Source: Planctomycetota bacterium (GTDB taxonomy: Bacteria; Planctomycetota; JAJSAM01; JAKLKS01). Taken from it: DNA of 33,953 nt. Each line of letters begins with the position of its first letter. Positions within the stretch are counted from its first letter, which is position 1. The position numbers and the translations under genes are program-made. Shown in pieces: positions 1-33,953 of the stretch. The notes beneath the pieces were generated by a model. That model did no database searches and was not told the origin of the DNA. It saw nothing but the letters and a program-made list of their open reading frames with translations. The stretch covers positions 1 through 33,953 of the forward strand of contig JAKLKS010000014.1 in the NCBI GenBank assembly GCA_023150535.1. Direction: 5' to 3'.

Positions 1-32
1 GGGGGGGGGGGGGGGGGGGGGGGGGGCGGGGG
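1..32. other. Poly-G homopolymer at window edge, probable sequencing/assembly artefact
   Basis: 26 consecutive G, then C and another G run, at the first bases of the window. Confidence 0.7.
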
Positions 33-782
33 GACGGAGCCCGGCCGGACCCGCTCCACCTCGGCCGCCCAGGCGAAGAGGGCCTCGTCCCGCGAGGGCC
101 CCCCGGCGACGGCGGTCCCGTCCACGGCGTCGGCGGCGATCCAGCGGGTCCCCGGCGGGAAGGCCCCGCGGGCGAGGGCCGCCCGGAGGGCCGCGAGGCC
201 GGCCTCCCCCGTGGGCCCGGCGCGGCGGGCGGCCGGGTCGGGCAGGAGGATCCGCAGCGGGCCGAGGGCGGCGGGGTCGAGGGAGGCGACGAAGGCGGCG
301 ACCCTCTCCACCGGCGGGCCCCCTCCGGCGGCCAGCAGCGGCAGGACCCCCTCCAGCGTCTCCGGCGGCCCCCCCCGGGAGGTCTCGAACCAGCGGCCGT
401 CCTCCGCGTAGGCCACCTGCACGTAGCGGGCCCCCTCGTGGAGGGAGAGGAACCCCGGCCCGAGGCCGCGGAGGTTGGGCGCCTTCCCGGGCCGCGGCGG
501 AGGGGGGGGCGCGGGCTTCAGTCCCGGGATCTCGAGATGGAAGACCTGCCGCGGGTTCCTCGAGAGTGTGAGGACCGGCCAGGGGACGACCCTCCGGGGA
601 TCCCCCTCCTCGACGACGAAGAGCACCCTGTGGTTCCCGTCCGGGTCGGACTCCACCCGGGCCCCGGCCCCGAGGTGGTCGACGGCCATCTCGAAGAGCA
701 TCTCGGCGTGGCGGCGCGTGGGGAGCGCCTCGCGGAGGGCGAAGGCGACGCGGTGCTCCCGGCGGGGGTCGGGGTTCTCCAC
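1..782 (-). CDS. Partial hypothetical protein running off the left edge; likely GTG start at 782
   Basis: Minus-strand frame reads VENPDPRREHRVAFALREALPTRRHAEMLFEMAVDHLGAGARVESDPDGNHRVLFVVEEGDPRRVVPWPVLTLSRNPRQVFHLEIPGLKPAP... with protein-like composition; not in the supplied ORF track. Confidence 0.5.
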   Translation of the reverse strand, partial: MENPDPRREHRVAFALREALPTRRHAEMLFEMAVDHLGAGARVESDPDGNHRVLFVVEEGDPRRVVPWPVLTLSRNPRQVFHLEIPGLKPAPPPPPRPGKAPNLRGLGPGFLSLHEGARYVQVAYAEDGRWFETSRGGPPETLEGVLPLLAAGGGPPVERVAAFVASLDPAALGPLRILLPDPAARRAGPTGEAGLAALRAALARGAFPPGTRWIAADAVDGTAVAGGPSRDEALFAWAAEVERVRPGSVPPPPPPPPPP

Positions 783-869
783 GGGAGGGAGGATCCCACG
801 GGACGGGGGGGGAGGGGGAAGAACCGATCCCCGGGGGAGGCGCCGCCCGAAGGACGGGACGGGGTGTGG

Positions 870-946
<77 letters not shown>

Positions 947-1136
947 GCGGTGAGGTCAGCGGCGCACACCGGGTCACGTCGCCTGTCGAACCCCGAGGTG
1001 CGTATTCCCCTATGAAGCAGGGGAGTGCAAAGCATGGTAGCGGACCTCCTCCGGGCCGGGAACTTCTGCCGGGGCGGGAGGTCTCTGGGGGCCTCCGGGA
1101 GGCCTCCCGGCGAGGTCCAGTGCCTAACTTGCTACC

Positions 1137-2294
1137 TTAGCCCTTCGCGGGCGCATTCAGGCCCTCGTCGGCAGCCTTCCGGGCGGCGTCATCCGTGGAG
1201 TCCAGCGCCCGCACGGCCGCGACCTCCGCGTTGTCGGGCACGTGCGAGGCGTAGCGCGAGGTGAGCGCCAGGGAGCCGTGGCCGGCCAGCGCCTTCACCG
1301 TCGGTAGCGGGACCCCGCTCTGCGCCAGCCTCGAGCAGAATGCGTGGCGCAGCCCGTGAAAGGTCACGGTGGGGAAGCCCGCCGCGGTCGCTGCCTTCCG
1401 GAACCTCGACGCCACGAAGGTGGCGGCCCACGTCGGCTCGAGGTTGGCGATATGGGCGAACACGAAGTCCGGATTGCCCTCCTCGGGGCCGGTCCGTTCC
1501 CCGCGGAGCGCCTTCAGGGTCTCCCTCGCGCGCTGGGTCATGGGGACCTCGCGTGGGCGCTTGCTCTTGCTCTTCCGGACCACGACGACGCCGCGCCCGA
1601 GCTGGACGTCCCTCCACTCGAGGGAAAGGAGCTCCCCGCGGCGGAGACCGGTGTCGGCGGCGACCGCGATCAGGGGACGCAGCCGGGCGTCCGCGGCGTC
1701 GATGATCCGGTCGATGTCGGCGGCCGTGAGGAAGGGGACCTCCTTCTGCTCCTCGCGGGCCCGCTTCACGGCGCGGACGGGGTTCTCGTGGGCGTAGCCT
1801 CGCTCCATGGCCTCCTTGAAGGTGTTCGACAAGACCGCGAAGTACCGGTTCACGGTCGACGGCCGGGCGTGCTTGCCCTTGTGCAGGCGCTTGCTCCGCA
1901 TCCAGGTCCGAAAGTCCTCGATGTCGGACGCCTCGAGCTCGCAGATCGGGCGGTCCCCGAAGAACTCCTGCAGGACTTCGTAGCGGTTCTTGTCCGAGGC
2001 GTAGGCCTTCGGGGCCAGCCGGGCAGCGAGGATCGGCTCCAGCGTCGGCCAGAACTTCTCGAACGTGATCCTCCGGGTCTCGACGACGCCGAGCTTCTCA
2101 CGCTTGAGGAGCGCCGTCTGGATCTGGGCCAACTTCGCCTCCGCCATCGCCTTGGAGGGGCCGACGGCCCGGAAGATGTCCCGTCCCTTGCGGCGGTACC
2201 TGATGTACCAGATCCGTCCGCGGAGGAGGACCTGCCCGAACGACCGCCGCTCCTTCTTCTCCTCCGCTTCCTGCGCCTTCTGGATCTTCGACAT
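1137..2294 (-). CDS. Tyrosine recombinase/phage-type integrase
   Basis: TGLRRGELLSLEW, HGLRHAFCSRLAQSGVPLPTVKALAGHGSLALTSRYAS: R...HxxR...GH...Y catalytic set, with N-terminal SAM-like core-binding region. Confidence 0.92.
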   Translation of the reverse strand: MSKIQKAQEAEEKKERRSFGQVLLRGRIWYIRYRRKGRDIFRAVGPSKAMAEAKLAQIQTALLKREKLGVVETRRITFEKFWPTLEPILAARLAPKAYASDKNRYEVLQEFFGDRPICELEASDIEDFRTWMRSKRLHKGKHARPSTVNRYFAVLSNTFKEAMERGYAHENPVRAVKRAREEQKEVPFLTAADIDRIIDAADARLRPLIAVAADTGLRRGELLSLEWRDVQLGRGVVVVRKSKSKRPREVPMTQRARETLKALRGERTGPEEGNPDFVFAHIANLEPTWAATFVASRFRKAATAAGFPTVTFHGLRHAFCSRLAQSGVPLPTVKALAGHGSLALTSRYASHVPDNAEVAAVRALDSTDDAARKAADEGLNAPAKG

Positions 2295-2375
2295 GGTGGA
2301 CTACTTCCCTCATGCGCGACTCGGCGATGGCTACTGCGGAGCCAGCTCACACTCGTGACGCCGGGCCCGCCCTTG

Positions 2376-2639
2376 CTACGGCAGGTACTTCTCGATGCCG
2401 GCGTCCTGCTCGGCCGCGATGAAGCGGGCGTCGAGCGCGACGCGCCGGACGTACAAGCGCCGGCCGATGCGGGCTCCGGGCAGCACTCCCTTGGCGATCA
2501 TCGAGCGGACCGTGTCCTCGTGGACATCGAGGATCTCGCTCAGTTTCTCGACCGTCAGGTACTCGCCCTTGCGGTTGGGCGACGGCGGCTCAGTGGCAGC
2601 GGCCTGGGCCCTACGCGCCATGGGAGGCCCCCGGGCCAC
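2376..2639 (-). CDS. Excisionase-like helix-turn-helix (HTH_17) protein
   Basis: YLTVEKLSEILDVHEDTVRSMIAKGVLPGARIGRRLYVRRVALDARFI. Confidence 0.75.
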   Translation of the reverse strand: MARGPPMARRAQAAATEPPSPNRKGEYLTVEKLSEILDVHEDTVRSMIAKGVLPGARIGRRLYVRRVALDARFIAAEQDAGIEKYLP

Positions 2640-2895
2640 CTTCGAGGGTCTTCAGGAAGGCTCCCAGGTCCTCGCGGGCGAAGATCATCCGGCCGGAGCC
2701 GCGGGCGTGAGACTTGAAGTAGCGGAGCCTCCCCGCCTTCGCCCACCTGCGGACCGTCCGAGGGTGGACGTTGAAGATCCTCGCCACCTCGGCGAGGGGG
2801 AGGAACTCGTCCTTCCTGGCGAAGAGCGCTTCCGCATGGATCTGCGGTACGCGGAGGTGCGCCGGGATCCCGTCCTGCGGGTTATCGGTGGTCAT
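2611..2895 (-). CDS. Second HTH_17/excisionase-like DNA-binding protein
   Basis: FLPLAEVARIFNVHPRTVRRWAKAGRLRYFKSHARGSGRMIFAREDLGAFL; start placed at internal MTTDNPQ. Confidence 0.72.
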   Translation of the reverse strand: MTTDNPQDGIPAHLRVPQIHAEALFARKDEFLPLAEVARIFNVHPRTVRRWAKAGRLRYFKSHARGSGRMIFAREDLGAFLKTLEGGPGASHGA

Positions 2896-4504
2896 GACCT
2901 GTCCTTGTTGTTGGTGGTGTAGGTGCCTCATCGATGGGGGTCGAAATCGATAGAGGAGGGGGGACCCGGCCGGGCCCACCGGGTGCATCCATCCCCCCTC
3001 CCTCCTCGATCTGGGTTACGCGGCACGCGGCGGCATCCGACCGGTTCCCGTTGTGCTCGTTCTTGCAGTAGTCCCTCAGCCGGATGACGCCGAGGGCGCC
3101 GTACAGCACGCCTTCAGGGTCCTGGTTGAGTTCTTCCTGCATCTCGGGGAACCTGCTGAGGGTTTCCTGCAGGGTGAGAAGTACGTGCTCGTCCATGGCT
3201 GCGAAGGCCATGGGGAAGTTTCCGTAGGTGAAGTAGTCCCTCCAGCCGACGAGGTACTCGTTGGCCTTCTTGACTATCTCCCTTGCGGGCGCGGACCTCG
3301 TAGGGTCGGAGACCTTCTTGGTGAACCTCTTCCTGGCGTTCTCTAGAGCCTTGTCGGCCGGGCGCACGGGTACTCCGCTGCCCTGGACAGGTCCAAGGGT
3401 GAAGCCAAGGAAGTCGAAGGGCTCCTTTGAGGAGCCGCGAACGCAGGACTTCTCCCGGTTCAGTGTCAATCCCATCTCGGAGAGCGCCTGGTTGGCCCAC
3501 TCGTACGCCCGGTCCGCGACCTGCCCGGACGGGCAGAGGATCACGAAGTCGTCGGCGTAGGAGACGAGCGACCCTTTCATCTCTCCGAGGAGGACCAGGC
3601 TGTTCCACATCTTGATGAAGCCATCGAGGTAGAGGACGGCGAGCATGGGGCTGATGACTCCGCCCTGGGGCGAGCCACGCACCTTGCGCCTACCGCTCGT
3701 GAACACCACGTGACCCTTCTCGTCACGTTGCTTCACCGGAGACTTGAGCCACATCCTGATGAGGCCGAAGATGCGCTTGTCGGAGAGGCGCCGGGAGACC
3801 ATCGACAGGAGGTCGGCGTGCGGGATTGAGTCGAAGTACTTGGATAGATCCGCATCGACGACGAACCTTTCGTCCCTTGCTAGGCATGTGCGGATCGCCT
3901 GTAGGGCTGTCTTCTGGTTGCGGCGCGACCGGAAGCCGTGGCAATTGTCGGTGAAGTCCGCTTCGAGGATGGGGCCGATGATGAGCAGGACGGCGGTCTG
4001 CACGACACGGTCCTCGACGACCGGGATGCCGAGCGGCCGCGACCCACCTTCAGGCTTCTCGATGAGAACCCGCCTGACCGGCTGAGCCTTGTACCCTCCT
4101 TCCCGCAGGCGGTCCCGGAGTTCCCGGAGCCACTTCTTCCGTCCGTACCTCTCGATGTCCTCGAAGGTCCTGCCGTCGACCCCGGGGGCTCCCTTGTTCT
4201 TCTTCTGGAGCCAGAGGGCCGTGGCGAGGACGACTTCGCGGAACACGTGCTGGTACAGGTTGTGGAAGCGGCGGTCTGGGTTCTCCTTTGCCGCTGCGTA
4301 GAGCTTCCTCTGAAGGCGCTCGACCTTGTCGAAGCGGGCTGGTAGGCGCTTCCGTGCGCCAGTCCCGCGGCCTGCGGCTTCTTCGGTTGCGTTGTCCCAC
4401 GTGAGCTCGGCGATCTCGATCTCGTCCATGGGGACGGGATCGTCAGGGCCAGGGGGGCCCGAGTTGGAAGCCTGGGTTCCCGTGAGCTGCGTGGGGTCGT
4501 GCAT
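2882..4504 (-). CDS. Group II-intron-type (LtrA-like) reverse transcriptase
   Basis: KGAPGVDG, RPLGIPVVEDRVVQTA, DADLSKYFDSIPH, GSPQGGVISP, SYADDFVIL, thumb/X-like C-terminal region; start MHDPTQ chosen because AGAAGGACGGA precedes it (longer ORF begins at 4603). Confidence 0.9.
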   Translation of the reverse strand: MHDPTQLTGTQASNSGPPGPDDPVPMDEIEIAELTWDNATEEAAGRGTGARKRLPARFDKVERLQRKLYAAAKENPDRRFHNLYQHVFREVVLATALWLQKKNKGAPGVDGRTFEDIERYGRKKWLRELRDRLREGGYKAQPVRRVLIEKPEGGSRPLGIPVVEDRVVQTAVLLIIGPILEADFTDNCHGFRSRRNQKTALQAIRTCLARDERFVVDADLSKYFDSIPHADLLSMVSRRLSDKRIFGLIRMWLKSPVKQRDEKGHVVFTSGRRKVRGSPQGGVISPMLAVLYLDGFIKMWNSLVLLGEMKGSLVSYADDFVILCPSGQVADRAYEWANQALSEMGLTLNREKSCVRGSSKEPFDFLGFTLGPVQGSGVPVRPADKALENARKRFTKKVSDPTRSAPAREIVKKANEYLVGWRDYFTYGNFPMAFAAMDEHVLLTLQETLSRFPEMQEELNQDPEGVLYGALGVIRLRDYCKNEHNGNRSDAAACRVTQIEEGGGMDAPGGPGRVPPPLSISTPIDEAPTPPTTRTGHDHR

Positions 4505-4595
4505 TCCGTCCTTCTGTCTGCCTCCAGTGCCGGACCATCCGGAACTTCGGGCTTGTGCGTCCTGCAAACCGACAGAAGTGTAACCCCAGATCGTC

Positions 4596-4624
4596 CATAA
4601 CATACTGTGAGGCAGTAAGTTATG
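4596..4624. promoter_or_regulatory. Near-perfect inverted repeat upstream of the RT gene
   Basis: CATAACaTACTGtgaggCAGTAaGTTATG. Confidence 0.55.
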
Positions 4625-4644
4625 GTGACTGACTCAGAAGGAGT

Positions 4645-4659
4645 GGTGAGTGGCTCACC
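4645..4659. promoter_or_regulatory. Second short hairpin between the 391-aa gene and the RT
   Basis: GGTGAG-TGG-CTCACC. Confidence 0.4.
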
Positions 4660-4698
4660 GGACGGTGACGCTACGAACACCGCTCCGGCGGATCGGAC

Positions 4699-5874
4699 CT
4701 ACTGCTTCGGTGGCCACGACCGCCGGAAATGGTACATGGTCGCGGTTGTGTACCGGGGCAAGACCCAACTGGTCACTTCGCGGCACACTCGAAGCTCCGG
4801 ATCGTTCTCCATCGCGCGCTTGATCTGTGAAATCCAGTCGTCAGGCTTGGAGAACCTGCCGCGCGGTTCGGGCTCACCAACTGCCACAACGCGCTCCGTG
4901 ACCCTGGCCTTCAGGTTCGCGTCGCTCACACCCTTCTTACCGGCGAGCTCCAGTTCCTTCACTACGGCTGCCCGCAAGGGGCTCAGGTCGAGTTCGCCGA
5001 GCCCGAGGATTGAGAGGCGGCCCCTTCCGGTCTTCCTGTTGAGCTTCAACTTTGGCCAGACGCCTGGCTTCGGCCGGCGACAGCCTCTCTCGTGACGCCG
5101 TGCAACTGGGCAGTCGCAGAAGTGCCCGGTCTTGGAGAGCGCTCGGATCTGGCTCGCCGGAGTGAGGTGGAACCACCTCGCCGCCGAAACAAGGCCTTCT
5201 ACGGCCTCCGTCTCCTGGAGTGGAGAGCCGTCGAGGCCCAGCGCGGTCGACTTCTCGCTTGGGTCTCTCCAAGAGTGGGTAGGAGCGATGAGGACCCTTG
5301 TCTCCTCGAGACGTCCTGCCAGCAGGAGGCCGGACCCCTCGGGCCACCGATCCGGGCGTAGGAGTGGGAGCAAGGGCCTCCTGCCTTGGCCCGGCTTGCC
5401 TGGGTGGAGGACCATGCCGATGGCGACCGAGGAGAGAGCGCCAGCCCACAGTCCCTCGGGCCACTGCTGCCCCGTCGTCCAGGCTACGTCCTCTTCGGTG
5501 CCTTCCAGCTCGGCACCGCTTCCCGCGATTTCGGATAGGGCGGCCTTCTCCGCAGACCCCAGGTCCGCCTGGCCCCACGCCTGTCGCTTCCTCTCGTCAA
5601 CGTCGTACATCACGCCTGCCTGGACAGGGAGGAGCAGCACGATGCTCTTGCCGGGTTCCGAGGACCAGCGGGAGAACTCGGGGTCCCGATACGGTGCCCC
5701 TTCTGCCGGTGGATAGGGGGCAGCAAGGACGAGGCACTGGCGGTCCCTCAGATGCCTCCAGACATCCTCAGCGAACGCCTTCCACGTCACCGACGTGGTC
5801 CCTTGCGGGGCGGCTGCAGGCGGGTCGGAGACGATGAGGAGCCTCGGTTCCTTGGGCAACATGGCAATGTCCAT
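4699..5874 (-). CDS. Hypothetical protein (391 aa), possibly co-transcribed with the RT
   Basis: Long ORF with protein-like composition; Cys/His cluster HFCDCPVARRHERGC; no family recognised. Confidence 0.7.
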   Translation of the reverse strand: MDIAMLPKEPRLLIVSDPPAAAPQGTTSVTWKAFAEDVWRHLRDRQCLVLAAPYPPAEGAPYRDPEFSRWSSEPGKSIVLLLPVQAGVMYDVDERKRQAWGQADLGSAEKAALSEIAGSGAELEGTEEDVAWTTGQQWPEGLWAGALSSVAIGMVLHPGKPGQGRRPLLPLLRPDRWPEGSGLLLAGRLEETRVLIAPTHSWRDPSEKSTALGLDGSPLQETEAVEGLVSAARWFHLTPASQIRALSKTGHFCDCPVARRHERGCRRPKPGVWPKLKLNRKTGRGRLSILGLGELDLSPLRAAVVKELELAGKKGVSDANLKARVTERVVAVGEPEPRGRFSKPDDWISQIKRAMENDPELRVCREVTSWVLPRYTTATMYHFRRSWPPKQ

Positions 5875-6071
5875 CGTAGGGCACGTGGGCGTCTCCGAGC
5901 AACCCTACGGTCCCCAACGGGCACGTCTGACCCACAGTGTCATCCCTGTTCAGCAGCGCCAACGTGCATGCCAGCTGGACCCTAGGAACCGCGCAAGCCA
6001 GAGGCGGGAAACCGTTTTTTCGATTGATCGGCAGCCGCCGGGCGGAGCCGGGGCGGCATGGGGACTGGACG

Positions 6072-6842
6072 CTACTGGACACCGTCCGGACCGGGCTCCG
6101 CGGCGGCGCGGCGGGCGTTCTCCTGCCACTGCTTGACCTGGGCGGCCCGAACGGCCCGCGCCGCGTAGTACTCGGGGTAGAGCTCTTCCATGGACTTCGG
6201 GCGCTCCTCCTCCCGCGGGCGGTAGTTGTCGCGCATCCAGCGGGCCTTGCAGCTCTCCCGCCACCACGTCCAGAGCATCCCGTTGGAGTCCTCCCAGATC
6301 CGCTCCACGTCCAGCCCCAGCTCCCTCAGGCGGGCGACGACCATGTCCGTCCTGCGCCGGAGGCAGGCGTTGGCGCCCGCGTTCTGGTAGCGCATCGCGC
6401 CCTCGTGGGACGGCGTCTTCACGATGCCCGGGATGCGGTCCGCGCACCGCCAGGTGGCACGGGTCCGGTAGACCATGGCCTCGGCGAACAGGGTGACGGC
6501 CCGGAGCACCTCCTCGCCCGGCTCCTCGCCCTCCCCGTAGTCGAGGATGCGCACGAGGTCCTTCACGAGCGCGTCGCACTTGACGTACTCGATGATGCAG
6601 GTGCCCCCCGTGTCCTGCGAGATGGCCTTGATCTCGTCGGTGCAGCCGTACACCCGCCGGTAGCCGCAGGTCCCTTCCGCACCCTTGGGGCACGCGATGA
6701 AGGCCCGCTCGCCGAGGGGCACGGCGTTCTTGGCAACGGGGGCGCGCGACAACCCGTGCGAATAGCGCCGGCACTTGCGGAGACGCGAGGGAGGTGGCTG
6801 TTCCCGTGATGCGACTTCGGCGGTGGAATTGTCGTCGGACAT
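6072..6842 (-). CDS. Hypothetical Cys-containing protein
   Basis: ORF from MSDDNSTAEVASREQ; multiple Cys; no family recognised. Confidence 0.65.
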   Translation of the reverse strand: MSDDNSTAEVASREQPPPSRLRKCRRYSHGLSRAPVAKNAVPLGERAFIACPKGAEGTCGYRRVYGCTDEIKAISQDTGGTCIIEYVKCDALVKDLVRILDYGEGEEPGEEVLRAVTLFAEAMVYRTRATWRCADRIPGIVKTPSHEGAMRYQNAGANACLRRRTDMVVARLRELGLDVERIWEDSNGMLWTWWRESCKARWMRDNYRPREEERPKSMEELYPEYYAARAVRAAQVKQWQENARRAAAEPGPDGVQ

Positions 6843-6963
6843 AGCGTGGATCTCCGTCGCGGCGGGGCGCATGTGGCTCCACTCACTGAAACCACGATAG
6901 AATATTGTACTTCATCCAAAGACGCTGTCGCCGCACCGCGCCAACTCGTCCAGGAGGTCCACC

Positions 6964-7416
6964 GTGAAGCGCGACTCTCTTTTCGTGAGGTATCCCCATT
7001 ACAGGAAGTTCCCCGGAGGCGCGAAGGCCGCGGAACCCCTAGTCCTCTGGGCGTGGTCCCGCTACCCGGAGACCGTCGTGGACCCGTCCTTCCTCTACAT
7101 CCGCGTCGTCCAGAAGGCCCTCGGCCTCGAGGAGGACCCCTGGGTCTACTACCTGTTCCGCAGCCTCGCCATCGCGATGGCGCTGACCCCGGTGCCGACA
7201 CCCCAGGAGGTCGAGGAGGCCGTGGCCGCGATCCGGGCCCGCGGACTCACCCGGGAGGAGTGGGACGAGTACCGTCGGGACGAGGACGCCGGGAAGCCGG
7301 AACTGGGCCCGGAGCACTTCCCCAAGAAGCCCGCGACGGGGAAGCGGGGCCGGCGGGAGCCGGTACCCGCGGACCCGCCTTCGGCGTCAGGTCCGGAGCT
7401 CCCCAGGGCAGCGTAA
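6964..7416 (+). CDS. Hypothetical protein (150 aa)
   Basis: GTG start preceded by CAGGAGGTCCACC; protein-like N-terminal 110 aa. Confidence 0.6.
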   Translation: MKRDSLFVRYPHYRKFPGGAKAAEPLVLWAWSRYPETVVDPSFLYIRVVQKALGLEEDPWVYYLFRSLAIAMALTPVPTPQEVEEAVAAIRARGLTREEWDEYRRDEDAGKPELGPEHFPKKPATGKRGRREPVPADPPSASGPELPRAA

Positions 7417-7431
7417 GTAGGCCGATTGGGC

Positions 7432-7474
7432 TTGCCATGTTCACGGAATGTGCTATGTTCATGGGTGCATGAAC
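7432..7474 (+). promoter_or_regulatory. Putative promoter (TTGCCA-N16-TATGTT) with operator palindrome GTTCATG-GGTG-CATGAAC overlapping the antitoxin start codon
   Basis: Perfect 7-bp inverted repeat 7457-7474; -10 candidate 7454-7459; ATG 7469 lies inside the right arm. Confidence 0.5.
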
Positions 7475-8629
7475 AAGCCATCTACCGTGAACCTGTCGAT
7501 GCCCCCTGGAGGGGCCCTGGAGCAGCAACTGCTGGCGAAGCTCCAAGACCTCCTGGCGGGGGTCCCCTGGCTCCCCGCGGCGAGGCTCGATCACCATCCC
7601 GTCGGCCGGAACGCGAGGGGGGACTTCGTCGTGCGCCTCGCCCGCGCGGACGGGAGGGCCGCGGAGCTGCATGTCCACGTCAAGACCGACATGCGCCCCA
7701 GCCAGTTCCACGCCATGGACCACGCGTGGCGCGGTTCCCGGGCGGGCCAGACCGCCGTTCCCATCCTCGGGGTCACCTTCGCATCCGACCGTCTTTCCAA
7801 GTTCTGCCGGGACGCGAAGTGGAGTTGGTTCGACCTGGCGGGGAATTGCTGGATCGACGTGCCCGACTTCCTCCACATCGAGCGGGCCGGCAACAGCCCG
7901 GTCTACCGACGGCCTCCTCAGGGAGCGAGCCTGGGCTCCACTGCCGCGGCGAGGCTCGTGAGGGCCGTGCTCACCCCCGTACACGCCGGCAGGGCGTGGA
8001 AGCAGCGGGACCTCCAGTCCGACACCTGCTGGCCGTCGCCGGATGGCCGCGGAGTGAGTCTCGGCCTCGTCAACAAGGTGGTGAACCACCTCGTCGAGGA
8101 GGACTACCTCGAGCGGGCCAGCGACGGTGTCCGCCTGAAGGAGGCACCCGGCCTACTGGCCGCGTGGAACAAGGCGTATCGGTTCGACCGGCACCAGCGC
8201 CTGAGCTACTTCACCCTGCTGAAGGGCCAGCGGCTCGCGGAGGCGCTCGGCAGAGTCGGCTTCGAGTCCGGCAACCTGGCTGCCTACGGATCGTTCTCCG
8301 CGGCAGAGCGCCAGACGCCCCATGTCCCGCAGCCGAAGACCTGGGTCTACGTCGATGCAGGGTACAAGGACCTCCTCGTGCGCCAGACCGAGGCCAAGGA
8401 AGTGGACTCGGGCGAGAACCTCGTCGTGCTGATCCCGGACGACCTGGGCGTGATGGTCCAGTTCACGGGCGGTGATGAGGGCCACATCGGGGAGAGGCGC
8501 CTGCACTGCACCGACCCCGTGCAGACCTACGTGGACCTCATGCACAGCGGGGGACGTGGCGAGGAGGCGGCGCAGGCCATCCTGGAGCAGAAGCTCCTCC
8601 CGGCGTGGAAGGCCGCGGGTGCCGCATGA
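7469..8629 (+). CDS. AbiEi-like type IV toxin-antitoxin antitoxin (winged-helix)
   Basis: Winged-helix-like region (GVSLGLVNKVVNHLVEEDYLERASDGVRLKEAPGLLAAWNKAY), C-terminal AbiEi-like half, overlap with a downstream nucleotidyltransferase gene. Confidence 0.65.
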   Translation: MNKPSTVNLSMPPGGALEQQLLAKLQDLLAGVPWLPAARLDHHPVGRNARGDFVVRLARADGRAAELHVHVKTDMRPSQFHAMDHAWRGSRAGQTAVPILGVTFASDRLSKFCRDAKWSWFDLAGNCWIDVPDFLHIERAGNSPVYRRPPQGASLGSTAAARLVRAVLTPVHAGRAWKQRDLQSDTCWPSPDGRGVSLGLVNKVVNHLVEEDYLERASDGVRLKEAPGLLAAWNKAYRFDRHQRLSYFTLLKGQRLAEALGRVGFESGNLAAYGSFSAAERQTPHVPQPKTWVYVDAGYKDLLVRQTEAKEVDSGENLVVLIPDDLGVMVQFTGGDEGHIGERRLHCTDPVQTYVDLMHSGGRGEEAAQAILEQKLLPAWKAAGAA

Positions 8630-9468
8630 ACACCGAGCCGAGGACGAAGGACGACTACGGGGATCGCGCGACGGAGGCGGCGCACCGGGTGCTCGTGGAC
8701 CTCGGCCAGGTTCTCGGTACCTACTTCCTCGACGGCATCGTCGTCGTCGGGGGCATGGTCCCCGACCTCCTCGTGAAGGACCCCGGGGAACGCCACATCC
8801 CGAGCCTGGATGTAGACCTTGCGCTGGACCCGGACAAGCTCACGGACGGCAAGTACGCGGAGATGGTGAAGGCGCTCCTGGACACGAAGAGGTACGCCCT
8901 CACGGAACACGCTTTCAAGCTCCGCACGGTGGTGGACCTCGGAGACGGCGGACCTCCCATTCCCGTGGACGTTGACTTCCTAAAGCCGCCGGGAAGGTGG
9001 CCGAGGGACGCGTCGAAGACGGTCCCGGGGTTCCGGCCCCTGGACGCGGAGGCCTGCCGGGCTGCCTTCCTCGCCCCGCAGACCGTGGACGTGAAGGGCC
9101 TCAACACCACGGGGGCAGAGAACACCGTCCACGTCAGCGTGACGTCGCTCGAGGGCTTCTTCATCCTGAAGGCGTACGCGCTCGGCGGGCGCGACAAGCC
9201 GAAGGACGCCTACGACCTCTGCTACTGCATCGAGGAGTCGCCGGATGCCGCGGGCGCGGTCGCCCGTGCCTGGCGCTCCAAGATGGGAGATCCGCTCGTG
9301 GCGGAGTCGCTGCGCATCCTTCGGGAGAAGTTCGAGACGGTTCGGTCGTTCGGGCCGCAGCAGGTCGTCCTCTTCCACAACTCGCCCTCCGCCGAAGAGA
9401 GGGAGCGGCAGGCGCAGTCGGCCTTCCAGTTCATGCGCCGCTTCCTGGAGATCGTCGACGGCGCCTGA
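8626..9468 (+). CDS. AbiEii/AbiGii-like nucleotidyltransferase toxin
   Basis: VVVGGMVPDLLVKD...SLDVDLALD (GG...DxD nucleotidyltransferase motif), ATG overlaps upstream stop. Confidence 0.72.
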   Translation: MNTEPRTKDDYGDRATEAAHRVLVDLGQVLGTYFLDGIVVVGGMVPDLLVKDPGERHIPSLDVDLALDPDKLTDGKYAEMVKALLDTKRYALTEHAFKLRTVVDLGDGGPPIPVDVDFLKPPGRWPRDASKTVPGFRPLDAEACRAAFLAPQTVDVKGLNTTGAENTVHVSVTSLEGFFILKAYALGGRDKPKDAYDLCYCIEESPDAAGAVARAWRSKMGDPLVAESLRILREKFETVRSFGPQQVVLFHNSPSAEERERQAQSAFQFMRRFLEIVDGA

Positions 9469-9670
9469 CGGCGGAGCCGGGACGCGCGGCCTCGCGCATT
9501 GCGGGCCCCGCGTCCCGTGGTAGGCTGAACCCGTCGCACGTTCCTTGAAACCGGTTCCGTCCAGAGGACGGGGATGGCGCCGCGGGGATGGTAGATGAAC
9601 CACTCCCCCCGGATCGCTGCCCACGCGGGTTGAGGCCTCGAGCCTCACATCCCTTCACGAGGACGGGCCA

Positions 9671-9689
9671 CGCCGTGCCCCGCACGGCG
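9671..9689. terminator. GC-rich hairpin, terminator-like, after the AbiE-like pair
   Basis: CGCCGTGC-CCC-GCACGGCG perfect 8-bp stem followed by GTCTTTCT. Confidence 0.5.
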
Positions 9690-9691
9690 GT

Positions 9692-9713
9692 CTTTCTGGC
9701 CATCTACAGAAAG
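9692..9713 (+). promoter_or_regulatory. Second hairpin abutting the SD of the 1693-aa gene
   Basis: CTTTCTG-gccatcta-CAGAAAG followed by GAGCCGCATG. Confidence 0.4.
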
Positions 9714-9720
9714 GAGCCGC

Positions 9721-12700
9721 ATGTCCGTCCCGTCCCCGGGGGGCAATCGCCCCCTCGTGGCCGTCGTCGTGGCCACCCACGACCGCACGGCCCTCCTCCG
9801 GACCCGCAGCCTTCCGTCCATCGTTGCCCAGAGGCTGCAGCCCGACCTTCTCGTCCTCGCCGACGACTCCAGCGAGGAGGCCAGTCCCGAGAACGAGAAG
9901 GCCCTCCGGTCGCTGGCCCTTCCTCCGGACAGCCTCGTCTACCTCGGGAACTACCGGACGAAGGGCGCCGCCGGTGCGTGGAACACGGCGCTCGACTGGC
10001 TGCACCGAAAGCACCCGGATCCCGGTCGCGTTTTCGTCGCCTTCCTGGACGACGACGACTCGTGGGAACCCGGCCACCTGGAGGACTGCGTCGCCGCCGC
10101 GGCCGCCGACGACCTCGACGTCGTGGCGTCCGGCCTCTTCCGCGTCGACCACCAGCCCCACGAGCAGCGTCCCCCGGCCGCCCTGCGGGCCGAGGACATC
10201 CTCGTGGGCAATCCCCACATACAGGGGTCGAACCTGTTCGCCCGGCTGTCCGTGCTCCTCGAGGTCGGGAACTTCGATGAGAACCTGACGAACTGCACCG
10301 ATCGGGACCTGTGCCTCCGCATCTGCGATCTCGGGAACGTCCGCTACGGCCCGACCACCTCGGTCACGGTCCGCCACTACGCCGACCGCGATCGGCCCCG
10401 GATGAGCAACCCCGCCACCGGGAGCCTAGACCACGGGAGGACGCAGTTCTGGCTCAAGTACGAGGGGCGGATGACGGAGGCGGTCCGGGAGGCGTCCGCC
10501 GCGCGGGCAGCCCGGCTCTTCGGATGGGAGCCGCCACCCCCTCTGCCGGCGGTCCGGACAGAGGTTCCTGCTGCTCCGCCGTTCGAGATCCCGTTCCCGC
10601 TCGTCGCCGCTGTCGCCACCAACAGCCCCGCCCGCGTCCGGCCCCTGCTCGAGCAGCTCTGCCGGATCGGGCTTCGGGCGACGGGCGGCGGCCTGGACGT
10701 GCTCCTTCTCGCCAACGGGGACGGCCCCCTCGACGACGAGCTCTCGGTGATGGTGGAGGAGATGCGGACCCAAGGGCTGCGGTGCTACCTGCTGTCCCGA
10801 GCCCGGCAGGCCGAGGACGCGCGAAGGGGCGTGTTCGGTCCCGGCTTCACCGTCCCGGTCGGCGCCGCCGAGATCGGCGCGACGCGGACGATGCTGCAGG
10901 TCTACGCGTACGACTTCGCCCGCAGGAGGCCCGGCGCGGTGGTCTGGGTCCTCGACGACGACCTGCGTCCGGACCTCGCCGACCACTACCTCCCGCGCCT
11001 GGCGGAGTTCCGCGCGCAGGGGGTCCACGTCGTACTCGGCTCGTACTCCAGCGCGCCGCCGCTCCCCATCGCCAGCTGCGTCCGGGTCCAGCTCGTGGAC
11101 CTCCTGCACAACCTCCACTGGCTCCGGGGGCTTCCTCCCGATGCCCCGATCCCCGACCGCTCCGGCGAGAACGCCCGCCACCGGGCGAAGTACCCGGACT
11201 ACTACTACGACCTCTCCCGCGCCTGCACCGGGCAGCTGGAGGTGCCGTTCTTCGTGGAACCGGCCTTCCCCGGGGAGACGGCGCGCCAGGCGGAGGCGCG
11301 GCTCGTCGCGTCCGCGGTCCGCATGCTCGCGGGGGAGCAGGTCACGCGGCCGTTGCCGGCGGTGCTGGCAGGGGACCCGATCCAGGAGGCCAGGGAGTCG
11401 GTGGAGCGGGGAGGCAACACCTTCGTCCTCGACATCGAGGCCCTCCGCGACGCCCCCAACCTCGTCCCCCAGCTGGGGGGCCAGGAGACCCGCCGCTCGG
11501 ACATGATCTGGGCCGTCGTGCAGCGGCGCCGCTTCGGCCGGCGGATCGTCCGGGTGGACTTCCCGCTGCGCCAGGACCGGAGCGACCTGCCGCCCGCGGG
11601 CCTCGGCGTGGAGAAGCTCGTGCCCGACATCGAAGGCTATGCCCTGCGCACCGCCCTCCACGAGGTGCTCAAGGAGAAGGCGATCGGCGAGGGGGCCCTG
11701 CAGTTCTCGGACGCGGAGGTCGCGCGTGCCTGCCGGCGTGCGGCCAAGTACCTGGAGGAGCGGCTGGCGGCCTTCTCCCTGAGCTTCTACAGGATCCGGG
11801 GTCTCTCCCGCGCCCTCCGCCGCCTGGACGCCTCGGGTGCGCTCTCTCCCCTGCTCGATGCCCTGGACAGGGACTACACGCCCGAGAACCTTTCCTTCGT
11901 CCGGGAGCGTGTGCGTGTGCTCGGCACCGGCGAGGTCAGCGCCTTCCTGCGGGACCTCGACCGGCGCGTGTCGGAGTTCCGCGGGGTGACGGTTGTTCCG
12001 GAGGACCTGGAGCTGCAGCGGGTGGACAACGCGAGGCGCCAGGTCCTGAGGATGTGCAGCCCCCGGGGCGACCTCCACCTTCTCGGCTGCGGGAACGAGG
12101 CCGTCGTGCTGACCGACGGTCTCACGGTGTTCAAGTACGTCGACTACTGGAAGGCCGCCGGGTCCTCGGCCGCCCGCACCTTCCTGAGTGGACTCGTGGG
12201 AACGTGGCGGGAGAGCCGCTCCCTGTACCCCGTGCTGGCCGTCCGCGAGGAGGGTGTGCACTTCATCCTCGAGTACCCCTTCGAGGAGAGCGAGCCGTAC
12301 GTCGGCGGCCATGGTCCGGGCCTCGTCGCCCTCCTCCGCGAGTGCCGGGAGCGGGGGCTCGCCTGCCGGAACATCCACCCCGACAACCTCCGGGTGGTCG
12401 GCGAGCGCGTGGTCCTGGTGGACTACGGATCCGACCTCCGGCCGCTCACGGACGGGGAGTTCCTCCACATGTGCCGCCGGGCGTGGCTCTCCTGGAGATG
12501 GCACCACCGGCCGGACCTCAAGGCCCTCATGACGAAGGCCCTGAAGGACACGACCCTCCCGGAACTCGATGGCTTTGAGCGGTTCCAGGAGGCGGTCAAG
12601 GGCACGGACGTGAAGGAGAGGCTCGACTCCCGCCTCGCCGAGATCGCCCTCGAGAGGAGCCCCCGGCGCGTCCTCGATGTCGGGTGCGGGAAGGGGGACC

Positions 12701-14802
12701 TCGTTACGCGGCTCAGGGAGGAGTGTGCAGACGCGGTCGGCTTCGACCCCGACGCATCGCTGGCCGTCACAGCGTGGCCCAAGCGCGGCCAAGGGTCCGC
12801 GCTCACTGGCGACCTGGAGATCGTGCGCGCCCGGGGCCCGTTCGACGTCGTGGTGTCGGAGCTGGTGCTGTGCTCTCTCCACGACGATGACGAGTACCGG
12901 GGGGCCCTGGGGACGCTGCGCTCCCTCGTGTCCCACGACGGGCAGATCCTGATCGCCGTCTGCGATCCGTTCTTCACCCAAGGTGGGCCGACCTCCTTCC
13001 AGGAGCGGACCCTCCCCCCGAACGCCGCCTACGAGCAGAGCTTCAACTGGACCAAGCGGGTCCATCGGGGCGGGGACCGTTGGGGAACGAGGGTCGATCG
13101 GCACCGGCCGCTCGAGCGCTTGGAGCGGGATCTCCTGCGCGCCGGGCTGGAGGTCCTGGACGTGGAGCCCGTCCCGACCGTCGACCTGGTGCGCTTCGAG
13201 CCGGCGTCGGAGTTCCTCATCCTGAAGGCCCGGCCGGTCCCGCCGGTGCCCGCCCAGGTCTCGCTCCTCATCAAGGCCTGCGCCATGGACTGGGAGTCCG
13301 TCCACGAGCAGGTGCCCCATCTCGTCGACCAGCTGGAGAGGCCGCACGCCTTCGCGGAGCGGGTGGTGGTGGTGGACTCGCGTACGGACGGCTTCGTCCG
13401 CCAGTACGCCCGGCCGGACCTGCCGCGGCTCCTCGAGGAGCTGGAGGTCCTCCGGGAGGCGGGCGTCATCGACCGCGTCGTCCGTGCAGAAGGTGTCGAG
13501 GCGTTGATGGAGCGCTGGACGGGAAGGTCGACCGTGCATGGGCACTCCGTGAAGGGCGCCCCGCTGTCCGCCTTTTTCGCGGGGGTCGAAGCCTGCTCGG
13601 GCGAGTTCGTCCTCCAGGTCGATGTCGACATGATGGTCGGGAGGGATCCCGCGCGCAGCGACTACCTGACCGGGATGGTGCGCCTCCTCCAGGAAGACCC
13701 TCGGGGCCTCACGGTTGCGATGCCGATCCCGAGGAACTCACCTCTCCCCTGGACCAGCGAGGAGCGCTGGCGCGTGGAGGTCCGGGCCTGCCTGTTTCAC
13801 CGGGAGCGGCTCCTGGCCTGCCGTCCTCTGCCCGTGGACTACGAAGGCGACGTGCCCACCCTGTCGTGGCACCGCGCGCTGGACCGCCTCGTCCAGGACC
13901 GCCTCTGGACCTCCTACCGCGGCGGGGGCGACGGCATCTTCGCCATCCACCCTCCGAACGACCGGAAGAAGTGCGTCGATGGCTGGCTGGCCGTCCTCGA
14001 CGGCATCGAGCGAGGGCAGCTCGCTTCAAGTCAGCGCGACCACGCGGAACTCGTCGCCGACCCCGCGGAGTGGCTCCTGCCGAAGCGGGAGGAGCCCTAC
14101 GTGTTCGTCGTCTGCGGCCGGGATGTCCCCCCGGGCCGCGCCCAGCGCTGCCTCGACTCCCTGCTTCGCCAGGAGGGGGGCGACTGGGGCGTCGTCCTGA
14201 TGGACGACGGCTCCTCGGCCCGGTGCTCCCGCTACCTGTGCGAGGCTGCGAGGGGGTTCGGGGCCAGGGCGACCCGGGTCCGGGTCCGCCGCCGGCGCGG
14301 CCTCCTCGCCAACCTGGTCTGGGCGATCCGCCATGTCTGCGTCGACCCGGAGACGGTGATCATCACGGTGGACCTGGACGACTGCCTGCTCGGCCCCGGG
14401 GTCCTGGCCCGCGTGCGCGAGGCGTACGCGCGGGGTGCCGAGGTGACGGTGGGCTCCATGCTCCGGACCGACAAGTCCGCCCTCTACCCCGTCGACTTCG
14501 AGGATCCGGTCCGGGGGAACGTCTGGCAGCACCTGCGAACGTTCAAGAAGAGGCTCTTTGACCAGGTGCCCGAGGCACTGCTGCGGCCGGACGGGGAGTA
14601 CGTGGACATCCCCAACGACTGGGCGTTCATGCTCCCCATCGTGCAGATGGCGGAGCGCAAGGAGTGGATCCGCGACCCGCTCTACCTCCACGAGCCCTCG
14701 GGCGTGGGCAAGGGGCGGGACCGGGAGCGCCGGGAGACCGAGATCGGGTGCGTGGTGGAGCGGTTCCGGGCGTGGCGGGCGGGCAACGCGAAGGAGCGGT
14801 AA
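9721..14802 (+). CDS. Giant multidomain protein: GT2-like, GT-like, kinase-like, SAM methyltransferase, GT2-like, GT2-like
   Basis: VVVATHDR...FLDDDDSW; VVWVLDDDLRP; GCGNEAVVL...FKYVD...RNIHPDNLRV...LVDYGSD; RVLDVGCGKGDLV; FVLQVDVDMMVG; VVLMDDGSS...IITVDLDDCLLGPGVL; SD AGAAAGGAG. Confidence 0.88.
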   Translation: MSVPSPGGNRPLVAVVVATHDRTALLRTRSLPSIVAQRLQPDLLVLADDSSEEASPENEKALRSLALPPDSLVYLGNYRTKGAAGAWNTALDWLHRKHPDPGRVFVAFLDDDDSWEPGHLEDCVAAAAADDLDVVASGLFRVDHQPHEQRPPAALRAEDILVGNPHIQGSNLFARLSVLLEVGNFDENLTNCTDRDLCLRICDLGNVRYGPTTSVTVRHYADRDRPRMSNPATGSLDHGRTQFWLKYEGRMTEAVREASAARAARLFGWEPPPPLPAVRTEVPAAPPFEIPFPLVAAVATNSPARVRPLLEQLCRIGLRATGGGLDVLLLANGDGPLDDELSVMVEEMRTQGLRCYLLSRARQAEDARRGVFGPGFTVPVGAAEIGATRTMLQVYAYDFARRRPGAVVWVLDDDLRPDLADHYLPRLAEFRAQGVHVVLGSYSSAPPLPIASCVRVQLVDLLHNLHWLRGLPPDAPIPDRSGENARHRAKYPDYYYDLSRACTGQLEVPFFVEPAFPGETARQAEARLVASAVRMLAGEQVTRPLPAVLAGDPIQEARESVERGGNTFVLDIEALRDAPNLVPQLGGQETRRSDMIWAVVQRRRFGRRIVRVDFPLRQDRSDLPPAGLGVEKLVPDIEGYALRTALHEVLKEKAIGEGALQFSDAEVARACRRAAKYLEERLAAFSLSFYRIRGLSRALRRLDASGALSPLLDALDRDYTPENLSFVRERVRVLGTGEVSAFLRDLDRRVSEFRGVTVVPEDLELQRVDNARRQVLRMCSPRGDLHLLGCGNEAVVLTDGLTVFKYVDYWKAAGSSAARTFLSGLVGTWRESRSLYPVLAVREEGVHFILEYPFEESEPYVGGHGPGLVALLRECRERGLACRNIHPDNLRVVGERVVLVDYGSDLRPLTDGEFLHMCRRAWLSWRWHHRPDLKALMTKALKDTTLPELDGFERFQEAVKGTDVKERLDSRLAEIALERSPRRVLDVGCGKGDLVTRLREECADAVGFDPDASLAVTAWPKRGQGSALTGDLEIVRARGPFDVVVSELVLCSLHDDDEYRGALGTLRSLVSHDGQILIAVCDPFFTQGGPTSFQERTLPPNAAYEQSFNWTKRVHRGGDRWGTRVDRHRPLERLERDLLRAGLEVLDVEPVPTVDLVRFEPASEFLILKARPVPPVPAQVSLLIKACAMDWESVHEQVPHLVDQLERPHAFAERVVVVDSRTDGFVRQYARPDLPRLLEELEVLREAGVIDRVVRAEGVEALMERWTGRSTVHGHSVKGAPLSAFFAGVEACSGEFVLQVDVDMMVGRDPARSDYLTGMVRLLQEDPRGLTVAMPIPRNSPLPWTSEERWRVEVRACLFHRERLLACRPLPVDYEGDVPTLSWHRALDRLVQDRLWTSYRGGGDGIFAIHPPNDRKKCVDGWLAVLDGIERGQLASSQRDHAELVADPAEWLLPKREEPYVFVVCGRDVPPGRAQRCLDSLLRQEGGDWGVVLMDDGSSARCSRYLCEAARGFGARATRVRVRRRRGLLANLVWAIRHVCVDPETVIITVDLDDCLLGPGVLARVREAYARGAEVTVGSMLRTDKSALYPVDFEDPVRGNVWQHLRTFKKRLFDQVPEALLRPDGEYVDIPNDWAFMLPIVQMAERKEWIRDPLYLHEPSGVGKGRDRERRETEIGCVVERFRAWRAGNAKER

Positions 14803-14804
14803 CC

Positions 14805-15380
14805 ATGACCGACAAGAGGAAGGTCGTCTCCGTCGTGGGGGACAGCTCGCTGGAGCCCGGCGACCCCCGCATGGCCGCCGCAGAGCGGGTGGGCGAGCTC
14901 CTCGCGGACCACGGGTACCGGGTGATGACGGGCGGCCTCGGCGGGGCCATGGAAGCCGCCTGCCGCGGGGCGCGCCGCTCGGCCGCCTGGACGCCCGGGA
15001 CCACGATCGGGGTTCTCCCCGGCACGGACCCCGCGGAGGCGAACGAGTTCGTGGACGTGGTCCTGCCCACCGGGCTCGACCACGGCCGAAACGTCATCGT
15101 CGCCCAGGCTGACGCCGTCGTGGCGATCGGCGGGGGAGCGGGCTCGCTCTCCGAGGTCGCCCTCGCCTGGGCGCACAAGCGGCTCGTCCTGGCCATGCGC
15201 TGCGACGGCTGGAGCGGGCGGCTTGCCGACGCGCCCGTCGACGGCCGTCGGCGATACCCCGCCATCGAGGACGACAGGGTCTACGGCTTCCAGTCCCCCG
15301 ATGAGGTCCCCGAGCTCCTCTCCCGGCTCCTTCCGCTCTACGACGGCCATCACCGCGGGATCCGGCGGCGCAGGCCTTGA
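14805..15380 (+). CDS. SLOG/LOG-family (TIGR00725-like) nucleotide-binding protein
   Basis: VSVVGDSSLEPGDPRMAAAERVGELLADHGYRVMTGGLGGAMEAACRGA...TIGVLPGTDPAEAN...IVAQADAVVAIGGGAGSLSEVALAW; 2 nt after upstream stop. Confidence 0.85.
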   Translation: MTDKRKVVSVVGDSSLEPGDPRMAAAERVGELLADHGYRVMTGGLGGAMEAACRGARRSAAWTPGTTIGVLPGTDPAEANEFVDVVLPTGLDHGRNVIVAQADAVVAIGGGAGSLSEVALAWAHKRLVLAMRCDGWSGRLADAPVDGRRRYPAIEDDRVYGFQSPDEVPELLSRLLPLYDGHHRGIRRRRP

Positions 15381-15495
15381 GCCACCTCACCCTCGGCTTC
15401 CACCGGGTCCTTCCCGTCGGCGTGGGCGGGCCGCTTGCGCCCCTCAACACCAGAGGAGAGGGATGGTGCTCGGCGTCTACACCGCGCGGGGGTTA

Positions 15496-16335
15496 TCAGG
15501 GACTGAGCGCGGGAAGCGCGCGCGGTGAAGCCTGGGGGACCGCCCCGGTCCATCGGGCACAGGCCATGCGGAATGGGCACCCTCCGCAGAAGCGCGCGTA
15601 GGCCTGGGTCGGCACGGGCTGCCGTTCGCCAGAGAGGATCTCCTCCATCTGGCGCACCGTCGGGTTCACCACGGCGGCGAGCCTCTGGAGCTCCGCGACC
15701 CGATCCTCCGACCGGACCTCCAGCCGGTCCTCGTGCACGGCGGGCTTGACGGTCTTCGTGAGCACGGACCAGCGCCAGGAGGTGACGGGGCGGTTCATGG
15801 TCAACTCGATGCCGCGCGTGTAGGCGACCTTCTGCCCGTCGTGGTAGTCCAGGAGCTCGTCGGTCTGCCGGCGGCTGGCGCTGACCTTGTGGTCGCAGAC
15901 CTCGAACCCGTCCTTCCGGTCGATGACGAGATCGACGAACCCGAGCATCTCGTGGGTCTGGCCCGGGAGCCTGACCCGGAGCTCCTGCTCGACTCCGGCG
16001 ACCGTCCCCTCGATCTTCAGATTGGCTCGCCAGTGCCGGAACAGCCCCTTCAGCCGTTCGAGGATGGTGTCCCGGCCCCTTCTCTCCCCGTAGGCGACCT
16101 CGCCCTCGAGTTCCTGCCCGAGCATCGCTCCCTCGAGGATCTCGATGGACTCCTCCTCGGTCGGCGTCTTCCCGTCTTGCATGCCGCGGAGGTGGTGGGC
16201 CAGGGCCTCGTGCATGGCCGCCCCCTCTGCGAGCGCGACCGGCTTGAACTCCTCGCGGACTCCGATCCTCTTGAAGAACCAAGCGAGGGAGCACTGGTGG
16301 AACTGACGGATCGACGATACAGACCAGGACTGCAT
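15496..16335 (-). CDS. PD-(D/E)XK nuclease, Cas4/RecB-like with probable Fe-S cysteines
   Basis: SVSSIRQFHQCSLAWFFKRIG...GFVDLVIDRKDGFEVCDHKVS...YARFCGGCPFRMAC; start MQSWSV after GGAGAAC. Confidence 0.8.
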   Translation of the reverse strand: MQSWSVSSIRQFHQCSLAWFFKRIGVREEFKPVALAEGAAMHEALAHHLRGMQDGKTPTEEESIEILEGAMLGQELEGEVAYGERRGRDTILERLKGLFRHWRANLKIEGTVAGVEQELRVRLPGQTHEMLGFVDLVIDRKDGFEVCDHKVSASRRQTDELLDYHDGQKVAYTRGIELTMNRPVTSWRWSVLTKTVKPAVHEDRLEVRSEDRVAELQRLAAVVNPTVRQMEEILSGERQPVPTQAYARFCGGCPFRMACARWTGAVPQASPRALPALSP

Positions 16336-16444
16336 GATGTTCTCCTCGAATGGTGTGGCGACCGTAATGACCGTCGCTGGACTTGACAAGTGCGGGCAAC
16401 TCGCTGTGTGAGGGGCCCATGGCATGCTAGGATCATCGCCTCAC

Positions 16445-17236
16445 ATGGCAAGGGAAGGCTCTCAAGTCGACACGCAGATCCTAATTGCCGCGTTCTTGGG
16501 GGGCGCATCACCGCGTCCGGCGGGTAGCGCGCTTTCCTCGGTAGTCGCGAAGGAGTTCCTGCACTCCTACACGAGCGACCCGGCGGCTGATCGGTACTAC
16601 GTTCCGACCTCACCTGGATGGGCCTACGCGGCCCACCGATGGCCCCGCCGTTTTGACCCTGCCCGCAGCAACCATCCATTCGCCCGACGAGTAACGGACC
16701 AGCTCATTCTCTACTTCGGTAGCGCATTCCCGACCATTCGCGAGTTTGGCAGCTTCGCTTATGCCCGAGTGATCAACGATCGAGACGAGCGTTCACTCTC
16801 GCTGGCTCTCTCGCATCTTTCCAAGAGGCAGCGGAGCGCCACTCTGAGTCGCTTCTCGTACCTGTGCGATCACGACATGCTGTGTGTGCCATTGCGCGCG
16901 ACGACCGCGACCATTGCCCAGCAACTCCTGCTCCACTTCGTGGAGAAGTACGCTCCCAAGCGGAACTTCCGCAACACGCTGAACGACATCCTCATTCTTG
17001 CGACAGCAATCGAGGCCGGGGCGTCGCTTCGTACTGAGGACAGCGTCCTAAGTCGGTTTGCGGCATCGGAATTCGCTGGGAATAGTAGGAGCGAGGGAGC
17101 GTGGCTGCGCATCGACTTCTCACCTCAGAGCGCGACCCGCCCTAAGGGCCAACGGGAGTCCAAGGGCTTCGTGAACCGTGGATGGAAGGTCCGGGAGATG
17201 AAGGGATTGCAGTGGCCGAATGGGCCGCACAGGTAG
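16445..17236 (+). CDS. PIN-like domain protein (putative)
   Basis: VDTQILIAAF near N-terminus; NTLNDILILATAIEAGASLRTEDSVLSRFA near C-terminus. Confidence 0.55.
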   Translation: MAREGSQVDTQILIAAFLGGASPRPAGSALSSVVAKEFLHSYTSDPAADRYYVPTSPGWAYAAHRWPRRFDPARSNHPFARRVTDQLILYFGSAFPTIREFGSFAYARVINDRDERSLSLALSHLSKRQRSATLSRFSYLCDHDMLCVPLRATTATIAQQLLLHFVEKYAPKRNFRNTLNDILILATAIEAGASLRTEDSVLSRFAASEFAGNSRSEGAWLRIDFSPQSATRPKGQRESKGFVNRGWKVREMKGLQWPNGPHR

Positions 17237-17282
17237 TCGAAGGTGTGGTGGAGAGCACTGTCCCGCTGGGGCGGGCCACAAC

Positions 17283-17762
17283 CTACGCCGCCTGCCCCGC
17301 CGCCAGCAGGGCCTCGATGAGCATGCTCATGTCCTGCCTGGTCAAATGCTTCGGGTCCCGACCGGGGAGCAGCCTCTCGATGGTCTGCTTGATGCTCTCC
17401 GGCCCGAGCTTGCGCTCCCGGGCCAGCTTGGCGAGGAAGGCCCTCTGCTTCGGCGAGGGCGAGTCCTGCGGCCTCCCGTAGCGGCGGCCGTTGCCGTTGC
17501 CGGACGGGTGGGTCCCGTTGCCGTTGGACCCGTTCCCATTCGAGGGAACGAGCGGGGGCTCGGGCGCCTTCGCGGCGGAGTCCCCGCAGGCCTGGCGCTC
17601 GACCGCCTCGCGAGCCACGCGGAAGAGCTCGTCGGCCTTCGCGGCGATCTCCTCGGGGGACTTGAGCTCGAGGTTCTCCTCGGTGACGATGATGCCGACG
17701 GCGTTGCTGCCGAAGTTGCCGTCGGACTTCTTCGAGTCGATGCGGGCGCAGATGCTGAACAT
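17283..17762 (-). CDS. Hypothetical protein with NG-rich linker and C-terminal helical motif seen in phage/plasmid DNA-metabolism proteins
   Basis: MFSICARIDSKKSDGNFGSNAVGIIV...SNGNGSNGNGTHPSGNGNG...SPKQRAFLAKLARERKLGPESIKQTIERLLPGRDPKHLTRQDMSMLIEALL; SD AGGAGGTCCAAC. Confidence 0.7.
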   Translation of the reverse strand: MFSICARIDSKKSDGNFGSNAVGIIVTEENLELKSPEEIAAKADELFRVAREAVERQACGDSAAKAPEPPLVPSNGNGSNGNGTHPSGNGNGRRYGRPQDSPSPKQRAFLAKLARERKLGPESIKQTIERLLPGRDPKHLTRQDMSMLIEALLAAGQAA

Positions 17763-17837
17763 GTTGGACCTCCTGTCTGTGAGCGGGATACCCTTGTTCG
17801 GGTGAAGTAGGCGGGCAGTCTCTGAAAGGAAGCGTGG

Positions 17838-18770
17838 ATGGAGTGGTCCGAGGGGGCTCTGTTCGCGAAGGCAACCGACTACTCAAGGCGCGCGATGGAC
17901 GAGGATCGTTCCGGACCGCAGTTCCCATTCTGGGCGATCCTGTCCCTTGAGTTCCTTGCGCGAGCGGCGCTCGCAAAGGTCTCTCCGGCACTGCTTGCCG
18001 ATCCTAGGAGTGAGGACAGCCTGATGTTCGCGTTCGGCAAGTCCACCAAGTCACCCTCCTCGATTGAGACGAAGCGGGTCGTCGATCGCTGTGGACGATT
18101 GGTCGGCGGGTTCACGAGTGACCATGTGAACGCCTGCAACCGGCTCATGGGGCTGCGCAACGCGGAACTGCACTCTGGGGCAACGCCCTTTCGTGACCTG
18201 CCTGTCCAGGCCTGGCTACCCGACTACTACGGAGTGTGCAAGGTCTTGCTTGCCCACCTGGGGAAGTCGCTGGAGGGGTACTTCGGGAGGGGTGAGGCTG
18301 AGGCCGCCGAGAAGATGATCGATGCGGCATCGGCCAAGTCTCGCAAGGAGGTTCTCGACAGGGTGTCGGCCCATCGGAGTAGTTTCAAGGCCCTCGACGA
18401 AGTCGAGCAGATTGCCAAGGCAGTTGCGGGGGCAATGAGGATGCAGGAACTCGAGGGTGGGGGGAGAACCCGCAAGCAAGTGAAGTGCCCTGCATGTGGG
18501 AGCAAGGCCATGGTGAGCGGCACCTTCATCGACCACTCGGCTCCCCGGATCCAGGGGAAGCGGTTGGTGTACGACGTCAATGTCCTGCCCGAGACCCTTG
18601 AGTGTTTCGCCTGCGGTCTCCGAGTAACCGGACACCGTGAGATGCATGCAATCGAGATGGGGGGACAGTACACGATCACTGAGTTCGACGACCCTGTGGA
18701 GTACTTCGGGATCGAACCCGCTGATGTTTACGGGCCGGATCCGGCCGATTACTACGACGACGATCGCTAG
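17838..18770 (+). CDS. Putative HEPN-like RNase with C-terminal zinc ribbon
   Basis: LMGLRNAELHSG (R-N-x3-H); CPACGSK...LECFACGLRV. Confidence 0.55.
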   Translation: MEWSEGALFAKATDYSRRAMDEDRSGPQFPFWAILSLEFLARAALAKVSPALLADPRSEDSLMFAFGKSTKSPSSIETKRVVDRCGRLVGGFTSDHVNACNRLMGLRNAELHSGATPFRDLPVQAWLPDYYGVCKVLLAHLGKSLEGYFGRGEAEAAEKMIDAASAKSRKEVLDRVSAHRSSFKALDEVEQIAKAVAGAMRMQELEGGGRTRKQVKCPACGSKAMVSGTFIDHSAPRIQGKRLVYDVNVLPETLECFACGLRVTGHREMHAIEMGGQYTITEFDDPVEYFGIEPADVYGPDPADYYDDDR

Positions 18771-19405
18771 GCCTGAGTCCGCTTGGCCTGTGCCGAGGCC
18801 CTCGTCACCGACTTGGCCAGCTCCTGTATGCTCCTCCTCGCCATCTGCACGACATTGGGTCCCTTGTATAGCAGGCTGACCTTGTGGTTGAGCTGCGTGG
18901 AGCCCCAAACGATCACGACGTCAGCCCAGCCGAGGTCGGAGTCGGCCTGGCCCTTCGAGCGGGACATGGTCCCGTCCACGAGCTTCAGGTCGAGGTCCCT
19001 GCCGATGAGCTGGGTCAGCGCGGTCCGGGCGTTAGGCGAGCCGCCGACGACGCAGAGCCGCCGCCAGCCCCGCACCTGACAGGCCCGAAGCATCTCCTCC
19101 ACGGCCCGCTGGTTTGCCGACCCGCCGCATACCGCGCAGTGCCTCGGCGCCGAGGCCGGCACCACGGTCCTCCCGTCACGCACCGCCGCGGCTTCCTCCT
19201 TGCAATCCCCCCGGGCGCAGACGAGGAGGAAGTTCCTCTCCAGGGCTTCGCGCACGGCGTCGGTCTTCGAGACGTTGATGTTGGGCTTCCGCGGGTTGGA
19301 GAGTCCGGCCTCCTGCAAGACGACCTCGGCGAGATCTTGGTCGCCCCCGTACCCGAGGTCCCGGAGGAGCGCGGCCTTCGGTCGGATGTCGTTGTCCTTG
19401 GAGAT
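18767..19405 (-). CDS. DUF2325-like protein, probable non-ATG start (TTG at 19318 or ATC at 19405)
   Basis: CVVGGSPNARTALTQLIG...LKLVDGTMSRSKGQADSDLGWADVVIVWGSTQLNHKVSLLYKG...ARRSIQELAKS; GGGAGGAGGCCCCC directly precedes ATC at 19405. Confidence 0.6.
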   Translation of the reverse strand: MSKDNDIRPKAALLRDLGYGGDQDLAEVVLQEAGLSNPRKPNINVSKTDAVREALERNFLLVCARGDCKEEAAAVRDGRTVVPASAPRHCAVCGGSANQRAVEEMLRACQVRGWRRLCVVGGSPNARTALTQLIGRDLDLKLVDGTMSRSKGQADSDLGWADVVIVWGSTQLNHKVSLLYKGPNVVQMARRSIQELAKSVTRASAQAKRTQA

Positions 19406-19607
19406 GGGGGCCTCCTCCCTGACCCAGTCTACTTGCCGATGGCGGTTGACCCGAGGCCGCGTCTGTCTCTACGCTAAAGCGCAGGGTTGGCCCGGACGCG
19501 CAGGGTCCTCCCCGAAGGTCCCCGGGGGCAGTCCGCAGGAGTGCTGCCTCTGGAGGACCCGGAGACGCCGCACGGCGCATGCCAGTACAAGGTGAGGGTC
19601 ACGAGGC

Positions 19608-20210
19608 ATGGACGGTCCAGGACGGTGCCAAGTCACAAGGCGAACGGTGCGGGGAGTACTCACTCAACTCGTGCGGAGGCGGAGGCTGGAGTCTCGGTGG
19701 GTCGTTGGGATCGACGGCTTCCCCGGAGCGGGCAAGTCCAGCCTCGCAAGTGCCGTCGGCGCGGACTTGGGGCTCCCGGCCTTTCGCCTCGACGACTTCC
19801 TTGATGATGAGGATCCCATTGGGCGTAGGTACATGGACGTCCTCCGATGGGACCTGCTTCGGGGAGCCGTCCGTGCTCGCCATGGACGCGGGCTCATCTT
19901 GGAGGGAGTGCTGCTCCTAGACGTGGCCGAGAGGCTCGCGCTCTCGCTCGATTGCCTCATCTACGTCAAGCGGCTGCTGCGAGGTGGCGCGTGGCGGGAC
20001 GGGGTCGTCTACGATCCAACGGACCCTCGCTCTCCCTCTCTTGGTCTTCAGATCGGTGCGTACCACCTGGAACGACGGCCAGACCTGATTGCGCAGGTCG
20101 TCTACGAGCGCGTGGATCGAGCCGCTACCGTGCGGAGAGCAAGTCCCCCGCGATCGTCGCAAGCGAGACACGTCCCTCTGCGTAGGGCTCGAGCTTCGCC
20201 ACGCTGGTGA
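19608..20210 (+). CDS. P-loop kinase-like protein (uridine kinase-like), possibly 3'-truncated
   Basis: WVVGIDGFPGAGKSSLASAVGADLGLPAFRLDDFLDDED; tail after about aa 172 overlaps the DUF932 gene antisense. Confidence 0.6.
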   Translation: MDGPGRCQVTRRTVRGVLTQLVRRRRLESRWVVGIDGFPGAGKSSLASAVGADLGLPAFRLDDFLDDEDPIGRRYMDVLRWDLLRGAVRARHGRGLILEGVLLLDVAERLALSLDCLIYVKRLLRGGAWRDGVVYDPTDPRSPSLGLQIGAYHLERRPDLIAQVVYERVDRAATVRRASPPRSSQARHVPLRRARASPRW

Positions 20211-21162
20211 GCCCGTTCACGACCCCCCAGACGCTCAGGTCACCGGGGTTCTCGGGGAGGTTCACGGCCTCGAGCACCTCGGGGACGAGGTCCCGCGAGA
20301 TGCCGAACTCCTTGTGGAGCCGCTTCGCCGCGTCATCGGGCCAGCCGCTCTCGACGAAGAGCGTGCTGGCCGCCCGCTCGATGGCCGCGTACTCCCTCGG
20401 GCTCACCTGGTTGCTGATGGTGCGCAGCTCCCGGTCGAAGGAGAGGTAGAGCTCGCGGACCGTGGAGGTGTGCCGCTTCCGCATCTCCACGACGCCCTCG
20501 GCGCCCCAGATGAGGAAGTTCCCGCAGACCTCGCGGAAGATGAAGGTCGAGTAGCCGAGGGCCTTGGCGCCGACCTCGGAGTTGAAAACGACCACGCCCT
20601 TCCGGAGGCCGCCGAACGAGTCCCGCGGATCCTCGGTGCTGTAGAAGAAGGCGAACGAGTCCCGGTCGCTCCGGAAGAGCGCGGGCTTCTGGTCGCCCCC
20701 GCCGCCCATCGTGGGCACGGCCGGGATGAACCCCGACGGGACGAGCCAGCGGTCCAGGACCTCGTAGAGCTCGTCGTCCCAGACCCTCTCGTACCGGTCG
20801 GAGTTGATGCACCGGAGCGAGTTCTCTTCGGCGAGGCCGCTCTTGTGCTTGCGGCCCCGGTGGAAGGTCTGGTTGAGGACCGAGGCCCGGGTCTCGGGCT
20901 TGAGGCGCTCCAGCAGGCCCATGGGCACGCGGGCCATCGCGGCGAGCTGGCCGAGGCTGTAGTGCGTGGGCTGGACGGCGTGGTCGCCCAGGTGGACGGT
21001 GCCGGACTCGGAGAAGAGGACCTGCCTCTCCCGGCACTCGACTTCGCGGCAGCGCTTGCGCTGCTCGGCGGCGGCGATGCGGAGCTCCTCGAAGGAGCCG
21101 AACTGCTCCTCCGGGGGACGGCGGAACAGCTCGGTGTGGGCGGCGGTGAGGACGGTGGACAT
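20125..21162 (-). CDS. DUF932 family (phage/plasmid-like) protein
   Basis: Similarity by eye to the DUF932 pattern (HYSLGQLAAMARVPMGLLERL...GYSTFIFREVCGNFLIWGAEG...); start MSTVLTA with GGAGGTCTCC. Confidence 0.75.
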   Translation of the reverse strand: MSTVLTAAHTELFRRPPEEQFGSFEELRIAAAEQRKRCREVECRERQVLFSESGTVHLGDHAVQPTHYSLGQLAAMARVPMGLLERLKPETRASVLNQTFHRGRKHKSGLAEENSLRCINSDRYERVWDDELYEVLDRWLVPSGFIPAVPTMGGGGDQKPALFRSDRDSFAFFYSTEDPRDSFGGLRKGVVVFNSEVGAKALGYSTFIFREVCGNFLIWGAEGVVEMRKRHTSTVRELYLSFDRELRTISNQVSPREYAAIERAASTLFVESGWPDDAAKRLHKEFGISRDLVPEVLEAVNLPENPGDLSVWGVVNGLTSVAKLEPYAEGRVSLATIAGDLLSAR

Positions 21163-21263
21163 GGAGACCTCCTGGCTGGTGGGGCCAACTTCGGTCTTGG
21201 GGTGGACTGGTGCGAGTGGCGACAATCTGCTGGGCTTGACAGGGTTCTCGGGAGCAACGGCAC

Positions 21264-21917
21264 ATGTCCTTCGCGGCTCAGTTCCGACGGGAGTTGGACC
21301 GTCTCTTCGAGCGACGGACACACTGGCTGCGTAGCGTGGTCGCCGGCCGAAGTCCCGGGAAGCCCCCGGCCTTCAGTCGGAAGGACGTTCGCAGGGCCAT
21401 CGACAAGCTCCAGAGCGTGGCCTCCGATGCCCTCGCGAGGGACCTGGCGCGCGACGAGTTCGAGGAGGGGGTTGCGGAGAAGCGCAGCTGGCACGCCAAG
21501 CGGGGCAAGGGGTTCCTCTTCGACGACCGCAAGTGGGCGTTCCTCGACTGGTTCGACGAGAGGTTCAGGGGCAGGAAGCGCGCCTTCATCTACGTCTTCT
21601 GGAACCGGCGGCGCTGCGTGTACGTCGGGAAGACGGCCCGCTCCGGTAGGCGCATCGCCTCGCACTTCGACAAGCGCTGGTTCGGACCGGTAACCCGACT
21701 CGACGTCTACGCGATGCGTGGCCGCCGGGTGCTGCCGGCGCTCGAGTGCCTCTCCATCCACCGCTTCCAGCCGACACGCAACAAGGTCAAGGCCGAGAGC
21801 CGGAAGTGGACGAGGAAGTGCGAGCTGTGCTCCATCCACCGGGAGATCGAAGAGGAGGTCTCCAGCATCTTCCGGCTGCAGACTCCACGACCCAGGCGAA
21901 AGCGGCGGAGGAGGTAG
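21264..21917 (+). CDS. GIY-YIG-like nuclease
   Basis: FIYVFWNRRRCVYVGKTARSGRRIASHF...ALECLSIHRFQPTRNK. Confidence 0.75.
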   Translation: MSFAAQFRRELDRLFERRTHWLRSVVAGRSPGKPPAFSRKDVRRAIDKLQSVASDALARDLARDEFEEGVAEKRSWHAKRGKGFLFDDRKWAFLDWFDERFRGRKRAFIYVFWNRRRCVYVGKTARSGRRIASHFDKRWFGPVTRLDVYAMRGRRVLPALECLSIHRFQPTRNKVKAESRKWTRKCELCSIHREIEEEVSSIFRLQTPRPRRKRRRR

Positions 21918-21924
21918 TCCGAGG

Positions 21925-22824
21925 ATGGGGGCTGCACCGGGGACCCTGGAGCGCTTTCGCGGTCTGGTGGAGCGATGTCGCTCCCTGAGCAAAGCCAGGG
22001 ATGGCGGGGGCCGATCTAGGAAGGGCGACGAGCGTATCGAGGGGGTCGCCGCCTTCCAGGGGTTCCTGGACCGTGCGAGTGAACTGGCACTTCGCGCGGT
22101 CGCGGATCGGAGCGCCGAGATCCGTGAGATCGCAAGCCTGGAAGCCGCCTGGGCCGTTCGCCACGATCTCCTGGCCGAAGCCGGGCTCTCCTTCGTGGAA
22201 GACGCCTACACGAACCTCCTCGCATGGATGCTGAGGCCGGCGACACATCCGGCATCCGCGCTGCGCAGGCAGACCGCATTCCTGAGTCAGGTCTGGTCGG
22301 GGAACACGTACGCGCCTGATGCGCCCACGGAACCGCTACTTCAGGTCTGGACGGAGGACGGCATACCAGACCTTGTGCTCCAGTACCCGTCCGTCGTTTT
22401 CGTGGTGGAGGCGAAGACGGGTTCCGAGGAACACGAGACCCCGGATGGCGACGCCCAGACGGTGGCCTACCCGTCCGCCTTGCGGAAGAGGTGGTGCCTG
22501 TCTCCGGACGTCCCGGCGTTCATGGCCCTGCTGTCTCCGGACGGCCGCCGTGCTGCGTCGCCGGATGCGGTCTCGTGTTCCTACCTGGATGTGAGCGCCG
22601 CGTTGATGCGGGCGATGGAGACGGAAGGGCTCGATGGAAGCGACCGCGTCTCGTTCGGGCTCGTCTTCACCCACTGGATCGGGCACGCGACTCCGCTGGG
22701 CGACAGGCTGCGCCCGCTCCTGGCGAGAGTCCGTGCCACGGGTCTCGGCGCGACGGCGCCCATGGGGGCGAACGCGACCATCCCCCTGTGGCAGATGGTG
22801 AACTGTCTCTCAAGGAGGGCCTGA
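21925..22824 (+). CDS. PD-(D/E)XK nuclease family protein
   Basis: SFVEDAYTNLLAWML...GIPDLVLQYPSVVFVVEAKTGSEE...DGDAQTVAYPSALR. Confidence 0.75.
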   Translation: MGAAPGTLERFRGLVERCRSLSKARDGGGRSRKGDERIEGVAAFQGFLDRASELALRAVADRSAEIREIASLEAAWAVRHDLLAEAGLSFVEDAYTNLLAWMLRPATHPASALRRQTAFLSQVWSGNTYAPDAPTEPLLQVWTEDGIPDLVLQYPSVVFVVEAKTGSEEHETPDGDAQTVAYPSALRKRWCLSPDVPAFMALLSPDGRRAASPDAVSCSYLDVSAALMRAMETEGLDGSDRVSFGLVFTHWIGHATPLGDRLRPLLARVRATGLGATAPMGANATIPLWQMVNCLSRRA

Positions 22825-22825
22825 G

Positions 22826-23320
22826 ATGGGTGCCGAAGTGCGCTTCTCCGACGCGGCTCGACTGTTCGCGGAGAACTGGCAGGTGGTCGAGGACATGCGG
22901 AAGAACTTCCATGGCGAGATCCAGGACTTCCTGCGATCGGTGCGAGAGTCCGTGGAGAGGCACCTGGGGCGCGATGTCATGGAGAGGAGGACGGGGGGGA
23001 CGTTCCTCTACTGGTGCCTCGCCCCGGGCGGGCAGAAGCTCGACTGGCCGAAGAAGGCGCAGGCATGTTGTCGCCTCGATCAGCCGGGCATCATCGTTGG
23101 CCAGGAACTCGTGGTCCACGTCTTCTCGAACACGAAGGACAGGGAGAAGAAAGATGCGGTCAAGGACCTCCGGTCCCACCCGGACATCGCCGAGCGAGCA
23201 CGGGATCCGAAGGACAAGTGGGCGGAGTTCGAGATCGTGCTTCCGTGCCCCGCGGGAACCCAAGTGGAGGACATCGCGAAGCCCATCGCGGACCTGCTCG
23301 TGCTGCTCGAGCCGTTCTGA
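22826..23320 (+). CDS. Hypothetical partner of the PD-(D/E)XK gene
   Basis: ATG overlaps upstream TGA; protein-like 164-aa ORF. Confidence 0.7.
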   Translation: MGAEVRFSDAARLFAENWQVVEDMRKNFHGEIQDFLRSVRESVERHLGRDVMERRTGGTFLYWCLAPGGQKLDWPKKAQACCRLDQPGIIVGQELVVHVFSNTKDREKKDAVKDLRSHPDIAERARDPKDKWAEFEIVLPCPAGTQVEDIAKPIADLLVLLEPF

Positions 23321-23330
23321 CGTGTAGCTC

Positions 23331-23462
23331 CTACCTCAGCGCCCTCTGGATGCACCCGCCGATCTGCGGCAGGAACCAGAACACGAAGATCGCGGCGACG
23401 ATGACCCAGAGGCAGCCGTGGGGGCCGCTCTCGCCGTCGGAGCCGGAGTTGCCGTTGGACAT
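23331..23462 (-). CDS. 43-aa single-pass membrane micro-protein
   Basis: MSNGNSGSDGESGPHGCLWVIVAAIFVFWFLPQIGGCIQRALR*, SD GAGGAGGTCCATCC; absent from ORF track (too short). Confidence 0.65.
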   Translation of the reverse strand: MSNGNSGSDGESGPHGCLWVIVAAIFVFWFLPQIGGCIQRALR

Positions 23463-23519
23463 GGATGGACCTCCTCAGCGTGGATGGTGGATGCAGCGCG
23501 CAGGGCTTGCGAGACGGCG

Positions 23520-24113
23520 CTACTTCGAGGTGCCGAGCAGGCCGCGCTCGAGGAAGGAGACGTAGGAACCGTCGCCGACGACGACGTGGTCCAAGATCCT
23601 GATGCCCACGAGGTCCGCCACAGCGCAGAGCCGCCGGGTGATCTCGACGTCCTCGACGCTCGGCGTCGGGTCCCCGCTCGGGTGGTTGTGGACGAAGACG
23701 AGCGCTCCGGCCGACTGCTTGATGGCCGGAGCGAAGACCTCCCTCGGGTGGACGAGGCTCGCGGTCAGCGAGCCCTGGCTCGTCATGCACTCGCCCATGA
23801 CGCGGTTCTTCCCGTCGAGGAGCACGGTCCAGAACTGCTCCACCTTCAGTTCCCGGAGCCGGTGGTGGTAGTGCTTGAAAATGTCGGAGCCGCAGCGGAA
23901 GCGGGCGCCAACCTGCATGCGCTCGCTCGCGGCCTCGCGGCAGAGGTCGGCCACGGCGGCAAGCCTCTTCGCGGAGCCCTTGGGCACCCCGTTGGCGCGC
24001 ATCTCGCCCTCGGTGGCGCAGAAGAGGGCCCTCGGGCTGCCGTAGACCTCGGCGACCTTCTCGGCCACGCTCTGCGGGATGAGCCTCGACAGCTTCTCCT
24101 TCATGTCGCTCAT
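23520..24113 (-). CDS. RadC-like JAB/JAMM domain protein
   Basis: FVHNHPSGDPTPSVEDVEITRRL JAMM signature; SPRALFCATEGEMRANGVPKGSAKRL HhH-like N-terminus. Confidence 0.9.
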   Translation of the reverse strand: MSDMKEKLSRLIPQSVAEKVAEVYGSPRALFCATEGEMRANGVPKGSAKRLAAVADLCREAASERMQVGARFRCGSDIFKHYHHRLRELKVEQFWTVLLDGKNRVMGECMTSQGSLTASLVHPREVFAPAIKQSAGALVFVHNHPSGDPTPSVEDVEITRRLCAVADLVGIRILDHVVVGDGSYVSFLERGLLGTSK

Positions 24114-24222
24114 GGGAGTCTCCTTGTGGTGGAAGGGGTGGATGGAAGTCGCGGCCTGCACTGCGGCCTGTCCCCGGGGTGAGGGGTACGATGCGTGGCG
24201 GCACCTGCTCGGGAGGATGGCC

Positions 24223-25362
24223 ATGGCTGAGGGCGGAGGGTCGGTCTGGGGACGCGTCGTGGACCGCGGCGGCAGCGCCGTCCCCGATGCCGTCGTGCAC
24301 TGGGTCGACTCGCGCCCGGGGGACGGACCGGTGCTACCGAGGCTCCGGTTCTTCCCGTTCGCGACGACGGACTCGTCCGGTTCCTTCTGGGCCTCGGACC
24401 TACCGCCCGGTCCCTGCGTGCTCGTCGCCGACCGCGAAGGCATCTGCGTCACCCCCGACGGCGGGCGTTGGCAGCACGGGACGAAGCTGACGCTCCCGAT
24501 ACCGAGGGAGCCCGAGGTCCTGCTCCAGTTCCCCCACGTGCCGATGGACTTTTCGCGCCTGAAGGGGACGCTGCTGCTCCCCGACTCGCGTCCAGCCCGG
24601 GAGTTCTCGGTCGCCCTCTTCAGCCCCGACCGCCCTCAGCCCGTACGCAGCGCCAGGACCAACATGGAAGGCGAGTTCGAGATGCCGCGGCTCAAGCCCG
24701 GCGACTACACCATGATCATCAACGGGACCGCGGAGGTGCAGGACTGCAACTCCAGGATCACCCTCCACGGCGGGAAGACGGGCACCTTCCGCGCGACGCT
24801 ACCGCCGCGGCCGAAGGGCAGGAGCCACAGTGCCCGGGCCATCTGCCAGGACGAGAACGGCATCCCGCTGTCCGGGGTGCTCGTCATGTTCTCCGGCGTC
24901 AACCTCAACGCCGTGCCCGTGCGGAGCGGGGACGGCGGCGTCGCCATCGTCGAGGGCCTTCCTGTCCCCGCGTGCACGGCCATGGGCAATCTGGAGGGCT
25001 ACTTCCCGGGGCTCGGGCAGTTCACGCAGGAGGCCGGCGAGGTCCCCGAGACGCTCATCACCATGCGCCGGATGCTCACCATCGAGGTGGCGGTCTTCGA
25101 CGCGGCGACCGGCGAGGCGCTTCCCCGATACAACGTCCACGTCCACACCGAGGTCGCCATGGCCGGAGACGAGTGCGGGACGACGCCGCGGGGCATCCGG
25201 GGGAAGGGAGTCATGAACCGGGGGAAACTCGTCGCCGTCCCGGGACCGTGCAAGGTCATGGTCGAAGCGCCGGGGTACGAGGGAGTCGAACGGGAGGTGG
25301 ACGTGCCTGCGGAGGGCATGCACGGTCCGGTGAGAGTCACCCTCGAGTCGCGAAAGAGGTAG
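24223..25362 (+). CDS. Carboxypeptidase-regulatory-like/Ig-like repeat protein
   Basis: Repeated G.V.d..G.pv....V......T...G.F.....pG.y.l pattern (SVWGRVVDRGGSAVPDAVVHWVD..., ARTNMEGEFEMPRLKPGDYTMII). Confidence 0.65.
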   Translation: MAEGGGSVWGRVVDRGGSAVPDAVVHWVDSRPGDGPVLPRLRFFPFATTDSSGSFWASDLPPGPCVLVADREGICVTPDGGRWQHGTKLTLPIPREPEVLLQFPHVPMDFSRLKGTLLLPDSRPAREFSVALFSPDRPQPVRSARTNMEGEFEMPRLKPGDYTMIINGTAEVQDCNSRITLHGGKTGTFRATLPPRPKGRSHSARAICQDENGIPLSGVLVMFSGVNLNAVPVRSGDGGVAIVEGLPVPACTAMGNLEGYFPGLGQFTQEAGEVPETLITMRRMLTIEVAVFDAATGEALPRYNVHVHTEVAMAGDECGTTPRGIRGKGVMNRGKLVAVPGPCKVMVEAPGYEGVEREVDVPAEGMHGPVRVTLESRKR

Positions 25363-25376
25363 GCCCGTCGACGGGC
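25363..25376. terminator. 14-bp perfect palindrome between convergent genes
   Basis: GCCCGTCGACGGGC. Confidence 0.3.
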
Positions 25377-25385
25377 GGGGGAGAG

Positions 25386-26267
25386 CTACGCCGGCGGCGC
25401 GTAGCGCTCGATGAGCTCGTCGCTGCTCACCGTATCGAAGGTCAGGAGTCCGAACTCCCGAAGGCGCCGGCAGCGTCGCTGGAGTGCTTCGTCGTCGGTG
25501 ACCAAGAGGTCAGAGCGCGCGGCGGCAACAGCGACGTTGGAGTCCGACCAGGCGCTCTTGTCGGTCCGGAAGTTCGCGGCGGCCTCGGAGTCGCGCGACC
25601 CAATGAAGTTGCCAAGCGTGTTCGTCGTGAAGAGGGCAATCCACGTGTGGCAGTAGCGGTAGCGATCCGGTGACGCTTTGATCACCTCGACGGGCGCACC
25701 GGGGAAGTGCCTCTCGAGCGCCCACCACTGGAGGTTCAGATGACCGGAGTCGAGTTCCGCTTCCACCCGTTCCCGCTCGGATGCGGTGGTCGTGGCGTCG
25801 AGACCCGGGTGGCTCTCGGTTGCCGCCAGCGACGTGTTCTGCCGAAGGGGTACGTCCTTCTCCCAGAGCCTCTTCCGACGTTCCCGAAGCTCCTCAAGCT
25901 CACCCTGGATGTCGGCCAGCGCACTCGCAACGCGATCGCGATCCTGGAACGCCTCGAAGTAGAACTTCCGCCGAGCCGTGGTCACGAGGTGGATGGGCCC
26001 GGTCTCGCCCCTGATCTCCGCCTCGAGCGTCTCCTGCTCGGCCCGGCCGAGGACCAGCGCCTTGAAGCCGACGGCGTTCCAGTAGCTGCCGAGCTCAAGG
26101 AACCCCTCGACGGCCTTGCCGCCGACGCAGAGCTCGTTGGTTGCCTGGCTCGGGAGCAGGAGGTGCGCTCTCGGATGTCTCAGGAGGACGTCGCGGACTC
26201 GACGACGCCTCATGGAGTCCCAGAGCAACTTCGTCCAGGCCTGGGTGTCCAGGGTGATCTCTCGCAT
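25386..26267 (-). CDS. PIN-like domain protein
   Basis: MREITLDTQAWTKLLW...SDSNVAVAAARSDLLVTDDEALQRRCRRLREFGLLTFDT. Confidence 0.65.
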   Translation of the reverse strand: MREITLDTQAWTKLLWDSMRRRRVRDVLLRHPRAHLLLPSQATNELCVGGKAVEGFLELGSYWNAVGFKALVLGRAEQETLEAEIRGETGPIHLVTTARRKFYFEAFQDRDRVASALADIQGELEELRERRKRLWEKDVPLRQNTSLAATESHPGLDATTTASERERVEAELDSGHLNLQWWALERHFPGAPVEVIKASPDRYRYCHTWIALFTTNTLGNFIGSRDSEAAANFRTDKSAWSDSNVAVAAARSDLLVTDDEALQRRCRRLREFGLLTFDTVSSDELIERYAPPA

Positions 26268-26457
26268 GCAGAGATCTTACGGGTCGTGCCCCCGGCAGGG
26301 GGCGCCGAGCGGCAGCGAGGCGGTGTTCTATTGGACCGGTCATCCCGGTCGGCCCCGCCCGGCCGTGGGAAAAGGGTCGGTCCGGGAGAAACCCGAGGGG
26401 GGAGGACAGGAGCGGCGGGGGACGTACTGCTATTGGGTCAACGCGTCCTTCTGTGTC

Positions 26458-28839
26458 CTACAGGGTCACGCACGCGTAGACGGTCTTCCCGCGGAGGAGC
26501 AGCTGGGCCTTGCGGGTGCCGATGAGCCGACCGTCGGGCTGCCCGGCCTTGTCCTCGGGGACGAAGCCGAGCGGGTCGTCGCCCATGGCCGCCGAGAGCA
26601 CCTTGTGTCCGTTGGTGGGCGAGTTCGTCCACCGGAAGTCTACGGTGGCCGCGTCGGGCCCGGACTCGTCGATGACGCGGGCGAGGTAGAGCAGCGCCTC
26701 CGTCTCGTCGACCCCGTAGGACGCGCTGATGGCCCGCCAGCCGCCCACCAACTTGACGAGGGTGGTCCGACCCTCCGACAACCTGCACGGGGCCTCCACG
26801 GGCTTCCTGGTGCGCACCACGGCCCGGCCCTCGACGAGCTCGACCGTGGAGGAGCAGCTCTCCAGATGCGGCGGGACCTCCAGTGGCCGCCTGTAGCCGC
26901 CCGTGTCCTGCAAGTCGCGGCAGAGGACGTCCGGGAAGGCGTGGATGGCCATGCTGGCGGTGGACTTCAGGCTCCTGGACCTGTGGCAGAGGTACCAGGC
27001 GCTCCTCGCCGCCTCGACCCTCTCTTTCCCGTTCTTGGTGGCGGCCCAGTCCTTGACGGCCCGGATGGCCTGGCGGATGGCGTCCTCGTCGCCCTCGCTC
27101 TGCGCCACGCGGCGGTTGAAGTGCTGGCGCTGGACCTCGACCTCGGCGAGCACGTCGGCGTCCCCGCGGGGGAGCGGCACGGAGTCCGCGAAGTCCTGGA
27201 GCTGTCCCGCCGGCGCGAGGACGTCCTTCTCGAAGGCGTCCACGGCCCTGTTCCAGAAGACACCGAGGCCCACGTCCGGGACCTTCGGCGCCTTCGTGGT
27301 GAAGACGGACCTGTCCTGGGCGAGCTCAAGCCACTCCGGGAGCCGGAGCCCCGCCTGGCACTCCTCGATGACGGTCCAATCTCTCTCGATGGACCATTTC
27401 AGGCTCATCGTGGCGCACTGGAGGGCGAGGCTGAGACGGGGCACGAGGTCCCTCCGGTCCTTCTCCACGCACGCCGCCACGTACCAGGTCGGCGTCCCGA
27501 TGCCCGAGGCCCCGATGGCGTCCACGGCCACGCGCGGAAGGAGGACCATCCGGGTCCGCTTCCGGGTCTTCGGCGGGATGGGCAGCCGCGGCGGCTCCCT
27601 CCGGTGCATGACCTGGACGCCCCGCTGGACATCCCGGTCGCTCGTGAGGCAGACCCAATCGCCGTCCTGATCTCCATCGATCTCCGCCATCCTCGCGGGA
27701 TGCACGGCGATGCTCCCCTCGGGGACCTCCTTGCAGTGGCGGTTGCGGACGAGCCTCATGCTCCAGCCGTCGCGGATGGGGTAGCGCGACAGGACGTAGT
27801 TCCCCTCCGGGAGCGAGTTGCAGCTCACGACGTGCTGGCAGCGGTCGTCGGCCACGACGCAGGCCATGCCCCCGTGCATGGGGACGGGCCCGAGCCCGAG
27901 CGCCGCGTCGAGGTAGGACCGCCGGACGAGCTCCGAGAGGCGGCGGTGGACCCAGGGGTGGCGCGGGGAGAGCCCGGCCGAGAGGTAGGCCGTCAGGAGG
28001 TCCCTGGCCTCGCGCTGCTCCTCGCCCTCGAAGGCGATGGAGTCGATGAACGCGAGCGCCGAGTCGTTGGAGGTCATCGCGCGCCTCACCGCGTCCAGTA
28101 TGGGCACAGCGTGCTTCTCGAACAGCCTCTCCTGCTGGTCGTGGTCGAGGAACTGGGTCCACGTCCACGAGGACTTGAAGGTGCGGGGCTCCGCGACGTC
28201 CCGGACGGCGACGAGGAACTCCCCGTCGACGCTCTTGCCCACGCTCTTGAGCTGGGAGGAGTGGACGAGGACCTCCACGCCCTCCTTTGCCCGGAGGCCC
28301 TCCACGGGGAGCAGCGTCCCCTTGCCGAGCGTCTTACCCGGCCAGAGGAGTCTGACCTGGAGCTGGCGCACGGGGAGGTTGTGCTCACGCAGCGTGCCGG
28401 CGTCGACCCAGCCCATCCCGTCGCCGAGTCCCCGGTCGGTGACCTTCGCGGACGAGAGGCGAAGGACGTCCCGGGCCTCCGAGAAGAGCAGGCCCGTGTA
28501 CGCCAACGCGTCCTCGGCCGAGCCGAAGAAGCCCTGCACCGCCTTCGCGACCGCGATCGTGCCGGCGTAGAGCTTCCCCTCCTTCACGCCGCCCGACGAG
28601 CCCATGACCCGGAAGCCCCGAATGCCCTCCTGGATGGCGTTGACGAGCCCCAGGCGCTGGGCCATGCCGTCGAAGCCGGTCTCGTCCGGGACCTCGAGGC
28701 GGAGCAGCGCGGCCTCCCCGGCCCCGTAGGCGTGGCCGAAGAGCGTGTTGCGCAAGAGGATCGGCTCCTCCTCCTTCACGTTGCCGTCGACCTCCACGAG
28801 GAACGTCCGCAGCCTGTCCTTCCTCTGCGGCAGCAGCAT
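26458..28839 (-). CDS. Putative single-polypeptide two-barrel (DPBB) RNA polymerase-like protein
   Basis: YVLSRYPIRDGWSMRLVRNRHCKEVPEGSIAVHPARMAEIDGDQDGDWVCLTS resembles the beta-prime core (NRAPTLH...EGxAIxLHP...NADFDGDQMAVH) and the DxDGD of QDE-1/YonO-type enzymes; upstream WPGKTLGKGTLL Lys pair; start MLLPQRK with AGGAGG. Confidence 0.6.
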   Translation of the reverse strand: MLLPQRKDRLRTFLVEVDGNVKEEEPILLRNTLFGHAYGAGEAALLRLEVPDETGFDGMAQRLGLVNAIQEGIRGFRVMGSSGGVKEGKLYAGTIAVAKAVQGFFGSAEDALAYTGLLFSEARDVLRLSSAKVTDRGLGDGMGWVDAGTLREHNLPVRQLQVRLLWPGKTLGKGTLLPVEGLRAKEGVEVLVHSSQLKSVGKSVDGEFLVAVRDVAEPRTFKSSWTWTQFLDHDQQERLFEKHAVPILDAVRRAMTSNDSALAFIDSIAFEGEEQREARDLLTAYLSAGLSPRHPWVHRRLSELVRRSYLDAALGLGPVPMHGGMACVVADDRCQHVVSCNSLPEGNYVLSRYPIRDGWSMRLVRNRHCKEVPEGSIAVHPARMAEIDGDQDGDWVCLTSDRDVQRGVQVMHRREPPRLPIPPKTRKRTRMVLLPRVAVDAIGASGIGTPTWYVAACVEKDRRDLVPRLSLALQCATMSLKWSIERDWTVIEECQAGLRLPEWLELAQDRSVFTTKAPKVPDVGLGVFWNRAVDAFEKDVLAPAGQLQDFADSVPLPRGDADVLAEVEVQRQHFNRRVAQSEGDEDAIRQAIRAVKDWAATKNGKERVEAARSAWYLCHRSRSLKSTASMAIHAFPDVLCRDLQDTGGYRRPLEVPPHLESCSSTVELVEGRAVVRTRKPVEAPCRLSEGRTTLVKLVGGWRAISASYGVDETEALLYLARVIDESGPDAATVDFRWTNSPTNGHKVLSAAMGDDPLGFVPEDKAGQPDGRLIGTRKAQLLLRGKTVYACVTL

Positions 28840-28859
28840 GTGGCCTCCTGTAACGAAGA

Positions 28860-28890
28860 GAGCCCGCCCTCCAGATGGAGAGTCGGGCTC
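28860..28890 (-). promoter_or_regulatory. Intercistronic hairpin upstream of the polymerase-like gene
   Basis: Reverse strand GAGCCCG-ACTCTCCATCTGGAGGG-CGGGCTC then TCTTCGTTACAGGAGG. Confidence 0.5.
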
Positions 28891-28938
28891 GGACAGTGGG
28901 TGGCCCCGGCCAACGCGGTCGGGGCGATGGAGAGGCAA

Positions 28939-29187
28939 CTACGCGACGGTCTCCTCCCAGGCGGGGGAGAAGGTGGTGGCCTTGGGGTCGGTGTAGGTCC
29001 CGAGGGAGACCCTGCTCCCCTTGCCCAGGACCCGGGCGAGCTTGAGCCCCCGGTGGAAGCGGGTCTCGGCCCGGTCGAGGTCGACGATGGCGTCCCCGGG
29101 GAGGAGTGTCCGGACGGCGACCCGGCCCGAGGGGTGGGTCACGAGGAGCACGTTGTCCTGGCGCGACAGCGAGCGGAACCGCGTCAT
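28939..29187 (-). CDS. Small hypothetical protein (82 aa)
   Basis: MTRFRSLSRQDNVLLVTHPSGRVAVRTLLPGDAIVDLDRAE..., SD GAAGGAGGTCTCCC. Confidence 0.65.
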   Translation of the reverse strand: MTRFRSLSRQDNVLLVTHPSGRVAVRTLLPGDAIVDLDRAETRFHRGLKLARVLGKGSRVSLGTYTDPKATTFSPAWEETVA

Positions 29188-29220
29188 GGGAGACCTCCTT
29201 CGATGAGCCCGGACATGGAA

Positions 29221-29255
29221 GAAGCCGCCAGCCCGGGCTCGGGGCAGGCGGCTTC
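29221..29255 (-). promoter_or_regulatory. Hairpin upstream of the 82-aa gene
   Basis: GAAGCCGCC...GGCGGCTTC perfect 9-bp arms with a nested CCCGGG region. Confidence 0.5.
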
Positions 29256-29510
29256 GTGGGATGAGAGGGAGGAGAGGAGGGGAACGCCCCGGTCAGCGGC
29301 GGGGTATCAGCGGGGGCGGGAGGAGTTCACCGCGGGAAGACACCCGGGGGCGGGAAACGGAAACTGCCGATGGGACCCGATCCTCACCACCTAGTGGTCA
29401 CGCCCGAGCAGGAGCCTTGTTTCGGCTGAGGGAACTCGCGGGCCGGGAGCGTGGCTGAGGGCCTTCGCTCGTTTGAGAACTCGCCAGATTTTTTCCGCGC
29501 GGTGGTTTCC

Positions 29511-30893
29511 CTATTGGGCGCCGAGGGGCACCTCTGACGCGCCCGGCAGGGCCTCGGTCTCTGGTACTCGATCGGTGCCAGGCAGTGCCCGCGAGGACGC
29601 GGAGGTCCCAATCCAGAGGCAGGCGAGCGCCGCCCAGAGCCTTGTCGCGATTGGCAGTGTGTCAATGGCGATGTCCAGGGCGGTCGAGCGGTTCCCCCAG
29701 TTCTGCGACATGAGCCAGTCCGTGCCGGCGGTGCGAAGTAGGTAGGCCCCGAGCAGGGCCCAGACCGACATCGCCCCGAGCATCGCGGCCCAGAGGAGCT
29801 GGGAGTTGAGGGTGAGGCGTCGCCACGGCGATCCTGGTGCTGTCGATGCGGCCCACTGCCCGATGGACAGGCTCATGACGAACAGGAGGAGCACCTGGAC
29901 GGCGTAGTACGCGATCTGCGGCCAGGGCCCTGAGAGGGTGAACGCCATGACGAGGGAGCCGCCTGCGACAAGCGCACCCGCCAGGAGACCCGTCCAGGTT
30001 GGAAGGCCCGGCAGGGGGATCCCGATGGTGGAGAACATCGTGGCCAGCACGACAAGCCCCCAGCCGGACCGGGCGAGGATCGAGCCCAGTCCCTGCTCGC
30101 CTTCGGCCCTGCCGCTTGCCAACACGGCGTGGAGCACGAGGGCGGCGAACGCAATCAGGCGAAGGAGGTTGCCCGTCCGCAGGGAGAGAACCCGGCCAAT
30201 GACCAGCGATGCCCAAAGCGCGAGCCCGAGTCCCGCCGTGAGGACTCGCCAGAGGAACGGAGAGGAAGTGCCAGAGTACTGCTCCCAGAACATGGCGGCG
30301 TGCGCCGTGCCGTTCCGGTCGACGGCGAATGCCGAAGGCACGATGCATGGCAGCATCAGCAGGAGTCCGGCAACCACCGTGGCCCAGGTCGAAGGGGAGG
30401 AGCGCAGTAGACAGGCGACGGTCCCTGTAGGCCCTGCGGAAGGGACCTCTCCCCGCACCTCGGGGACGTCGGAGCGGCCGCCGCTCGAGGATGACATTCG
30501 CCGGGCCATCACGAAGAGGCCGACGGCAAGCGCCCCTCCGAACAGAAGCGCCGGCCAGTGGGAGGGCTGAAGCGGCGAGAACTGGCGCTTGAAGTCGGCG
30601 ACGGTGAGATGCTCGATGCGGTCCCACCCCGTCAGGGGGTAGCTGCACCGGATGGCGTTGTACTCCGGATCGACGGAGTCGACGACGACCCACACGCCCT
30701 TCGCTCCCATGACGTCGGAGCCCGGGACGGAGGCGGACACGACCCAGATGTCCCCGGGGGCCGGGCTCTTGAACGCCCGGGTGCAGACTGACGTCAGCAG
30801 CAGTCCGATCGTGAAGAGAGCGGCGACACCCGATGCGGCAAACAGCGCCCACACCACTCCACTGCTCGCGCGGTCCTGCAGGCGCGTGGTCAT
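29511..30893 (-). CDS. Multi-pass membrane protein (460 aa)
   Basis: Multiple hydrophobic segments (VVWALFAASGVAALFTIGLLLTSV, ALLFGGALAVGLFVMA, WATVVAGLLLMLPCIVPSAF, etc.). Confidence 0.7.
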   Translation of the reverse strand: MTTRLQDRASSGVVWALFAASGVAALFTIGLLLTSVCTRAFKSPAPGDIWVVSASVPGSDVMGAKGVWVVVDSVDPEYNAIRCSYPLTGWDRIEHLTVADFKRQFSPLQPSHWPALLFGGALAVGLFVMARRMSSSSGGRSDVPEVRGEVPSAGPTGTVACLLRSSPSTWATVVAGLLLMLPCIVPSAFAVDRNGTAHAAMFWEQYSGTSSPFLWRVLTAGLGLALWASLVIGRVLSLRTGNLLRLIAFAALVLHAVLASGRAEGEQGLGSILARSGWGLVVLATMFSTIGIPLPGLPTWTGLLAGALVAGGSLVMAFTLSGPWPQIAYYAVQVLLLFVMSLSIGQWAASTAPGSPWRRLTLNSQLLWAAMLGAMSVWALLGAYLLRTAGTDWLMSQNWGNRSTALDIAIDTLPIATRLWAALACLWIGTSASSRALPGTDRVPETEALPGASEVPLGAQ

Positions 30894-31002
30894 TCCGTTA
30901 CTCCTCGCGAAGCCGGGCGGCCTCGCATGCCCATCGGCCGGACGAAGAGACTAGCGACATGGTCTGTAGCGGCAAGGTCTAATCTTCGACACCTTGGGCG
31001 CG

Positions 31003-31296
31003 ATGCCCAAGCGCCCGAAGGCCGCCTACGCGCATACTTCCCCTCTCCGCATCTTCGGGGAGAGGATCCGGGCGCTACGCCTCGCGCGGGGATGGAGCCA
31101 GGAGAAGCTGGCCGGGCTCGCCGACCGCCACCTGACCTACGTGTCCTCCATCGAGCGGGCGGAGCGGAACGTCACCGTGCTGACCATCCACAGGCTCGCG
31201 GACGCCCTGGGTGTGGACCCGGGCGTACTCCTCACCCGGGACGCCGGTCACATCGGGCGGGAGGTCAGGCGCCTGCGGGGGCTCGCCAGGAAGTAG
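31003..31296 (+). CDS. XRE-family HTH transcriptional regulator
   Basis: FGERIRALRLARGWSQEKLAGLADRHLTYVSSIERAERNVTVLTIHRLADALGVDPGVLL. Confidence 0.9.
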   Translation: MPKRPKAAYAHTSPLRIFGERIRALRLARGWSQEKLAGLADRHLTYVSSIERAERNVTVLTIHRLADALGVDPGVLLTRDAGHIGREVRRLRGLARK

Positions 31297-31321
31297 GGTG
31301 CCCGCCGCCGGGGGAGGCCCC

Positions 31322-31564
31322 TCAGGGCTGGGTCGAGCCGGCGGGCAGGGCGCCGGGTTCCCCTGTCTCGGGCGGCGCCTTCCCCGGCTCTTCCTGGACC
31401 GCGGCCGGGGCGGGCAGTTGTGTACGTGGCACCGGCCCAATAGACGGAAGCAAGCGAACCGTGTCGCCCCGCATCCAGGCGCGCACGAAACGGGCCTTCG
31501 CGAGCGCCTGGAGCTGCCTCATCGTGGGCATCCGCTTGACGCGTCCCATCGACCTCCTGGGCAT
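31322..31564 (-). CDS. Small basic/proline-rich hypothetical protein
   Basis: MPRRSMGRVKRMPTMRQLQALAKARFVRAW...; AGAAGGGAG upstream. Confidence 0.4.
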   Translation of the reverse strand: MPRRSMGRVKRMPTMRQLQALAKARFVRAWMRGDTVRLLPSIGPVPRTQLPAPAAVQEEPGKAPPETGEPGALPAGSTQP

Positions 31565-31646
31565 GGTGAACTCCCTCTTCAGAAGGGCCGTCGCCCACTG
31601 GGCTGACCTTCGGGGAGTGTCCCCGAGGACAATGGGCGAGGCCTGG

Positions 31647-31672
31647 GTGTGCCCATCATTATATGGGCACAC
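31647..31672. promoter_or_regulatory. Perfect 10-bp inverted repeat, operator candidate
   Basis: GTGTGCCCAT-CATTAT-ATGGGCACAC. Confidence 0.6.
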
Positions 31673-31696
31673 AGGAGGGTATGGCCGATGGCCAGT

Positions 31697-32092
31697 CTAT
31701 TTGGCTGCAGGTTTCCGCGCAGCTCGCTTCGCGGCGAGCACTTCACGGGCCTTCGCCAGGCCGGCGAGCACCTTCGCTGACACTCTCCTCATCCTCTTCG
31801 CCGGGCCGGCCTTGGCGGCCTTCCGGCCCTTGGCACGCTTGCCCCGCTGCTGGTCGACGTACCACTGGGGTGGGCGGCCCCGGCCCCCGGGCTTCCAGGT
31901 CCCGCGCTTCCTTCCCTTGGCTCCCGTGCGGCCCGCTCTCCTTCCGGCCCCGCCTAGGGCGGCGATGGCCCCGTCAAGGGAGTCCATCTGGCCCTTCCAG
32001 CCGGCGATGGACTGCTCGGCCTGGGCGACCTTGCCCTCCAGCTTGCCCCGCTGCTTCTGCAGCATGCGGATGACCTGGGAGTTGGCGGCCAT
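31697..32092 (-). CDS. H-NS-like/histone-like basic DNA-binding protein
   Basis: Coiled-coil-like N-terminus MLQKQRGKLEGKVAQAEQSIAGWKGQMDSLDGAIAAL, H-NS-like WKPGGRGRPPQWYVDQ, Lys/Ala/Arg-rich tail; SD GGAGGTCCC. Confidence 0.6.
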   Translation of the reverse strand: MAANSQVIRMLQKQRGKLEGKVAQAEQSIAGWKGQMDSLDGAIAALGGAGRRAGRTGAKGRKRGTWKPGGRGRPPQWYVDQQRGKRAKGRKAAKAGPAKRMRRVSAKVLAGLAKAREVLAAKRAARKPAAK

Positions 32093-32204
32093 GGGACCTC
32101 CGGGGTGGTGAACGAGTGCCTGTCTCTGGAGGGGAGACGGTACCACTCGAAACGGTGCGGTTCGCCGGTGGAAATCGCCCGCTGCACCCCGTGTCCTCTC
32201 TGGG

Positions 32205-32858
32205 CTACCCGAGCACCTGGAGCAGGAAGCCGAGTAGCGAGCACACGGTCGCGGTGATCCCGAGCGCCCAAGCCCATGGCTCATGCCGCTGGATGAACGT
32301 CCGGACCGTGAACTCCGCCGTGGTCGTTGTCGAGACCCACACCTCCCCGTTGAAGTACGTCAGCACGAAGTGCATCCAGTGCGTCCCAGGACGGACGGAC
32401 TTCCTCGTGGCCAAGTTCACGAGGACCGGTGGGTTCCTCTGAACGGTCTCCGCCAGGACCTGGGGGACCGGAGACGGCGCGACTCCCGGTCTGTCGGAGA
32501 ACATGGACAGCCTCTCACCGCTAGCGTCTGCGGGGGTTGCTGCGACAAGCACGAGAGTGAAGCCATTCTCGTCGGGATGGCGAGGATCCCCGCCGAAGTA
32601 GGCTGTGGTTCCCTCGACGACGATCCCAGAAGTGACTGTGCTCTTGCCGAACTCAACGAACTCAGGCGAGGGGTAGAAGACGAGCTTGGGCCCGTCGATC
32701 ATGCCGTAGCCGGACACGAAGACCTCCACGCGAACCTCGTCGCCCGGGTCGAGAACGTTGGGCCGAGCGCGAACCGCCAGTGAGTACGCGCCAGGCTTCT
32801 CCGCGTTGATCCCCTTGCGGGTCTTCCCCTGCGATCCGACAGGTGACTGTCCAATCAT
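32205..32858 (-). CDS. Hypothetical protein with C-terminal transmembrane anchor
   Basis: Soluble N-terminal part, then WAWALGITATVCSLLGFLLQVLG. Confidence 0.65.
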   Translation of the reverse strand: MIGQSPVGSQGKTRKGINAEKPGAYSLAVRARPNVLDPGDEVRVEVFVSGYGMIDGPKLVFYPSPEFVEFGKSTVTSGIVVEGTTAYFGGDPRHPDENGFTLVLVAATPADASGERLSMFSDRPGVAPSPVPQVLAETVQRNPPVLVNLATRKSVRPGTHWMHFVLTYFNGEVWVSTTTTAEFTVRTFIQRHEPWAWALGITATVCSLLGFLLQVLG

Positions 32859-33099
32859 CGTGCCCTCCTCGGTCGGATACTACCTCGGCGGAGGGCCTGT
32901 TATCGGAGGCGCACGCGGTTGCGACCGGCTACCGGGTAGCCGCGCGCCCCTTGGTCCTGCGCGCGATGACCCCCGCCATCACCTTCACCGGGTCCTCCTT
33001 GGGCTCGTAGACTTGGAGCAGCCGGAGCAGGGCCCCAGGTTCACGCCCCTGAGCTTGGCCCTGAGACCCGGCGAGCCCATATAACAGGAAAGGGGCTCG

Positions 33100-33930
33100 G
33101 TGACAGGGGGGGGCGTTACCGCCACTCCCTCTGCCACTTTGCCCCTGCAATCCTGTTGGACCGACCATGGGGAGTATACAACTCCCGAGGACGGGAGGCC
33201 AATCCAAGTGCGGTTTCCAGTTGTGACGGACTGGGACGCTTGGGGCGTCCCCGAGGGGCTGCCTCGGTACTTCGTGCTGGTGTGGGAGGAGATGCTCGAC
33301 TCGGAGACCCTCGACACCTGGCAGGTTCGCACCCTGAACACGCGCCTCGCCATCGATGAGCTCAATGCTGCCGTCGAGACTGCGCTTCGGTACGACGTCT
33401 ATCGTCGCCACGTGGCGGTCATCCTGCAGGAGACCTATGAGGTAGCTCGGGTGGACACCGTCGTGAAGAGGTCCCATCCCATGCTACTGAAGTTCCTGGC
33501 TCCCTTTGTCAACGCCAAGCCGCGCGACATTGACCTCGGGGCTCTACGGAAGCGGGTGCACGTAGGCCGCGAGATGCTGAGAGACTACTGGTCTGAGTGC
33601 GTGGCTCTCCTGAAGGAGTCCCTCCGAGGAGAAGCGAAGGAGAAGCGGCTCGTCTGGGAACTGGCCCACACGATTGGGAGCGATGCTTGCGGCCGCGGAA
33701 TGTCGCCAGGGCACCTGAAGTTGTTGGGGGGTGGCCTGAAGACTCCCGGCTCCGACTTCGCGCAGCGCGTAGATGTGCTTCTCGCTGCTTGTTCGAGTGC
33801 ACCGCTGTCCTACACCTGCGTCATGGCGCTTCCGCCAATGAGAGAAGCAAGGGTGGGAGCTCTTGACTCCGACACATGCTCTGCTGAAAGGGTCATGCCG
33901 CCGCTCCGAGGAGCATCAGGTTGTGCGTGA
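33100..33930 (+). CDS. Hypothetical protein; start and 3' end uncertain
   Basis: Protein-like from GEYTTPEDGRPIQVRFPVVTDWDAWG to about VDVLLAACSS; start region contains a G8+ homopolymer. Confidence 0.5.
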   Translation: MTGGGVTATPSATLPLQSCWTDHGEYTTPEDGRPIQVRFPVVTDWDAWGVPEGLPRYFVLVWEEMLDSETLDTWQVRTLNTRLAIDELNAAVETALRYDVYRRHVAVILQETYEVARVDTVVKRSHPMLLKFLAPFVNAKPRDIDLGALRKRVHVGREMLRDYWSECVALLKESLRGEAKEKRLVWELAHTIGSDACGRGMSPGHLKLLGGGLKTPGSDFAQRVDVLLAACSSAPLSYTCVMALPPMREARVGALDSDTCSAERVMPPLRGASGCA

Positions 33931-33953
33931 GGACCTTGAGGAGGCACTCGCGC

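What the first reader, a model, noticed from the sequence alone, without database searches (positions are those of the whole stretch)
2882..5874. Stand-alone group II-like RT with an uncharacterised upstream partner
The RT has group II motifs (GVDG, SPQGGVISP, YADD, X-like domain). The upstream gene ends only about 95 nt before the longest RT ORF. Its stop overlaps the next HTH gene, and I see no domain V-like GAGC...GAAA...GUUC element. There is no space for a group II ribozyme. This points to a domesticated group II-like RT, possibly in an operon with the 391-aa protein bearing a HFCDC...H...C cluster. RTs of this kind include defence and repair RTs.
Basis: partly seen in the sequence, partly recalled or inferred. 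Interest (0 to 1): 0.78.

Follow-up and report, generated by a model that had tools for sequence, protein, structure and literature searches.

The report
Reverse transcriptase freed from its intron
This planctomycete gene encodes an apparently intact reverse transcriptase that descends from mobile self-splicing (group II) introns but has lost the intron RNA around it, and it now sits, beside a protein with no known relatives, in the integrase operon of a mobile DNA element; what it does is not known.

Summary
A complete group II-family RT ORF (2882-4603 minus, probable start 4504) keeps the YADD, SPQGG, GVDG and maturase motifs. No group II RNA is found in the window, and none over cut-off in the 88%-complete genome. 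By contrast, 85 of 88 related RT loci scanned with the same library carry intron RNA. The RT is not a UG/DRT, retron, CRISPR or G2L4 enzyme. It is a long-branch sister of 26 intron RTs (support 97/97), so the ribozyme was lost on its own lineage. One trait sets it apart: the thumb/X/D surface has net charge -1, against +15 (sd 4, minimum +7) in 57 relatives, while the polymerase part keeps its normal charge. The gene overlaps an HTH-excisionase-integrase cassette and follows a 391-aa ORFan after a non-coding spacer of about 194 nt with a short dyad. Best reading: a free-standing, probably active, co-opted group II RT carried by an integrative element. Partnership with the 391-aa protein and a defence role rest on context only; the pairing is seen once, so co-occurrence cannot be tested. 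A recently captured, decaying ORF remains possible. New member of a known, paraphyletic kind (group II-like RTs without a ribozyme).

The parts
2882..4504 (-). group II-family RT without ribozyme, probably 540 aa (longest ORF to 4603, 573 aa); YADD, SPQGG and domain X present; N-terminal 1-52 and C-terminal 485-540 predicted disordered
4505..4698 (-). non-coding spacer between the 391-aa gene and the RT
   Evidence: negative coding score in all six frames; z = -2.5 fold for 4480-4720
4595..4625 (.). AT-rich dyad CCATAACTTACT(G)-CCTCA-(C)AGTATGTTATGG (minus strand), operator- or hairpin-like
   Evidence: one of three such 12-nt dyads (at most 1 mismatch, short loop) in the 34-kb window
4699..5874 (-). 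391-aa ORFan with HFCDC..H..C cluster; possible partner
   Evidence: best coding score in this frame; no homologue in any library or collection searched
2611..2895 (-). HTH_17/MerR-like DNA-binding protein, overlaps the RT 3' end
   Evidence: PF12728 2e-10
2376..2639 (-). excisionase-like HTH protein
   Evidence: TIGR01764 35.7 bits, over cut-off
1137..2294 (-). tyrosine integrase
   Evidence: PF00589 3.6e-32
870..946 (-). tRNA-Asp(GTC) next to the integrase
6072..6872 (-). 266-aa protein of unknown function, first gene of the minus-strand block
   Evidence: one homologue in the same order, in a genome where the RT query found no match
7448..9468 (+). AbiEi/AbiEii-like type IV toxin-antitoxin pair, divergent neighbour
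   Evidence: PF09952 1.8e-8, PF08843 6e-7

Best explanation
A group II intron RT of the RF02003 (D1D4-4) lineage lost its ribozyme and became an ordinary protein-coding gene of an integrative element, probably co-transcribed with the element's HTH, excisionase and integrase genes. Shown: intact RT with all catalytic motifs, no intron RNA, origin inside ribozyme-bearing introns, loss of the basic thumb/D surface, overlap with the HTH-xis-int cassette. Inferred: it is translated and active as a free-standing polymerase on a template other than intron RNA. Inferred more weakly: it is accessory cargo, perhaps defensive, working with or regulated alongside the 391-aa protein and the spacer RNA or operator.
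For: 85 of 88 related RT loci carry group II RNA by the same Rfam models; the window has none and the genome none over cut-off. Tree: sister to 26 intron RTs, 97/97, with intron outgroups, end branch 1.18 against a median of 0.3. The 432-codon core is open; simulated neutral drift to 72% amino-acid identity leaves it stop-free in 2.5% of runs, and to 61% in 0.5%. In an earlier 29-row alignment it keeps 69 of 78 highly conserved columns, and the catalytic columns are invariant. Thumb/X/D net charge is -1 against a mean of +15.1, sd 3.9, while the RT part is normal at +16. In structures, the group IIC thumb and D domain form the basic cleft that binds the DNA insertion target (PMC12337344), so its loss fits release from retrohoming. 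The model is confident for the core and matches GsI-IIC RT best (6ar1, 6.9e-26). GC3 of RT (0.81) and p391 (0.78) both fall below their neighbours (0.88-0.94).
Against: It is a singleton: no orthologue without ribozyme was found, so purifying selection cannot be measured. p391 has no homologue, so a functional pair cannot be shown. Spacers of about 194 nt (p391-RT) and 197 nt (p266-p391) argue against one tight operon for the whole block. Most bacterial group II copies are truncated or inactive (PMC4424553). The genome is fragmented (529 contigs, 88% complete).
Confidence: 0.6

Rival explanations
1. Intron relic: recombination captured only the RT ORF, or deletion removed both ribozyme halves, and the ORF is not maintained but has not yet decayed.
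For: Long branch; low basic charge could be relaxed constraint; the last codons are atypical (GC3 0.21); decayed copies are common in bacteria (PMC4424553).
Against: No stop or frameshift, all catalytic columns kept; the charge change is confined to thumb/D while the polymerase part keeps its normal charge; no ribozyme remnant on the 3' side; stop codons would be expected after more than slight drift.
Confidence: 0.22
2. Free-standing maturase that splices an ORF-less group II intron elsewhere in the genome.
For: Domain X is present; trans-acting intron-encoded proteins are known in cyanobacteria (PMC4424553).
Against: No RF00029 or RF02003 match over cut-off in the genome; the best sub-threshold hit is a GC-rich stretch without a group II look; the basic thumb surface is lost.
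Confidence: 0.06
3. DRT- or retron-like defence system: the RT copies an RNA from the p391-RT spacer, and p391 (Cys/His cluster) is the effector.
For: Upstream non-coding spacer with a dyad and a mildly stable fold, z = -2.5; AbiE pair next door; known DRT9 and DRT10 systems use ncRNAs (PMC12489045, PMC12632851).
Against: Best family match is group II maturase (317 bits); retron St85 gives 30 bits and Drt2 52 bits against its cut-off of 390; intron relatives score much the same on UG/DRT models; one sequence only, so no covariation; p391 has no defence-library match.
Confidence: 0.15
4. DNA-repair polymerase like G2L4 RT.
For: G2L4 is a precedent for a domesticated group II RT; a related intron RT itself has basal double-strand-break repair activity (PMC12337344).
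Against: YADD, not YIDD; no insertion before RT4 that its intron relatives lack; much closer to intron RTs than to G2L4 (1.6e-49 vs 4.6e-12); sits in an integrase operon.
Confidence: 0.1

Closest known systems
Mobile group II introns of the RF02003 (D1D4-4) type, e.g. L005, L063-L068; solved relative GsI-IIC RT (6ar1)
   Same: RT 0-7 motifs, thumb/domain X, about 38-44% identity, best phylogenetic neighbours; GsI-IIC is the best fold match
   Different: no D1-D4 or domain V/VI RNA, thumb/D charge about 16 units lower, N- and C-terminal disordered extensions, overlaps an integrase operon
G2L4 RT (domesticated, DNA repair)
   Same: ribozyme-free, free-standing group II-derived RT, fast-evolving
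   Different: YADD instead of YIDD, no plug insertion, distant in sequence (4.6e-12), different phylum
G2L5 group II-like RTs of Planctomyces/Blastopirellula (Simon and Zimmerly; PMC4244168)
   Same: Planctomycetota, RT with maturase domain, no intron RNA
   Different: relationship untested here (sequences not at hand); the group itself is not well supported, and one member lacks GIIM (PMC8934634)
L028/L062 RT (G135, Planctomycetota)
   Same: group II RT without detectable ribozyme, reduced charge at the C-terminus
   Different: separate origin (AU test against a joint clade p = 0.0125), GIIM region diverged, different neighbours

Membership tests
mobile group II intron | RT/maturase ORF with RT0-7 and domain X | tested here: met
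mobile group II intron | domain V/VI and D1-D4 RNA around the ORF | tested here: not met
   positive in 85 of 88 relatives
mobile group II intron | basic thumb/D surface typical of this lineage | tested here: not met
   net -1 against +7 to +25
group II-like RT without ribozyme (G2L in the broad sense) | group II RT with conserved maturase domain and no intron RNA | tested here: met
   definition from PMC4244168
G2L4 | YIDD motif | tested here: not met
   YADD
G2L5 | clusters with the Planctomyces/Blastopirellula sequences | not tested
   reference sequences not retrieved
CRISPR-associated RT | cas1/cas2 or CRISPR array nearby | tested here: not met
   no cas match among the neighbours scanned, no repeat array in the window
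UG/DRT | match over the curated cut-off of a Drt model | tested here: not met
   Drt2 52 bits vs 390, Drt3a 33 vs 200
UG/DRT | anti-phage activity | not testable with these tools
   needs phage challenge
retron | retron RT family match | tested here: not met
   St85 30 bits vs cut-off 235

The most novel reading that the evidence does not exclude
An RT that left mobile introns independently of G2L4, CRISPR RTs and DRTs, discarded its intron/target-binding surface, and was rebuilt into a new integrative-element system with a 391-aa partner and a spacer-encoded RNA or operator, for example a new class of defence or element-control RT.
Probability: 0.2. Interest if true: 0.75.

Novelty: new member of a known kind. 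Interest (0 to 1): 0.42.

Why it matters
Domesticated group II RTs show how a retroelement enzyme gains a new job. This locus offers a case where the enzyme can be placed right beside its ribozyme-bearing relatives, and where one clear change, loss of the basic thumb/D surface, marks the departure. If orthologues exist, the steps of co-option could be tested directly.

Tried and rejected
Single-sequence AlphaFold of p391 failed (mean pLDDT 35). Pattern searches for p391 in viral and genome contigs and for p266 in viral contigs, and tblastn of p391 in plasmids and phages and of p266 in plasmids, gave no relative; weak p391 hits at E 0.004-1 in other genomes are short and scattered. tblastn extension of the RT tail into intron domain V regions suggested a ribozyme remnant, but a profile of 20 intron 3' ends finds nothing at that place in the window, so it was rejected. 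The first tree included a wrongly framed ORF (L002) as outgroup; it was replaced. The attachment site was not resolved: no direct repeat of the tRNA 3' end was found in the window.

Full report
What is there. The minus strand carries a block of genes in the order p266 (6072-6872), p391 (4699-5874), RT (2882-4504), HTH (2611-2895), excisionase-like HTH (2376-2639), tyrosine integrase (1137-2294), followed by tRNA-Asp (870-946). RT overlaps HTH, HTH overlaps the excisionase gene, and the integrase follows after 81 nt, so these four look like one operon (inference from spacing). The p391-RT spacer scores as non-coding in all frames, which puts the RT start at 4504. An AbiEi/AbiEii-like pair lies divergently at 7448-9468. 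The host belongs to the Planctomycetota: a contig that the genome search places in the window's phylum (G280:C179, 28,892 bases) has the same length and match start as a contig that the genome collection names as Planctomycetota (L085).

The RT. It matches RVT_1 and the group II maturase domain, passes the NCBI group II RT/maturase cut-off (317 vs 300 bits), and is far below the cut-offs of Drt and retron models. Ordinary intron RTs score similarly on the UG/DRT and CRISPR RT models of PADLOC, so those hits say nothing about defence. By sequence the closest solved relative is GsI-IIC RT (1.6e-49), ahead of G2L4 RT (4.6e-12). The AlphaFold model (30-row alignment, core mostly above 90 pLDDT) again matches GsI-IIC RT best. 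All catalytic columns are intact.

No ribozyme. No group II RNA is found at gathering level in the window, at E<=5 over 2000-7000, by domain V pattern beyond chance, or by a profile of the 3' ribozyme of its closest introns. As a positive control, the same Rfam models find group II RNA in 85 of 88 related loci: 27 of 29, 19 of 19, 20 of 20, 19 of 20. The three exceptions are L028 (another apparent ribozyme-free RT), L033, and L194, whose contig starts just before the RT. The whole genome, 88% complete, has no RF00029 or RF02003 hit over cut-off.

Origin. In a 58-row maximum-likelihood tree the window RT is sister to 26 RTs (97/97 for the joint clade; 99/93 for the 26), most of which were shown to carry RF02003-type or domain V RNA; the outgroups are mainly introns too. 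Its end branch (1.18) is about four times the median. A joint clade with L028 is rejected (p-AU 0.0125), so ribozyme loss happened at least twice in this phylum, with the caution that both rows are long branches.

What changed. Over the thumb/X/D stretch (residues 378-465) the window protein has net charge -1, against a mean of +15.1 (sd 3.9, minimum +7) in 57 relatives; the polymerase part is normal at +16. The basic helix ending in RRHK in relatives reads LSRFPEMQEEL here. In group IIC RTs the thumb and D domain form the basic cleft that binds the insertion target (PMC12337344). The simplest reading is that intron/target binding was abandoned while polymerisation was kept. Relaxed constraint is the alternative. 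Simulated neutral drift makes an open frame unlikely after more than slight divergence (2.5% of runs at 72% identity), but a recent capture cannot be excluded.

The neighbour p391. Its frame is the best-scoring of six but weaker than its neighbours'. GC3 is 0.78, close to the RT (0.81) and below the int/xis/HTH/p266 genes (0.89-0.94), which hints that the two arrived together. It has no homologue in Pfam, PADLOC, NCBIfam, PHROGs, PDB, viral contigs, plasmids, phages, GTDB species contigs (pattern search) or 395 genomes of the phylum. Co-occurrence therefore cannot be tested, and the fold prediction failed.

Verdict. A ribozyme-free group II-derived RT: shown, about 0.9. Maintained and active: likely, about 0.6. 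Partnership with p391: open. Defence or repair: possible, not shown. Ribozyme-free group II-like RTs with a maturase domain, including planctomycete ones (G2L5), are already described (PMC4244168, PMC8934634), so this is a new member of a known, loosely defined kind.

Noticed in passing
L062:8086-9636 (G135:C108), same RT as L028: A second planctomycete group II RT (516 aa, TIGR04416 323 bits) without detectable ribozyme and with a diverged maturase region, downstream of a glycosyltransferase-like ORF; independent of the window RT.
   Followed up: partly
L002:1501-2025 (G000:C122:19596-20120): The same genome encodes a retron-type RT on another contig (PADLOC retron RT models, up to 161 bits).
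   Followed up: no
L151 (G000:C496:20000-39999): A second integrase (37% identical) lies beside another tRNA-Asp copy; the tRNA region of about 236 nt is 79% identical to the window's, and an AbiEi-like hit is nearby: a possible sister integrative element.
   Followed up: partly
window 7448-9468 (+): AbiEi/AbiEii-like pair next to the RT block.
   Followed up: no
window 9721-14802 (+): A 1693-aa fusion of glycosyltransferase, methyltransferase and glycosyltransferase domains, with a 1039-aa antisense ORF (10426-13545) that is probably a high-GC artefact.
   Followed up: no
window 4595-4625: AT-rich near-perfect dyad in the GC-rich p391-RT spacer, operator-like.
   Followed up: partly

What the first reader, a model, noticed from the sequence alone, without database searches (positions are those of the whole stretch)
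9721..15380. 1693-aa GT/kinase/methyltransferase fusion coupled to a SLOG protein
One ORF carries about four GT-A-like domains (roughly 9721-10530, 10570-11580, 13255-14080, 14095-14790), a kinase-like fold (about 12060-12600, with HPDN and DYG) and a class I methyltransferase (about 12670-13230). It is followed 2 nt later by a TIGR00725/SLOG-like gene. SLOG proteins are linked by comparative genomics to nucleotide-based conflict systems. A self-contained glyco/phospho/methyl modification enzyme paired with a nucleotide sensor or hydrolase, next to an AbiE-like pair and nucleases, could be an undescribed defence or surface-modification system.
Basis: partly seen in the sequence, partly recalled or inferred. 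Interest (0 to 1): 0.88.

Follow-up and report, generated by a model that had tools for sequence, protein, structure and literature searches.

The report
Mobile glycosyltransferase mega-enzyme plus SLOG enzyme
A single 1,693-residue enzyme with four sugar-transferring domains, a kinase-like domain and a methyltransferase travels between distant bacteria locked to a nucleotide-cleaving-type (SLOG) partner gene, which suggests an undescribed mobile pathway that builds a sugar-decorated nucleobase or nucleotide inside the cell.

Summary
The ORF is real (9721-14802, 1693 aa) and the SLOG gene starts 2 nt after it. All four GT domains are GT-A by Pfam or by confident AlphaFold models; the methyltransferase is clear. 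The kinase domain has the kinase fold, but its catalytic Asp is Asn in 32 of 35 relatives. The main new result is that the pair is a conserved unit. Of 21 full-type loci from at least five phyla and two viral contigs, 18 have SLOG adjacent (14 directly, 3 after one gene) or fused (1). Twelve share the same 4-nt ATGA overlap. None of 33 loci around ordinary GT2 genes has SLOG. In related cassettes the same GT/kinase core instead carries GTP cyclohydrolase II-NADAR, and SLOG and NADAR never share a locus; both families cleave ribosyl N-glycosidic bonds. The neighbourhoods are not capsule/LPS loci. Several lie in integrative elements, conjugative plasmids or defence islands. Best reading: a cytosolic mobile cassette making a glycosylated nucleobase/nucleotide compound, with SLOG supplying or salvaging the base. 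The product, and whether it acts against phage, are inferred, not shown. I found no description of it in PADLOC or in the papers searched.

The parts
9721..14802 (+). 1693-aa fusion GT1-GT2-KIN-MT-GT3-GT4
   Evidence: open ORF, Pfam, profile and AlphaFold/Foldseek; full-length homologs 42-50% identical in other genomes
9763..10392 (+). GT-A domain 1 (GT2 family), DDDD motif
   Evidence: PF00535, TIGR03965-like
10609..11610 (+). GT-A domain 2 (Foldseek nearest: GT75 mutase MtdL, HAS, GlfT2), DDD motif, followed by helical region to about 12015
   Evidence: AF2 pLDDT 90.7, Foldseek E 9e-7; no Pfam match in 33 homologs
12060..12600 (+). protein-kinase-fold domain with catalytic Asp replaced by Asn
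   Evidence: profile to TTK E 2e-6, alignment A2, count
12610..13158 (+). class I SAM methyltransferase domain
   Evidence: PF13489 3.6e-14; PDB 3e8s
13255..14085 (+). GT-A domain 3
   Evidence: AF2 + Foldseek K4CP tandem
14095..14790 (+). GT-A domain 4
   Evidence: PF13641; AF2 + Foldseek K4CP tandem
14805..15380 (+). SLOG gene (LDcluster4 / TIGR00725), conserved Arg of 'RN' and Glu of 'GGGxG[ST]LxE'
   Evidence: operon partner in 18/21 loci
7469..9468 (+). AbiEi/AbiEii-like pair upstream (separate module; also upstream of the related locus in G049)
   Evidence: PF09952 1.7e-8, PF08843 5.6e-7; L027 6779-8448
870..2294 (-). tRNA-Asp followed by tyrosine integrase: end of the integrative element that carries the pair

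Best explanation
The pair is a self-contained, horizontally moving, cytosolic biosynthetic cassette that makes a small glycosylated nucleobase or nucleotide-type compound. Proposed order: (1) SLOG cleaves the N-glycosidic bond of a nucleoside 5'-monophosphate, giving free base plus ribose 5-phosphate (inferred from the LOG clade). (2) GT1 and the GT75-like GT2 domain supply or attach a new, possibly furanosyl, sugar to the base or nucleoside (inferred). (3) The GT3-GT4 pair adds further sugars in the manner of two-domain polymerases such as K4CP (inferred from fold). (4) The methyltransferase, the kinase-like domain and, in some relatives, a fused histidine phosphatase or a linked deacetylase or UDP-sugar dehydrogenase tailor the product. 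Related cassettes keep the GT/kinase core and replace SLOG by GTP cyclohydrolase II-NADAR (GTP to a diaminopyrimidine, then base release), so the base-making module is interchangeable. Shown here: domain content, operon coupling, partner swap, absence of polysaccharide-locus genes, mobility. Inferred: every chemical step and the biological role, with anti-phage weakly favoured over competition or signalling.
For: SLOG adjacent or fused in 18 of 21 full-type loci; 12 have the same ATGA overlap; fused in one polypeptide in L132, PF18306 at 1613-1744. 0 of 33 generic GT2 loci carry SLOG. Operon SLOGs group almost entirely apart from stand-alone ones (inner clade of 15 at 97/94; one stand-alone sequence joins at weak support), and the window's own stand-alone paralog groups with its order. 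Fusion and SLOG distances correlate (Mantel r 0.52, 9/10,000 permutations). Partner swap: RibA-NADAR, AsnB and an N-acetyltransferase-like gene follow the same core in other loci, never together with SLOG. Further fusions tie the parts into one pathway: GT-RibA and UDPGDH-NADAR (L045), SLOG-deacetylase (L058). LOG-type phosphoribohydrolase AgmA supplies adenine for angustmycin (PMC8599513). Fold neighbours of GT2 include MtdL, discovered in the A201A context (PMC9937993), and the nucleoside 3'-O-glucosyltransferase AvpGT. NADAR acts as a ribosyl N-glycosidase on riboflavin intermediates and LOG-like SLOGs release free base (PMC9503650). No clear membrane helix in the window protein.
Against: SLOG catalysis is not shown; its best PDB match is a molybdenum-cofactor carrier protein, and that protein also has the Arg and Glu. 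The third related type has a radical SAM gene and no obvious base-making enzyme. The GT3-GT4 similarity to chondroitin polymerase suits a polysaccharide equally well. Foldseek neighbours of GT2 include many ordinary polysaccharide GTs. No transporter, self-resistance or regulator gene is conserved. Three full-type loci (L057, L060, L063) lack an adjacent SLOG.
Confidence: 0.4

Rival explanations
1. The fusion glycosylates (and methylates) an intracellular macromolecule such as a protein, tRNA or DNA, and SLOG is a nucleotide sensor that switches it on, as in nucleotide-centred conflict systems.
For: SLOG clades include non-catalytic nucleotide sensors (PMC9503650). Several loci lie in defence islands: McrBC, AbiE, BREX and Dpd next to the cassettes. 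The kinase domain looks catalytically altered, which fits regulation.
Against: No nucleic-acid-binding or peptide-binding domain was found. SLOG keeps the LOG-type Arg and Glu in all operon copies. The RibA-NADAR swap is metabolic rather than sensory.
Confidence: 0.25
2. SLOG acts on NAD/ADP-ribose-type signals (as proposed for viral SLOG and NADAR), and the GT/kinase enzyme makes or decorates an ADP-ribose-derived signal or toxin.
For: SLOG and NADAR are grouped as ADP-ribose-derivative processing domains and co-occur in viral genomes (PMC9503650). SLOG is swapped for NADAR in type II.
Against: NADAR in type II is fused to or paired with RibA, which points to GTP-derived pyrimidines. The operon SLOG belongs to LDcluster4/TIGR00725, whereas viral SLOGs are mainly YpsA-like.
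Confidence: 0.13
3. A secreted nucleoside antibiotic or inter-bacterial toxin.
For: Enzyme types (base release, GT, methyltransferase, AsnB, N-acetyltransferase-like, deacetylase) match nucleoside-antibiotic pathways.
Against: No transporter, resistance or regulatory gene travels with the two-gene cassette.
Confidence: 0.1
4. An ordinary capsule, LPS or exopolysaccharide enzyme.
For: Four GT-A domains; GT3-GT4 resemble chondroitin polymerase K4CP; deacetylase or epimerase genes in a few loci.
Against: 127 neighbouring genes gave no GT, Wzx or Wzy family among the most frequent Pfam matches, against 20 GT2, 16 GT-group-1 and 7 flippase-type matches in 127 control neighbours. SLOG is coupled to the enzyme, and cassettes sit alone between housekeeping, plasmid tra or phage genes.
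Confidence: 0.07
5. SLOG is a pterin or molybdenum-cofactor carrier and the cassette belongs to cofactor metabolism.
For: The best PDB sequence match of SLOG is the Moco carrier protein 2iz5 (5.8e-18).
Against: No molybdenum genes recur near the cassettes. The operon SLOGs group apart from stand-alone LDcluster4 proteins and share a C-terminal motif (GWSGxLAxxxIDxRxRY) not seen in the window genome's stand-alone paralog.
Confidence: 0.05

Closest known systems
LOG / TIGR00725 (SLOG LDcluster4) phosphoribohydrolase superfamily, e.g. AgmA of angustmycin biosynthesis
   Same: Same superfamily; conserved Arg and GGGxGTLxE Glu; AgmA likewise supplies a free base to a dedicated biosynthetic operon.
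   Different: Operon SLOGs form their own group with an extra C-terminal motif, are closer in sequence to Moco carrier proteins than to LOG, and are tied to a GT mega-enzyme; activity untested.
RibA-NADAR fusion (RibA-COG3236)
   Same: Partner of the same GT/kinase core in type II cassettes; known as an N-glycosidase of riboflavin intermediates.
   Different: Absent from the window; SLOG takes its place.
Two-domain polymerising glycosyltransferases (K4CP chondroitin polymerase, heparosan synthase)
   Same: GT3-GT4 have the same tandem GT-A arrangement (Foldseek 7e-17).
   Different: Part of a six-domain enzyme without a polysaccharide locus; sequence identity 14% or less in these alignments.
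GT75 NDP-pyranose mutase MtdL and nucleoside GT AvpGT
   Same: GT2 domain has the same GT-A fold and a DDD motif.
   Different: No Pfam or sequence-level match; fold level only.
WbdD-type kinase/methyltransferase O-antigen cappers (from memory)
   Same: Kinase-like and methyltransferase domains in one polypeptide with GTs.
   Different: Domain order, fused GTs, Asn for the catalytic Asp, and no O-antigen locus; WbdD was not among the PDB sequence matches seen.

Membership tests
SLOG LDcluster4 / TIGR00725 | profile score above curated cut-off | tested here: met
   PF18306 111.3 bits (cut-off 26.3); TIGR00725 109 bits (cut-off 106.9)
LOG phosphoribohydrolase | conserved Arg plus (P/G)GGxGTxxE Glu | tested here: met
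   Arg-Asn and G-G-x-x-G-[ST]-x-x-E present in all operon SLOGs aligned; also present in the Moco carrier, so not decisive
LOG phosphoribohydrolase | hydrolysis of NMP to base + ribose 5-phosphate | not testable with these tools
   needs enzyme assay
GT-A glycosyltransferases (four domains) | GT-A fold with acidic metal motif | tested here: met
   Pfam for GT1 and GT4; AF2 + Foldseek for GT2, GT3, GT4; DDDD, DDD, DVD and DLDD motifs
Protein kinase | glycine loop, Lys and metal-binding Asp (DYG) | tested here: met
   G29, G31, K45 and D141 invariant in 35 sequences
Protein kinase | catalytic Asp of HxD | tested here: not met
   Asn in 32 of 35, Asp in 2, Gly in 1
Capsule/LPS/EPS biosynthesis locus | neighbouring GTs, flippase, polymerase, sugar-nucleotide genes | tested here: not met
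   vs 61
Known anti-phage defence system (PADLOC 2.0) | match of the fusion and SLOG to a system's models | tested here: not met
   only a generic methyltransferase model (mad2, 6e-9) for the fusion; none for SLOG
Candidate defence system | protection from phage | not testable with these tools
   needs phage challenge
Nucleoside-antibiotic-type pathway | dedicated free-base supply enzyme linked to GT/tailoring enzymes | tested here: inconclusive
   linkage shown for SLOG and RibA-NADAR; activities not shown
Nucleoside-antibiotic-type pathway | export or self-resistance gene in the cluster | tested here: not met
   none recurs among shared neighbour families

The most novel reading that the evidence does not exclude
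A previously unknown class of mobile immunity: a single multi-domain enzyme plus an interchangeable N-glycosidase module (SLOG or RibA-NADAR) makes an intracellular oligosaccharyl-nucleobase or nucleotide that blocks phage, in logic like prokaryotic viperins but through glycosylation chemistry.
Probability: 0.18. Interest if true: 0.92.

Novelty: new variant of a known kind. Interest (0 to 1): 0.74.

Why it matters
A compact two-gene cassette found in bacteria of many phyla (with related cassettes in archaea), and fused into one protein in a viral contig, encodes what looks like an entire pathway. Its partner-swapping with RibA-NADAR predicts what step SLOG performs and turns an uncharacterised SLOG clade into a directly testable enzyme. 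If the product is a glycosylated base or nucleotide, it would be a new natural-product family and possibly a new kind of chemical defence.

Tried and rejected
Surface-polysaccharide locus: rejected by neighbour comparison. Chance adjacency of SLOG: rejected (18/21 versus 0/33). Three initial exceptions were checked: L051 and L059 were misses of my simple gene caller, and L088 is cut off by the contig end. Queuosine/Dpd genes as an intrinsic part (seen in G058 and near G111): set aside, because only 2 loci show them and they look like a neighbouring DNA-modification system. Active kinase: doubtful, because the catalytic Asp is Asn. WbdD-like capping enzyme: a lead from memory; WbdD was not among the PDB sequence matches seen. 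Phage collection: no match. Burroughs et al. 2015 on SLOG was not held. Duplicated att site of the tRNA-Asp: none in the contig. One Pfam call failed on a wrong frame.

Full report
**Observation.** The 1693-aa ORF (9721-14802) and the SLOG gene (14805-15380) are as described. Pfam recognises GT1, GT4 and the methyltransferase. For the parts that it does not recognise I built family alignments. The GT2 region gives an AlphaFold2 model of pLDDT 90.7 whose best PDB matches are GT-A enzymes (MtdL of GT75, hyaluronan synthase, GlfT2, and the nucleoside 3'-O-glucosyltransferase AvpGT). The GT3-GT4 region (pLDDT 91.1) matches chondroitin polymerase K4CP, which has two GT-A domains in tandem (7e-17). 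The kinase region matches protein kinases at profile level (2e-6), with invariant glycine loop, Lys and DxG Asp, but the catalytic Asp is Asn in 32 of 35 members.

**Family and distribution.** In a sample of 392 genomes of the window's phylum (which holds Planctomycetota records such as DYIW01 and JAEUHZ), 10, counting the window's own, carry relatives, scattered over families. The GT1 tree mixes phyla, which indicates horizontal transfer.

**Three cassette types.** Type I is GT1-GT2-KIN-MT-GT3-GT4, in some members with a C-terminal histidine phosphatase, followed by SLOG. Type II is GT1-KIN-GT2 or GT1-GT2, followed by GTP cyclohydrolase II-NADAR, an AsnB-like amidotransferase and an N-acetyltransferase-like gene. 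Type III is GT1 plus a radical SAM gene plus a GT-KIN-GT3-GT4 protein. SLOG and RibA-NADAR do not occur in the same locus. Fusions tie the parts together: GT core-SLOG in one polypeptide (L132), GT core-RibA and UDP-sugar dehydrogenase-NADAR (L045), SLOG-deacetylase (L058). The types interleave in the GT1 tree, so the base-processing module has been exchanged around a shared core.

**SLOG linkage.** I counted type I loci that have at least the GT1, GT2, KIN and MT domains and sequence downstream. In 14 of 21 SLOG is the next gene, in 3 one gene lies between, in 1 it is fused, and in 3 (L057, L060, L063) it is not there. Twelve junctions are the identical 4-nt ATGA overlap, which suggests translational coupling. 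None of 33 loci around ordinary GT2 genes has a SLOG. The operon SLOGs fall together apart from stand-alone LDcluster4 and LOG proteins, with one stand-alone exception of weak support (L190). The window genome's own stand-alone paralog (C504) groups with its order, whereas the operon copy groups with sequences from other phyla. Distances of fusion and SLOG correlate (Mantel r 0.52, 9 of 10,000 permutations as high). This is the strongest result and does not depend on any functional guess.

**Neighbourhood.** In 127 neighbours of these cassettes polysaccharide genes are not among the frequent Pfam families, while 127 neighbours of ordinary GT2 genes are full of them. PADLOC models matched are 176 versus 6, with BREX, AbiE, Dpd and others represented; McrBC was seen by Pfam. 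These are models, not proteins, one protein can match many, and the control was not a random sample, so this is indicative only. The window's copy lies in an integrative element (tRNA-Asp, tyrosine integrase) next to an AbiE-like pair; a type II cassette sits among tra genes of a mobilizable Pseudoalteromonas plasmid and a type III cassette on a Salinivibrio plasmid; two type I members are on IMG/VR contigs. Other copies sit alone between housekeeping genes, so the defence context is frequent but not universal.

**Mechanism.** LOG-type SLOGs release the free base from nucleoside monophosphates, and one (AgmA) feeds adenine into a nucleoside pathway (PMC8599513). NADAR is a ribosyl N-glycosidase on riboflavin intermediates (PMC9503650). 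That these two replace each other next to the same GT core is best explained if the core uses a released base, or if the core's product needs that bond cut. Sugar-modifying partners (UDP-sugar dehydrogenase, deacetylase, epimerase) recur in a few loci. The window protein has no clear membrane segment, and no transporter family recurs, so the product is probably made and used inside the cell. All chemical steps remain inference; confidence is about 0.4. The main alternatives are modification of a macromolecule under control of a nucleotide-sensing SLOG (0.25) and processing of ADP-ribose-type signals (0.13).

**Limits.** Gene calls outside the annotated plasmids come from my own codon-based caller, which missed at least two SLOG genes that were then recovered by direct search. 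Many genomes are fragmentary metagenome bins. The literature search covers only open-licence papers.

Noticed in passing
window 870-2294 and 2882-4504 (-): tRNA-Asp, tyrosine integrase, small HTH genes and a group II intron reverse transcriptase mark one end of an integrative element; no second copy of the tRNA 3' end in the contig.
   Followed up: partly
window 26458-28839 (-): 793-aa protein with the stretch AEIDGDQDGDWV, reminiscent of the DxDGD motif of RNA-polymerase-type catalytic domains (by eye); no PADLOC or PDB sequence match.
   Followed up: partly
L045-L046 (G111) and L029 (G058): 7-deazaguanine (Dpd/Que) genes beside type II and type III cassettes: FolE2, DGQHR/DpdB-like, TGT-like and PLD-like genes; QueC, QueE, QueD, FolE2.
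   Followed up: partly
L174 18388-19395 (Pseudoalteromonas plasmid NZ_CP032092): Four-gene type II cassette (GT/kinase, RibA, asparagine synthase, arylamine N-acetyltransferase) inserted next to traC on a mobilizable plasmid.
   Followed up: partly
L190/L206 (G049:C48): Stand-alone SLOG nearest to the operon clade, in a genome that also has a type II cassette elsewhere; neighbours look like lipid and XdhC-type genes.
   Followed up: partly
L078 and L090 kinase domains: Only two of 35 kinase-like domains (Treponema and Bacteroidales bins) keep the catalytic Asp, so the Asn form may be derived.
   Followed up: no
window 15496-16335 (-): PD-(D/E)XK nuclease related to Cas4 just downstream of SLOG on the opposite strand; a nuclease of the same superfamily appears to lie near the type III cassette in L048 (judged by eye).
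   Followed up: no
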